Shown here piece by piece: positions 1-64,000 of a DNA stretch of 64,000 bases (position 1 is the first letter of the stretch; each line of letters begins with the position of its first letter). The DNA comes from Diphasiastrum complanatum (Eukaryota > Streptophyta > Lycopodiopsida > Lycopodiales > Lycopodiaceae). The position numbers and the translations under genes were made by a program. The stretch is taken from positions 1,053,530 through 1,117,529 of the forward strand of contig CM055103.1 of assembly GCA_029204225.1 (NCBI GenBank), in the 5' to 3' direction. The notes under the pieces were generated by a model. It saw only the letters and a list, made by a program, of their open reading frames with translations, searched no databases and was not told where the DNA came from.

Positions 1-386
1 GTGATAAATGGACTATTATACATATGTGGATTAAGTATGGGGCCATGCGTACATCTTCATCATTAATTTGCATACATACAAGGTTACTATTCTACTTACT
101 TATTTTGATTTTCTATCTGGACGAGGCACAACACCAATCTAAATTCTTCAAAGGTGTTGTCCAAGGTTGTTTTGCAGTGAGCTAGCAAGCTGAATATACT
201 TGTGTAAACTCGACATACATTGTAGATCATGTGCAGATTCAAGACTTTTGGATTTGAAGACATTGTTGAGAATGGATCTGTAGTATGGACGACCATTGTA
301 ACATCATGTGTTGTTGGTCGTAGAAGAAATGTAGGCCAGAATTCATGATCAAGTATGAAGTTCCAATTCTACAAAGTTTCACCCTT
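1..386 (-). repeat. Repeat X, copy 1 (internally deleted)
   Basis: Bases 1-44 match the sequence at 2461-2504, and 45-386 match about 2930-3270, so this copy lacks about 425 bp present in copy 2. The third copy lies inverted at 32604-34132. Coding sense is taken as minus because a 66-codon ORF (96-296) recurs in all three copies on that sense. The right end is lost where copia-like sequence starts near 387. I do not recognise the family. Confidence 0.85.
96..296 (-). pseudogene. Repeat X ORF1, 66 aa, unknown function
   Basis: A 66-codon frame starting MVVHTTDPFSTMSSNP and ending ENQNK. The same frame with the same start and stop is found at 2973-3173 (minus) and 32835-33035 (plus). The copies differ at about 10 scattered residues, while the length is kept. 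This may be one exon of an old coding sequence rather than a free-standing small protein. No domain, signal peptide or known family is recognised. Confidence 0.35.
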
Positions 387-746
387 TCAGTGTGATGTAC
401 TTGGTTAAGCATGAAGTAACACCTCTAACAAAGCTGTCATTGAGGGAGGGTGTTAGAATTACTATTAATGGGCAATGCCACCTTGTTATTTATAGACATA
501 CCTGAAATGTAATAGATAAATGTGGTAAAGGCCAAACGTGCCTTGAGTCAAGTTTAATATAGTTTGGGCCCCATCCCTATGTGAAATGGGTTGAGGTCTT
601 TTATGAAGAGGTGTAACCTCTACCTCTCTCTCACATACTGTAATTCCCCTCAGATTGTAGTGTGCAAGATTAATGGAATAGAGCAATGGTGTTCTCTCTC
701 TCCTCTTGTAATATGTGAATGCATATGTGCATGCTCTGATTTCACA
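387..746 (+). mobile_element. Copia-like 3' end: polypurine tract and LTR start (remnant)
   Basis: TTGAGGGAGGG at 440-450 looks like a polypurine tract and is followed at 451 by TGTTAGAATT, a typical plant copia LTR start. The preceding 60 bp would be the end of pol but cannot be read as a clean frame. A possible LTR end (TTCACA) lies at 746, but the other LTR is absent, so the right boundary is unproven. Confidence 0.4.
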
Positions 747-782
747 CAGGTACAGGTAATGGTGTGCTCTCTCTGTCTCTCT

Positions 783-784
<2 letters not shown>

Positions 785-828
<44 letters not shown>
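785..828. repeat. (AT)n microsatellite
   Basis: About 22 uninterrupted AT units. ORFs reading through it (poly Ile-Tyr) are artefacts. Confidence 0.97.
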
Positions 829-830
<2 letters not shown>

Positions 831-1013
831 TAAAACCATTTTAGAGAGAGAGTGTGTGTTTTGCCTCCACAAATGTGATGTTGTGCCATCGAAAATGTCA
901 CGCCGTGCCTGCAAAAAACGTCACCCATTTGCAAAGAAAAAAAAAACGTTTAAAATTAAAAATGCGTGTAAAAAACCACACATACAAGCCTTTTTTTGGT
1001 TTCTCCAAGGTTT

Positions 1014-1075
1014 CAAGCTCCCCAAGCTCCAAGCTCCCCAATCTTCAAGCTCCTCAAGCTCCTCCACTTCCAAGT
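1014..1075. repeat. CAAGCTCC short repeat
   Basis: CAAGCTCC or close variants occur about six times in 62 bp (CAAGCTCC-CCAAGCTCC-AAGCTCCCC...). The rest of 840-1500 contains no recognisable gene; 1139-1290 has two similar inverted stretches around GACATCC and GATATCC. Confidence 0.6.
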
Positions 1076-1517
1076 GCCAAGATCTCTTTTGAAAGGTACC
1101 GCAAAAATGGAGGTCGCGGCAAGCAATATGAAAATAGTGTCAGAATTCGACATCCGTAGGATCCGTTGGATTTTGACATAATTTTTAGAAGCCAAAACAT
1201 CCAATCATCGACACAGATTGCTGATCTGGCTGTCGAAATTTGACATACCTAAATATATGTCGGATTCTGATATCCAACTAGGATGCCAGCTAGTGCTAGC
1301 GAACCAAATTGGAGCGCAATGACTTCATTCATAGCAATAAACTGAATAATTTTAAAAAATAAAAGACGCAAAATGTTGGTGTATATACATCATAAATTGA
1401 AATATATATCCAAATGCAAACAGAGGACCTCAATTCAGTACATGGAAAAAAACGTGGCAACTCATGAACCATTTAGAAGATGAAGATGAAGATAAATGGA
1501 GATGAAAGCAACAATGA

Positions 1518-1724
1518 TGTGAAAATGAAGACGAAGGGGTCAATGACTTTGAAAATAACAAAACTGATGAAGATGAAGGCAATGAATATGAAGAAGATGA
1601 GGAGATTGTAGAAAGCGTAGGGGATTCAGTGGCTGAAGAGATTTGTGGAAATATAACTCTAGGCCTTAAAAAACATCATAGACTTATGCGAAAAACTATG
1701 GCGGTTGTGGATTTTTCTGTCTAA
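1518..1724 (+). pseudogene. Acidic C-terminal protein tail, unknown family
   Basis: An open frame of about 68 codons runs from TGT at 1518 to TAA near 1724. It is rich in Asp and Glu, then reads ESVGDSVAEEICGNITLG and a basic stretch (KKHHRLMRK). Nearly the same peptide is encoded on the minus strand at 29294-29435 (ESVGDSVAEDICENIIVG, then KHRRPKTI), with mainly conservative differences. That marks it as the end of a real, repeated coding sequence. A stop just upstream (1515-1517) and the lack of other exons make it a remnant. It could be a transposase or gag tail, but I cannot name it. Confidence 0.45.
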
Positions 1725-1904
1725 CTTCCTTGTAGAATGTCATATTTTCCTATGTTCAAGATTTTTGTTATGCTATGTCAATATAATCGCTCCTTGTTTA
1801 ATTTTGTTTGAATTTTCAAAATTTGTGGACAATGGTTTAAGTAATCATTTATAGCTAATCTTATATTTTCTTTAGTCATTGATGTTAATTGTTACTCTTA
1901 ACTT

Positions 1905-3405
1905 CTTCAATTTATTCTTATATGCATCATATATTTATGTTTAAAGATATGAACGCTAAGATACAATAATGTCACAATTTTTTTAATCACTAACACTTTT
2001 GAAAAAAATATAGTAATCAAATTTGTATAATAATATGCTGTATTATACATATTTATATAATATGTTAATCATATGATATTTTAATATAAAATACATATTA
2101 TATGCAACTATGATTCAAACTCTTTCCAAATGTGAGAATATATCTATCCATGTGTTGAAGAAAGCCAAAGAATAGTATGGTTCTCAGGCATATACCCGGT
2201 ATAGGAATTCGATTGCTTGGTATTATGGTTTAATTATAGACGATTCTTAAAAAAGTATATGTGGAATATTTGGTGAATGAAATTAGTTAGATCTGGATTA
2301 GTTGAATTCAAAATGATGTTTAAATGATGCGCGTAGAATGTGCACTTAGAACAACGATGCAAACGAATGCAAAAACACCATCCATGAAAATGCTCGCTCA
2401 CTTTTTTATCATTTTTTACGATGGCATTATATATCTAATTCATCTATGGTGATGGTTGTGATTGATGGACTATTATACATATGTGGATTGAGTATGGGGC
2501 CGTGAATATTGATGTACCATAATCCAAGATGATTGATACAATTTCTGCAAATTATTATTATTTGGGTGGATGAACTTGAATGCAGATGTTGGCCTGATAA
2601 ATCTTTGGGACCAAGAGCTTACATGTGTTTGATAAAAAATGGTCCTGAATTCAATGAAATATGTAATTGTTTGCATAAAACTAATATTATTCTTATGTAT
2701 TATATAATTGACTTCACACGACATTGCATGGTTGCAACAATTCTTCATGGAAGTTGAATTGGAAGAACATTGTGAACATTTAATTTTTCTATGAATTAAG
2801 CAAGCTCCACTTCCGGTCAAAATGCTGCATTATGTGCAAAGGTCGCAAGAACCTGTCAGTCTAAAATACTGAAATTTGTCTGTAGTCTGGACTCTGTGGC
2901 TCTACTTCATACGTATCCACCAAGGGTACATCTTCATCATTAATTTGCATACATACAAGCTTACTATTATACTTACTTATTTTGATTTTCTATCTGGACG
3001 AAGCACAACACCAATTTAAATTTTTCAAAGGTGTTGTCCAATGTTGTTTTGCAACGAGCTAGCGAGCTGAATATACTTGTGTAAACTCGACATACATTGT
3101 AGATCATGTGCAGATTCAAGACGATTGGATTTGAAGACATTGTTGAGAATGGATCTGTAGTATGGACGACCATTGTAACATCATATGTTGTTGGCCGTAG
3201 AAGAAATGTAGGCCAGAATTCATGATCAAGTATGAAGTTCCAATTCTACAAAGTTTCACCCACTTGAACTCAATATGTAGCATGGACCGACGTGAGGCAT
3301 TTAAGGAAAGGCTGTATTGAGGTTTAAATAAGAGATTAGAGCCGGCTCAGACAGCATTCGTAAAACACATTTCAATTCATTTTGTAGCTAGTAGCTACGT
3401 TCTAA
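1905..3405 (-). repeat. Repeat X, copy 2 (fullest on this side)
   Basis: About 1.5 kb, matching the inverted copy at 32604-34132 almost end to end. The shared right end is GTAGCTAGTAGCTACGTTCTAA at about 3385-3405; the left match fades near 1905. On the minus sense it carries ORF1 (2973-3173) and a 115-codon ORF2 (2473-2820). No LTR, PBS, terminal inverted repeat or transposase motif was seen, so the mode of spread is unknown. Confidence 0.85.
2473..3173 (-). pseudogene. Repeat X coding remnant: ORF1 (66 aa) then ORF2 (115 aa)
   Basis: On the minus strand ORF1 occupies 3173-2973 and ORF2 2820-2473. ORF2 contains CCNHAMSCEVNYIIHKNN and FIEFRTIFYQTHVSSWSQRF. The corresponding frame in copy 3 (33188-33592) is 134 codons and differs at scattered positions while staying open, which argues for past coding constraint. 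Stops separate ORF1 from ORF2 in both copies, so they are either two exons or a decayed single ORF. No family is recognised and no catalytic motif is visible. Confidence 0.35.
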
Positions 3406-4145
3406 TAAGGAGGGCGTGCTTCAGGGCATCTGATCCAGGCAGCGTTGATCCAGGAGGGCGTCTTTTCCAGTACCCACATTCTACTCTCATGCCATTGTTG
3501 ATTTTCTTGCAGCTTGCTAGCTCCTCTCCATCGCTGGTCATCAACTTCGATCTTTCATGGCCTCAGTGCTGCCTCAATAGAGGAAGGTGCTGTCCCAATA
3601 TTCATGTGTATAATTTGCTTTTATATGTCATTAGTTTGATGATCTGCTGATCGTTGAGCTGCTTTGCATCTGGTTCTGGAGCGCCGCAGGCCTTGGTAGC
3701 TCGCTTCAGGAGGTGGGTTTTGCAGATTGTAGTTGGTGGAGGTGGCTGTGAGGTTGTTGGATGAGGCATGGGATTTTTTTTTGCAGTTATTTGTGAGGTG
3801 GGTTGTGTTAATTCTTGCGTGATCTTTTTGTGATAATCGGTTTCTGCTGTGGATGGATCGTGCAGGGGGACGTAGCTGGCTTCTGTGGTTCCATTCGATT
3901 GAGTTGCTCTCGCCATGGATTTCTCCAACCAGGGCAGATCTGGGAGCAGATCAAAATATGCGCGTGTCATCAAATAGTAGTTTACTTTTGAGACTAGACT
4001 GAGCATCAGAAAGGATCTTAATAAATTAGATCAAAATTTCTCTAAGCTTTTTGAGAATATCTAAAAACATTTTTTTTTTTGGTATTGAGACTAGGCTGAT
4101 TAGCAGGAAAGAAATTATAGAAAGAAAGCAAAGTGTGCCTTCAGT
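3406..4145. other. No identified gene
   Basis: This stretch has higher GC than its left flank and includes a 134-codon minus ORF (3602-4006) with low-complexity Thr/Pro content (PTTSQPPPPTT). I see no family match, and the ORF may be chance. The stretch may be the 5' flank of the gene fragment that follows. Confidence 0.4.
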
Positions 4146-4607
4146 TTGTTGACAAGCTCTGATGCGGTCGATGTTGTGCTATGGCAAAAGGTGATGGATA
4201 AGGAGGCGCTGTTTGAAGCTGAGGTTGCTGAGGTTGAAACATGGTGGCGATCCGATCGCTTTCGTCTCACACGTCGCCCCTACACTGCCCGAGAGGTGGT
4301 GCGCCTGAGAGGCTTACTGAAGCAGCACTACCCATCCAACGAGATGGCCAAGAAACTGTGGCACATACTCAAGAATCACCAGGCCAACAAGACGTCCTCT
4401 CGCACCTTCGGATCGCTCGATCCAGTGCAAGTTGCGAAGATGGCGAAGTATCGCGACACTATCTACGTTTCGGGATGGCAGTGCGCCTCTACATTTACCA
4501 CCTCGAACGAGCCTGGCCGTCTACCCCATGGATACAGTTCCAAACAAAGTAGAACACCTTTTCTTTGCTCGGATCTTTCACGACAAGAAGCAGAGAGAAG
4601 TTTCTAC
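4146..4607 (+). pseudogene. ICL: Isocitrate lyase fragment (N-terminal part, frameshifted)
   Basis: Isocitrate lyase splits isocitrate into glyoxylate and succinate in the glyoxylate cycle, in plant glyoxysomes. The frame from about 4202 reads [47 protein letters not shown] and YVSGWQCAS, the strongly conserved N-terminal segment of plant isocitrate lyase. After TTSNEPG a deletion of about 11 bp shifts the frame; similarity resumes as [16 protein letters not shown] and stops at KQREV (about 4605). The catalytic KKCGH region and everything downstream are absent. The end of similarity could be an exon border (GAA then GTTTCT), which would favour capture of genomic DNA over retroposition. It sits between unrelated repeats and cannot make an enzyme. 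Confidence 0.9.
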
Positions 4608-5357
4608 TCGTTGTGGTCTAACTCCACAACTGCTGCTGCTACAATCCAGGATACACCTGCAGCGAACTCAATGGGGATGGCATGGGCCGTTTGAGTGGGT
4701 AGATTAGCTTCATCATTCATTCAAGCTTGTGAATCAACCCAATGGTGTCATCCCCTTCGCATCAATTGATCCATGTCGTATTTTTACACTCTTGTGCATG
4801 TCATCTTGTGGGATTAATCCGGAAGCGCTACTGGTCAGTTAATATCACTCTATCTCTCTCTTACTATTTCTTGGTGGCCTATTTGCAGGTCGTAACCAGG
4901 CCAAGTTGCGCAAGTTTGATAGAGAGCGAGTATACGTTCATACTCGGAGGGAACGTCGCAGTGAGGAGCATGAGGACACACTGGCATCTTAGCTATTTAA
5001 TACTTGGAATAATAATAACACTTTCACCAGGAGTAGCTTTTTTAGTCTATTGCTCGCGCCTCTCTCTCTCTTACTATTTCTTGCTGTCTCTTGCTCTCTA
5101 CCTTGCAAGCTGCTTTGCATCGTTTTCAACAGCTCTTTCTTTTCTTGGTCTTGGTTTTGCTCTGTACCTCACGAGCAGGGCACGAAGTGTCCACCATCAA
5201 TAGGGAGAAGTCTATCATCTGTGCTTCTTTTCTAGCTTTAGCGCATTTTTAGAATAAGTTTCTTGGAGGTGTTGAAGCGCGAGTTTGGAGCTGTTGAAGG
5301 AAGAGTTTCTTGGAGTTGTTGAAGCATTCCTACTTATACATCTTTTGTTGGTATGTT
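4608..5357. other. Intergenic, CT-rich; no identified gene
   Basis: CTCTCTCTCTTACTATTTCTTG occurs twice in near-identical form (about 4852 and 5066), so a short duplication is present. An intron-like acceptor (TATTTGCAG at about 4880) precedes a basic, Arg-rich open stretch, but no product is recognised. It may belong with the gene fragment to its left. Confidence 0.35.
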
Positions 5358-5630
5358 GCACTGGACAGAGAATCAACTGTCTTTGCCTGCGTTTTGGACA
5401 ACCATTCATCTTCTGAATGCGCTGGTCAGACATCCATCTTCCTTCCTGAATGCACTGATCATACATTCATTTCTGTTTTTGATTACGCTGGTCCGAAACT
5501 CAGCTCCCTTTCTGACTGCGTTGGTCAACCATCTACCTCCCTTTTTGAATAAGCTGGTCAGACTTTATTTGCATTTCTGTGCTGGTCAGAACTTAATATC
5601 TCTTTCTAATTGCAATGGACAGACCTTCAT
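5358..5630. repeat. Degenerate minisatellite, unit about 35 bp
   Basis: A core close to GCTGGTCAGAC recurs at about 5361, 5395, 5423, 5455, 5488, 5521, 5555, 5581 and 5613, each usually followed by a TTCATCTCCCTTTCTGA-like stretch. Spacing is mostly 32-36 bp. Units are strongly diverged. The ORFs across it are by-products of the repeat. Confidence 0.7.
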
Positions 5631-5704
5631 CTCTCTCTCATATAGCTTATCTCTCTCCCTCTCTTAGTAAATTGTTGTTCTACATCTCTCTCTGTCCCTA
5701 AACA

Positions 5705-5717
5705 CCCCCCCCCCCCC

Positions 5718-5764
<47 letters not shown>
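5705..5764. repeat. Poly(C) followed by (CT)n microsatellite
   Basis: A run of 15 C is followed by an uninterrupted CT tract of about 44 bp; CT-rich sequence continues to about 5812. Confidence 0.95.
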
Positions 5765-5770
<6 letters not shown>

Positions 5771-5954
5771 TCTCACTCTCCCTATCTCACATCCATCTCT
5801 CTCTCTCTCCGATCCATTCATTTTCACAATAAATCATATGCTGAATTGGGAGAGAGATGGCGGACCGTCAGAAATTATGGAACCAACAATTTGAAATAGT
5901 TGATGCATAGAAAAAAGGCATATTGTTACAAAGAAAATTTTGAAAAGTTTATCA

Positions 5955-6455
5955 TCAGACATGCTTCCTGTAAATCAAGCCATACTCTGAAGTGCCTTTC
6001 ACATAACGCAAAATGTGTTTAGCTACCTTCCAATGAGTTTCCGTAGGTGCTGCCATAAACTGACTTACAATACCAACAACATAGCATATATTTGGTCTAG
6101 TCGTGGTAAGGTAAATCAAGCTCCTTACTAACTGCCTATACAGCGTAGCATCAAATGACTGTGACTCATCAAGCTTAGAAAGCTTTTTACCTGGCTCAAT
6201 AGGAGTATTCACTGGTTTGCAATCCTGCAACCTAAACATGTGCAGCAACTCTTTGACATACTTCACCTTTGTTAAACCCACTCCGTGTCCTTCTTGCCAC
6301 ACCTCTACTCCAAGGCAATAATGCATCAGGCTGAGATCTGTCATCTCGAATTGTTCCATGAGGTCTTTCTTGATCATGTCTATCATCTCTTGATTATTTC
6401 CCGTAATAATCAAGTCATCAACATAAAGCAACCATACCATCAAAGCATAAGACAT
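5955..6455 (-). pseudogene. pol: Copia B reverse transcriptase, second half
   Basis: The frame contains the polymerase box YVDDLIITG close to its start, then FEMTDLSLMHYCLGVEV, the FRLQDCKPVNTPIEPG segment and LIYLTTTRPNICYVVG, which is the normal order of the C-terminal RVT_2 domain. It ends at YGLIYRKHV, where RNase H should begin. A frame break separates it from the first RT half at 6509-6955. It is a dead copy: no RNase H, so minus-strand synthesis could not be completed in cis. Confidence 0.93.
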
Positions 6456-6508
6456 ATAGATTTGGATCAGAGTGTGTTCTCACCATCCCCTTTGAACGAA
6501 AGTAGGCA

Positions 6509-6955
6509 TCAATCCTGCTGTTTAAGACCATAAAGTGCTTTCTTCAAGCGACATACTTTATTTTCTTGTCCCTTCGCTACAAAGCCTTCAGGTTGATCCA
6601 TGAACACCTCTTCTTCCAACTCACCATTCAGAAAAGCAGATTTCACATCCATCTGATGCAAAGGCCAACCAAAATGTGAAGCTAAAGCAACAAGTAGACG
6701 TAGAGTATTCCACTTACATACCGGCGCAAAGGTCTCCTCATAGTCGATGCCTTTACTTTGTGCATACCCTTTGATCACCAATCTTGCCTTGTGCTTTGCT
6801 ATACTTCCATCTGCATGGTACTTAGTCCTGTATACCCATTTGCAACCAATGGGTTTCTTGCCAACTAGTGGTTCTACTAAGTCTCTTGTGCTATGCTTAG
6901 CAATTGACTCCATCTCCTCTCCCATGGCCTTGACCCAAATGTCATCACCCTTCAC
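6509..6955 (-). pseudogene. pol: Copia B reverse transcriptase, first half
   Basis: Begins with the acidic/basic linker and the NTW-like motif (HSTRDLVEPLVGKKPIGCKW), then the RT fingers (KARLVIKGYAQSKGIDYEET, FAPVCKW) and the first catalytic aspartate box HQMDVKSAFLNGELEEEVF. It ends at KALYGLKQQD, where a frame break leads into the second half. This order is standard for copia RVT_2. Confidence 0.93.
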
Positions 6956-7174
6956 TTCACCAAAAGTCTAAGGTTCTTTGCTTTGAATAATACTAGATAA
7001 GAGAGCATAATTTGCTTCATACCTCTCAGGTTGTGTCTTCTCTCTTGTTGATCTTCGTAGCTCTCCCTGGCTAGATGATCCTGGAAAGTAATCCATGTTG
7101 TGGCTCTCCAACAATCTTTCAAACCACTTAGGGAGCTTCCTGTCAGGTGATCGGCTTCTTGGTGAAAATGTATC

Positions 7175-7759
7175 TCACGGTACATCCTTCTCCTTGCGTT
7201 TGTCACCTGCAATTTCAATCCTTCTTTCACCAAAAGATTTGTCCCTACCTCTCCAACCTGTCTCTTGAGGTTGAGTAGTAGTATCCTGAGATGTATCCTC
7301 ATGTTCATCACTCGGAAAGTCAATGAATGGATCATCATTAGGTGGTATTCTCACTATACCATCTTTCCCACTGGATGTATCTATCTTCTCAGCATCCTCG
7401 TCTTCATACATCTTGGATTCATCAAAGATAACATCACGGCTTATATGGACTTTGTTTTCCACTAGATCAAAATATCTATAGCCCTTCACACGGTCATCAT
7501 ATGCTAGGAATATGCACTTGATAGCTTTCACATCAAGTTTACGTCTCTCTTCCTTAGGAATGTGTACAAAGGCCTTACATCCAAAGATTCGCAAGTGGTT
7601 CACCTTTGGCTTCTTCTTTGTGAATGCTTCCTCAGGTGTTATCTTTGGTAGGGCAATGGTAGGACTTCTATTTTGAAGATAGACTGCCGTACTGCATGCT
7701 TTTGACCAAAAATCCTTTGGTAGTTTCATCTCAGCTAGCATAGATCTGGCACTTTCCAC
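7175..7759 (-). pseudogene. pol: Copia B integrase C-terminal part and linker
   Basis: Contains the conserved copia integrase tail: ARSMLAEMKLPKDFWSKA, YLQNRSPT, a TPEEAF box, HLRIFGCKAFVHIPKEERRK and YRYFDLVENKVHISRDVIFDE (the GKGY-like C-terminal motif), followed by an acidic linker towards RT. It is shifted in frame relative to the protease/integrase block at 7783-8900, and another break lies at about 7175 before the RT. Confidence 0.92.
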
Positions 7760-7782
7760 AATCGTACAATTCTTGTGCTTAG

Positions 7783-8897
7783 CTACACCATTGAGATCAG
7801 GAGTATGAGCTTGCGTAAATTGTCTTTTAATCCCACATTGATCACAAGATCATTGAAGTCATTAGACTTGTACTCACCTCCACTATCTGATCTTAGGAAT
7901 TTGATCTTCCTACATGTTTGATTTTTGACCAATGCTTTTAAGCTCTTGAAGTTGTGAAATGCATATGATTTCTTCTTCAAGAAGTAGATCCACGTCTTTC
8001 GTGACATATCATCAATAAAGGTCATGAAATAGAAGGTTTTACTTGAGGACATGGTCCTCATAGGCCCGCATAAATCTGTGTGAATTAAATTCAGGATGTT
8101 CTTTGCTCTTGCAACACCCCCTTTATTGAACTTCTCTCGATGCTGCTTCCCATATACACATGAATTGCACATCGATTTCAAGTGGTCTTCAATGGTAGGC
8201 AATCTTATTACCATCTCCAGTTTCCTCATCAAACTGAGACTTCCCAAGTTCAAGTGACCAAGCCTCTTATGCCACAACTCAGTTTGTGATGTAATGGACG
8301 ATACAAGTCCATGTTGCCCCTTGATTGTAGCATTCAACCTGTACAATTTTGTATTGGGCTCCCTTACTCCATCCGCAATAACTTTGAATCTCTGGCTCAC
8401 ATCCTTCACAAAGCAACGATCATGGGTGAATTCTACTTTCCACTTTTGATCAGTAATGACTCCAATAGAAAGTAGATTTTTTCTCAAACCTGGTACGTAA
8501 AGTACCTCCCTGATCATCTTGCTTTTTCCATCAGGTAGTTGGATTGAAACAGTGCCTATCCCCTTGATCTTGCACACCTCGCCATTTGCCTGTGAAACGG
8601 ACATTCCATTATCCAATACTTTCATGCTACTGAACCAATTTTTGTTACCTGTCATGTGTCTTGTGGCTCCCGAGTCAATATACCACGCTTTATCATCTTG
8701 ATTAGATGACAATGCAGATATGAAGATGCTAGAGTCTTCAATCTCACCCTCATCAACAAGGTTACCTGCTTGCTTTGGTTTTTCCTTGCCTTGTTTTGCC
8801 AAGAATTTGCGACATTCACTTTTCCAATGGCCCTTTTTACCACAATGGAAGCACTTACCTTTCCTTTTCGTCTTACTAGAAGATCCCTCATCCTCCT
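7783..8897 (-). pseudogene. gag-pol: Copia B zinc knuckle, protease and integrase core
   Basis: On the minus strand this opens with the gag zinc knuckle CFHCGKKGHWKSEC (about 8860-8820). It continues with the aspartic protease site YIDSGATRHMTG (about 8680), the GAG-pre-integrase zinc-binding part (WHKRLGHLN with CNSCVYGKQ) and the integrase core up to LRSDSGGEYKS. The first integrase aspartate is in HTDLCGPMR, the second in RSDSGGEY. The frame is lost after KLILLISMV, so the third catalytic residue falls in the following frame. A stop at about 8897 separates it from the rest of gag. Confidence 0.93.
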
Positions 8898-9086
8898 AAG
8901 ACTTGGAAAATTGCTGCTTAGACTTCTTCTTGCCCTTGCCCTTGTCTTGTTTTTGGCATGTCGCAAGTGCCTGATCGTCAGTATTTTGATGTCTAGCTTT
9001 CACCATTTCTCATCGTTGCTCTTCCTGCATCAAGATTCCTATGAGCTCGTCAAAGGTTGGCAACCTTTCTCTTGATGCTATTCTGC

Positions 9087-9581
9087 TCACAAAATCTGAT
9101 AGGGTTCTGCAATGCCGCACAATGCATTGTGCACCAGCTCCACATCACGTATACGCTCACCAATAGAATGCAGTTCATCCCTCATTGTCTTGATTCTGGT
9201 CATGTACGTCTGAATGTGCTCTCCTTGTTCCATGCGGGCACTATTCAACTTTGACTTCAGAAACATGATTCTTGACGGATTTGACGTCTTGAACTGCTCC
9301 TTTAGCACATCCCATGCATGTATGGGTGTCACAACATCACATATGTGGGTAATGATGTGATCCTTCACTGACAAATTAATGAAGGTCAAAGCTTTTCTCA
9401 TCTTTTTGTCGAACACTTTGATATCCGCTACATTTGGCGGCCTTCTCTCATCACCTACGATGACTTCCCACACATCTTTCTCCATCAGTATGTCTTTCAT
9501 TTTGAATTTCCACACTGCATAGTTGGAAATCCCGTCCAATTTGCTACTTTCACTCAAAATGGACTCTCCCATGTTTGCCAT
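9087..9581 (-). pseudogene. gag: Copia B Gag (capsid-like UBN2/retrotran_gag_2 region)
   Basis: Starts MANMGESILSESSKLDGISN, then YAVWKFKMKDILMEKDVWEV and the helix-rich gag core ending in SIGERIRDVELVHNALCGI. This is the copia Gag domain that packages RNA. The start is supported by the identical MANMGES start in copia E at 36911. A stop near 9087 cuts the frame; similarity continues (RIASRERLPTFDELIGILMQ) to about 9000. Confidence 0.92.
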
Positions 9582-10850
9582 CGCAAAACTACTTGAAACT
9601 TCTGCCGTAGGCTAAAAACAGTATGTCGAGGCCAACAGTGATGTCAGAAGATGAAAATAATGACCTCCACTTTTTCCCTTACTAGGCCACTCATCGCTTT
9701 TCCACCAATTTGAAAGCCAAATCGGCGTCGCCTTCCGAAATGCACTCAGTCGTCAACTCCCAACTTCGTGCCCAGTAGAATGGGAAAATCACTTATGGCG
9801 CACTCTGAACACTTTCTTCGCTGTAATCACTCTATTTTGTTGTACTATACTTGTAGGTACAGTCCGGGTGCCCTGCGTTTGGAAGTTATAGCCTTTCGTT
9901 TGGGTCAAAACGGGCAAACGACCCAAAATAGGGATTTTCCTTGTTTTTGAACTATTTCTTCACCTTGAAGAAACTTCACTCTTCACTTGTGAAGGGACCC
10001 AACTCCCATTTCAGTATGAAATTTTTTAATAAAATTGAAGGCCCAATTGCCCTTCAAACTTTCACAGCCCCTTGACTTGCCATCTAATGGTTTATTCCGA
10101 TCCAAAGGCTCACATTGCTTTCCAAAAGCATGATCTCAATCATTGATTTTCATAGGGACTTATCCTACGGTCCTAGATGCTTTTGTGCATCGATCCACGG
10201 GCCTACAAGCACTACTCACTCCGGAATGCTAGGAACCCACCTCTCTCCACCGCGCGCGATCTGCCTGCGGGCTCTTCCTCCTACGTTTTCCAACTATGGC
10301 TCCCTTGAGGATTTTTCAACAATCTCTCTCTCTCTGAGTCGCGGCTGTCCACGGCCACTCCTGATCAGGCTCGCACTGCTAGGGCGCCCTCCTGTGTGCT
10401 TTTACAGCTCGGAAAATAGTTTAGAATAGAGAGAAAACTTTGCTTTTTGGCTTCCAAACCCTAGATTAGGGTTTTTCTCATAGCCTTGAACTTGGCTTGC
10501 TTTTCACAGCTCTTTGGCTGGCCAAATCAATTGCTCTGAGGTCGCCCTACTACTGGAAAGCTAAAGCTTCACACCGTTTGTCAAACGGTGTCCAATTGAT
10601 TGAACACTGACTGCAAACACCGAATAGCCTGCTTCGAAATTTCAAAATTCTGTTTGCTGAGGTTTTGATTCAGCCGACAACCCTTGTCTCTGAATCCTCA
10701 CACAGTCTCAAGCTTACCAAGCTTCTATGTGTTAAACTCTCTGCACCAGTGTTTCTCCTTCCGTCTTCAACCCCTGTAAACCCCGAACTCTCAGAAGACA
10801 GTTCTCCCAAAGCTCTCTTCAACGACGATGATGTACTGTGTACACTCCAT
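9582..10850 (-). other. Copia B 5' leader (long, non-coding)
   Basis: About 1.27 kb lies between PBS and gag, unusually long for copia and similar in length in copia E. It shares with copia D and copia E a conserved block of about 60 bp (here 9823-9883) containing GGGCACCC and the inverted repeat GTACC/GGTAC. It also shares a pyrimidine-rich TTTTTAGCC tract shortly before the gag ATG. Confidence 0.7.
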
Positions 10851-10867
10851 GTATGGCTCTGATACCA
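10851..10867 (-). promoter_or_regulatory. Copia B primer binding site (tRNA-iMet type)
   Basis: The minus strand reads TGGTATCAGAGCCATAC, matching the complement of the plant initiator tRNA-Met 3' end over TGGTATCAGAGC. It directly abuts the LTR. Confidence 0.93.
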
Positions 10868-11140
10868 ACTTAGAATTTGTTGTGCACAGAAACACAGATC
10901 ATGCTACACAGTAACACAGACAGAAAACACTCTCCACAACAAGCTCACATAGCAACTGTATTCTCAAAACAAAATTACACTGTACATATAGTTGTTCACT
11001 CAGGCAACCCATGCATGACCCAGGTTGTCGTTGGCGGGACGCGTGTCCCATCGACTTGCCTCGTGGCGAGGCCAACTTATCCTTATCCACTGATAGGACC
11101 CACAGTACAGTAGCACAATGATTCTACTTTAATTCTAACT
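10868..11140 (-). repeat. Copia B 5' LTR
   Basis: About 273 bp, closely matching the copia E LTR at 35375-35649 (for example GGGTCCTATCA, CTGTCTGTGTTACT and TAGCATGATCTGT in the minus sense). The ends are not TG...CA but TTAGAATT...AATTCTAA-like inverted ends in both copies. No second LTR exists, because the 3' half of the element is lost. Confidence 0.85.
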
Positions 11141-11149
11141 ATTGCTACT

Positions 11150-11600
11150 CAAAAGAACTGGAGAATTTGACAGCCCGTTTTTAAATGGAGTTCTAGAAGA
11201 AACCATTTACATGATACAGTCACCTGATCTTAAAGTTGAAGGGAGCAAGTACTGCAATATGAGGAAGGCCATATATGGTCTAAAACAGGGGTGCAGGTAG
11301 TGGAATCAGAGGTTTGATAAATTTGTGAAGAAACTTGGAATGAAACTCTGCATGTCTGATGGAAGCATTTATACTCTTATAAATGGTCATTATATTGTTT
11401 TGTTAGCAGTAGATGTGGATGATATTCTGATTACAGGAAATGATGAGCACAATATCAGAGAGATCCAAAAAGCTCCAGCATTGAAATTCAAGGAAAAATA
11501 TTTGGGGGAAGTAGCCTATTGTCTGGGAATTCAGATAGAAAGAAATATCTCTGTAGGTACTACCATTATGACACAAAGTCTGATTCTTATACCACCAATT
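11150..11600 (+). pseudogene. pol: Copia RT fragment (different family)
   Basis: The plus frame reads SPFLNGVLEETIYM, KAIYGLKQG, then the polymerase box VDVDDILITGND and YLGEVAYCLGIQIE. This is a 150-codon scrap of RVT_2 with an internal stop after the GLKQG box. Copia B ends directly to its left, so it may have been the target of that insertion. No gag or LTR can be attached to it. Confidence 0.88.
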
Positions 11601-11639
11601 ACTTTTACCCAATGAGAAATTGTCTCTGTACAATTCTCA

Positions 11640-12346
11640 TCAATATGTCTATGTATTCATGACTTGTTTATGCATGCAAATAACTTAGTCCAAGGAATCC
11701 TTTTGTAGATTCACATGATATAAAAGTTTGCACAAAAGGTTTAGGATCGTACAAAGATTCACTACATAGCATATCTCTATAGATATCACCTAATTTGTAC
11801 ACAATAAATTTTTTAATCAAGAATCTTGTAACATGATTATCCTCTAAGAGAGATGATTTCTCAAAGAGTGCTATTTCACAACCAAAATCTCAACCGAAGA
11901 TAATCAAAAGAATATATTGTTAACATGAATTTCCATTCTTGCATCAACCCACGGATCTCAGTCCTCACTAAGATCAAGTTGATAACAAAAACAAGGAACA
12001 CGTTTCTACAAACCACTATCTTGTAGTAGAATTCCCAAGTTCTGACACAACTGAATCAGATGGATCAATCACAAAGAGGAATGAGGCATCACACCAATAG
12101 CATATGACTACCAGTCTCACAATCATGGATACACTAGTGAGAGTCCAATAGGTATACTTATACCCTCCAAGGCCCATGCACCACTAGCAGTGCACTATGA
12201 CACCTCACTGGACACCTCTACAGCCTATCTAGGCCACGTCATCCAATGCTCCAATGACTCACTAAAAGACCCATATAAATCCACCATCATGAGTACAGGC
12301 CTACAACCATTAATTATGACCATGTACACATAAGGGTTCATTAATC
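11640..12346. other. No identified gene
   Basis: AT-rich sequence without a long frame. It may be LTR or untranslated sequence of the neighbouring copia fragments, but no matching partner is found in the window. Confidence 0.4.
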
Positions 12347-12991
12347 TGTTAAATAGTTGTTAACGATCATGTAATTGTAAAGTTAGAATAACACAAGATC
12401 ATCCAACTGCTACATAAGTAAATGAGTGTTGTAGATGGACATGATGATGCATGATGATATTCCAATAGAGATCTTATGACCAAAATAGGTCTTCATAGTA
12501 TCTGACTCCTTAGAATCAGAGAATACAAAGAGAGAGTAAATACTCATAACTATAGCAATGTAAGTAGGATCATGTGCTTATCAACGCAATTGTATTGTGA
12601 CTTGATCGTTGTTATTACAACATTAAATATAGAGATTCACTATTGTTCTACCTCATTGCATTCTTGTTAAATGTTAATTAACTCGCACTCTTCTTTCGCA
12701 AGTATCACGGACAAAGAAATCTATGGCTATCTTTGACACCTAATTGTCTTATATTTTTTTATATCAGAATATCAGTATTAGTGAATTGCATGGCTATCAC
12801 AGATGCCTAATTGTTTTCGCAATTTTTTTGAACAACTGTCTAAGACACCTACACTGATACTCTTAATCAACACAATCAAAACAACTCTATAATCTCCATT
12901 CTTGAAGTAAATTCAAGATCCTAATAACATTATTCTTCGTTTCATCAGTTGGTGCCAGGGTTGATAAGCCACATAACCATACACCAACACA
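12347..12991 (+). repeat. Candidate 5' LTR of copia C
   Basis: The right end is well placed: it stops at CACA just before the PBS at 12993. The left end (TGTTAAATAG at 12347) is a guess from the TG rule, as no 3' LTR is available for comparison. Confidence 0.4.
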
Positions 12992-12992
12992 T

Positions 12993-15555
12993 TGGTATCA
13001 GAGCCTAGTTTTGGATTTACTAGAGTCTAGAATATAAAAGGAACCTAATATGTTCTTGTTTCTCCAGAACTAGTCTATATTTGTTTGTCTTCAATCTCTG
13101 TTCATCGATCATAATTCAACCTCAAAGATCTGCTTGATCAACAAGTTCAACGGAGATGATTTTCACATGTGGAAATTCAAGATGAGGATGATCCTAATCG
13201 AGAAAGAGTTATGGAGATATGTAAACGGTTTGATAGCTAGATCGGTGAAACCTGAAGTGCTCCCAACATAGGAAGCAAATGATGGCAAAGCTCTTGTCGT
13301 TGTATCCTTGAATTTGAAGGACACTCACATCGCTCATGTGTCAAACAATACCACCTATAAAGAAGTGTGGGTTATCCTAACAAGTAAATACAAGACTTCA
13401 GATATATCGACTTGTCTCTTCTTGAGAAAAAAGGTTCTTATATTCAAAACGAGTGAAGGCACCTCTATTAGTGATTATCTAAACTAGCTTAAACAATTGC
13501 TGAATCAGCTTGCTACAATATCTTTTTCTATTTCTAAAGAAAACTCAACGATGTATCTTCTTCTCTTCTTCCATCCTCCTATGACAACATAGTATTGCTT
13601 TTGAGTGATACTCATGTGCTATCACTCTAGAAGTTGACAGCAAGTCTACTACAGGAAGAAGTCAAGAGAAAAAGCTTATCCACAACGAGTACCAAGTCAA
13701 TGGCATTGTACTCGAATAAGCAGTAGTCCAAGAAAAAGAAGTTCAAGAAAAAGAAGATGAAGGCGGAGTAGCCAGATTCACACAACAACAATAGCACAGA
13801 CAACAACAGTCGTCCAAGACCAAACTCTTTCGCAGATATTGCAAAAGATCTAATCCCGACATCAAAGATTGTCACATCCTCAAGCAGAACGAAGCGAGGA
13901 AGAAGATGCAGCAACCAAAAGGGAGGCTTTGACTCTATCAAAAATTCCCAAGAAGATGAGAAAGCGTTGATGGTACAAGATCAACCAAGTAGAGATGCTT
14001 GTCAATGGTATTTTGATTCAGGTGCTTCATAGCACATGACACCATGTAAAAACCTATTTTCTACTCTCACAACAACGGATTTGAAGTACATCTTCTTCGT
14101 AGACTCAAGCTCACACAAGGTCGAAGGCCAAGGCTCCATTCGACTATAGTTCTCTGATAGCATCACTAGACAGTTAGATGGTGTACTTTACATACCCAAA
14201 TTAACAGAGAATTTATAGTCAATTAGCAAGATCACTGATCAAGGCTATAGAGCTTTGTTGACTGCTAGTCTATGTACTATTATTGATGGGAATTCTAATG
14301 AAATCCTCTTTGCACATATAGAACTTATATTGTGAGTCACGATTATGCACTTTCTATGAGTAATTATGATGCTCATGTTTATCATAAAAAATTAGGTCAC
14401 TTAAACATGAGGTCAATCTTGTACATGCATCATAATAGTATGGTTAATGAAAATGACTATTAATGCTATTTTCACAGCTAATTAGACTGTCTGTGAAAAA
14501 TGTTTACTAGGGAAACAATCTAGAACAAAATTTCTAAGAGGACAAGACAAAGGAGTGAAGTCCATTCTGTCGCTAATTCATAATGACTTATGTGGTCCTA
14601 TGAGTGTACCCTCTTTGGAGCAAGCTCTGTATTTCATCACATTTATTGATGACTTCTCCCAATTCACCAGATCATGTTCATTGAGATCAAGTCTGAGCTA
14701 TTAAATTTTCTCAAAGAATTCATGTAGTTTGCTAAGACCCAAACTAGTCAGACAATCAAGACCCTGTAGTCTGATTCATCATCTCTGATGAAATGGCGGA
14801 CTATTTATCATCATGCGGCATGCACCATCAGTTCACAAATAGATACACTCCACAATAGAATGGTGTAGCTAAGCGAAAGAATTGAACATTGCTGGAAGTT
14901 GTACGATCCATGATGTCCAATGCTTAGTTACCCAAGAAATTTTGGGCTTAAGCAATTTCCACTGCCTGTTATGTGCAAAACTATTCGATCATGAAGGCTG
15001 TTGACTCTAGAACACCATTTGAAGCCTACTACAGCTACAAACCAAGTCTAAAACATGTACGAGTGTTCGGATGTCTCTCCTATGCTCAAACACCATCTGA
15101 TCTGAGAAAGAAGCTAGAGCTAGTTAGTTGTAAGTATATATTCATTGGCTACTTAACATCGCATAAGGCATATCACATTTATCATGTTGAAATAGGTTAG
15201 ATCTCTATCAGCCGTGACATTGTCTTGTTTGATGTCAAGTTTCATGATTTCAAGCAAAAATTGGAAATGCAGGAGTTTGTTCCAACAACTCCATTTACCA
15301 TCGATAGGCCAAGACCTATGACTATTCAACCACAAGCTAAAGTTATCCCAATCATTCACCTAGCAGAATCAAGCTCCTACAGTTTGAAGATCTATACGAC
15401 AATGACAACCTAATCTTTCATCCCTCGGACGTTCATCAGTCATGATGAACCTGCCACTGTTGTAGAAGCACTGTCAATGCCAGATGCAGATGAATGGAAA
15501 GCTGATATGATAAAACAGGAGCAGTGCGTGGACACATTGTCATTTAATGAATGAA
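12993..15555 (+). mobile_element. Copia C: decayed Ty1/copia body
   Basis: PBS TGGTATCAGAGCC lies at 12993-13005. Gag follows from about 13128 (FNGDDFHMWKFKMRM, ILIEKELW), then the protease motif WYFDSGAS near 14015, then HKKLGHLNM and the integrase (HNDLCGPM, FITFIDDF). Next comes the integrase C-terminal frame at 14973-15200, and the RT start (VVEALSMPDADEWKADMI) near 15480. Many in-frame stops (mostly TAG or TAA from single changes) mark great age. It ends abruptly near 15555 at unrelated minus-strand copia sequence; RT proper, RNase H and the 3' LTR are missing. Confidence 0.88.
14973..15200 (+). pseudogene. pol: Copia C integrase C-terminal segment
   Basis: The frame reads RTPFEAYYSYKPSLKHVRVF, GCLSYAQTP and CKYIFIGYLTSHKAYHIYHV, the conserved post-catalytic segment of copia integrase. 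A stop replaces the residue after VEIG, and the following ISISRDIVLFD continues the motif. The open run is only 75 codons. Confidence 0.88.
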
Positions 15556-15569
15556 AAGACAATCTAGAC

Positions 15570-16330
15570 TATAGACCGTTTGAAAATGGGCTAGGCCCAA
15601 CACACGCTAGAATCAAATGCGTATAACATGTTAAGTAGAAAGCGTGCAATATGCTTACTTTTCTTGTGCTCCCCTCCATTCTTGCAAAAGAAACTATAGC
15701 TTTGATTATCATTTTTTATGACCATCTTTCTCTGCTCCCCATGCTCCATTTTGTCAGCAGGTTCTGTATCCATAGCGCTTCTCTAGTAGCATAATTGAGC
15801 GCCATATTGACTCTGTCTGCATTGTTGACAATGCAACACTTCTTTGACTTGCACAACCCCAACTTATTGTAGCATTTGAATAGCTGAAAATATACCCTAA
15901 TGTTGATCTCCTTGTGTCCTAGTCTCCTCCCCAATCTACATCAGCATAACCTATTACTTTAGTATCAAAATCAGTTGAATAGGTTAAACCCGAATTCGTT
16001 GTCCCTCTCAAATATTCAAGCATCCTTTTTGCAGCCTTCCAATGTGCTCTTCCTGGGTTGTTAGCAAACCGGCTTATTTTATTCACACTGAACGCTATGT
16101 CTGGTCTTGTGCACAAAGCCGCATACATAAGAGTGCCCACCAAATTTTGAAATGGCTTATTTTTCATCTCCTCCATTTCTTCATGATCTTTGGGTGCCAT
16201 ATTTGCACTTAATTCATGCTCCTTCTCTGCTAGAGTATTCATGACTTTTGATTCATTCATCTGGTAATGAATGAGCATTTTTTGAATGGACCTAATGTGG
16301 TGTCTTGGATCCACACCTGTACATTCAAAT
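15570..16330 (-). pseudogene. pol: Copia RT/RNase H fragment
   Basis: The minus strand from 16314 reads LVGTLMYAALCTRPDIAFSV, SRFANNPGRAHWKAAKRMLE and the RNase H start GYADVDWGGD. After a frame break (about 15925) come weaker RNase H traces, ending in NYATREALWIQNLLTKW. It is the C-terminal part of a copia polyprotein only, in opposite orientation to copia C, so two unrelated scraps abut at about 15560. Confidence 0.88.
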
Positions 16331-16757
16331 ATTTTCTAAACTGATACAGCTAACTGAGTCAGAAGTGCTACTTCTGAGTTAGTTGTTTGAATCAACAATA
16401 TAACTTCTCTTATGGATATTATTGTTGAAATGTATTGCTTATAAGTCGCAACCTTTATGGGTCAAGTTTGGATTCATTTTAAAGGTTTATGTGCATAGAA
16501 AACACAAGAACTTTTTGCCCTTATCTTTTCCCGATTGAAAAGGATAAATGCTATCTCGGAAGACTCAGGAGAGTTCAAAAGTTGTGGGTTGCTAAAAGTT
16601 AGAACTTCACGTATTGAGAATCTAGTAAATCTTAAGTTATTCTAGATTAGAACTTAAGAGTAAATTCTAGACATATTCTAGATTGGACCCTAACTTTGAA
16701 ATGACATATTGTGCCATGGTTCAAGTGTGGGTGTCTTTGGATTACAATCCTTATATA
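16331..16757. other. LTR-like flank of the TRIM insertion
   Basis: No ORF. A TATATA motif lies at 16751-16757 in CCTTATATAGG, directly before the TRIM target site. The sequence resumes at 22799 beyond the TRIM complex and soon runs into chromovirus pol remnants, so this may be part of that element's LTR or leader. Not proven. Confidence 0.35.
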
Positions 16758-16762
16758 GGCAC

Positions 16763-16906
16763 TATTGGAATATCAATCCACACTATAGAGAGAACTATCA
16801 AACAGGGCGGATAGCTCAATGGTAGAGCATCTCATCCGGTATGAGAGAAATCCTGGGTTCGAATCCTAGTCTGTCCATCCATATTATGATTTATGGATTT
16901 CTAACA
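16763..16906 (+). repeat. TRIM LTR A (144 bp, with tRNA-like module)
   Basis: It begins TATTGGAATATC (canonical TG mutated to TA) and ends TTTCTAACA; LTR B (22400-22543) has the same length and is nearly identical. It is directly followed by a PBS-like TGGTATCAGAG. The preceding GGCAC (16758-16762) pairs with GGCAT (22799-22803) after LTR C as a target-site duplication with one change. Confidence 0.85.
16805..16877 (+). tRNA. tRNA-like cloverleaf inside TRIM LTR A
   Basis: 73 nt that fold as a full cloverleaf. Acceptor GGGCGGA pairs with TCTGTCC (two G-T pairs). D stem GCTC/GAGC. Anticodon stem TCTCA/TGAGA is perfect, with the 7-nt loop TCCGGTA. T stem CTGGG/CCTAG has loop TTCGAAT. Internal pol III boxes are intact: box A region TAGCTCAATGG, box B GGTTCGAATCC. 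By strict numbering the anticodon is CGG, but base 33 is C instead of the near-universal T; shifting one base gives CCG. The variable loop is 6 nt. It is probably a tRNA-derived promoter module rather than a working tRNA gene. Confidence 0.7.
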
Positions 16907-16917
16907 TGGTATCAGAG
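16907..16917 (+). promoter_or_regulatory. TRIM PBS, left piece, cut by copia D
   Basis: TGGTATCAGAG directly follows LTR A. TATCAGAG (16910-16917) is repeated at 22286-22293, where the TRIM internal sequence resumes with CCAAGTTAG. Copia D therefore inserted inside the PBS. Confidence 0.85.
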
Positions 16918-16972
16918 TTGAGAATATAGTTTAAAACCTGAATGAATCAATCACCATAGCACAACGTCAAGT

Positions 16973-17173
16973 GGAATCAAACAAGACAACAAAATTGCTC
17001 TCTCACAAACTGTATATTCACACTAATCAGCAAGTACAAAGATAAAGTTTCTTAAGAGCACTTAAAGGGCTCGTATAAGAAAGACAGCCCGATAATTCTA
17101 GAGCTGAGCACACGTGGTACCGTCAAAAGTAGAAAGCACTATATAAGTCGATCATTGCTATTTTAACTCTCTC
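16973..17173 (-). repeat. Copia D 3' LTR (shared part)
   Basis: Matches 22085-22285 over about 200 bp (for example ATTGCTCTCTCACAAA, GAGCACACGTGGTACCGTCAA). The LTR probably extends left to 16918, but the 5' LTR lacks that end. Just upstream in the element's sense lies TTGAGGGAGAGAG, a polypurine tract. Confidence 0.8.
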
Positions 17174-17269
17174 CCTCAATGATCAATGTCTCTCTTTATT
17201 TTAAAGTTTACTCTATTCATGGAACATACATCCATGATAGTATCATAAGTGAAAAAAAAATTCTTTTTT

Positions 17270-17827
17270 TTACATAACCAAATCTAAGCCAAGTTTGGCT
17301 CTAAAAGTTTCAAACTTCTCTTTACTTAAAGCTTTCATAAATATATCAGCAACTTGCAACAACGTAGAACAGTGTACAATACTTATATCTTCAAATTGTA
17401 GCTTTTCACGCACAAAGTGATATTTAACCTCAATATGTTTTGTTCTCGCATGAAAGACAAGATTCTTAGCCAATTGTATCCCACTTTGGCTATCAAAAAA
17501 AATAATAGTAGGATGTACCTGCTTCATGCTAATCTCACGTAACAACTTATGCAACCAAATAGCTTCTTGAGTGGTAGAACTTAACGCTTTATATTCAGCT
17601 TCTGTAGAAGAAAGAGAAATGGTGTCCCGCTTCTTGCTAGACCATGAAAAACAACCGCTACCAAAATTGAAAGCATAACCTGTTGTTGACTTTCTATCAT
17701 CTACATTTCCTGCCCAATCAACATCAACATAACCTTGCAACTTAGGTAAAGTACTTTGTCTTTTGTAGACCAAGCCAAGGTTAGGTGTACCTTTCACGTA
17801 CCTCAAATCCTTCTCGCGGCTTTCCAA
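17270..17827 (-). pseudogene. pol: Copia D RNase H
   Basis: The frame contains YVDVDWAGNVDDRKSTTGY (first catalytic Asp), SLSSTEAEYKALS (Glu), FFDSQSGIQLAKN (Asp) and HARTKHIEVKYHFVREK, then VADIFMKALSKEKF and a natural stop at LGLDLVM. This is a complete copia RNase H in order and length. It overlaps a different frame (17803-18045), so a frameshift separates it from RT. Confidence 0.93.
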
Positions 17828-18576
17828 TAATCCATAGTGGGTGATGACATGAATTGACCAATCAGACTTATAGCATAGCAGATATCAGGACGTGTAAGAT
17901 AGATCAAACTCCCAACTAGTTGACGAAATAAAGTAGGATCAACCTGTGCACTATCGTCAACACGAGACAACTTCTTACCAGTTTCGCAAGAGGTGATGGA
18001 AGGTTTGCACTCTGTCATGCGAAATTTCTCTAATATCTTGAGCACGTACTTGTTTTGACATAACCTAATATCATTGCCAGTTTGCTATACTTCGACATCC
18101 AAGCAATAGTGCAAAAGATCTAAATCTATCATCTCAAATTGCTTGCACAAGTTGGCTTTGATAGAATGAATGATATATTATCATCATTGCCCGTGATAAT
18201 AATATCATCAACATAAAGTACAATCAAGGAAATGTTATTTTTGTTTATAAGAACATAAAGATTTGGATCTGAATTTGTTCTTACAAACTCATGAGAAAGA
18301 AAGTAATTGTTAATGAGTCCATACCATGCGCGTGGCGCTTGCTTAAGGCCATAAAGTGCTTTGCGTAGCTTGCACACCTTATGTTCTTGTCCTATTTGCC
18401 ATAAAGCCATGTGATTGGAGCATGTAAACTTCTTTCTCTAAGTCAACATTCAAAAATGCAGACTTCACATCCATTTGATGGATCTTCCACCCAAAATGAA
18501 ATGATAAGGTGTAGCATAGTCCACTTAGCCACTGGAGCAAATATTTCTTCGTAGTCAATTCCTTTGTTCTGCTCAT
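17803..18576 (-). pseudogene. pol: Copia D reverse transcriptase (three frames)
   Basis: From right to left: KIHQMDVKSAFLNVDLEKEV (first catalytic Asp; the usual Gly after Asn is Val), KLRKALYGLKQAPRAWY, the polymerase box LYVDDIIITGND, and finally FRMTECKPSITSCETGKKLS with GSLIYLTRPDICYA. Frames change at about 18400 and about 18090. Otherwise the domain is complete. Confidence 0.92.
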
Positions 18577-19934
18577 AGCCCTTCACTACTAGACGTGCCT
18601 TATGTTTTGCTATTGTGTCATCCGCATGAAACTTTGTCCTAAACACCCATTTGTTGTCAATGGGTTTCTTTCCCAGTGGTAGATCAACTAACTCCCACGT
18701 ACCATGTCTATGGATGGACTCCATCTCCTCTTCCATTGCCCTTTTTCATGCTTTGTGATCCTTTGCCTCATCAAAGGTTGATGGCTCTCGACACTTCAAA
18801 ATGTCACTCATTAGGGCATAGTTGACATGATAGCAATTGGGAGGCTTCCTTCCCCGCGTTGATCTTCTCACTTCTTCTTGTGTGCTAGATCTTGGTTGAT
18901 TTAGCTTTGTGTCCTTCATGATCTTTTCATTCCATTTTGGTATCTTAGACTCAGGTGATACACTTTGTGGAGAGTATGTGTCCCAAGGAGTGTCCAAGTA
19001 ATGACTCTTACATCAACCGGCTTCTCTCTCCTATCAGCAAGTACCTTCCTCTAGGCTCTTGGATAGGTGGTGTCCTCTCCTACTCACCCCCTCGACCTTT
19101 ATCTTCATGTGCATCATCCTGTGGAGCGTCTTCTTGATCTTCTTCTTCCAAGACTGTGGGAAGTCTTTTGATGCTTTCATCACCTGCATGGTCTTCATCT
19201 TCATACCTATGCGTCTCATCAAAGATTACATCTTTGCTTATGTGAATCTTTTTTCATTATAGGATCAAAACACCTGTATGCCTTCATCCTCTCATCATAA
19301 CTGACAAAGATACACTTGATTGCTTTGGCATCAAGTTTTCTTCGCTCCTCCTTTGGCACATGTACATAGGCCCTACATCTAATGACATGAATCTTGTCAG
19401 TTTTTGGCTTTATTCCTGTAAATGCTTCTTCGGGATTCATATTTGGAACCACAACTATAGGGCTCTTGTTTTGCAAGAACATTGTTGCACTGCACGCTTC
19501 CGACCAAAGTGAATCGGTTAAGCCCATTTGCTTCATCATGGAGCATGCACTCTCCATAATAGTCCTATTTCTCCTTTCAGCTACACCATTACTATGCGAC
19601 GTGTGTGATTGTGTGAATTGTATTTGATGTCGTGTTCCTTGCAAAAGTCCTCAAAATCATCAGATTTGTATTCGCCCCCTCTATTGGATCTTAACACTTT
19701 GATGCGTGCATCCAGTTGGTTCTCTACTAAAGCCTTAAACTCCTTGAAGCGAGCAAAAGCATCAGATTTCTTCTTCAAGAAATAAATCCATCTCCTCCTA
19801 GAGTAATCATCTATGAAAGTCATAAAATAATAGAGTTTTCCCTTATGGTTGTGGTTGATATCCTTCATTAGACATCCATCCTTGACAAATTCAACCTTGA
19901 GATGTTGATTTGCCATCACACCAACAGAAAGCAA
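18443..19934 (-). pseudogene. pol: Copia D integrase, linker and RT start
   Basis: From 19934 the frame reads [20 protein letters not shown] and then jumps directly to [20 protein letters not shown]. The HHCC zinc-binding segment and the first catalytic Asp region have therefore been deleted. [13 protein letters not shown] carries an Asn where the second catalytic Asp is expected. The next frame (19644-19219) gives [20 protein letters not shown] and the C-terminal motifs. A linker frame (18997-18746) and the RT fingers (18736-18443; HKARLVVKGYEQNKGIDYEE) follow. The integrase could not work. Confidence 0.92.
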
Positions 19935-20039
19935 ACTCTTCTTGAGTCCAAGAACATAAAGCTAATTAGGGATATTGTTGATTTTACCATCAGGAAACTG
20001 CACAGGTACATTGCCAACATTAGAGAAGTTTTGAGCTCC

Positions 20040-20403
20040 AAACAAACCCTTTAAGAATTCGTGCAAGATGTAGTTTATATTATTAAAATATTATAGCACT
20101 AATACTTTTGACTTGCCATAACTTTTTAATCGTAGCTCAAAAGTATGTCATGTAACAAATCATTGGAAACCCTTGTTGAGCGCTTTCCATTGCACTAAAC
20201 TCTGCTAAATTCGGACTTACCACTAAAAAGCTATGCCATTTTCAGTGTGGAATCAAAATGTGGACTCAAAAAGTTACGTTAAGTAGATTTCAAATTTGAG
20301 TGTTTTGATTGGTCCATGTGTAAGAAAAAATTGAGAAAAAATATAAAAAGAATCTTTACAAAGGGTCTTTTTTGAATTTATAACTCCTCTAATGCACCTG
20401 GTA
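20040..20403. mobile_element. Fold-back/MITE-like insertion in copia D
   Basis: About 360 bp interrupts the copia protease frame: ECQIPG is on one side and VGNVPVQFPDG on the other. The inserted DNA matches the left arm of the fold-back element at 55985-56470 (AAAAAGTTACGT, TTTGATTGGTCCATGTGTAA). It also matches that element's right arm in inverted form (GTATGTCATGTAACA). It has no ORF. Exact ends and target duplication could not be fixed by eye. Confidence 0.7.
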
Positions 20404-20700
20404 TTTGGCATTCCTCCCCATTGGCTTGTGTGTCCTTGTCCCCATCATGAATTGGTGAGAATTTCTCAAACCAATCGCCTTTCCCGGACATATGCCTTGT
20501 GGCGCCTGAATCTATGAACCATCTGGCACCATCATCAACCTGAGATGCCAATGCCGATGAGAAGACACTTGTCTCGTCATCTTCCCCATCATTTTTGGCA
20601 ATGTTGCCTTGTTGCTTCACTTTTCCCGCCTTTATGTCCGCTTTCTTCTTGTAACACTCACGTGCCCAATGACCCAGTTTCTAACAATAGTAACATTTAC
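20378..20700 (-). pseudogene. gag-pol: Copia D zinc knuckle and protease
   Basis: The minus strand shows a zinc-knuckle remnant (CYYC, stop, LGHWARECYKKK) near 20690-20650. The protease site RWFIDSGATRHMSGKGDWFE follows near 20520. The frame ends in the fold-back insertion at about 20400. Confidence 0.9.
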
Positions 20701-20837
20701 CTTCTTTTTCATTTTCACCTTTTATGACGACTCTCTCTCGTCATCATCATCCTTGGATTTCTTAGGAATCCTCTTCCACCCTTTCTGCTTGCCTTTAGCA
20801 AGCAATGCTTGATCATCCTGTGGGGTTTGCCTTGACT

Positions 20838-21370
20838 TCACCACCTCACGGTGCTGCTCTTCCTGCAACATGATCTATGAAAGTCTTCAAAAGTAGGCAA
20901 TCTCTCCCTCGAAGCAATGTCGCTCACGAACATTTGTAGACCTTCCGTAACACCTCTCATAATGGTATGTACCAATTCAACGTCCCTAATTGGTTCTCCA
21001 ATTGCCACAAGTTGATCTCTCAGCTCCTTTATCCTAGTGAAGAAAGATCCCACTGATTCGTCTTCTTCCATCCTGATTGTGTTTAATCTTGACTTCAAGA
21101 ACATGGCTCGATCTGGATTGAAAGTTGAAATTGCATTCTAAAGCTTCCCAGGCTCCCCTAGCTATCGTGGCATCACTTATATGTGTGATCACATGGTCTT
21201 TCATTGAAAGGTTGATCAAGGACAATGCTCTATGCGTCTTTTTAACAAAGACCCTCATGTCACCTAGAGTGATATTAGGCCGGACTTCAATACCTGCAAC
21301 AATGTCCCATAACTCCTTCTCCATCAAAATGCTATTCATTTTGAATTTTCAGATGTTGTATTTAGAAGCC
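20838..21370 (-). pseudogene. gag: Copia D Gag
   Basis: From 21339 the frame gives MNSILMEKELWDIVAGIEVR and then LSLINLSMKDHVITHISDAT. The second frame (21104-20838) gives MFLKSRLNTIRMEEDESVGS and IRDVELVHTIMRGV with ASRERLPTFEDFHRS. This is the copia Gag core, split by a frameshift at about 21100. The true start is upstream near 21425 and is damaged. Confidence 0.9.
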
Positions 21371-21439
21371 CCATCAAGTTTGCTTGCATCGATCAAAATC
21401 ACCTCATTGATGTTTGTCATTTCCAAACTGCTAGAAACT

Positions 21440-22084
21440 CCACCTGTTGGCTAAAAAGTGTATGCCAAAGCCAATTGTGATGTCAAAAATAAAAAATAAT
21501 GCTCAAGCCACCCACTGCTTTTCTGCCAAATTGAAAGCCAAATTGGCGTCACCTTTCAAAATGCTTCTTGTTAACAACTCCCAAGTACGTGCACTCTGAA
21601 TCACTTTCTTTGCAGCAATCACTCTGTTTTGACGTACCATACTTGCAGGTACAGTTAGGGTGCCCTTCGTTTGGAGGCTATAGCCTTTCGTTTGGCCAAA
21701 ATAGGCTAAAAGAAGTGAAAATAAAGGCAATTTAAGTTTTTGAACTATCTTTTTACCTTGAGAAGACTTCACTCTTCACCAACTTCAGGACCCAACTCAA
21801 GTTTCAAGTTGAAAATTTGTAAAGAAGTTGAAGTGTGATTTACACTTCAAACCCCTTTCACTCTTTCATGGGTTCCTTTATTTGCCATCCAATGGTAACC
21901 TGCGATCCGACGGCCTTAGCTCGTCCTTTAGAATTTGATCTCCACCATGTATCTTTCATAGCCTCAATCCAATGATCATAGGCTTCTAGGTGCACCCTAC
22001 ATGCTTCTTGGGATCGCTACACTCCTCCATGCACTACGGGACTAACGCGACTGGCTGCGCACATTGGCCCGCGACCTCCCACCA
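21440..22084 (-). other. Copia D leader remnant
   Basis: Alignable with the leaders of copia B and copia E, including the conserved block (21615-21674) with GTACC/GGTAC. The part nearest the PBS is deleted: the leader joins the LTR at CACCAT-GTCAAGTG, where the 3' LTR has eight extra bases, suggesting a small-homology deletion. Confidence 0.7.
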
Positions 22085-22285
22085 TGTCAAGTGCAATCAG
22101 ACAAGACAACATAATTGCTCTCTCACAAATTGTATATTCACACTAATCAGCAAGTACAAAGATACTCTCTTAAGAGCACTTAAAGGGCTCATAAAAGAAA
22201 GAGGGCCCGATAATTCTAGAACTGAGCACACGTGGTACCGTCAAAATTAGAAAGCAGTGTATAAGCCGATCATTGCTATTTTAAC
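22085..22285 (-). repeat. Copia D 5' LTR (end truncated)
   Basis: About 200 bp matching 16973-17173. It is followed on the plus strand by TATCAGAG and the resumed TRIM sequence. No PBS adjoins its inner edge. Confidence 0.8.
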
Positions 22286-22399
22286 TATCAGAGCCAAGTT
22301 AGACCTAACAGTTCATGGTGTCAAAGCCATGGTAAAGTGGCCCGAGTTGTGGGGCAGGTGACAGCTAGGACCCCAACCCAGTGTGGCTTGAGGGGGGGG
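22286..22399 (+). other. TRIM internal domain 1 (right piece) with polypurine tract
   Basis: Continues the PBS (TATCAGAGCCAAG) and closely matches internal domain 2 (22544-22659) up to GTGTGGCTTGAGGGGGGG, the polypurine tract. It is about 115 bp and holds no ORF. Confidence 0.85.
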
Positions 22400-22543
22400 T
22401 GTTGGAATATTAATCCACACTCTACAGAGAACTATCAAACAGGGCGGATAGCTCAGTGGTAGAGCATCCCATCCGATATGAGAGAGGTCTTGGGTTCGAA
22501 TCCTAGTCTGTCCATCCATATTGTGATTTATGGATTTCCAACA
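22400..22543 (+). repeat. TRIM LTR B (144 bp, with tRNA-like module)
   Basis: Begins TGTTGGAATATTAATCC and ends GGATTTCCAACA, giving 8-bp inverted ends TGTTGGAA/TTCCAACA. It is preceded by a polypurine tract and followed immediately by PBS TGGTATCAGAGCC. It is the best-preserved LTR of the three. Confidence 0.9.
22442..22514 (+). tRNA. tRNA-like cloverleaf inside TRIM LTR B
   Basis: 73 nt, the same fold as in LTR A. Acceptor GGGCGGA/TCTGTCC, D stem GCTC/GAGC, T stem TTGGG/CCTAG with loop TTCGAAT. Box A region TAGCTCAGTGG and box B GGTTCGAATCC both fit the pol III consensus. The anticodon stem TCCCA/TGAGA has one mismatch and the loop is TCCGATA. No T-run terminator follows at once, so a transcript would read on into the LTR end and internal domain. 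Confidence 0.7.
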
Positions 22544-22659
22544 TGGTATCAGAGCCAAGTTAGACCTAACAATTCATGGTGTCAAAGCCATGGTTAGGTG
22601 GCCCAAGTTGTGGGGCAGGTAACAGCTAGGACCCCAACCAAGTGTGGCTTGAGCGGGGG
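22544..22659 (+). other. TRIM internal domain 2 (PBS to polypurine tract)
   Basis: 116 bp: PBS TGGTATCAGAGCC at 22544-22556, an unremarkable middle, and the polypurine tract TTGAGCGGGGG at 22649-22659. It has no coding capacity, so reverse transcription and integration proteins must come from other elements. Confidence 0.88.
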
Positions 22660-22798
22660 TGTTGGAATATCAATCTACACTCTAGAGAGAACTATCAAAC
22701 ATGGTGGATAGCTCAGTGGTAGATTATCCCATCCAGTATGAGGGAGGTCCTGTGTTTGAATCCTGTCCATCCATATTATGATTTATGGATTTCTAATA
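22660..22798 (+). repeat. TRIM LTR C (139 bp, decayed tRNA-like module)
   Basis: Begins TGTTGGAATATCAATC and ends TTTCTAATA (final CA mutated). GGCAT at 22799-22803 matches GGCAC before LTR A. The array is therefore LTR-internal-LTR-internal-LTR with a shared middle LTR, apart from the copia D insertion. Confidence 0.85.
22702..22769 (+). pseudogene. Degenerate tRNA-like module in LTR C
   Basis: Aligned to the modules in LTR A and B, but box B has become TGTTTGAATCC, the D stem GAGC has become GATT, and about 5 nt are missing before the 3' acceptor strand. The fold is lost. Confidence 0.7.
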
Positions 22799-22803
22799 GG
22801 CAT

Positions 22804-23490
22804 TGTATGTGAGTTGGAAAAGTCTAAAATTTTCCAGATGGAAAGGACTTTTTGGAACAACTCATGTGTCTTTAAGAATTGTGATACACTCATATGATAT
22901 GTATGGTCTAGGGAATCTGGAGAGTTGGAATTGGCGAATCATAACTCAAAATCTAAGATACACGTGATGTATAAGAGAGGATTGTGTTTATGGTAAGATT
23001 ACTCCGGATGAATAAATAGGATAGTGGAATTTTGGTACAACTGATCATCTTACCAAATTGATGTTGTTTATTCAGGTAAAGACCAAGTAGTTATAGAGTG
23101 TCTGTTTAGGCTTTATGGATTACCAAGTGACAATTTGGTCGACCATATTTGCTAAACTAGAGATGACTCTGAACTTAAAGTTCTTTTGATCATTGGTAGT
23201 TGCCTATGTTAGGTTATTAAGTTCTTTTATTAAGTACATGACAAGAATCCGATGAATTATGGTTGATGAATCATATTCAGATTCTAGTTATACTTAATCA
23301 TTTAAAAGAAGGATAACCTGCATGATTAAAAGATCAGATAAGACTTGTATTTATATTTTGATAGCAATCTCCTCGGAGAGGAAGTTATCCTTGATGGAGA
23401 TTGAGTTATTATAAGCATTTGGCTACCGGTTATAGACCATGCATGCTTACGTACTATTTTGAGCTTATGTAGAGACTCGGAAGATCAAAT
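22804..23490 (+). pseudogene. Decayed gypsy pol sequence (integrase core traces)
   Basis: Only short traces are readable, chiefly FRLYGLPSDNLVDHI near 23110, which resembles the gypsy integrase FRLHGLP-SDR segment. Stops are frequent. It leads into the clear integrase C-terminus at 23495, so one decayed element is likely. Confidence 0.5.
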
Positions 23491-23494
23491 TTCC

Positions 23495-23999
23495 AAAGGT
23501 TGTGGATTTCCTACATGATATGCAAGAAATACGACGGATTGCACGTAAAAATGTCTAGTGTGCCCAGGATAGGGATCGCCATTATCCAAATATGAAAAGA
23601 TCATCGAGAGACTTCCAAGTGGGGGATCGGGTATATTTGAGAATCTTGACGGATTCGAGTGTAATGCATACCGACAAGCATCATAAATTGTCCCCTTGAT
23701 ATAGAGGACCGTATAAGATCTTGAAAAAGTTTAGATCCTTAGCTTAACAATTGGAACTCCCGGAGGAATCTCAAGTTGCATTTCATGTAAGCTGACTCTG
23801 GTAGAGTCTACGTGAAGGATAGCATCTTGGTTTTGGTGACCAATCGAACCTGTTGGATGAATCATTGGGTGTATCTCGACTTGAACCTGAAAAGATCTTG
23901 GATACAAGAACTAAACAATTGAGAAATTGTATAGTTACCAAGCATCTAATTCGAAAGAAGAGTCTCACAAATGATGATGATTTCCGAGAACAAGAATGA
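23495..23999 (+). pseudogene. pol: Ty3/gypsy chromovirus integrase C-terminus and chromodomain
   Basis: The plus frame reads CAQDRDRHYPNMKRSSRDFQ, VGDRVYLRI, HHKLSP, YRGPYKILKK and LELPEESQVAFHVS, the usual chromovirus integrase tail. A frame shift follows, then LDESLGVSRLEPEKILDTRT, KQLRNCIVTKHLIRKKSLTN and a stop at 23997-23999. The last part resembles a chromodomain, the module that directs chromovirus integration to chromatin; the usual WE after the linker is eroded (DDFREQE). Copia F abuts at 24003. Confidence 0.85.
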
Positions 24000-24002
24000 A
24001 GC

Positions 24003-25559
24003 ATTTGTCAAGATTAGCACTTAACCTCATAGCTTTAGCACTTTCACATAAAGTCCTATTCTTCCTTTTAGCCACTCCATTTTGTTGTGGGGTCCTTGAT
24101 GTTGTATACTCCCTCTTGATCCCATGCTCATCACAAAAGGCCTTGAACTTGTTAGATATGTACTCACCACAATGTCACCTCTCAAGCACTTGATCTTTGT
24201 GGAAAATTGGTTCTCCCTTGCATTCTTGAACTTGAAAAAGACATCATACACTTCATCCTTGATCTTTAGTAGATAGATCCAACAAAATCTACTAAAATCA
24301 TCAATGAATGTTGCATACATCTTAGCTCCACTATTGCTAATTGTAGTAGATCCACGAATATCCAAATGTACAAGTTGAAAAGGCTTTGTAGATCTAGAAA
24401 TAGATCTAGTATAAGGTAGTCTATGTGACCTAGACAAAGCACAAGACTCACAAACATGCTTGTCATTACTTAAGGAACTTGGAAGACCAATCACATCCTT
24501 CTTCCTTGCCATTACCTCCAATGACTTGAAGTTGAGGTGTCCCATCCTTTTGTGCCAAACCTCTTGAATAGAAATTTGCTACTTGCAACACATCCAACTT
24601 GGTTAGCAATAACACAAGCATCAAGTTTGAACAACTTTCCTTGCCTTTTACCTTTTCCAATCAAGACATCCTTCCTTTTGATCAAACAAGCATCTCCATC
24701 AAACTCCACCTTGAGGCCCTTACTTAGCATTTGACTCACACTAAGCAAATTCTTGGTAATAGATGGAATAAACAAGACATCCTCCAAATGAACATTCCTA
24801 TTGGTAGAGAGAGAAATAGGAACTGTGTCAATCCCTTTGATTGCACACTCACCATCATTGGCCGTGTAGATCACCCTCTTGTCATCTTTATATGCCAACA
24901 AAGAAGTGAAGTACTCTTTGTGAAAGGTCATGTGTGAACTTGCTCCACTATCAATCCACCAAGGATCTAGATCTCCATCATTAGCAAGCATACATGAAGA
25001 CATCACAAAAGCATCATCATTTGCATCTTGAACATCCAAACCATCCTCATCAAGAGTAAGATTATCTTGCTTGTCTCCTTGATCTCTCTTCTTCTTGTAG
25101 CACTCACTTGCAAAGTGTCCTTTGATGCCACAATAGAAGCACTTGAGCTTTGATCTATCCTTCTTTTTGCCACTTGAAGAAGCATCCATTTGGTCTTGCC
25201 CTTTAGACCACTTGCTTTTGGTTTTGTCCTTGAATTTGCCCTTTGTGAACATAGCATCCTCTTGAAGTGTTAATGTAGATCCACCTCTTGCTTGAAGCCT
25301 ATATTCCTCATTGATCAAGATCTCTTGAAGATCCATCAAACTTGGCAAAGTCTTTTGGATAGCAATACTTTGAACAATGTTAGCATGAGCATCCAACAAG
25401 CCATTAAGAATCACTTGAATAAGCTCTCCTTCCTTAGTGCTTTCATCTATGCAAGCTAACTCATCATTCAATGCTTTCATTCTCAAAACAAAAGTACTTG
25501 GACTTTCTTCATTCTTTTGCAAACAAGAAAATATTTGCCTTCTTAGAGTCAACACTCTA
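24003..25559 (-). mobile_element. Copia F fragment: Gag C-half, protease, integrase core
   Basis: Related to the intact copia at 47179-53039 (shared VLTLRRQIFSC, DELACI, QVILNGLLD, IKGHFASECYKKKRDQG). It covers the gag middle through integrase only. The Gag start, RT, RNase H and both LTRs are missing. Both ends are sharp joins: a gypsy LTR piece at 25559/25560 and the chromovirus tail at about 24000. Confidence 0.92.
24027..24545 (-). pseudogene. pol: Copia F integrase
   Basis: MGHLNFKSLEVMARKKDVIG with CESCALSRSHRLPY gives the zinc-binding part. HLDIRGSTTISNSGAKMYAT and FIDDFSRFCWIYL mark the core. A frameshift after KIKCLRGDI destroys the second catalytic region; in another frame NGVAKRKNRTLCESAKAM follows to about 24005. 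Confidence 0.9.
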
Positions 25560-25723
25560 TAAGTATAGTAGAGAGGAGGACCCTGGCCTCTAAATCCTAT
25601 TCGTCCAGTCTTGCCTCTCTTTTTATTCAAGTTTAAAAAAGTGTAAGAACCATCAAAATTGGAGGAAAACCCAACTTTATTCACTAACTTGACATTTAGG
25701 CCCTGCGACATTAAAATTCTCAC
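24512..25723 (-). pseudogene. Chimeric ORF: gypsy LTR-derived N-terminus fused to copia F Gag-protease
   Basis: A 403-codon open frame. The first about 53 codons (25723-25565) translate an inverted gypsy LTR piece and have no copia homology. From RVLTLRRQIFSC the sequence is copia Gag. The zinc knuckle is CFYCGIKGHFASEC, the protease site WWIDSGASSHMTFHKEYF, then GAG-pre-integrase up to CVIANQVGCVASSKF. The ORF is open by accident of the rearrangement; the LTR part should not be taken as a real Gag N-terminus. Confidence 0.85.
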
Positions 25724-25820
25724 AAAAAGGCCTAAAGTCCTCTATTAACATTCTAATTAATCAAATAACTATGTGATCATTGGGTTGGACTTACACATGC
25801 AGGGTGCTGAATCCCTCTCA
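25560..25820 (-). repeat. Inverted piece of gypsy G/H LTR
   Basis: The reverse complement matches the LTRs at 28547-29293 and 39104-39811 (for example CCAACCCAATGATCACATAG, TTTGATTAATTA, AATGTCAAGTTA). The first about 60 bp of the LTR and its second half are missing. It lies head to head with the plus-strand accessory ORF starting at about 25821. Confidence 0.88.
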
Positions 25821-28546
25821 CATCACTTTCCAAGGAGCCACACACAAGGTGTGTGTCACTGAGGTCGCACTTCAAGCTTTAGGAATATCATTTGGTACGC
25901 AGGTCTCACCCAATCACAAGCACGCCAAATAGGCCATCAAGCCATTTATTGACCTCACCAACGATCTGCACTGGACTAATGATGGCTACCTTCTGGAAGC
26001 CATCATTGAGCCTTCCATCCACGCAGCTGCCCAGCTATTGAATAATTTCTTGATGGTTGGCAACCTCAAGAAAGACCGCATCACATCTCAAATCCTTCAC
26101 AGGATAGTGGAGTCCCACACTAAGTTGGCCAAAGCCCCTCTTGAACCATATAACTGGTTCAAGGCTGTTTTTGGTGAGCTCAAGCGAGCTATTAAGGCCA
26201 ATACTAAGCAGCAGTTTGTCGCTAGCACTTTATTGTCCCTCTTAGCCGCTTCTCACTTAGAAAATAGAATCCATGGCTTCCACCTAGATTATGTGCTTTC
26301 GGTTTACGAAGAAGCACCGGCAAAGTCATCTCATCAGGCCTCAAGTTCTCATAGTGTTGTCGTCCACGCAGCAAGATCGTAATTCCTGACTCACCTTTCA
26401 TGTTACAACGTCACACTAGGCATACCTTGTCAACTGCGCTTCCACCCCCTGCTGAACTTCCCATTCCCCTCGCCTCTAATGCTTCCCTCACCTCTGCTCC
26501 CATACAAGGATAGTTTGTGACCATTGGGCCTACCATTCCCATCACAGCTGCCCAGGCCGCCTCACCCCCGCACACCGAAGCAACCTCACCCAACACACAG
26601 TTCTTCATGGATATGTTCGGTGATTCCGACCTCCTTGGGCCACCGAAATCTTTGAAATGCCCCAGAGCCCAGCGCCCTTTGAACCCCAATCCCCTGGAAG
26701 AGGATTCGGGCATATCCATGAATCTAATGTTGGTGTCGAAGATGCCAGTCAGCAGCCACCCACACAGCGTAGCCCAGCCACACTTCGGGTCGACACAACT
26801 GTAACGTCACCAAAGAAGTTCGATGCCACGGTGCCTGAGGGTTTGAAGAGGAGGATACTTTGAAGAATAAGAGACCGTGGCACCTATTCCACGCCTACCA
26901 AGGATGATACCATCAGGTGCTCCTACTGCTGCCACCTCCACGACCGTAGATTCTGGTGATGCTCTAGGGTTGGTTTCAAGCCTTGGGCAAGTGATCCAGT
27001 CTATGATGGATAAGAAGAAAGAAATGGAACAGAGGATCTCTAATCTAGGATCCGAAAACACTTTGATCAGCTAGAAAATTGTCCAGTTGGATCGAGAGTT
27101 AAAAATAGCCAAACAACATGAAGATAAGGCTGAAAGCGAAAAGAAATTGGCCCAACAACAAGCTGATCGCTTGGAAACCTACATCAGCTCCCTGCAAAAC
27201 GCCCTGACAACCGCACAGGATCAGGTAGATAAGGCAGTGCAAGATGCCAAGCAACAGGGGCAGCTGCTGAAGGGGCCATTACAGATGGCCGAACAAGATC
27301 GCACACGGCTTCAAGGTGAATTGGATGCAACCACCCTTGAGCGTGATGCCTATCTGCAAATGCAAATACCCGATCATCCGGTCACACCGACAAAGATTGC
27401 ATATTTATTCAAGAAAGTGAAAACATACAAAGTGGCCCTTCAAGGATTTCAAGGTCACTTTAATAGGTTCAAAGGAGCAGCTTGAACCGAGTTGGCAAAG
27501 GCAAAAGAGACCATCACTGCCTAAAAGTAGCCGCTCAAGTGTTGGAAGCCGGACCACAAATCTTTGTCCCGGTCATGCTGCAATTCTCCCCTTCGCGCCA
27601 AGAAGCTGTACAAATGGATACATGGATTGATTCGAGCATGGACCAGGGGGGAGCTCTAGATCTAGCAGATCAACCGCCAACCATACCGGTAGTACAAGCG
27701 GGTCCATCCTCATCAAGGACAAGACATTTATTCAGAAAGCCCATCAGCATCGAGGACCAGATCCAGACCTTCTTAAAGCAACATCCGCATGAGTCCTTGC
27801 GTGGTGGATGGGTTCTGAAATTTAAGACCTCTAAGATCGAGGCCGGCAAAGAATTGGACAAAATAGCTGCACTGGGAGAGCAGTCAGCATGGAGAATCAC
27901 GGTTTTTGACTCCGGAATTAATTAGGAGTTACGTCGCTATCCCTCGCCAATTGCGGGTAGATCCTTATTACGTGCCAATGCCATGAAGACATAAATGGAA
28001 AGATTTGGGATTGGATATGGACAAAATCACCATCCATACGTCCAATTGGCCAATCATCCATCAGCCTTACAGTTGGAACATTTCAGTGGACTTCCACTGT
28101 GCCTTACAAGCATATTAGAGAGAGTATGTCCACTCTCCGGATCCAACGGTACGACAATCGTCAATGTTTGCTATAGATATAACTTTGTTGGCGTCAGTGG
28201 CAACCAAATGAGACGATTGCTTTCCTACCCTGGCATTCGATCCAAATAAGCCAATGTCCTCAGAGCAAATCAAAGATTAGCTGCCAATTGCTCGACTGTA
28301 TTTCTGCGCAGCTATGATGGGAGGCTCTTGGGAATCCTACTTCACCTCATAGACAACTTCCAAGTGGATTGTCGGAACCCACCGTTGTTTTCTACCACAC
28401 AACTTGGATTTCAATACTGCACGTCTTGACTTTATGAAGAAGGTGCAGTATCATTTAATTTAGATTCGGCGCGAAGCCAATAAAAGTCTCCAATAACTGC
28501 ATATTGCAGGTGTCATGGGACCGCCACCAGTTTTGGTGGGAGATAC
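25821..28546 (+). pseudogene. Gypsy G accessory ORF region (3' of pol), decayed
   Basis: Homologous to the accessory region of gypsy H (43988-45957). Frames in order: a globular part (26038-26382: NNFLMVGNLKKDRITSQILH, KAPLEPYNWFKAVFGELKRA), a Pro/Ser-rich part (26400-26860: EATSPNTQFFMDMFGDS), a predicted coiled coil (26980-27485: EQRISNLGSENTLIS, LDRELKIAKQHEDKAE, LQGELDATTLERDAY) and a C-terminal part (27482-27930). Stops and frameshifts separate them. It ends at the 3' LTR. No enzyme motif is seen. The layout (pol, accessory ORF, LTR) recalls Tat-lineage gypsy elements, which is an inference. Confidence 0.75.
27930..28546 (+). other. Gypsy G 3' untranslated/decayed coding stretch
   Basis: Short open runs (27995-28249) continue the accessory region, but no motif is recognised. 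A purine-rich TTGGTGGGAGA just before 28547 may be the polypurine tract. Confidence 0.45.
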
Positions 28547-29293
28547 TATTGGAGGGTTTGTGGATCCCAAGGCAACCCTAACCCTAGTTAATAAGTGAGA
28601 GGGATTTGGCACCCTGCGTGTGTAGGTCCAACCCAATGATCACATAGTTATTTGATTAATTACAATGTTAATAAAGGACTTTAGGCCTTGTTGCGGGACT
28701 TTTAATGTCGCAGGGCTTAAATGTCAAGTTAGTGAATAAAGTTGGGTTTCCCTCCAATTTTGATGGTTTCCACACTTTTTTAAATTAAAGAGAGGCAAGA
28801 CTGGACCAATAGGATTCAGAGGCCAAGGTCCTCCTCTCTACTATAAAAAGGGACCAACTCGAGTTGCTCCTGATGTTCATTTCCTCATTTCAATAAAGAA
28901 GATTGGTTCTCTTTATAAATGGATTGATGAATGTCTTTGCCCTTCTCTTTTCTTCCATTTCTCATGTTTTCTTTGGTATTTGCTAATCGTTGGATCTGAT
29001 CATTATTGGGATTGATATTTCTTATGCTTTTTGTGAGAGAGAAAGGGAGAGAGAGAAGAGTAAGTTTCTATCATTGTTGTGGATTTAGGGTTAATGAAAG
29101 TAGGGTTAATGGATGTAGTGTTAATGATTAGTATTAATGGATGTTAGTATTAGATCTTCCATTCATGTTGAAATCTGAACTATACTATCACTCTCATGGG
29201 AACGAACCTACGCATGACAACTAACTCCGTCTCTTTGATGCTAGATTGACTAGAGCTTGGATTCAGATTAGGCAAGAAAAGAAACCCACTACA
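28547..29293 (+). repeat. Gypsy G 3' LTR (about 747 bp)
   Basis: Begins TATTGGAGGGTTTG (first TG mutated) and ends CCCACTACA, the same ends as the H LTR (39104-39811). It contains a TATA box (TATAAAAA, 28842-28849), then AATAAA-like signals (TCAATAAAG near 28894) and GA-rich and TTAATGGATG repeats towards the 3' side. Confidence 0.88.
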
Positions 29294-29435
29294 GATAGTC
29301 TTTGGTCTACGATGTTTTCCAAGGCCTACAATTATATTTTCACAAATGTCTTCAGCCACGGAATCCCCTACGCTTTCTACAGTCTCCTCATCTTCTTCAT
29401 ATTCGTTGTCTTCATCTTATCTTCGTAATAATTAG
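29294..29435 (-). pseudogene. Acidic protein tail, second copy
   Basis: The minus frame reads DEDNEYEEDEETVESVGDSV, AEDICENIIVG and KHRRPKTI; compare 1518-1724. It directly abuts the gypsy LTR end, so it may be the target sequence that gypsy G entered. Family unknown. Confidence 0.5.
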
Positions 29436-29706
29436 CAAAAATAAAAAATAGCAAAGCATGAAAGCATTAGCACATGAAGATGCTTGGATCTCTAAAATGG
29501 TAGAGTTTCCTCCACTCTATTAGCATGTGAATTGAAGTACAAGAGGTGCCTTTTTTATCTTTGGGGAGGCCCTTGCCCCTTAATTTCTAATGGCTACTTC
29601 AAGAAGGTAGGATTGAGATCCTAGCCCTTCAAAAGAAACACATTCTAATCTATGGTGCACAAAGAAGCACACCCCACCTACCACCATTTTGACTTTAGAC
29701 GAATTA
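29436..29706. other. No identified gene
   Basis: AT-rich. Part of it may be the outer end of the gypsy K1 LTR, but no second LTR is available to test this. Confidence 0.4.
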
Positions 29707-29912
29707 ACAAAACTTGGCAAAATTAGCTAACTTAAACTTTGGCCTTTTTAACATTATTTTAATTATATGGCCCAAAGTCTAGCTTATTTAGAATACATTA
29801 TTTTACAAGTGCTCATTGGGCTATGGGCTTATGCTCGCAGGATGTCATGGCCCTCACAACTTATTTTCTACTTCCGGCTTGTTTTATTTATGTGCATGGA
29901 ATACCCACAACA
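29707..29912 (-). repeat. Gypsy K1 3' LTR (start part)
   Basis: In the minus sense it begins TGTTGTGGGTATTCCATGCA at 29912, after the purine-rich GTCGGAGGCCA. It matches 54455-54640 of copy K2. The far end is not defined. Confidence 0.75.
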
Positions 29913-32090
29913 TGGCCTCCGACCTGAAGTAGTGTCGGTCCCTCGACACTATGGTGTTTAGTACGGGCCTCGAGTTGCACGACGACGCTTTATTAAGTGG
30001 CTGGTAACGTCGTCCATATATTTGACTGATCTTTGGCTGAAAAAAAGAACTTATGGATACCCTCGAGCCAAAATTGGGCTATCTTGGTCTGAAATTTATG
30101 GGGCCATGGGTGGCCTAACATCACCACTATATAGTACACTCGGGCCACTAGAAGTTGGTCATCCATTTTCATTGATGTTTGGGCCATATTTGGATTAAAA
30201 AATGGGGGTGGCACGAAGTTATCCCATGGAGTAGTAACCCACAACAAAAATTCCAAGTCATGGGTGAATTCAGTTGTCATGCAAACTGTTGGATCGGGGC
30301 ATGTGAGATATCTATTTGAAAATTGGACTACAGCCCTTTTGGCATCCACGTCCGTTCCCCACCCATGCTTAGAGGAGATCTTTGTTCAGTTGAGTGTGCA
30401 AATGGTGACATGGTCAAGAGGGGTTCCACAATCCTCCCATTTGCGTCATCGTGGAATGGGAACGAAATGTGTGTTCACTCACAGCTCCCGCAGACTGGTC
30501 ATGTAAGCCCTGATGGTTGACGTATCCTTACTCGAACATGCGTTGTCGCCATGCAGATTGCGGACCCAATGCTAGAATGCAGGTAATCTCATTTCTTTGG
30601 ATATCTTTGGAAAAAAATAATATCTCCCAGCCGCTGTGTAAAATATTTTGGAATGCACGGCTAGCGAAAATCGATCAAGAACCCTGGGAAGTTGACGCTT
30701 GTTGTTCCGCCCCTATTCTTCCTGGACTCTTTCTTGCGTCTTGAGTGGCATTGAGACTTTGTTCTTGAGTGCCAGGCCCCGCTGCGTCTGATCCTTGATC
30801 GTGGCTGGAACTTGCTTGTGCAACTTCTAATGTGGGTGATGTTAGAATTACCACTAGGGCTAGTTGTGGATGTTGTGCCATTTGATGTTGATAGGCCTTG
30901 AGAGCGGTCTTTGCTTACGCGAGTTCTTGAAGTGTGCTGCGACGGTAATTGTTAAAACTATCTTGGTGGTCATCTAGCGTTTGGCGGTATAAATCCACAT
31001 ACTGCATTAGAAAGTCCATCTCGTGTTGGCTGAGAGGACGGTTGGTGGGGATGGGCTGGGCTAACCAAACACTTTGTTGTTGTTGCAGGGTGCGGATCTT
31101 CGCTCCCAAACGTTGATTTTTAGTTTCAACCACCAATAACTGGGGCCCTGGAGCATGGCTAGCTGCTACTGCGCTTGTTCTTGAACTTCATGGACCTTTG
31201 TAGAGGCATACGTAGCTGATTTGAAGAGGTCCTTGATAAATCTTTGAAGGCTTTTCTTGTTCTGTTTCAGCTTCAGGACCTGGTCCTTTTTTGTCCGCTC
31301 ATGCATGGATTGCCACCTCCAAGTCTTGCTGGAGCTGTGTGAGCTCCGCTCGCAGCCTAATATTGTTGGTTTCCAATTCCACTACGTGGCTATACCAAGT
31401 TGATTTGGCTGCTACCAAATCTTGGAGTAAGGTTCCCAAGTTCTGGTAGGCCATCATGACGTCTGTTGGCCCAGCCGGTGTGGTGCTACTTGTTGGGCCT
31501 TGTTGCAGTATTGCCCCGAGTAGTGCACTATTGTCGTCGTCATCTTCTATCAGAAGCTCCTGCACAACTATGTCATCATGTGCGGTGGGATCAGCACGTT
31601 GAGGGTACACGATGTACTCTATTTGCATGAATGCATCATCCTCCAACAGTTTGTCGGACTCATCATTCAGAGTTAATGGATTAATGGTGGGAGTGAGTGG
31701 AGTGGCAGAAGTGTGCATAGAGAGTGGAATGGACTATTTGAATGTAGCAACGTGTGGAAGAGGTGGGGAACTGAAGGGTGGTGTCAAGGATGGAAGGACA
31801 TAATGGAGGTAAGAGGTGGAAGATGTTTAACCAAGAGCAGGTGATGGGTGACAATTGGGAATCTTGGGGGTTAATGATGAGGGGTGGAGTGAAAATGGAA
31901 GAATCAAGAGATGTAAGAAGAATGGATGAGGCGACCGGGTGATGGAGGGTGGAAGTGAAGCGAGAACGGTTGTGGACGAAGGAGGAATGGGAGCGATAGA
32001 AGTATAAGGGGTTGTAGCAGTGGGTGGAGGAACGAAAGCAGAAGAAGTTGTTGTAGGATGGGGTGGTGTGGTATGTTGGCAAGTGGAAGG
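29913..32090 (-). pseudogene. Gypsy K1 accessory ORF region (coiled coil)
   Basis: Minus-strand frames in order. 31718-31299: acidic start (DESDKLLEDDAFMQIEYIVY), then LGTLLQDLVAAKSTWY and ETNNIRLRAELTQLQQDLEV, a heptad-rich coil. 31136-30915: ETKNQRLGAKIRTLQQQQSV, then MQYVDLYRQTLDDHQDSFNN. 30881-30675: VAQASSSHDQGSDAAGPGTQ, a Gln/Ser-rich tail. A further decayed stretch runs to 29913. Copy K2 at 53213-54454 matches from ETENQRLGA onward. The coil and the following FNNYRRSTLQELA resemble the G/H accessory ORF (FNRFKGAA, TELAKAKE), so K is probably a diverged relative. No pol domain remains here. Confidence 0.7.
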
Positions 32091-32098
32091 AGGGCTAG

Positions 32099-32153
32099 CA
32101 TAGGTGTCGTATAGGTGCTATATCTTTTCAGTGCCATAGCACCCACGACACCT
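32099..32153. repeat. Imperfect inverted repeat (hairpin)
   Basis: AGGTGTCGTATAGGTGCTAT and, after about 14 bp, ATAGCACCCACGACACCT are near reverse complements. A third AGGTGTCGTACC lies at about 32232. It may be a small terminal-inverted-repeat remnant. Confidence 0.6.
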
Positions 32154-32317
32154 ACATAGGGATTTTTAATAATTAAAAAAAAACCATAAAATCCCCTTTT
32201 AAAGTAAAAAAATTAAAATATATATATATATAGGTGTCGTACCACAACACACGTGCCATGGTATGACACTTGCCATGGCACTCAAACCCCACTACACCTG
32301 TGCCGTGGGGAACTTTG

Positions 32318-32518
<201 letters not shown>

Positions 32519-32603
32519 GAGAGCGCAGCATTGCCAGCACCAGCATCATCATGCATCATAGATATATTGAAAATTTTGCTCATTATGTTTTTCAAGCCAT
32601 ATC

Positions 32604-34132
32604 TTAGAACATAGATACTAGCTACAACATGAATTAAAATGTTTTTAACGATGGTGTGTGAGCCGGCTCTAATATCTTATTAAAAGCTCAATACATCCTT
32701 TCCTTAAATGCATCACGTCATTCCATACTATAGATTGAGTTCAAGTGGGTGAAACTTTGTAGACTTGGAACTTCATACTTGATCATGAATTTTGGCCTAT
32801 ATTTCTTCTACGACCAACAACACATGATGTTACAATGGTCGTCCATATTACAGATCCATTCTCAACAATGTCTTTAAATCCAATCGTCTTGAATCTGCAC
32901 ATGTTCTACAATGTGTGTCGAGTTTACACAAGTATATTCAACTTGCTAGCTTGCTGCAAAACAACCTTGGATAGCACCTTTCAAGAATTTAAATTGGTGT
33001 TGTGCCTCGTCCACATAGAAAATCAAAACAAGTAGAATAGTGACCTTGTATATATGCAAATTAAAGATGAAGAAGTAGCCTCGGTGGATACTTATGAAGT
33101 AGAGCCACAGAGTCCAAACTACCTGTAGATATATTTCAGTATTTCAGACTGACAGGTTCTTGCCACCTTTGCACATAATGCAGCATTTTGACTAGAAGTG
33201 GAGCTTGCTTATGTCATAGAAAACTTAAATATCCACATTGTTCTTCCAATTCAGCTTCCTTGAAGAATTGTTGCAGCCATGCAATGTCATGTGAAGCCAA
33301 TTATATAATACATAAGAATAATATTACTTTTATGCAAACAATTACATATTTCATTGAATTCAGGACCATCTTTGATCAAATACATGTAAGCTCTTGGTCC
33401 CAAAGATTTACCAAGCCAACATCTGCATTCAAGTTCATCCACCCAAATAATAATAATTTGCAGAAATTGTATCAAGTATCCTACAATCATCTTGGATTAT
33501 GGTACATCAATATTCACGGCCCCATACTCAATCCATATATGGATAATAGTCCATCAATTACAACCATCACCTTAGATGAATTAGATTTATAATGCCATCA
33601 CAAAAAATGATAAAAAAATGAGTGAGCATTTTCAAGGATGGTGTTTTTGCATTCGTTTGCATCGTTGTTCTAACTGCACATTCTACAAGCATCATTCAAA
33701 CAATCATTTTGAATTCAACTAATCTAGATCTAACTAATTTCATTCACCCAATAATCCACATAGATCATTTAAACAACCATCTATAATTAAACCACACAAG
33801 CTTTCTTCAACACATGGATAGATATATTCTCACATTTAGAAAGAGTTTGAATCATAGTTGCATATAATATGTATCTTAAAACACAAGCTTTTTTCAACAC
33901 GTGGATAGATATATTCTCACATTTGGAAAGAGTTTGAATCATAGTTGCATATATTATGTATCTTATATTAAAATATCATATAATTAAAATATTATATAAA
34001 TATGTATAATATAGCATATTATTATACGAATTTGATTACTATATTTTTTTTCAATAGTTTTACTTCTTAAAAAAATTGTGACATTATTGTATCTTAGCGT
34101 CCATATATTTAAACATAAATATATGATGCATA
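32604..34132 (+). repeat. Repeat X, copy 3 (inverted relative to copies 1 and 2)
   Basis: Begins TTAGAACATAG, the complement of the shared end CTACGTTCTAA of copy 2, and runs to about 34132. It contains an extra tandem duplication of about 88 bp at 33796-33970 (GGATAGATATATTCTCACAT occurs twice). ORF1 lies at 32835-33035 and ORF2 at 33188-33592 in its plus sense. Confidence 0.87.
32835..33592 (+). pseudogene. Repeat X coding remnant in copy 3
   Basis: ORF1 (66 codons, MVVHITDPFSTMSLNP...ENQNK) is followed by ORF2 (33188-33592, 134 codons, longer than in copy 2). ORF2 ends NNNLQKLYQVSYNHLGLWYI then SITTITLDELDL. Both frames survive in copies that differ by many substitutions. Function unknown. 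Confidence 0.35.
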
Positions 34133-34254
34133 TGAAGAAGTTTTACAAATGTCTTCTACATGTTTCAACTGCATATTCCAAATGCCGACAAACACCGATT
34201 CAACCTTGAGCATGCAAGTTACAAATAACAACATCCCCACCAACAGATTTTCTT

Positions 34255-35000
34255 GGGAAGGGGGGGGGGGAGAGTGGATTTGCAGGCATCCACTAGGAGC
34301 AGTTACATTGCCAACAACAACATGAGAAGATTGACAGCCAAACTCACAAAACCAAAGAGGATACCGACAAGACTAAGAAAGCAGATGGGCAATCCAAAGA
34401 GACTCAATCAGAAGAAGTACTCTAGTCATGATGAAGATCCTTCAGAAGATGGAAGCACAAGCATTGGGAAATCAATTTCCTTCTTCAACAAGCATCTTGT
34501 CATACATCTGCATCCATTCTCATACCTATCGCCCACACCATCTACTGTTGTCACCATTGCCACAACCCTTCCTTCCATTTTCCTATTTGCCATCATACCA
34601 CTGTTCATCTGAGAAATCTCCAGGTTTTTCAAAGCTTGATAGTTTTACCGAAGTGGCTAAAAGATCATTGCAAGTGTCTTGAGGAGACCGACTACCACCT
34701 ACAATGCTTGATCAGCCAAAAGGAAAGATCTAAGAAGCAGGGAAGCAATGAAAAAAAATAAAGCAAAGAAGCTGAGGAGAAACGGATGAAACTTAAGCAA
34801 CAAATGAGTCAGATTGATCTTGATCAAAAGAAACTCTCTGGAGCAATGATAGCTGAATCCGCACCTATGAAGCCCGAAGAGATCCAAAAGTAATGGATCA
34901 AAGGAAGCAAGAGCTACAGAAAAGAAAAGATGAAGACAACCGTGAACCTGCAGAATAAAACAAGCTCCTCACCCAGCAAGTGGTGGTCAAAGCTTGACAT
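34255..35000 (+). pseudogene. Unidentified charged-protein remnant
   Basis: Two parts. 34253-34500 reads a basic stretch (NNMRRLTAKLTKPKRIPTRL, KKYSSHDEDPSEDGSTS). A second frame from about 34628 reads LPKWLKDHCKCLEETDYHLQ, CLISQKERSKKQ, a stop, EAEEKRMKLKQQMSQIDLDQ and KKLSGAMIAESAPMKPEEIQ, with a stop near 34890. The latter has coiled-coil character. A shifted frame then gives RKQELQKRKDEDNREPAE. It looks like a decayed coding sequence of unknown family, perhaps another retroelement accessory ORF. Confidence 0.4.
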
Positions 35001-35374
35001 CTGTTAAAATGATGTTAGATTAGTTTCTTGTTTCAATTTGTGGATTAATGCAAGTGTAGCATAGTTTAGGATCTGATCCAGTTTGTTTTGCAACAGTAGA
35101 GTAGGATTTCGATCACTGTTTAACGGTTCTACATGCTGATTTTATGGTTGAACGTTTTGGCATGCAAGATTGACTGACTGATTGTGGTCATTTATGCATG
35201 TGCTTTCAATGCAAGAGAGACCAATCTAGGTGTCCTTTGACAAACAGGACATACAATACTACAACATTTAACCGTCATTCTACATGATCTAGGCATTGTA
35301 ATAAACAAGAAAACATCCAATAAGTGCCCAAACAAGCTTGATAGTAGGCATAAACTATTTTGAAACTAGAGAAG
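35001..35374. other. No identified gene
   Basis: Unique-looking AT-rich flank up to the copia E LTR. Confidence 0.45.
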
Positions 35375-35649
35375 AATTAGAATTAAAGTAGAACTATTGT
35401 GTTATTATATTGTGGGTCCTATCAATGGATAAGAGTCAGTTGGCCTTGCCACGAGGCGAGTTGACGGGACACGCATCCCATCAACGGCAACCTGGGCCAT
35501 GCATGGGTTGCCATAGTGAGGAACTATATGTACAGTGTATTTTTGGTTTTGAGAAATATAGTTCCTATATGAGCTCGGTGTGGAGAGTGCTTTCTGTCTG
35601 TGTTACTATGTAGCATGATCTGTAATCCTGTTTGGAAAAAATTCTAAGT
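35375..35649 (+). repeat. Copia E 5' LTR
   Basis: About 275 bp, homologous to the copia B LTR. The PBS follows, with TTGTATCAGAGCCATACAGG (G to T at the second base of the usual TGGTATC). Confidence 0.85.
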
Positions 35650-36910
35650 TTGTATCAGAGCCATACAGGTAGTGTACATAGTACACGTCGCCATTGAAGA
35701 GAGAGCTTCGGGAGAAGAGAAGTCTTCTGAGATTTTGGGGTTTACGGTGGGTTGAAGGCCGAAAGTGAAGCACTGGTGCACAGATTCTAGCATACAAAAG
35801 TTTTCCAAGCTTGAAACTGCGAGAGGATTCAGAGACATGACTTGTCGGTTGAATCCGAAAAGCAGAGAGGCGAAATTCTAAAAATTCCTAAAGAGACTGC
35901 TTGGTGTTATCCGATTGGTGTGCATTCAATGGGACACCATTTGACAAACAGATTGAAGCATCAGATTTCCAACAGTAGGGCGACCTCAGAGGAAGAGAAT
36001 TTGCTTATTGAAGAACTGTATAAAGGCTACTACATGCTAAGAAGGTAGCAGAAACCCTGGCCTAGGGTTTGGAAGCACAAAAGCTTGGATCTTGAACTGT
36101 AGGAAACCTTTTTCTTGAAGCTGTAAAAAGCTATAGTTAGGCACCCTAGTAGCACAACCTTACCTGCAAGAGGTTGTGGACTGCCATTCTCTAGTTTGTG
36201 CACTGGATCTGTGTGAGCTGGGTGGTCAAAACCTTGGAGACCATAGCTTTGAGCTTGGTGAAAAAGATGGGAGAGAGAGGTCGTGGATAGACCTTGCGCG
36301 CCCTCACCATAGTGCTTGCCTAGTGTCTCTAAGTGAGTCGTGTATATAGGCCCGAGAATCAATGTGCCACAAATATCCAAACCATTAGATACGGGTCATG
36401 ATAATCAATGGTGATGATGAATAGCTTGGGGAGTAATGTGGGCTGTAGGATCTAAGGGACCATTGGATTGCTTCATTTTAATTTTTGAAGCTAAAATTTG
36501 AGTTGGGTCCCTACACATGTGAAAGGTAAAGTTTCTTCAAGGTGGAGAAACATTTCAAAAATACAAAAAACTTATTTTTATCTCCTTTAGCCTATTTGGG
36601 CCAAACAAAGGACTATAGTCACCAAACGAAGGGCACCCGGACTGTACCTGCAAGTACGGTACGACAAAACAGAGCGATTGTAGCAGAAAAAGCGCTCAGT
36701 GGACATCAAATCTCTTTTTCCCCTTTCAGGGAGCGGGTAGTTAGGAGTGTGAGGTGACAAGAATTTCACGTTTGGACCTTGCGAAACCCACCTAAGCAAC
36801 AGGACGCCCTGGTGTGAAATTTTAGTAGGTCATCACAACAAGTTACAAGCATTTCCATTGTGTCACAACACTTCTTTTAGCCTACAATTGCAGTTTTAGA
36901 CAGTTTTGGG
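35650..36910 (+). other. Copia E PBS and leader
   Basis: The leader is about 1.24 kb. CAGGTAGT just after the PBS resembles a splice donor, and CTACAATTGCAG at about 36880-36891 resembles an acceptor 20 bp before the gag ATG, so an intron in the leader is possible. The donor-like bases are not kept in copia B. The conserved block with GTACC/GGTAC lies at 36621-36681. Confidence 0.6.
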
Positions 36911-37480
36911 ATGGCAAACATGGGAGAGTCCATGTTGAGTGAAAATAGCAAATTGGACGAGATTTCCAAGTATGCGATGTGGAAATTCAAAATGAAAAAC
37001 AGATTGATAGAGAAAGAATTGTGGGATGTTGTCACAGGTGATGAGAGAAGGCCGCCAAATGAAGCGGACATTAAAGTGTTCGACAGGAAGGCGAGGAGAG
37101 CTTTGACCTTCATCAACTTGTTAGTGAAAGTCCACATCATTACCCACATAAGTGATGCCCTTACACCTAGACAGGCATGGGATGTGCTACAGGAGCAATT
37201 CGAGACATCAAATCCATCAAGGATTATGTTTTTGAAGTCAAAGCTAAATTGTGCCTGAATGGAGCAAGGAGAGCACATTCAGACTTACATGACCATAATC
37301 AAGACAATGAGAGATGAACTGCATTCTATTAATGAGCACATACGTGATGTTGAGCTGGTGCACAATTCATTGTGCATCATTGTAGGACCTTATCAGATGT
37401 TTGTGAGTGGTATGACATCAAGAGAAAGATTACCAACCTTTGACGAGCTCATAGGAATCTTGATGCAGGAGGAGCAATAA
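36911..37480 (+). pseudogene. gag: Copia E Gag
   Basis: MANMGESMLSENSKLDEISK opens the copia Gag domain, then YAMWKFKMKNRLIEKELWDV and AWDVLQEQFETSNPSRIMFL. A TGA at 37257 follows NCA; the same frame resumes at MEQGEHIQTYM and runs to the stop near 37480 after LIGILMQEEQ. The start matches copia B exactly. Confidence 0.93.
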
Positions 37481-38735
37481 CGTGGTGAAAGCTAGACGTC
37501 AAAATATTGACGATCAGGCACTTGCGACATGCCAAAGACAAGGCAAAGGCAAGAGCAAGAAGAAGTCTAAGCAGCAATTTGCCAAGACTCAGGAGGATGA
37601 GGGATCATCCAACAAGACCAAGAAGAAGGGCAAATGCTTCCGACAAAAAAGGACATTGGAAGAGTGAATGTCAGAAATTCTTGGCTGAATCAAGCAAGGG
37701 GAAACCAAAGCAAGCAGGTAACCTTGTTGATGAAGGTGAGATTGAAGACTCTAGCATCTTCATATCAGCATTGTCATCTATTCAAGATGATCAAACGTGG
37801 TACATTGACTCGGGAGCCACAAGACACATGACAGGTAACCAAGATTGGTTCAATAGCTTGAAAGAGTTGGACAATGGAACATTCATTTCACAAGCAAATG
37901 GTGATGTGTGCAAGGTCAAGGGGATAGGCACCGTTTCCATACAACTACATGATGGCAAAAGCAGGATGATCAAGGAGGTACTTTATGTACCAGGTTTAAA
38001 AAAAATCTACTTTCCGTTGGTGTCAGTATAGATCAAAAGTTGAAAGTAGAATTTTCCTATGATCGTTGCTTTGTGAAGGATGTGAACCAAAAGTTCAAAG
38101 TCATTGCGGATGGTAAAAGAGAGCCCAACACTAAATTGTACAGGTTGAATGCTACAATCAAGAGGCAACATGGACTTATCTCATCCATGCCATCGCAAAT
38201 TGAACTGTGGCATGCTTGGTCATTTGAACCTAGAAAGCCTTAGCTTGATGAAGAAACTGGAAATGGTGAGAGGATTGCCTATGATGGAAGACCACTTGAA
38301 GACGATGTGCAAATCATGTGTGTATGGGAAGCAGCATCGAGAGAAATTCAATAAAGGTGGTGTTGCAAGGGCAAAGAACATCTTGGACTTGATCCACACA
38401 TATCTATGCAGGCCTATGAGGACTATGTCCATGGGTGGAGCTTTTTATTTCATGACCTTCATAGACGATAGGTCACGTAAGATGTGGATTTACTTCTTAA
38501 AGAAGAAATCGAATGCTTTTGCCACTTTCAAGAGCTTCAAGGCATTGGTCTAAAATCAAACAGGTAGGAAGATCAAAGTTCTAAGATCAGATAGTGGAGG
38601 TGAGTATAAGTCTACTGACTTCAATGATCTTTGTGATCAAAAGACAATTTATGCAAGCTCATACTCCTGCACTCAATGGTGTAGATGAGCGCAAGAATCG
38701 TACGATTGTGGAGAGTGACAAATCTATGCTAGTTG
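37481..38735 (+). pseudogene. gag-pol: Copia E zinc knuckle, protease and truncated integrase
   Basis: The zinc knuckle survives in shifted frame (KKGHWKSECQKFLAESSKG; first Cys pair damaged, about 37635-37690). The protease is TWYIDSGATRHMTGNQDWF (about 37800). The integrase zinc part is split by frameshifts (LWHAW, CKSCVYGKQHREKF), and the core follows as [19 protein letters not shown] and LRSDSGGEYKS. NGVDERKNRTIVES is the last integrase motif before the deletion join at about 38735. Confidence 0.92.
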
Positions 38736-39008
38736 GAGAAAGGACTTTATGGTCTTAAACAGACACCACGTGTGTGGTACATTACGATTGATGCCTACTT
38801 TCGTTCTAAGGGGATGTTGAGAATACATTTTGATCCAAATCTTTATGTCTTATGCTTTGATGGTATGGTTGCTTTGATTGCTGTCTATGTTTATGCCTTG
38901 ATTATCACTAGAAATAATCAAGAGATGATAGACATGATTAAGAAAGACCTCATGGAACAATTTGAGATGACAGATCTCAGTCTAATGCATTATTGCCTTG
39001 GAGTGTAG
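38733..39008 (+). pseudogene. pol: Copia E RT fragment
   Basis: EKGLYGLKQTPRVWYITIDA, then the polymerase box as AVYVYALIITRN: the catalytic YVDD is changed to YVYA. FEMTDLSLMHYCLGV follows with a stop; pol sequence continues to 39103 in the same family style. Catalytically dead. Confidence 0.92.
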
Positions 39009-39103
39009 GTGTGGCAAAAAGGACACGAGGTGGATTTAACACAGGTGAAATATGTCAAAAAATTACTGCACAGTTTTAGGTTACAGGATTGCAAGCCAGT
39101 GAA

Positions 39104-39811
39104 TGTTGGAGGGTTTGCGGATCCCAAGGCAACCCTAACCCTACCCTAGTTAATAAGTCAGAGGGATTTGGCACCTTGCATGTGTAAGTCCAACCCAATG
39201 ATCACATAGGTATTTGATTAATTAGCAAGTCAATAAAAAGACTTTGAGCCCTTTTGTGGGACTTTGTGTCGTAGGGCCTAAATGTCAAGTTAATGAATAA
39301 ATTTGGGTTTCCCTCCAATTTTGGATGGTTCCCACTCTTTTTTAAATTCGCATAATTAGGGAGGCAAAAATGGACCAGTACTATAAAAAGGGACCAACTC
39401 GAGTTTCCTACACATGTACATATCTTCATTTCAATAAAGCAGATTGATTCTCTTCTGAAATGGATTTATGAATATCCTTGCTCTCTATCACTTTTCCTCC
39501 ATCTTTCATACTTTCTTTGGATTTATCAATTGTTGGATCTAATTGCTATTGGAATTGCTTGTTTTTATACTTTTGAGAGAGAGAGAAAGAGTAAGCTATC
39601 TTCATTGTGGATCCAGTGTTAATGGATGTAGTATTAATGCTTAGGATTAATGGATGTTGGAGTTAGATTTGGATCTTCCATTCATGCTAAAATCTGAATT
39701 ATGCTATTGCTCTCATGGAACGAATCTATGCGTGACAACTAACTTCATCTCCTTGACGCTAGATTGATTATATATTGGGTTGAGATTAGGCAAAGATAGA
39801 AACCCACTACA
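39104..39811 (+). repeat. Gypsy H 5' LTR (708 bp)
   Basis: TGTTGGAGGG...CCCACTACA. The TATA box TATAAAAA lies at about 39382. The matching LTR is at 28547-29293. Confidence 0.9.
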
Positions 39812-39815
39812 ATTT

Positions 39816-39833
39816 TGGCGCCGTTGTAGGGGA
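39816..39833 (+). promoter_or_regulatory. Gypsy H primer binding site
   Basis: TGGCGCCGTTGTAGGGGA, four bases after the LTR. TGGCGCC-type sites are typical of non-chromovirus plant gypsy elements (Tat/Athila side); the primer tRNA cannot be fixed by eye. Confidence 0.85.
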
Positions 39834-40223
39834 GCTACGCCAATTTTTTAGTTTGCAGCATGTTTGTCTATACTTATTTTCATAGAATTTCTCAAAAAAG
39901 TTTGACTAGAGAGTTTCTTAGAAATAGCCCTGCTGAACCTTCGCCGAGTGAATCTTTGTCTAGGAAACCTTCGCCAGTTCTATTTTTAGATTCTGATTTT
40001 TCAGATCAAGTCGCTATCAAATTTTGGGTCAAATTTGATATAGTCTGATTTTGATTTTGAGAATTTTTTCATTTTTGAGAAGTATCAATCAATTGATTTC
40101 CAGAATCTTTTTCACGATATAGAAATCTAATTCTTGTCACGAGATCTAGTAGATCTGATCTGAGATAGTTTTGATTGACAATCTAGATCCAATCTCATTG
40201 TCTGTTTGACTTAATCTGTAAAG

Positions 40224-40918
40224 ATGGCTACTCCTGGAGGTGTTCCTCAGGAAGTCAATCCAATCATTGTTAGAAGAGCACCCCATTTGGATCTACCCAA
40301 ATACAATAGATTAACGAATCCAGTTAGATTTCTTCAGATCTATTCTGAATCTTGTGAAGTCTATGGCGAAGTTTTTCCCTAGGATAAACTTAAGCTTTTT
40401 CCTATGGCCTCAATAGGCGCAACACAAGATTGGTACTATAATCAAGATGAAACTGAACATACAGATTGAGAGATTGCTAAACAAGCCCTTATCACATGGT
40501 TCAAACCTCAGAAATTTATGGCAGACCCTTTTCTACTTTTAAGTAAAATAAAATGAGAAAGCGGAAATGGTTCGAGATTACATTGATGGGTAAAGCGCCT
40601 CAGATCTGAGTTCGAATCTGAACTGATTAACAAAAATGCCATGATTATGTAGTTTTTGTTAGGTCTATCTAAAAGGATCAGACGTGAGCTGAAACACCAT
40701 AATGAGTACGCAATCTTGCAAAATGCTATGGATGATGCAATTCGGGAGGAGGATGAAGATTCAGACAATGAGCCAAATATCAGTATGTTGCCTTATACAG
40801 CAGGGCGGACCACTATGACATCCACCACTATTGCATCAACAAATATCAATGCTACTGCAGAAATCATACTCAATGAATTTCTACAAAGCTATGTGCAAAA
40901 TGCGGCCTTACAAAAATA
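40224..40918 (+). pseudogene. gag: Gypsy H Gag
   Basis: MATPGGVPQEVNPIIVRRAP, then LDLPKYNRLTNPVRFLQIYS and, after a stop, PMASIGATQDWYYNQDETEH and ALITWFKPQKFMADPF. A later frame (40656-40918) gives LGLSKRIRRELKHHNEYAIL and an acidic stretch REEDEDSDNEPN. The gypsy retrotrans_gag core is recognisable by order and Trp/Tyr spacing. At least three stops interrupt it. Confidence 0.78.
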
Positions 40919-41026
40919 AAACCTACAACTTTTGACATTAAGCTAGCTGATCAGACGTCCGTGAGGAATGGTTGAAGATGAACTGTCAGAATTGTTGGAG
41001 TATAGTTCTTCATTACTTTCGTAGTA

Positions 41027-41390
41027 ATGGACTTACCGGAAGCACCAAATGTCTCCCGATACCTATTGGGACGCCCATGGTTACGAGTTGCGCAAGTAAT
41101 TCATAACTGGGGTACGGAAAGGATCACTTTGAAAATCATGAACGTGCAGTCAAGGTTGATCCTACAACTTAGACTATTATTCTTGAAATTTACTTGGATG
41201 ACCTTGGAGTCCATAGCATGAATACAGACCACCTGGATCGATTGGAAAAAGTATTTGAACGATGTCACAAGTATCAAATTTTTCTAAATCCAAGAAAGTG
41301 TCAGATCTGGGTTTCCCACGGACTTGTGCTTGGACATGTGATTTCGAGACATGGTATTGCCACAGATTATTCTAAAATCAAGGATTGTGG
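41027..41390 (+). pseudogene. pol: Gypsy H protease tail and RT active-site segment
   Basis: The protease tail reads VSRYLLGRPWLRVAQVIHNW, the usual GRPWLR-HDWG ending. It passes almost directly to EIYLDDLGVHSMNTDHLDRL, EKVFERCHKYQIFLNPRKCQ and LGHVISRHGIATD, the palm/thumb part of gypsy RT. The box is YLDD. The RT fingers and first catalytic Asp are deleted between the two at about 41165. Confidence 0.88.
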
Positions 41391-41567
41391 AATTGCCACC
41401 GCCAACAACAATTCGTTGAGTTTAATTAGAATTGTCATACGTGATGATTCACAAACCGACGTGGTAAATTGGACCGAAGCCCTAGCTATGGTGGACTGTC
41501 TTCACATTTATTGATTAAAAATTTTGAGACCTTCATTTTAAGCAGCTTATATGTAAGATATGATGTG

Positions 41568-41815
41568 TCAAACATGTGGGAGTATTGAATCTTGATGGAT
41601 CTGCATTTGAAAATTAGACATTATCTGTCTTGATGTAATGAAGTGTGAGGTAGCTCCTGAATCAAGGATTACCTCCTGTGTGTCAAATGTTAATACTACA
41701 CACATGTCTACATAGATGTAGGCAGTTAAATTTTTGTGATTCGATCTTTCTTCGCCCATCTTCGAGCTCTCTGGCTCCTCAACATATTGACTGAATTTCA
41801 CTTTTGAATTGTGGT
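41568..41815 (-). pseudogene. Copia-type protease scrap inside gypsy H
   Basis: The minus frame contains VEEPESSKMGEE, then VVLTFDTQEVILDSGATSHF, a copia-like aspartic protease site. Gypsy integrase sequence resumes at about 41815 (GKQHYLANHISQIESALVNI). Boundaries on the left (41400-41567) are unclear. Confidence 0.65.
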
Positions 41816-43179
41816 TCGTAAGGGGAAGCAACATTATCTAGCCAACCACATTTCGCAAATTGAATCCGCACTAGTTAATATTGAAGTGGATGATGAATTA
41901 CCAGATGCTGCATTATTCTATGTAGAGGCAGTGTCTGAGTGGGTAGTGGATATTGTTGAGTATCTGATAGTAGTAGGACAACCAAATGACTCTTTGACAA
42001 AAGTATAGAAGAGGCAATTGATTCATAAGGCTCAACCTTATCAACTGATTACAGGACAATTGTATCGTCGTGGATCAGACAATATTCTACGTAGATGTGT
42101 TTTACTACATGAAGTACCAGATTTAATCATGTTTTCACATAATGGCATGGGTGGAGGACACTTCTCTATAGATATTACTGTTTGAAAACTTTTGCAATCA
42201 AGTTGTTGGTGGCCTACATTTCATAAGGCCACATAAAATTATATTGAGACATGTGATGTTTGCCAGCAAGCACGACGACCTACTAGATTGAACTATGAAC
42301 CCTTACATCCGGTTTTATCACAAGCACCATTTGAAAAATGGGGACTGAATTATGTTGGTCCTATTCATCCTGCCGTGTGAGGATCTCAGGACCGATACAT
42401 TATCGTAGCAACTGATTATATGACAAGTGGGTTGAATCCAAAGCTGTCAAAGTTGTTGATGCGAAATCTACGGCCAAGTTTCTCTATGAAAATATTATTA
42501 TCAGATTTGGATGACCGATCAAAATTGTCAGCGACCGGGGTACACACTTTGTTAATCAAACGATAAAGTGTTTATTGGAAGATTTTTTTGTGATACACAA
42601 ATTTAGTACTCCTTATTACCCCAGAGGGAATGGCCAAGCTAAATCTTCTAATAAGATTCTCTGCACTATTATGACTAAAACAGTTGAAGCGAGTCGATCT
42701 GATTGGGAACATAAATTGCATGCAGCATTATGGGCATTCATAATCGCTTACAAGAGTAGTACATATCAAACACCCTTTCAACTTGTTTATGGTCAAGATG
42801 TTGTCATGCGGATTGAATTTTCTATACATCGTTACGCATAGCAGCAACAACGCGATTAAATGATGATAAGTCATTACAATTATGTCATGAAACATTGCAC
42901 AAATTGTGTGAAACACGATTGATGGTAGTTCATGCATTAGCAGTAGAGAAAGCCCGCCGTAAGACATGGCATGATTGTCAATTACACAAAAAAGATTTGA
43001 AAGCAGGAGATTTTGCATTGATGTATAAAACCAAGCTGATCAAGGTGAAATTGAAGTTTACTAGTGAAGGCCCATATAGAGTGAAGGAAATCATGGGCTA
43101 TGGAACAGTGATTCTTGAGCACTTGGACGAAAAACGGTTTGAGACTCCTGTGAGTGGCAGTCGATTACACAAGTTTTGA
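41815..43179 (+). pseudogene. pol: Gypsy H integrase
   Basis: In order: KGKQHYLANHISQIESA and DELPDAALF (RT-IN linker), the HHCC zinc finger (HNGMGGGHFS, ETCDVCQQARRPTR), the core start KWGLNYVGPIHP (first catalytic Asp replaced by Asn), VSDRGTHFVN (second Asp present), and STPYYPRGNGQAKSSNKILC (catalytic Glu replaced by Lys). The C-terminal part is at 42895-43179 (LKAGDFALMYKTKL, GPYRVKEIMGYG, SRLHKF stop). Stops occur at several points before 42575. Two of three catalytic residues are lost, so it is inactive. Confidence 0.9.
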
Positions 43180-43985
43180 CAGCCTGCTCCACCAGTTCAG
43201 CAAGCATGGCCCAAATGATTTTTATTTTTATTTGTTTTACAATTTTTTTGTTTTCACTAGTTAATTGTTAATTTCATTTGGAAAAGACAGTAAAAAAAAA
43301 AAATAGGGCAAAGAAGAAAAAATGAGGAAAGACTGATGAGCAAAAGTCAGAAAAGTAATCAGAATGGAAAAAGAGAAAGGAAAGTATTTTCAGAAGATAA
43401 TGTTTGATGGAAAATGGCTTATAAAATCACTGTTTCGGTCATATGTTGGAAACCTTCGCTGAGCTTTCAGATTATACATCCACTTCAGATATATCTATAT
43501 TGAGTTGGGCGAATGTTCTTTTCCTAAAAAGTACCTGTTTCTGAGTTAGGCGAATGATCAGCAATATGCCATTTTGGGAACCTTCGCCAAGTACCTTACT
43601 CTCCTCAAAAACCTTTGCCGACATGCTAGATGGACTTAAAATGCCCAAATTAGGTTGGCTATAGATTCAGATCCTGAAAGTTGCATTTATGACAGTACTT
43701 CGGCGAATGATCCTCTTGGGCGAAGAATGAACCTTTGCCAGACCTAGAAAACGTGGCCAGATGGTTTCAGAACATCAAAAACCTTTGCCAAGATTTTTAT
43801 AGCCTATTTTCACAGTACTGAACAAGCCTGCAAATTTTTGTTTAGAACTGATAAGCCAAAAAAGTATTCTGTGTAATGGACCCTCCAAATTCACCTATAA
43901 GTTGGCTAAATTGGATTCATTCCTCACCTATGCTAGCGAAGCTCTTGCCAATATTTCTAGCGACCAAAGCCTTCAAAACTTTCTG
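43180..43985 (+). other. Gypsy H spacer between pol and accessory ORF, rich in a TTCGCC motif
   Basis: No ORF. AACCTTCGCCAA-like motifs or their complement GGCGAATGATC recur about nine times in 43449-43790, and the same motif occurs twice just after the PBS (39934, 39964). Poly(A)-like tracts lie at 43290-43320. Confidence 0.6.
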
Positions 43986-43987
43986 TA

Positions 43988-45957
43988 TTGTTTTCTGATA
44001 TACACTCATGCCTATTACTTTTAGTTTTTGTTCTTTCCATCATGCCTTCCACAGATATGTCTCAGTCGCCGTGTTACACTATCCATCGTGATGTCCCATC
44101 TACAATGGACATCATGATCCTTCCTAGCACAAGCATGGTCACTCAGTGGATGACCCTTGTGGAGCCTCTACTTATTGCAATGGGTATTCATGAGAGAGCC
44201 TTCTTTGGGAGGATCAACATGGATTTTATTACTCTTGCCTTCAGTACTTGGAAGGAGGAGAAATCCAAATTTTACATTACTTTCCAGGGATCCACAGACA
44301 ACGTGTGCGTGACTGAGGCTGCCCTTGCTGCCATAGGGATAACATCTGGTACCCAAGCCTCACCAAATCATAAGCAAGCCAAATAGGCTATTAAGCCTTA
44401 TATTGACTTGACTAATGATCTGCACTGGACTAATGATGGTTATCTTCTAGATGCCATTACTAATCCTGCCATTCAGGTTGTTGCTCATCTCCTCAACAAT
44501 TTTCTAATCGTTGGCAACCTCATGAAAGACCGTATTACTTCCCAAATTTTTCATAGGATGGTTGAGTCTCACGCCAAGATAGCCAAGGCTCCTCTGGAAC
44601 CATATAATTGGTTCAAGACCATCTTTGGAGAGCTCAAACGAGCTATCAAGAGCAATACCAAGCAGTAATTTGCTGCTGGTCCTCTGTTATCACTCCTCAC
44701 AGCCTCCCACCTTGAAAATAAAATCCATGGTTTTCGTATGAATTCCATGCTTTCTATTTATGAAGACTCACTGGCAGAGTCATCTCAACAGGCACCCAGC
44801 TCACATAGTCGACGTCGTCCACGCAGCGAGATCGTCATTCCTGACTCGCCTTCTATGTCCCAACATTGTACTAGGCAAAAATCTTCAGTTGTGCTTCCAC
44901 CCCCTGTTGCTATTCGCACTGAACTACCTATTCCCCCTGCCTGTGATGCTTCCCTAGCCTCTTCTTCCTCTCAAGGATAGTCTGTGACCATTGGGGCTAC
45001 CATTCCCATCACATCTGTCCAGGCTGTCTCTCCCCAACAGATCCGAGCTATTTTCCCAAACACCCAGTATTTCATGGACATGTTCGATGATTCCACCCCC
45101 GTTGGGGCCTCAAAAGTTTTTGCAATGCCCCAGAGCCTTGTGCCCTTTGAACTCCAATCCCCTGGAAGAAGATTCAAACAGATCCATGATACTACTACTG
45201 GTTTTGAGGACTCTTTTCAGATCAACTAGCTAGATTAAGTTGAAGCTGCACCAACCACAATTCGGGTTGGGCAAGTTGTCAAATCTCCAAAGCAGTTCAA
45301 TGCCACAGTGCCTGAGGGCTATGAAGAAGAAGACCTCTTTGAAGAATAAGAATTACATGCACCTGCTCCATGCCAACCAAGGACAGTACCACCAAGTCCT
45401 TCTAATGCTACCACCTCCACAACAATAGATTCTAGTGATGCTCTCGATTTAGTCTCAAGCCTTGTGCAAGTGATCCAGTCTATGCTGGAGAAGAAAAAAG
45501 AAATGGAGCAGTGCATCTCAGATATGGGATATGAGAATACACTCATTAGCCCGAAAGTAAATCAGCTGGACAAATAATTGAAGATCTCCAAGCAACATGA
45601 AGCTAAGTATGAGGCTGAGAAAAAGAAGACACAACAATTGGCTGATCGCCTAGAGGATTATGTCAGTTCCCTATAGAATCCCTCACAACCGTCCAAGACC
45701 AAGTGGACAAGGCCGTGCATGATGCAAAGCAACAAGCGCAGCTACTTCAGGGTCAACTATAGATGGCTGAACAAGATCGCACATGTCTCCAAGGTGAATT
45801 GGATACGACCACCCTTGAGTGTGATGTGTATCTATAAATGCAAATACCTGATCATCTAGTAACTCCGACGGAAATCGCGTATTTGTTTAAAAAGGTTGAA
45901 ACCTATAAAGTGGCCCTTCAAGGATTCCAAGGCCGCTTTGACAGATTCGAATCGATG
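43988..45957 (+). pseudogene. Gypsy H accessory ORF region (3' of pol)
   Basis: The first frame (43988-44386; start perhaps at the Met near 44042) gives MVTQWMTLVEPLLIAMGIHE, RAFFGRINMDFITLAFSTWK and EAALAAIGITSGTQASPNHK. After a stop, 44408-44668 gives NDLHWTNDGYLLDAITNP and EPYNWFKTIFGELKRAIKSN. Next is a Ser/Pro-rich part with RRRPRSEIVIPDSPS (44738-44980), FPNTQYFMDMFDDSTPVG (44984-45229), and a coiled-coil part near 45480-45930 (VIQSMLEKKKEMEQCISDM). The layout equals gypsy G. Function unknown; the N-terminal globular region resembles putative plant transposon proteins often found in such elements (inference). Confidence 0.75.
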
Positions 45958-46738
45958 TGAAAGGATGCACATATGATTGTGGTGTTATGGCATCTTTTTA
46001 CCAAGAAAGTTGAAGTAGTGCACAAGACCAGAATCTCATTTATGGAGAGCTTGAGTATGTAGGCACAGTTCAAGAAATATACGAAGTGCATTTTGGTGAA
46101 AATGGTTTATATTTTTTGTTTGATGTGAAATGGTTTAGAATCAATTACAGAGGATCAAATGCAACTATGAAGAAAGATGTTAGTGGATTTTTTGCTATTG
46201 ATTCAACCAAGACATTAAGCATGGACTTTTCAGACACATTGTTATTACCTCGTCATTGCGAGTAGGTATAATTCCATTGCTTTACAACTTATAATTTTCT
46301 TAGTTTGTTGATCATATATCTTTGGTGGATGTTAGAATATTTTATTGTTTAACGAGCATATAATTTGCTGAATGTGTAAGTATTTTTCATTCGAACTGAT
46401 TAAACAATGATTGGTGGTATGTTTTTCAAATTAAGCCATGTTCAAGGCACATATTTGAAAATGCATATGTTGAGGACGAGATGGAGGATTTGAACTCCTT
46501 CAACGTAGGATCAAACGAGAATATAAAAATTATATCTTCAAACATGTTAGATATTGAAGATTCTACAAATGAATTGGAGGACGTTGCAAATGAAGAAGAT
46601 AGTATTGATTATTTTAGTGAAGACAATGAAGTAGTTGGGGCTGAATATTTTAGTGATGATGGAGTCCATCTAAGTGGAGATGAGTTGCAAGATATATTGG
46701 CAGATGAGTTTGAATCTTATGATGATATTTAATTGGAT
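45958..46738 (+). pseudogene. CACTA-type transposon remnant: DUF4216 region and acidic tail
   Basis: The frame from about 46035 reads LIYGELEYVGTVQEIYEVHF, FLFDVKWFRINYRGSNATMK and KDVSGFFAIDSTKTLSMDFS, then RHCE and a stop. This is the DUF4216 pattern (tract before CKWF, then Y/F-G-F) found next to CACTA/En-Spm transposases in plants. After an intron-like gap (GTAGGTATAA at about 46263) a frame (46481-46732) encodes a very acidic tail ending FESYDDI, as is usual for the C-terminus of such proteins. The transposase core and terminal CACTA repeats are not present here. Confidence 0.72.
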
Positions 46739-46887
46739 TAAAAATCAGTTGTTTTGGTGCAACGAATTTTTTTGTAGAATTGGTTGATCTTTGGGATGAT
46801 CATAACATTTAGCTTAAATTTTGTTTTCAAAAGATGTGTTTTTCATTATTTTCATTTTTTTGCCTTCGTTTGAATCACTATAAATGA

Positions 46888-46953
<66 letters not shown>

Positions 46954-47173
46954 TACTTTAATTATTGCATCTTTTTTTTACATGTGTGAGCACAACACAT
47001 CTCTACATACACATTTTCATTGTTATCACCCAACAATTTTCATCTTCTACATCCAATTGTAATTAATGATAGAGCAATTTCCAAGACTAATGTTTGAATT
47101 GATATCAAAAATCTAAACTATGCAAACATTAATGAATTTTTTGATCATGGACTTTATCTATGCTATTAAGGTT
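46739..47173. repeat. Flank with (AT)n microsatellite (46892-46951)
   Basis: Possibly untranslated sequence of the CACTA remnant. It contains about 30 AT units and no gene. It continues at 53045 on the other side of the young copia insertion. Confidence 0.8.
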
Positions 47174-47178
47174 TATTA
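47174..47178. other. Target-site duplication, left (TATTA)
   Basis: TATTA here equals TATTA at 53040-53044, directly outside both LTRs of the young copia element. Confidence 0.95.
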
Positions 47179-47831
47179 TGTGAAAAATTGTCAACTAGTA
47201 GTATTTTCCTAACTTGAGATTTTGTAGGCCTATGGCCAAATAAAAGTTAGAGATAGGTTCATACATGTATGTAGAGGCCCAAAGTATGTGTACACTACTT
47301 TTGAGGTCACATTAATTAGAGGAGGTCGAGTGTGGAGCTCTTCTATTGGCTCATAATTTGGTGCATTCCTATTTGACCAAATTTCTAGGTAGATGGGTGA
47401 ATCCTATTGGACCCCAATTTTAGCCTATCATAAGACAAGTGGCCAAGAGGCACTATGGCTGCTATAAATAGCCATCTCCACGAGTATGTACATATCTCAT
47501 TTTCATTCTATTGAATGAATGTTATGCTCTTTGAAGATCCATCTTCTTCTCTCTCACTTTTTTGTTCATATCTTGCATTCTAGCCACTAGAATTGTGATT
47601 TCTTTGTTGCTATGGCTTCACACGTGTGAAATGCAGGTTGTAGGCTCTGAAGTACGGACAGGGACAGCAAGTTTCTGTTTGTGGAAGCTTATGATCAGAT
47701 CTTGATGTTTAGTTGATGTTTAGTATGCTTAACATCACAATTTCTATCATTTTTTCAATCTAGATGTGCATAACTTCCATGGCCAAGATCTTTATGAAAC
47801 TTTAGCATCTTTTGGATCTGAGTTTTTCACA
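47179..47831 (+). repeat. 5' LTR of the young copia
   Basis: TGTGAAAAATTG...TTTTTCACA, with inverted ends TGTGAAAAA/TTTTTCACA. The TATA box TATAAATA lies at 47463-47470, 284 bp into the LTR, so transcription should start shortly after. CACACGTGTG (about 47620) is a palindromic G-box-like element downstream of the TATA box. Confidence 0.97.
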
Positions 47832-47849
47832 TGGTATCAGAGCATTAGG
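47832..47849 (+). promoter_or_regulatory. Primer binding site, tRNA-iMet
   Basis: TGGTATCAGAGCATTAGG abuts the LTR with no gap; the first 12 bases complement the initiator tRNA-Met 3' end. Confidence 0.95.
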
Positions 47850-48440
47850 CGGCCAAATGTGCAGGTTTTGCCAGATTTAGAAGAGATTTGTGGGCGAGTT
47901 TGCTTTTGTAGCATTCCAATCAAGTTTCTAGCTAAAAATCTTGTTGATTTATGTGTAGAAATTGGATCTTTGTGATCAAAACATCATTTGTATGCATTTC
48001 AATTGAAGTAGGGCGAATTCCCTCTGTACTTATCAGAATAAGGAGACAAAATTTGTTTTGGAAAGAGGGAGATGCAAGATCCAACAAGATCCTATTAGTT
48101 TTCCATTCTAGCATATAGTTTTTTGATTCAATTTCTTGCTTCTTCATGTCAAAAACTTCAAAATTGATGTAACCCTCTGATTTTCAGTTTGCTGAATGAT
48201 TCAAGAGTGTATTTCAATCTTAGGAGTGAGGGAAAAGCAAGTATATTGAGGTTTGGTCTTGGTTTGATCAAGAAATCATAAAACTAGTGGCTAAAATTGA
48301 GGAAAAAGTGAGGAAAAGAGAGAAAAAGTAAGGTTTTAGGTTCCAAATCTTTGTGATTTCTTCTTGTGTTTCATTTGTTGATTCAAGAGAGTGCTTAGTG
48401 CATTGGAACAGGTCAAAGATCAGAGATCAATCATTGCAAC
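47850..48440 (+). other. Leader of the young copia
   Basis: About 590 bp without a competing long ORF, leading to the ATG at 48441 (AACATGGC context). Confidence 0.8.
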
Positions 48441-51400
48441 ATGGCTACAAATGGAGGCTACATGTTGGAAAGCAATGATAGGCTTACCTCCCTCAACTAT
48501 TCTACTTGGAAAGTAAGGATGGAGTCTTTGCTTGAGATGAATGAGTTGATGGATATTGTTGTAGGTGTGGAGGAGAGACCTTTGGCACCTCAAGAACAAT
48601 TGAGGTATGACAAGAGGGCAAAGAAAGCCCTTCACATGATCAAGATGAATGTGACAAATGAGCTTATCAAAGAGGTTGGTAAGTGCACATCATCTAGTGA
48701 AGCTTGGGAAGCCTTGAAGAAGGTTTATGAATCCAAGTCTACTTCTAGAGTGTTGACTTTAAGAAGGCAAATCTTTTCTTGTATGCAAAAGAAGAGTGAG
48801 AGTGGACATGCTTTTGTTTTGAGAGTTAAAGCATTGAATGATGAGTTAGCATGCATTAATGATGGCATAAATAATGAGGAGCTTGTTCAAGTGATTCTCA
48901 ATGGCTTGTTGGATGATCATGCTAATCTTGTTCAAAGTTATGCTATCCAAAAATGTTTACCAAGTGTTGGAGACTTGCAAGAGGTCTTGTTGGCTGAAGA
49001 ATTCAGGTTGCAAGCAAGAGTGGGAACATCTTCTACATCTCAAGGAGGAGAAGAGGAGGCAATGTTCTCTAAAGGCAAGTTCAAGGGCAAAGGTAAAAGC
49101 AATTGGTCTAAAGGGCAAGACCAAGGTGAGCACTCTACTTTTGGCAAAAAGAAGGATAGATCTAAGCTAAAATGTTTCTATTGTGGAGTCAAAGGGCATT
49201 TTGCTAGTGATTGTTTCAAGAAAAAGAGGGATCAAGGGGAAAAGCAAACCAATCTAACTATTGATGAGGGTGGGGATGAGCTTCTTTCAAATGATGCTTT
49301 TGTTATGTCATCTTGCTTGTTGGCTAATCATGGAGACATTGATCCTTGGTGGATTGATAGTGGAGCCACTTCTCATATGACATATCATAAAGAGTATTTT
49401 TCATCTTTAATGGCATTTGATGGTGATAGGAAGGTAATCTATACCGCAAATGATGGTGAGTGTACAATCAAGGGGATTGGCACAATTCCTATTTCACTTT
49501 CTACAAATAGGAATATAGAATTGAAAGATGTTTTGCTCATTCCATCCATTACCAAGAACTTACTTAGTGTAAGCCAAATGCTTGACAAAGGATTCAAAGT
49601 TGAGTTTGATGGTGATGCTTGCTTGATCAAAAAGGGGTGTAGTATCATTGCAAAAGGGAAAAGGCAAGGGAAATTGTTCAAGCTTGATGCATGTGTTGTT
49701 GCTAACCAAGTTGGATGCATGGCAAATGAACAAATGTCAATTCAAGAGGTATGGCATAAAAGGATGGGACATCTCAACTACAAGGCCTTGGAGGTAATAG
49801 CCAAAAAGGAGGTAGTAAGGGGACTTCCCAAGTCTCTTACTTGCTTGAATCATGTTTGTGAAGAATGTGCTTTGTCTAAATCACATAGATTGCCATATAC
49901 TAGATCTATATCTAGATCTAAGATGCCTTTTTCTCTCTTGCATTCGGATATTCATGGTGTTACTACAATTAGCAATGGAGGTGCTAAGATGTATGTAACT
50001 TTCATTGATGATTTTAGTAGATTTTGTTGGGTTTATCTACTAAAGAGCAAGGATGAGGTGTTTGATGTGTTTGTCAAGTTCAAAGTTGCTATTGAGACTC
50101 AATTTACAACCAAAATCAAATGCTTGAGGAGCGACAATGGTGGTGAATACATTTCTAACAAATTCAAAGCCTTTTGTGATGAGCATGGGATCAAGAGGGA
50201 GTACACATGTCCAAGAACACCACAACAAAATGGAGTGGCCGAGAGGAAGAATAGAACCTTGTGTGAGAGTGCAAAGGCAATGAGATTGAATGCTAATCTT
50301 CCTAAACCTTTTTGGAGTGATGCTTTGTTGTGTGCAAATTTCCTTTGCAATAGATGGCCAAGTGTTGTATTGGAAGGAAAAACCCCTTTTGAAGCTTTGT
50401 TTGGTATGAAGCCTAATGTCAAGTTTCTAAGAACTTTTGGATGCATTTGCTACTTCAACATTACTCTTGATGATAGAACTAAGGAGGATCCATCTTCAAG
50501 AAAGGGCATTTTTGTTGGTTATAGTGAAGTAAGCAAAGCATATAGGATTTATGTTCCTTCAATCAAGAAAGTGTTCACAAGTAGGGATGTCATTTTTGAT
50601 GAAAGTAACATTCCAAAAGTTGTTTCAAGTGATGATGGTGTTGTTGCAACTAATGTGCTTGATGACAATGGAGTTGATGACACATTGGATGTGGATGTTG
50701 AAGAAGCCTCTTCAAGTCAAATTCCAAGGAGAACTCCAAGGCATAAAGTGAAACCCTCAAGGCTCACTTATGATGGCAAAGGTAAGCAAGTGGTGGATGG
50801 ATCCAACTATGCTTTCCTAACTTCTTTTGATGTACCTTCATGTGTAGATGAAGCAAGGCAAAAAGAGGAATGGATCCAAGCAATGGATCTTGAGTTTGAA
50901 GCACTTATGAAGAACAACACATGGAGATTGGTGGAGCTTCCAAAGGGCAAAAGTGCAATTGGATGCAAATGGATCTTCAAGGTAAAGACAAATCAAGATG
51001 GATCTATCAACAAGTTCAAGGCAAGGTTGGTGGCTAAAGGTTATGCTCAAGAGCATGGCATTGACTATGAGGAAACCTTTGCACCCGTGGCAAAGATGGT
51101 GAGCATAAGAGTAATCATTTCCCTTGCAACTCTTTATGGATGGGATCTTTGGCAATTAGACATTTCTAATGCTTTCTTGAATGGTGATCTTGAAGAGGAA
51201 GTCTACATGGAGCAACCCGAGAGCTATGTTTCTCATAGCAAGCCTAATCATGTGTGTTTTCTACAAAAAAGTTTGTATGGTCTTAAGCAAGCACCAAGGA
51301 GTTGGTATGCTAGGCTTAACTCTTTTCTACTTTCTCAAAACTTCACTATGAGTGAGTATGATCATTCACTTTACTTTAGAATTAGTGCTAATGATGTTAC

Positions 51401-52391
51401 AATCCTTCTAATTTATGTGGATGACATTATTTTAAGTGGAGGGAACAAGGAAGATATAGAAGATATCAAGAAAGCACTAAAAAAGGAATTTGAAGTGCAT
51501 GATCTTGGTCTTTTGAGCTATATCTTAGGAATAGAAGTAATTAGAACTTCTCAAATCACTTTTATTTCACAAGAGAAGTATGCTATTTCTATTCTCAATA
51601 GATTTCATATGGTAGATGCAAATCCTATTGATACACCTATGGAATCACATGTAAAGCTAACTATAAGAGGTAATGAAAGATCCTTCGAGGACATTACTCT
51701 CTATAGGAAGCTAATAGGTTCTCTTATATATCTAACCATCACAAGACCTGATTTATCTTATTGTGTTGGTAGATTAAGCCAATTCATGCAAGATCCTAGC
51801 ATAGAACATTGGAAACTAGGAAAGAGGATCTTGAGATACATCTCGGGAACAAAAGATTTTGGCATTGTTTATAGAGGCTCATCACCTAACTTATTTGGTT
51901 TTTCAGATTCAGATTTTGCAGGAGACCTTATGGATAGAAAATCCATAAATGCACATGCTATTTTCATAGGTGATGGAGCTATCTCATGGATGTCGAAGAA
52001 ACAAGCAACTATATCACTTTCTTCTAGTGAGGCCGAGTACAAAGCTTTGACATCATGCACAAAGGAGATGGTGTGGATCAAGAGGATGATTATGGAGCTT
52101 CATTTGCTGGATTTTTCAGAGAGTCCAATCATCTTTTGTGACAACCTTTCAGCCCAAAGTCTAGCAAGCAATCCGGTTTTCCATGCAAGGAGCAAACATA
52201 TCGAGGTGGCTTATCATTTTGTGAGAGAACAAGTGTTGGCAAAAGAGATCAAGCTTGAACATGTCCCATCAAAGGAATGTGTGGCTGATATCTTTACCAA
52301 AGCATTGGGAAAGGACTTATTTTTCAAGCATAGAACAAGTCTTGGTGTACTCTCTAAATCTATGCTAAAACTAGTTGAAGAGGGAGTGTGA
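48441..52391 (+). CDS. gag-pol: Gag-Pol polyprotein of the young copia (1316 aa, intact)
   Basis: A single frame supplies all proteins for retrotransposition. Gag (about 1-230) is followed by the zinc knuckle C245-C248-H253-C258. The aspartic protease active site is D306 in WWIDSGATSHMT. The integrase zinc part is H439-H444-C473-C476, with catalytic D503, D565 and E601 (D-D-35-E). RT (about 824-1068) has first Asp D907 in LWQLDISNAFLNG and polymerase box YVDD at 992-995. RNase H has D1158, E1197 (SSSEAEYKAL) and D1234, ending with ADIFTKALGK. Length and domain order (PR-INT-RT-RH) are normal for copia. The start is the first Met before the Gag domain. The stop TGA overlaps the first bases of the 3' LTR. 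No frameshift or missing catalytic residue was seen. Confidence 0.97.
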   Translation: MATNGGYMLESNDRLTSLNYSTWKVRMESLLEMNELMDIVVGVEERPLAPQEQLRYDKRAKKALHMIKMNVTNELIKEVGKCTSSSEAWEALKKVYESKSTSRVLTLRRQIFSCMQKKSESGHAFVLRVKALNDELACINDGINNEELVQVILNGLLDDHANLVQSYAIQKCLPSVGDLQEVLLAEEFRLQARVGTSSTSQGGEEEAMFSKGKFKGKGKSNWSKGQDQGEHSTFGKKKDRSKLKCFYCGVKGHFASDCFKKKRDQGEKQTNLTIDEGGDELLSNDAFVMSSCLLANHGDIDPWWIDSGATSHMTYHKEYFSSLMAFDGDRKVIYTANDGECTIKGIGTIPISLSTNRNIELKDVLLIPSITKNLLSVSQMLDKGFKVEFDGDACLIKKGCSIIAKGKRQGKLFKLDACVVANQVGCMANEQMSIQEVWHKRMGHLNYKALEVIAKKEVVRGLPKSLTCLNHVCEECALSKSHRLPYTRSISRSKMPFSLLHSDIHGVTTISNGGAKMYVTFIDDFSRFCWVYLLKSKDEVFDVFVKFKVAIETQFTTKIKCLRSDNGGEYISNKFKAFCDEHGIKREYTCPRTPQQNGVAERKNRTLCESAKAMRLNANLPKPFWSDALLCANFLCNRWPSVVLEGKTPFEALFGMKPNVKFLRTFGCICYFNITLDDRTKEDPSSRKGIFVGYSEVSKAYRIYVPSIKKVFTSRDVIFDESNIPKVVSSDDGVVATNVLDDNGVDDTLDVDVEEASSSQIPRRTPRHKVKPSRLTYDGKGKQVVDGSNYAFLTSFDVPSCVDEARQKEEWIQAMDLEFEALMKNNTWRLVELPKGKSAIGCKWIFKVKTNQDGSINKFKARLVAKGYAQEHGIDYEETFAPVAKMVSIRVIISLATLYGWDLWQLDISNAFLNGDLEEEVYMEQPESYVSHSKPNHVCFLQKSLYGLKQAPRSWYARLNSFLLSQNFTMSEYDHSLYFRISANDVTILLIYVDDIILSGGNKEDIEDIKKALKKEFEVHDLGLLSYILGIEVIRTSQITFISQEKYAISILNRFHMVDANPIDTPMESHVKLTIRGNERSFEDITLYRKLIGSLIYLTITRPDLSYCVGRLSQFMQDPSIEHWKLGKRILRYISGTKDFGIVYRGSSPNLFGFSDSDFAGDLMDRKSINAHAIFIGDGAISWMSKKQATISLSSSEAEYKALTSCTKEMVWIKRMIMELHLLDFSESPIIFCDNLSAQSLASNPVFHARSKHIEVAYHFVREQVLAKEIKLEHVPSKECVADIFTKALGKDLFFKHRTSLGVLSKSMLKLVEEGV
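52372..52386 (+). promoter_or_regulatory. Polypurine tract of the young copia
   Basis: GAAGAGGGAG ends directly at the 3' LTR. It is the expected RNase H-resistant plus-strand primer. Confidence 0.9.
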
Positions 52392-53039
52392 AAAATTGTC
52401 AACTAGTAGTATTTTCCTAACTTGAGATTTTGTAGGCCTATGGCCAAATAAAAGTTAGAGATAGGTTCATACATGTATGTAGAGGCCCAAAGCATGTGTA
52501 CACTACTTTTGAGGTCACATTAATTAGAGGAGGTCGAGTGTGGAGCTCTTCTATTGGCTCATAATTTGGTGCATTCCTATTTGACCAAATTTCTAGGTAG
52601 ATGGGTGAATCCTATTGGACCCCAATTTTAGCCTATCATAAGACAAGTGGCCAAGAGGCACTATGGCTGCTATAAATAGCCATCTCCACGAGTATGTACA
52701 TATCTCATTTTCATTCTATTGAATGAATGTTATGCTCTTTGAAGATCCATCTTCTTCTCTCTCACTTTTTTGTTCATATCTTGCATTCTAGCCACTAGAA
52801 TTGTGATTTCTTTGTTGCTATGGCTTCACACGTGTGAAATGCAGGTTGTAGGCTCTGAAGTACGGACAGGGACAGCAAGTTTCTGTTTGTGGAAGCTTAT
52901 GATCAGATCTTGATGTTTAGTTGATGTTTAGTATGCTTAACATCACAATTTCTATCATTTTTTCAATCTAGATGTGCATAACTTCCATGGCCAAGATCTT
53001 TATGAAACTTTAGCATCTTTTGGATCTGAGTTTTTCACA
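52387..53039 (+). repeat. 3' LTR of the young copia
   Basis: 653 bp, one difference from the 5' LTR. TATA box at 52671-52678. It is followed by TATTA (53040-53044). Confidence 0.97.
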
Positions 53040-53212
53040 TATTACATCATCCTTATAACATTGGCACTAACACTTTGTCTTTATTGGCCCTCTATATATT
53101 GCAATCAACATGTTGACTGAATGCATAGCCGATTCAACCAAAGGCTATAAATATATGATTAGATCGAGATTGCATCGTTAACTTAGAGTAACCTTGTAAT
53201 TAGTACATTCAA
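53040..53212. other. Right TSD and old flank of the insertion
   Basis: TATTA, then 170 bp with no gene, up to the start of gypsy K2 similarity at 53213. Confidence 0.6.
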
Positions 53213-54454
53213 TTATTGGTGGTTGAAACTGAAAATCAACGCCTGGGAGCGGAGATCTACACCCTACAACAACAACAAAATGTTTGGTTAGCCTAGCACC
53301 ACCAACCGTTCTCTTAGCCCAGCCCATCCCCACCAACCGTCCTCTCAGCCAACACGAGATGGACTTTCTAACGCAGCAAGTGGATTTATAACGCCAAAAA
53401 GTGCTGGATGGCCACCAAGCTAGTTTTGACAATTGCCATCGGAGCACACTCCAAGAACTCGCACAAGCAAGGACCCCTCTCAAGGCCTGTCAATATCATA
53501 CAACATAACATCCACAACTAGCCCCAGTGGTAATTCCAACACCAGCCACATTAGAAGTTGCACAAGCAAGTTCCAGCCACGATCAAGGATCAGACGCAGC
53601 GGGACCTAACACTCAAGAACAAAGCCTCAACGCCAGTCAAGACGTTCGAAAGATTCCATGAAGAACAGGGGAGGAACAACAAGCGTCAACTTCCTAGGGC
53701 TCTCAATCGATTTCTGCCAACCGTGCATTCCAAAAATTTTCATGCATCGGTTGGTAGATATTATTTTTTGCCAAGGATGTCCGAGGAAACAAGATCACCT
53801 ACATTCCATCATTGGGTTCGCAACCTGCATGGCGACAACACATGTTCGAGAAGGATATGTCGACCATCATGGCTTACATCACCAGTCCACGGTAGCTGCG
53901 GTTAAACACGCATTTCATCCCCATTCCACGACTACACAAATGGACGGAATGTGGAATCCCTCTGGACCAGATCACCATTTGCATGCCCAACTGGCCAAAG
54001 ATCTCCTTTAAGCACGGGTGGGGAACAGACGCAGATGCCAAAAGGGCTCCAGCCCGATCCAACAGTCCACATGACAGCTGAATTAGCCCAGGATTTGGAA
54101 TTTTTGTTGTGGGTTACTACTCATTTGGGACATCTTCCTGCCACCCCCATTTTTTGATCCGCATATGACCCTGGCGTCAATGAAAATGGAAGACCAACTT
54201 CTAGTGGCCCAAGTGTATTATAGAGTGGCGATGTTAGGCCACTCATGGCCCCATTAATTTTAGACCTGGATAGCCCAGTTTTGGCTCGAGGGTATCCATA
54301 AGGTCTTTTCTCCAGCCAAAGATCAGCATAGCTTGGCGCACGTCAAATATATGGACGACGTTACCACCCACTTAACAAAGTGTGCTCGTGAAACCTGAGG
54401 CCCATACTAACACCATAGTGCTGAGGGATTGACACTACTTCAGGTCGGGGGCCC
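53213..54454 (+). pseudogene. Gypsy K2 accessory ORF region (coiled-coil tail)
   Basis: The plus copy of the sequence found inverted at 29913-31140 opens with ETENQRLGAEIYTLQQQQNV and then stops. A frame at 53558-53905 and decayed stretches follow (KASTPVKTFERFHEE in the track of the K1 Gln/Ser-rich tail). All the conserved non-coding and coding segments keep the K1 order. It is more broken than K1 and lacks the acidic start and first coil. Confidence 0.7.
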
Positions 54455-54640
54455 TGTTGTGGGTATTCCATGCACATAAAAAAAACAAGCCGAAAGTAGA
54501 AAATAGCTTTTGAGGGTTGTGGAATCTACGAGCATAAGCACATAGCCTAATGAGCACCTGTAAAATATAGTATTCTAAACAAATTAGACTTTGGGCCATC
54601 TAATTAAAATAATATTAAAAAGGACAAAGTTTAAGTTAGA
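54455..54640 (+). repeat. Gypsy K2 3' LTR (start part)
   Basis: TGTTGTGGGTATTCCATGCA follows the purine-rich GGTCGGGGGCCC. Similarity to the K1 LTR ends near 54640. Confidence 0.75.
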
Positions 54641-55984
54641 TCATTGCAAAGCGGAAAGTTTGAAATCCAAAACTTTTAATAGTTCATGGCTTCCTCAATT
54701 TTTTTTATGATATGAGACATATTATGGAGGTTGGATCCCCATCAATGATTATTTGAAGTTGGAGCTCTCAATTTTCAAGACATAGATCATTTGCTGCATT
54801 TGCAATGTGCATCCTTATTGTTGTAGCTCTCTTGAAGCTCTCTGATAAATTGTTGTTGAAGTTTGAAGTTCATTGTTTCAAAGATTTTTTTTATTCTTTC
54901 AAGTTCCAACCATTTAGACATGTTTGCCCATATCTTATAATAGCTCATGACTCATACTACAAGTATTAAATAATTAATGTATTCAATTGAAATAGAATCT
55001 ATTTTTTGATACATAGATCGTTCCTCCAGTACATGTGATTTGGTACCTTGTAAGCAAGCAGCTCCAGCACTCTAGTTTGTGTCGCTAGCTGTAGCAAACA
55101 GATTTCTTGTAGGTAGCTAGCCTGGGTCTGTGATTCCATAGACAAAGGCTATTTTCAAAGTCCACAATAAAAAAGGCCACCAAAAAAATTAGTCTTTGAT
55201 ATCACTAAATTCTAGCTATCTTGCTATGACTTATGAACTGGTCATTTATGCATTCTTTTTACCAAACATCCAAGAAACATTACTAAGATGATGGGCTATT
55301 TATTAAGAAAATCCTTAACACTTGTGCTCGAAAGGAGAATCCTTAATCTTTCTAAATTGCGCTAATGTTTTTTTTTTTCTTAATGATGCATGGGAAGATG
55401 ATGAGGATCACATGCATGAGAACAAATTATTGTGTTTTGTGTCCTAATCTTGTTATTTTAGAGGAGAATGATCTAAATTGACTATTGATTAGAGTTCTAC
55501 ATCTTTAATTGTTAGTGAATGTTGTGACATGTGAGATCCAAATGAAGGAAAACTATAAGTGACCGTTGGCATGCATCTAGATGCACAACTTCATGGATAA
55601 GCTAAATTATCGTAGATTAACGGTCATATTCGGTTTGAAGATTTTGTTCTAGAAAACCAAATTTGAAGGTTTTGATTTCGATAACCTCTAGTAAGCAAAC
55701 AATGAGCAATTAGCTATATCCAATACAAGTACAATCCATGTATTCACACACACACACACACACATGGGCTCATTCTCTAGACATTGGCTATCAAACTTGC
55801 CATCTCCTCAAATGTTGCTCCTCTCCCACTTGTTTTTAGTAGGGCTCATCCTTGGCATATCAACCACAAAGTAGTGTTATTTAAATTTTTCTCTAAATTA
55901 GACTTTTTAGTAGTTTAATTATGTTGAATAAAATCATTGGTGTATTCCTTGTAGGCTTTCTAATTAGGACTGCATGAAGTCATT
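54641..55984. other. No identified gene; small (CA)n at 55745-55764
   Basis: AT-rich sequence with no convincing frame or repeat partner in the window, apart from the short CA tract. Confidence 0.5.
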
Positions 55985-56470
55985 GGAAAGCCCTTGTCAG
56001 ACACTTTTCAATGCACCAAACTCCACTGAAATCAGACCCACCATTAAAAAGTTATGCCATTTTTAGTGTGGACTCAAAATATGGACTCAAAAAGTTACGT
56101 TTCGTAGATTTCAAACTTGAGTGTTTTGATTGGTCCATGTGTAAGAAAAATTTGAGAAAAAATATAAAAATAATCACAAAAGGGCTAAAAGCATGGTTTG
56201 TTGGTACATAAAAAAATCCATTTTTTCATTGTGCCTTTTGGTAGTACACTTCACTTTTTGGGGATTTTATTACTCATAATTGTTTTGAGTCCACATTAAA
56301 AATGACATGACTTTTTAGTGTTAGGCCCAACAGCAAAGTTTGGTGCATTAGAGAAAAGTGTTGACAAGCACTTTCCAATGATATGTTACATGACATACTT
56401 CCGAGCTACGGTTAAAAAGTTATGGCAAGTCCAAAGTTATGGGGATTTTATTAATCATGATTAATTAGAT
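55985..56470. mobile_element. Fold-back/MITE-like element
   Basis: The left arm (about 55985-56110) and the reverse complement of the right arm (about 56282-56450) agree over long stretches: AATGCACCAAACT, AAAAAGTTATGCCAT versus AAAAAGTCATGTCAT, and GTGTGGACTCAAAA. It has no ORF. A related piece sits inside copia D (20040-20403), which shows the family moves. Exact ends are unresolved. Confidence 0.72.
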
Positions 56471-56475
56471 GAGTT

Positions 56476-56821
56476 ATTATTGGAGTGTGAAGACAGTCCG
56501 TACTTGAAATTTTGTATAAATATGTAGAGTGTCGTATCTTTCGAGAAAAATATCATATTTTTGGAAGGTATGAAATGGCCTGAAATCCCAAGTGAACATT
56601 TTGTCACATATATCGCAAACTTTTTTTGTATTCAGAATGGCCTGAAAGTGAAGTAGAAGACTTTGTCGGGTTTGTCGGGTTTTTTGCCTATTCAAGTTTG
56701 AGAGGAAAAATTCAAACTATTGCGAAAAACAGTCCATTTCTTCAGACTTCTTTGAGAGAGTGATTTTCATAGAAGGAAGGAGGGCAATCAGGATAAGTAG
56801 CCGAAAGATTAAACTCCAACA
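56476..56821 (-). repeat. Copia I 3' LTR
   Basis: In the minus sense TGTTGGAGTTTAATC starts at 56821, right after the polypurine tract TTATGAGGGAG. The far end lies near ACTCCAATA at about 56476. No second LTR is in the window. Confidence 0.7.
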
Positions 56822-57581
56822 CTCCCTCATAAGCTTACTACTACGAATCTGGATTACAATTGAGATTTATCATTTCTACTAAGGTAGAATGTTTATCTCT
56901 TGACAATGGTTTTGTCAAAATATCAGCCAACATATTGTCTGTATGATTGTAACTTACTACAACATCTTTATTCTAAACTTTCTCTCTAAAAAAATGAAAC
57001 TAAACTTCTATGTGTTTAGTTCTACTATAAGTATGTGGGTTCAGAGATAGAGCTATGCAGTTCTAATTGTCCCAGTTGAGTATTGTTAGACCGATCTGTG
57101 GAAATTACAGATCCTGTAGTTACTTTCTTAGCCAGATTATCTCCTTCACTAGTGATGTGGCTGCAACGTATTCGGATTTTGTGGAGGACAACAAAATGCA
57201 TTTCTGCTTTTTGTTGTTCCAGGAAATAGGTCCTCCTGCAAGGAAAGAAATATAGCCCGATGTCAACTTTCTGGTATCCACATCTCCTGCCCAATCTGAC
57301 TCAAAATATGTGACTAGCAAAAGTGCAACTTATGTATTATCGTTGTAGCTCAAAACATAGTGCTTCGTGGCTTGGATGTACTTCCTCTTTACAAAGCCTT
57401 CCAATGTTGTAAGGCTAGATTGGACATGCATTGAGACAATGTGCTTACTGTATATGATAGATCAGGTCATGTGTAGATCATACAATTCATTATAGATCCT
57501 ATGACAGACTGATAAGGATATCTGCACATTTCTTGCTTGAGTTCTGGGGCACATGTCTTTAGAAAGTTTGGAAACTGGATC
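56822..57581 (-). pseudogene. pol: Copia I RT end and RNase H (outer part)
   Basis: The minus frame 57320-57120 gives FESDWAGDVDTRKLTSGYIS (catalytic Asp), FLAGGPISWNNKKQKCILLS and STKSEYVAATSLVKEIIWLR. RT tail traces (DPVSKLSKDMCPRTQA, SVCHRIYNELYDL) lie just right of it up to 57581. The protein continues at 63783 on the far side of copia J: KFEMTDLGPSHYLLGMEID is followed, across the insertion, by PVSKLSKDM. Confidence 0.87.
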
Positions 57582-58318
57582 TGTTGATTTCACACATGTG
57601 GATTGTCCACTACATGTACTTGTGATCTCCTAAGGTGTATAGATGCAGCAAGATCAAGACTAGATTGATATTCAAGATCAATCTTAGATCCTATGGCAAA
57701 AACACACTACTACATGCATTCAATCACTTCCAACTCTCACTCACATGTGTGGGAAGTATTCAAAAAATATTCTAAGTAAAAACAAGTTGCTCTCCTCAGG
57801 TAGAGAGAGAAAAACCAACATGAGCTCTCGGGTAGAGAGAGAAAGCTAGAAATCCAATAGCACTCAAAATCCACATAATCACCAAATCAATTAGTTTCAA
57901 AATGAGGAGTACAATAATACTAGTATATCCACAAGCTACCACTATGCTTAACTATGATTGGACCACACTTTGTCACCTCTTAATCCTATTGGACCATTGA
58001 TCCATGCACCTCTTAATTCTATTGGACTATATTCAAGCACACCTCAAATTCCTATTGGACCTCACATGGTTTCACCTCTAGATCCTATGGGACCTCTTAG
58101 AATTCATCAAACAAAAGCATTACACTTGTCTACACTCTAATTGGCACGAGTTTAGCCTCTTACTCTATTTTGGCTCAATAGTGGCATTACAAGTGGAAAT
58201 GCATAATTTGCCATCTATGTCAAATTTGTTCCTATCAACATCCTACACCTAGATGCTTGATGTAAAAAAACATAAGACCCCTATATCTAACATAGATAAT
58301 CTTTTTCAATTCTTCACA
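57582..58318 (-). repeat. Copia J 3' LTR
   Basis: 737 bp; on the plus strand TGTTGATTTCACAC...TTCTTCACA. It contains tandem-like CCTATTGGACC repeats at about 57980-58110. Confidence 0.93.
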
Positions 58319-58336
58319 CTCCTCCTAAAAAATTAT

Positions 58337-58807
58337 CTATGAAGATTTGAGCATTGATCTTGATATAACTCCAAGATTAGATCTATGTTTGATGAAAGCA
58401 CTTTTGCTCAAAGGCTTGGTGAGTAGATCGGCAATACAAGAGGACAAGTTGACATGCTCCAAATAGATTTCTCCTCCAATAAGCTTTTCTCTCACAAAAT
58501 GGTGTGCCACTTCTATGTGCCTGCTCCTTGCATGAAATATGGGATTATTGGCAAGAGCTTGGGCCGAGATGTTATCACACTTGATCATTGGTAGATCATC
58601 TTCCTTGATGCACTTTAGCTCCATTAATAACCTCTTGATCCAAAGCAGCTCTTTGGTAGTTGTACTGAGTGCTTTGTACTCGGCCTCACATGAAGAGAGA
58701 GATATAGTATCTTGCTTTTTGGAAAGCCAAGATATTAGATTGCCTCCAAGAAAGATAGTGTATGCACTAATAGACTTTCGATCCATCTTGTCACTTGCAA
58801 AGTCCAA
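58337..58807 (-). pseudogene. pol: Copia J RNase H
   Basis: MDFASDKMDRKSISAYTIFL begins at the first catalytic region. SLSSCEAEYKALSTTTKELL (Glu), MIKCDNISAQALANNPIFHA (Asp) and HIEVAHHFVREKLIGG follow, then a natural end LGVISRSMLKSS. A frameshift at about 58810 separates it from RT; otherwise complete. Confidence 0.94.
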
Positions 58808-60390
58808 ATCCGAGTACCAACAATGGATAGATCTTCACTTTTATAGAGTAGAACATAATCACAAGATGAAGATACATATCTTAGAATCCTCTTGGCCATC
58901 TTCCAATCATGGATCTTAGTATCTTGCATAAATTGGCTCAATTTGTGTACCCAAAAACTTAGATTGGGCCTAGTAATGGTAAGCCAAATCAAGGAGACTA
59001 CAAGACTACTAAAAAGTGTGATGTCCTCAAAGGATCTTTCATCACCTTTATTAGGATCTTTTACAATTTGCTCCATTGGAGTATCTATGCTCTTAGAATT
59101 TTCCATATGGAATTTTTTCAACATAGAGTGAGCATATCTAGATTGGCATATAAAGACATGATTTTTATAAAAATCAATTTCTAGGCCTAGGATGTAATGT
59201 ATCTCTCCTAGATCTTGCATTTTAAACTCACATCCAAGTGCTAGCTTAGTTTCATCAACTAGCTTGATACAACTTCCACAAAGAATAATGTCATCAACAT
59301 AAATTAGAAGAATGACAATATTGCTATCAACAAACTTTAGATACATGGAAGGATCATAGTCACTAAGAGTAAATCCTAGTGAGATAAGAAAAGAATTAAG
59401 TGTTGAATACCATGATCTTGGTGCTTTCTTGAATCCATAAAGACTTTTGAAGAGCAAGCACACTTTCGACTCATCCTTGATGAATCCTTGAGGTTGTTCC
59501 ATATAGATCTCCTCCTCAAGATAACCATTTAGAAAAGCATTGGATACATCTAATTGGAACACCTTCCATTTGAAGGAACAAGCAACAGAAATAAGAATTC
59601 TTATCGTCACCATGTTTGCAACGGGTGCAAAGGTCTCCTCATAATCAAGGCCATGGATTTGAGCAAATCCTTTGGCACATAGTCTTGCTTTATGCTTGTT
59701 GATGGTGCCATCATGATTGAACTTGATCCAAAATACCCACTTGCAACCAATTACATGCTTGTTGGATGGAGGATCCACAAGCTCCCAAGTATTGTTGGTG
59801 ATCAATGCATCATACTCTTGCTTCATGGAATCATACCACTCCTTGGTATTGAGTGCCTCTTGTACATTCTTTGGCTCTTCATGAGAGACATAAAAAACAT
59901 AATTAGTGGAATCAAGATCCACTTGTTTGCCTTTGTCAACATATGAGAGCCTCTTAGGCTTAGATCTATCTCTCATGGATCTTCTTGGTGAGAAAATCCG
60001 AGGAGAGTCTTCTTCAAATCTCAACCCCATCACATCATGATTGTCTTCAAAATCAATAATTGGTGATGCATCCATAGATTTCTTGATCTCGGCCTCTTCA
60101 AAAGATGAGTGTTGATCTTCATGAAAGACAACATCTCTACTTTCAATAACTTGAGAAGTAGATAGTATAAAGACTCTATAGGCCTTCTTGGTGGATGAGT
60201 ATCCAACCATGATCCCTTTGCATGCACTAGAATCTTCCTTCTTCCTTGTTTCCAAGGGAATATGGACAAAGCATAAGCATCCAAAAACTCTAAGGTGATC
60301 AACCTTAGGCTTCTTCAAATATAAGATTTCATATGGTGACTTTCCTCCAAGAGCTATATGTGGGAGCCTATTGCAAAGATAATCTGCCAA
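58735..60390 (-). pseudogene. pol: Copia J integrase end, linker and reverse transcriptase
   Basis: A 551-codon frame. It opens with the integrase C-terminal segment (ADYLCNRLPHIALGGKSPYE, HLRVFGCLCFVHIPLETRK, YRVFILSTSQVIESRDVVFH) and a linker (PRRSMRDRSKPKRLSY). RT follows with NNTWELVDPPSNKHVIGCKW, HKARLCAKGFAQIHGLDYEE, FQLDVSNAFLNGYLEEEIYM, YGFKKAPRSWY and the polymerase box LLIYVDDIILCG. The catalytic residues of RT are intact. The frame slips into RNase H at about 58810. Confidence 0.95.
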
Positions 60391-60437
60391 TTAATGGCTT
60401 CTCCCCAAAAGTCTTTTGGACAAAGATGCCTCAATTC

Positions 60438-61132
60438 TCATAGATTTTGCACATTCACATAGAGATCTATTCTTTCTCTCGGCCACTCCATTTTGAGATG
60501 GAGAGTAGGCACAAGAGAGCTCTCTTTGATGCCTTCAAGCTCACAAAAAACTTGAAATTTATTGGAGATATATTCACCACCTCCGTCACTTCTAAGAGCT
60601 TTAATCTTGTATGAGAATTGCTTCTCTAAAATAAGGAAATGATCAAACACCATAGATTTAGAAGCAAGAAGATATATCCAAGTGAATCTTGTGAAATCAT
60701 CAATGAAAGTAACAAAACAAGTGGCTCCTCCCTTGCTTGTAGTTGATGAGAAATGCACATCCGAGTGGATTAACTCCAAAGGATGCTTGCTTTTGATAGA
60801 AGATCTTGTAAATGGCTTTTTGTGAGATTTAGCAATAGCCAACAAGCCTCACAAGGCTTGATCTTCTTGGAGAATGACTTTGGCAAGCCAGTAGCTTTGG
60901 TTTCTTTGATCATAGAGAGCATGGATTTGTGGTTGGGATGTCCCAACCTCCTATGCCATGATTCCTCCATAGAGAGCTTGTTCACAAGAGCAACATTACA
61001 AGCATTCACATACTCATTTGGATCTAGTTTATAGATGCCTCCAAATCTAGATCCTAATGCAAGTATCTCATCATTCTTCTTGATAGTGCAAGTATCAACA
61101 TTGAATTTTACATCAAGGACATTATCAAGCAA
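60438..61132 (-). pseudogene. pol: Copia J integrase zinc part and core
   Basis: Two frames. 61132-60770: VKFNVDTCTIKKNDEILALG and SWHRRLGHPNHKSMLSMIKE with KPCEAC (zinc-binding). 60845-60438: HPLELIHSDVHFSSTTSKGG (first Asp), ATCFVTFIDDFTRFTWIYLL and IKALRSDGGGEYISNKF (second Asp). The third catalytic Glu lies after another shift (MEWPRERIDLYV is the out-of-frame remnant of NGVAERKNR). Confidence 0.93.
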
Positions 61133-61198
61133 TTGGCCAACACTAATAAGATCTTAGTAAGCTTAGGTACATAAAGAACTTCAGAGAGAGAAAGAACT

Positions 61199-61695
61199 TT
61201 AGAGGATGCAAGCTTCAAGGGAATGTCCCCCTATGCCTTCAATAGGACATTCAAAATCATTTGCTGTGTATATTGAGTTCTTGACTCCATCATAAGGTGC
61301 AATAGAAGAGAAAGAGTCCTTGGAGCTACACATATGTGAAGAGGCTCCACCATCAATATACCATAGGTCGTCCTTCTTGAAAGGAGTAGATGAGAAACTA
61401 GAGACCATAAGAGATCCCTCTCCATCACTTGCAATAGTGTCTTCCTTCTCATTAGTAATGTTGCTTGCTTGAGTTGATTCTTCTTCTTGAAACAATCGGT
61501 GCATAATGGCCTTTCTTGCCACAATAAAGCACTTGATCCTCTTCTTCTTGAGCTTGGATGATGAAGCATTAGAGGAATCATCTTCCTCCTCATCTTTGTC
61601 TTTGGATTTGACTTTGTCCTTTCTTGAGGATGTTGATGTTGGTTCTTGCTCCTCCCTTTGTGCTTTATCCTTGGCAAAGAGAGCTTTGCCATCAT
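61199..61695 (-). pseudogene. gag-pol: Copia J Gag tail, zinc knuckle and protease
   Basis: The zinc-knuckle area survives in mixed frames (CFIVARKAIMHRLFQEEE and ALLWQERPLCTDCFKKK). The protease reads DLWYIDGGASSHMCSSKDSF: the catalytic triad is DGG where DSG is normal. Several frameshifts occur between 61700 and 61190. Confidence 0.88.
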
Positions 61696-62357
61696 TATGA
61701 GTGAGGAGAGAGCTTGTCCATCCTCAAGAGCTTGTACTCTTGTCTTGATTCTTCTGAAATTAGCACACTTTTGAGAGCCTCCAAACTTGGTAGCTCCTCC
61801 TTAATGGCATAGGATTGGACAAGGTTATCAAATTCACTTCTCAAGCCATTGAGAATGACTTGAACTAGCTCATTTTGATTGATGGAATCACCAATACAAG
61901 CAAGTTCTCTATGAATATCTTTTACTCTCAAAACATAACTAGATGCACTCTCATCACTCTTTTGGTTACTTTGAAAGATTTGATTTCTAAGAGTGAGAAG
62001 CCTAGAGGTATTCTTAGCCTCATAGATAGTCTTGAGACAATCCCAAGCTTCTTTGGCTGTTGTACAAGTACCTATCTCCCTCAATATCTCATTAGAGACA
62101 TTCATCTTAATGTAGTGGAGAGCCATCCTAGCTCTCTTTTTGTATTTTTGAACCTCTTGAAGAACTTGTGGTTCTTCTTCAAGGCCAAGAACTATGTCCA
62201 TCATGTCTTGAAGGATCAAGATGGACTCCATCCTCATTTTCCAAATTAAATAGTTTGAAGTGGACAATCTTTCACTTGGTTCCAACAAGGATGAACCCAT
62301 TGAAGACATTTGAAGTGAAGAAAAATCAAATGATGAACCATAAATGTTGCTACACAC
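61695..62357 (-). pseudogene. gag: Copia J Gag
   Basis: The frame of 220 codons contains LLEPSERLSTSNYLIWKMRM, ALHYIKMNVSNEILREIGTC, EAKNTSRLLTLRNQIFQSNQ and ELACIGDSINQNELVQVILN, the same Gag architecture as the intact copia. The likely true start is the internal MSSMGSSLLEPS (near 62300) by comparison with that element. Confidence 0.92.
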
Positions 62358-63051
62358 TCTCTATAGGATCCAATAATAGAGTACTATCTCCTCCTATGAA
62401 AGATCTCGCAACTATTTGTGAATTGATTCTCACTAGCTACACAAATCTCTCTAAAACAAGATCTATTTCACATCAAATGATGGAGTATAGGCAAAGTTAG
62501 GATCAAACACTCTTAGCACGTGTGAAGTACACTAATAAACCAAATTTGACTCAAATACAATGATATTGCATAAAACAAAGTGGCTAAGATCTCAAAACAG
62601 TGCCTAGATCACATATAGATGAGATTGGTAAGCATACAACTGTGATTTTGGATCAACCAAGCAATCTCTTGACCAAACCAAATGTGTCCACCCAGGTCTA
62701 CGTGCCCTACCTAGCCCTCTTCAAGAGCTTATAACTTTTGATTGGCTCAACCAAATGGAATGAAACTGATTGCATTAGAAACTAGACAAAAATAGCTTCA
62801 AAACAAGCTATCAAGCAACATAAATGGATCAAGCATGAGAGAGAACTTCCAAACTGAAATTGGATGTTCCTCACACGTGTCTGAGCACCTGATTCCATAC
62901 AGTACCAGGTCAGACCGAATCAATGTCCTTTTGATCTCTTTTGATCCAAAATTGAACAAGATAGCTAGGAAAATGGGCCTTGACAATTTCTAGCTCAAGA
63001 TTGATGAATAGTTTTCACTTAAATGGATCAAAATGCATGTAACCTTAGGTA
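62358..63051 (-). other. Copia J leader
   Basis: About 690 bp with no gene, between gag and PBS, comparable with the 590-bp leader of the young copia. Confidence 0.8.
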
Positions 63052-63064
63052 GGCTCTGATACCA
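63052..63064 (-). promoter_or_regulatory. Copia J primer binding site
   Basis: The minus strand reads TGGTATCAGAGCC, adjoining the 5' LTR directly; tRNA-iMet type. Confidence 0.95.
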
Positions 63065-63782
63065 TGTTGATTTCACACGTGTGGATTGTCCACTACATGT
63101 ACTTGTGATCTCCTAAGGTGTGTAGATGCACCAAGATCAAGACTAGATTGATATTCAAGATCAATCTTAGATCCTATGGCAAAAACACACTACTACATGC
63201 ATTCAATCACGTCGTAGTGGAAGTATTCAAAAATATTCTAAGTAAAAACAAGCTGCTCTCCTCGAGTAGAGAGAGAAAAACCATCATGAGCTCTCGAGTA
63301 CAGAGACAAAGCTAGAAATCAAATAGCACTCAAAATCCACATAATCACCAAATCAATTAGCTTAAAAAGAGGAGCACAATGATACTAGTAGATCCACGAG
63401 CCACGAGCTATGCTTAACTATGATTGGACCACACTTTGTCACCTCTTAATCCTATTGGACCATTGATCCATGCACCTCTTAATTCTATTGGACTATATTC
63501 AAGCACACCCAAATTCCTATTGGACCTCACGTGGTTCCACCTCTAAATCCTATTGGACCTCTTAGAATTCATCAAGCAAAAGCATTACACTTGTCTACAC
63601 TCTAATTGGAATGAGTTTAGCCTCTTACTCTGTTTTGGCTCAATAGTGGCATTACAAGTGGAAATACATAATTTGCCATCTATGCCAAATTTGTTCCTAT
63701 CAAAGTCCTACACCTAGATGCTTGATGTAAAAAACATAAGACCCCTATATCTAACATAGATAATCTTTTTCAATTCTTCACA
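63065..63782 (-). repeat. Copia J 5' LTR
   Basis: 718 bp, same ends as the 3' LTR. It lacks about 18 bp after CATTCAATCAC compared with the 3' LTR. Confidence 0.93.
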
Positions 63783-64000
63783 GGATCAGCTTGCAGTCCT
63801 CCATACCATATATGCGAAGTATATTGGTTAGATAGGACTCTTGGCTTATAGTAATCCTTCTGCTTGTGCGATCTCTATCGATCTCCATACCGAGTAGGTA
63901 ATGACTTGGGCCTAAATCAGTCATTTCAAATTTTGACAAAAGGAAGGATTTTGTTCATGCTGTAATTGATTTGAATTGATGATAATTAAGGAATCATCAA
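63783..64000 (-). pseudogene. pol: Copia I RT (inner part), running off the window
   Basis: The minus frame from about 63945 reads KFEMTDLGPSHYLLGMEIDR, SRRITISQESYLTNILRIYG and MEDCKL, the RT region after the YVDD box. It joins 57581 across copia J. The remainder of copia I lies beyond 64000. Confidence 0.87.

Follow-up and report, generated by a model that had tools for sequence, protein, structure and literature searches.

A TRIM with three LTRs in tandem, interrupted by an antisense copia element, lies at positions 16763-22798 of the 64,000-nucleotide stretch of Diphasiastrum complanatum DNA analyzed here (the window), and it is a new member of Helenus ("TRIMp3"), the TRIMs with tRNA-derived LTR sequence described by Kojima 2024 (PMC10886601). 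That make-up itself was already described there, contrary to an earlier sequence-only reading of this DNA, which had known of no such family. The window TRIM belongs to a multicopy family and is not a chance structure, because the same LTR recurs genome-wide. Taken as a whole, it is in our view likely to be a high-copy, non-coding plant TRIM of the Helenus kind, with a pol III module in its LTR and mobilization by copia. Selaginella is thus joined by another plant with Helenus elements, whose genome has two such families, and as one copia family is indicated as helper in a genome with more than 1000 TRIM LTR copies, pol III use and helper dependence become directly testable.

The interrupted tandem element

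The features of the element, with coordinates in the window, are as follows.

16758..16762, no strand: GGCAC, probable 5' target-site duplication (TSD), agreeing with GGCAT (22799-22803) in 4/5 bases; TSDs of 5 bp are usual in this family
16763..16906, +: LTR1, 144 bp
16805..16877, +: tRNA-like module of LTR1 (ARAGORN; RF00005, 52.8 bits)
16812-16822, +: box A of LTR1 module, TAGCTCAATGG (motif read from sequence)
16856-16866, +: box B of LTR1 module, GGTTCGAATCC (motif read from sequence)
16907..16918, +: PBS of first unit, presumably tRNA-iMet type, 1 mismatch
16919..22285, -: later insertion in internal domain 1, antisense decayed copia
22286..22399, +: internal domain 1, broken at its 5' end by the inserted copia
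22390-22399, +: polypurine tract (PPT) of internal domain 1
22400..22543, +: LTR2, 144 bp, middle LTR common to both tandem units
22442..22514, +: tRNA-like module of LTR2 (ARAGORN; RF00005, 44.5 bits)
22449-22459 and 22493-22503, +: boxes A and B of LTR2 module
22544..22659, +: internal domain 2 (PBS 22544-22555, exact; PPT 22650-22659)
22660..22798, +: LTR3, 139 bp
22703..22773, +: decayed tRNA-like module of LTR3, with box A retained and box B mutated
22799..22803, no strand: GGCAT, probable 3' TSD

The region is best read as a single tandem TRIM of three LTRs into which a copia inserted, close to the first unit's PBS, because GGCAC directly precedes 16763 and GGCAT directly follows 22798. 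The inserted copia has LTR-like repeats at 16960-17171 and 22080-22289 (the last 3-4 bases are ambiguous), and about 47 bp at the left end of the insertion are without explanation.

Repeat comparison bears out the three LTRs of 139-144 bp that had been proposed from the letters, with LTR1 and LTR2 92% identical and LTR3 86% identical to each. The LTR ends given at that time, TGTTGGAA and TTCCAACA, are those of LTR2, whereas LTR1 and LTR3 carry point changes at their ends. At 22544 the PBS, TGGTATCAGAGC, is matched exactly, and at 16907 with a single mismatch; we take it to be of the tRNA-iMet type. The two internal domains are 94% alike over 113 nt, and both end in the G-rich tract that had been reported.

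A tRNA-like module is likewise present in every LTR: those of LTR1 and LTR2 are called by ARAGORN and exceed the gathering score of 29 for the Rfam covariance model RF00005, a check that the earlier reading had proposed, while the decayed third module is 80.6% identical to that of LTR1 over 72 nt and gave no tRNA match in a profile search at E<=1. Where two modules had been said to fold as cloverleaves, the clean cloverleaf stands by minimum free energy for LTR1 (z -1.66, with 14/200 shuffles folding equally well) and falls for LTR2 (z 0.07). It is the Rfam profile, ARAGORN and the box motifs that carry the putative tRNA signal. A CAA start-type motif stands immediately upstream of the LTR1 module.

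Genome-wide copies and TRIM-copia hybrids

The genome search covered the 1.74-Gb assembly to which the window belongs. LTR flanks matching exactly, at module-length spacing, were found 1046 times (reversed control, 0), and module letters were present in 100/100 of the exact-flank matches listed from these. Copies lacking the module, which the sequence-only reading had named as contrary evidence, did not appear: exact flanks with a short gap gave 3 matches, all 3 holding module remnants, and the exact-flank pattern found no LTR with an empty module site in the assembly. The module is thereby supported as a family trait, and a one-off insertion of a tRNA or SINE into an LTR is ruled out by the 1046 module-spaced LTRs with no empty one by flank pattern. 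All 40 LTR matches scored, from 1290 candidates, span 144/144. The complete copies with TSDs that had been suggested as a search target were found as well, with 23 simple complete elements that measure 392-409 bp (404 bp in 14 cases), of which 20 have perfect 5-bp TSDs (18/21 after merging two pairs with common flanks). A scan of viral contigs with one LTR pattern gave 0 matches.

A second TRIM family of about 379 bp carries a related module in the same genome. Its LTR is 153 bp and its internal part about 73 bp, compared to 144 and 116 bp in family 1, and 9/14 fetched copies have perfect TSDs. Between the families box A is 0.96 identical and the LTR flanks 0.44-0.50, with box B no more than 0.71.

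TRIM and copia parts were found fused at their common U5/PBS junction at 12 distinct loci, of which two (L040 and L074) were seen whole with TSDs and the other 10 were viewed around the junction only. L040 has the order TRIM LTR, copia internal, copia LTR, TRIM internal, TRIM LTR; it is flanked by GATAC at either end and its outer LTRs are 144/144 identical, and L074 has a similar layout with the TSD TAAGT. All 12 further junctions fetched, representing 10 distinct loci, read copia LTR, TRIM internal, TRIM LTR (2/12 in broken form). These counts cover this one copia family. Searches with copia protein gave named matches that, among the best 120 of 248 and the best 120 of 1222, come mostly from flowering plants, at 28-47% identity. 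The analysis also turned up a matK-like insert. L013/L043 is possibly a hybrid involving a different element.

On the evidence of the hybrids, the copia that forms them is the likely helper, via template switching or cDNA recombination, and the earlier suggestion that the TRIM is mobilized by copia enzymes gains support from them as probable. In our model, the copia family of the same genome would supply a reverse transcriptase that uses initiator tRNA as its primer, as well as an integrase that would insert the TRIM and make the 5-bp TSDs. Because the hybrids are fused at the U5/PBS junction, they suggest that TRIM and copia RNAs may be packaged in one particle, where reverse transcriptase may switch templates at that junction. 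Nevertheless, the hybrids could stem from cDNA or chromosomal recombination, and they are no proof of co-packaging. An origin of the hybrids by homologous recombination between cDNA or chromosomal copies at the ACATGGTATCAGAGC that both have in common, and not during reverse transcription, is in our view a real but rather unlikely possibility: the junction homology is 15 nt, and cDNA and illegitimate recombination are discussed as sources of tandem LTR elements in the sections of PMC11899658 drawn on here, but the outer LTRs of L040 are identical and its TSDs form a single pair, as for one fresh insertion, and in L042 the homology between copia pol and the TRIM PBS at their join is just 4 nt (ACAT).

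The tRNA-like module as a candidate promoter

The module probably supplies an internal pol III type-2 promoter, judging by its motifs. When the motifs are written loosely, box A and box B occur together in 28/38 distinct family-1 LTRs and 24/27 distinct family-2 LTRs, and in 0/13000 mononucleotide shuffles; with stricter motifs, both are found in 24/38 distinct family-1 LTRs. CAA lies at most 10 nt upstream of the module in 37/38 family-1 LTRs and in 21 of the 23 assessable family-2 LTRs (27 in all), compared to 9/20 host tRNA genes and a frequency of 36-45% given in the portion of PMC11700998 consulted. The RNA would start near this CAA in the 5' LTR, and the transcript would run through the PBS, internal domain and PPT into the 3' LTR, which would consequently make the module part of the R repeat. 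TTTT is absent from 22/23 family-1 elements, an absence without significance as evidence of selection for pol III (51% of one element's dinucleotide shuffles are likewise TTTT-free). In family 2, TTTT occurs in 24/27 LTRs (near the 3' end in those listed), and some pol III should therefore stop in the 5' LTR.

It is less probable, and we would call it unlikely, that pol II drives the LTR and that the module is a relic left by a single insertion of a SINE or tRNA gene into an ancestral LTR. Such a relic would fit the lack of special conservation of boxes A and B in family 1 (0.79 versus other LTR sites; 0.44 versus the rest of the module), a test in which purifying selection on the boxes was not seen, and also the poor folding of the second and third modules and the called anticodons that differ among copies. 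That family-1 sample favours copies close to the query; in it, variation is higher in the module than in the LTR flanks (0.028 vs 0.008-0.010; permutation 0.999, in the wrong direction). What speaks for a promoter over a relic is the module-length spacing kept at 1046 exact-flank LTRs, the near-identity of box A in a second family whose LTR flanks agree at only about 0.5, the CAA motif kept in both families, and an LTR that offers 42 bp upstream of the module and no more.

Parentage and known systems

Longer coding elements with the same LTR, the other contrary sign named by the sequence-only reading, do exist (L040, L041 and L074), but L040 and L074 are hybrids, and the 3' end of L041 was not found. 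It is very unlikely that such elements are the true autonomous parent and that the TRIM arose from one by internal deletion. In L041 and L074 the TRIM LTR leads into the PBS and internal region of the copia, and L041 has gag and integrase matches; against this, 27/30 fetched loci of the hybrid-forming copia have an LTR end of their own and no module (the module occurs only in L044, at the same place as L041, and L059, at the same place as L074), the TRIM internal domain has only the 12-nt PBS in common with copia L077, and a copia LTR lies inside the TRIM ends of L040 and L074. A coding parent with the module in its native LTR was rejected on the 27 loci and on L074 being a hybrid. An LTR in common with a long coding element is not proof of TRIM parentage.

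A genuine tRNA gene or gene cluster that lies in repeats by chance and works in translation can be dismissed almost entirely, as despite the ARAGORN and Rfam matches the ARAGORN anticodons disagree between family-1 copies and are incomplete in family 2, C replaces U before the called anticodon in the LTR1 module, the modules score 30-58 bits versus 59-75 for 60/63 scored genome tRNA matches, and they sit inside LTRs of elements with TSDs. The best module identity to a host tRNA is only 0.68 (among 20 of the 63 scored tRNA matches), and the parent tRNA is therefore left unnamed. Counts of tRNA genes in such genomes can be inflated.

Cassandra TRIMs carry a 5S rRNA pol III promoter in their LTR. 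The parallel drawn earlier between these and a TRIM with a tRNA-like LTR module and pol III type-2 box motifs is upheld: both are non-autonomous LTR elements with the promoter of a pol III gene in the LTR and both form tandem arrays, differing in the module, 5S rRNA there and tRNA-like here. No 5S rRNA sequence was found in the LTR, as in the window only RF00005 reaches its Rfam gathering score. SINEs derived from tRNAs have a tRNA head with boxes A and B, which is a likeness to the module; a SINE, having no LTRs and moving by TPRT, is ruled out by the LTRs, PBS, PPT and 5-bp TSDs found here.

Helenus elements, as described in the parts of Kojima 2024 (PMC10886601) used here, are short, non-coding elements of 311-1263 bp with two LTRs, similar to the 392-409 bp and ~379 bp of our two families, and they carry tRNA-derived sequence in both LTRs, as both families do. 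They keep box A (TRGCY, YGG) and box B (GGTTC), as do the 28/38 and 24/27 LTRs above; a PBS and PPT flank the internal part, as in the window TRIM; and 5-bp TSDs, as in fungi and plants, correspond to those in 20/23 and 9/14 copies here. Tandem arrays, like that in the window, are reported for one Helenus family, and the Helenus sequences are described there as unlikely to be working tRNAs. The same parts of that paper give pol III transcription without proof as well, and leave open how the helper dependence of TRIMs persists and which element moves most families. Their sole plant is Selaginella moellendorffii (LTR 120, internal 85 bp, against 144/116 and 153/~73 here), compared here by description. 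Unlike Helenus as described there, the TRIM here has a PBS of presumed tRNA-iMet type and gives hybrids with one family of copia. Searches of open-licence PMC papers turned up no published Helenus from an angiosperm.

In rice, OsajRetroS10 is a similar TRIM of 408 bp, and OsajLTRA10, a long copia, has the TRIM LTR and contains "LTR end + TGGTATCAGAGCC" a second time, an arrangement that resembles L040 (PMC4717578). That paper, whose main text does not contain the word tRNA, reads OsajLTRA10 as the autonomous source of the TRIM, unlike L040 here. As a tentative extension, which we think possible without expecting it, one of the two plant Helenus families in this genome would be copied by a copia with unrelated LTRs, and switching at the PBS junction would repeatedly yield copia enclosed by LTRs with a tRNA-type pol III promoter. 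If true, a coding retrotransposon could gain new pol III-type LTRs by this route, and reported "autonomous parents" of TRIMs, such as OsajLTRA10, would be reclassified as hybrids.

The TRIM locus in the window and its genomic family

The sequence-only reading was borne out on the three LTRs, the PBS, the internal domains and the G-rich tracts of the window locus, which reads as LTR-internal-LTR-internal-LTR with a copia element inserted antisense into the first internal domain. The tandem is flanked by a probable TSD of GGCAC/GGCAT, matching at 4 of 5 bases, and some 47 bp separate the first PBS from the copia LTR. ARAGORN called the module of LTR1 (16805-16877) as tRNA-Pro (CGG) and that of LTR2 (22442-22514) as tRNA-Ser (CGA), and a covariance-model check confirmed both as tRNA-like (Rfam RF00005, 52.8 and 44.5 bits, respectively); the LTR3 module is decayed. 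Two modules had been said to fold as cloverleaves, which by free-energy folding alone held for LTR1 and failed for LTR2. Elsewhere in the window, a young copia (47179-53040) has a frame of 1316 codons without interruption, enclosed by direct repeats of 654 bp that are 99.8% identical. A repeat of about 210 bp, perhaps a small DNA transposon, occurs both within the antisense copia (20104-20368) and at 55977-56437.

The window's own assembly (G000, 1.74 Gb) was searched with LTR2, yielding 40 scored matches among 1290 candidates, all spanning 144/144 positions and corresponding to 39 fetched loci (L019 holds two, and L001 is the window's own locus). Most mapped loci of this family (family 1) have an LTR-internal-LTR layout; L019, L039 and L025 hold arrays of three and four LTRs, whereas L017, L022 and L038 each have a solo LTR with a TSD. 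The search for full copies with TSDs succeeded: perfect 5-bp TSDs flank 20 of 23 simple complete elements chosen by script (392-409 bp, exactly 404 bp in 14), the exceptions being L013, L031 and L034. Two pairs among the 23 have common flanks, giving 18/21 distinct elements with perfect TSDs, and the LTRs within an element differ at 1-10 sites. Four locus pairs (L004/L008, L005/L010, L120/L125 and L121/L124) have identical flanks at different places in the assembly and are probably haplotype or segmental duplicates.

The tRNA-like module in two TRIM families

Copies without the module would have suggested a one-off insertion into an LTR. Exact LTR flanks separated by 60-90 nt occur at 1046 places in the assembly (reversed control, 0), with the module present in all 100 listed; a 0-30 nt gap occurs at 3 places, all with module remnants, and at L015 one LTR has lost the module plus adjoining bases. 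These exact-flank patterns therefore give no sign, assembly-wide, of an empty ancestral LTR. LTRs with the module partly or wholly deleted internally were seen at L015, L039 and L078-L080.

A second TRIM family (family 2), first met in the flank of L019, has a 153-bp LTR, an internal domain of about 73 bp and a related module:

L019:1204-1570 (- strand) and L081-L094: family-2 copies, about 379 bp

A search with this family retrieved 86 matches; of its 674 candidates, 40 were scored. Perfect 5-bp TSDs are present in 9 of the 14 fetched copies and not in 5, and RF00005 matched 28 times, two per locus, at 35-58 bits. More diverged LTR-like copies with tRNA-like modules lie beside family 1 in L019 (1798-1985 and 1562-1630), which suggests further related families.

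We compared 38 distinct family-1 and 27 distinct family-2 LTRs. Identity between the two families is 0.96-0.98 in box A and the D arm, 0.73 in the anticodon arm, 0.71 in box B, about 0.6 in the acceptor arms and 0.44-0.50 in the LTR flanks. Box A and box B motifs occur together in 28/38 family-1 and 24/27 family-2 LTRs, and in none of 13000 mononucleotide shuffles; under stricter motifs, 24/38 family-1 LTRs retain both. The 10 nt upstream of the module contain a CAA in 37/38 family-1 LTRs and in 21 of the 23 family-2 LTRs (out of 27) that could be assessed, compared with 9/20 host tRNA genes; in flowering plants 36-45% of tRNA genes have an upstream CAA, a motif described as a usual start site (PMC11700998). 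Within family 1, in a sample biased to copies near the query, the boxes show no special conservation and variation is higher in the module than in its LTR flanks; since drift is expected in most copies once they have inserted, this test has little power. The absence of TTTT in family 1 is unremarkable, and its presence in 24/27 family-2 LTRs counts against a pol III reading.

Copia elements and TRIM-copia hybrids

At L003/L041 and L032/L040, a TRIM LTR gives way to a long internal region that differs from the TRIM's own and runs on into copia gag. A search for this copia scored 40 of 1286 candidates, of which 30 copies were fetched. Its own LTR end, TTCCTACA, precedes the PBS in 27; one has another sequence, and two, L044 (the same place as L041) and L059 (the same place as L074), have the TRIM LTR with its module. 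The whole copia LTR, measured on copy L077 alone, is about 410-460 bp. The TRIM internal domain and L077 have only the 12-nt PBS in common, and since 11 T runs (≥4) follow within about 330 nt of that PBS in L077, pol III transcription would be unlikely to extend across the copia.

In the L040 hybrid, a TRIM LTR leads into copia sequence (PBS, internal region and then LTR), after which come the TRIM internal domain and a second TRIM LTR; the outer LTRs are identical (144/144) with GATAC on either side, and the copia frames are broken over several frames. L074 is put together on the same principle, with the TRIM internal domain shortened and a TRIM tandem added. Its final LTR carries a small deletion close to its end, and if the terminal ACA is placed there, TAAGT stands on both sides. 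At L042, copia pol joins the TRIM PBS at ACAT, with 4 nt of homology.

The pattern of copia LTR end plus TRIM internal domain (≤2 mismatches) occurs at 58 places, only 21 of which retain the copia-specific start GCTTTCCT (13 exactly, 8 with changes); the remaining 37 are TRIM-LTR-end-like or ambiguous. One exact-start place is L040, and about 580 bp fetched around each of the other 12 gave copia LTR, TRIM internal domain and TRIM LTR in 12/12 (L120/L125 with a deletion). Two look-alike duplicate pairs reduce these to 10 distinct loci, or 12 with L040 and L074. At three of these loci, L116, L122 and L126, a further PBS-like sequence comes next, as in longer arrays. L115 (C16:31660032-31660874) is a broken nuclear copy of plastid matK.

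A proposed route and described relatives

TRIM and copia RNAs may be co-packaged, in which case minus-strand synthesis on TRIM RNA would reach the PBS and move to copia RNA at the common ACATGGTATCAGAGC; normal copia strand transfer would then yield the copia LTR on the inside, and the TRIM LTRs at both ends would come from plus-strand transfer. This template-switch scheme agrees with how L040 and L074 are arranged, and cDNA recombination is a live alternative route to the hybrids. After the second TRIM LTR of L043 (L013), a TRIM LTR precedes the PBS of another internal region, so that this locus may be a hybrid with some other element; because of this, and because the count covers one copia family, this copia is a candidate helper and perhaps not the only one. 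What is new here is a useful lead on the TRIM's helper element.

That the tRNA-module TRIM is real, and an addition to a described kind, is well supported. The sequence-only reading knew of no family with such a make-up, a claim to novelty that falls to Helenus (TRIMp3), already defined as TRIMs with tRNA-derived sequence in the LTR from fungi, animals and one plant, Selaginella (Kojima 2024, PMC10886601); "Helenus and Ajax" are also mentioned in a meeting report. The discussion of Kojima 2024 does not expect long LTR sharing between TRIMp3 and its helper (PMC10886601), which fits the native copia here with its own LTR end. Rice OsajLTRA10, described as carrying the TRIM LTR together with a duplicated "LTR end + TGGTATCAGAGCC" (PMC4717578), resembles L040 in layout and, by analogy, may itself be a hybrid.
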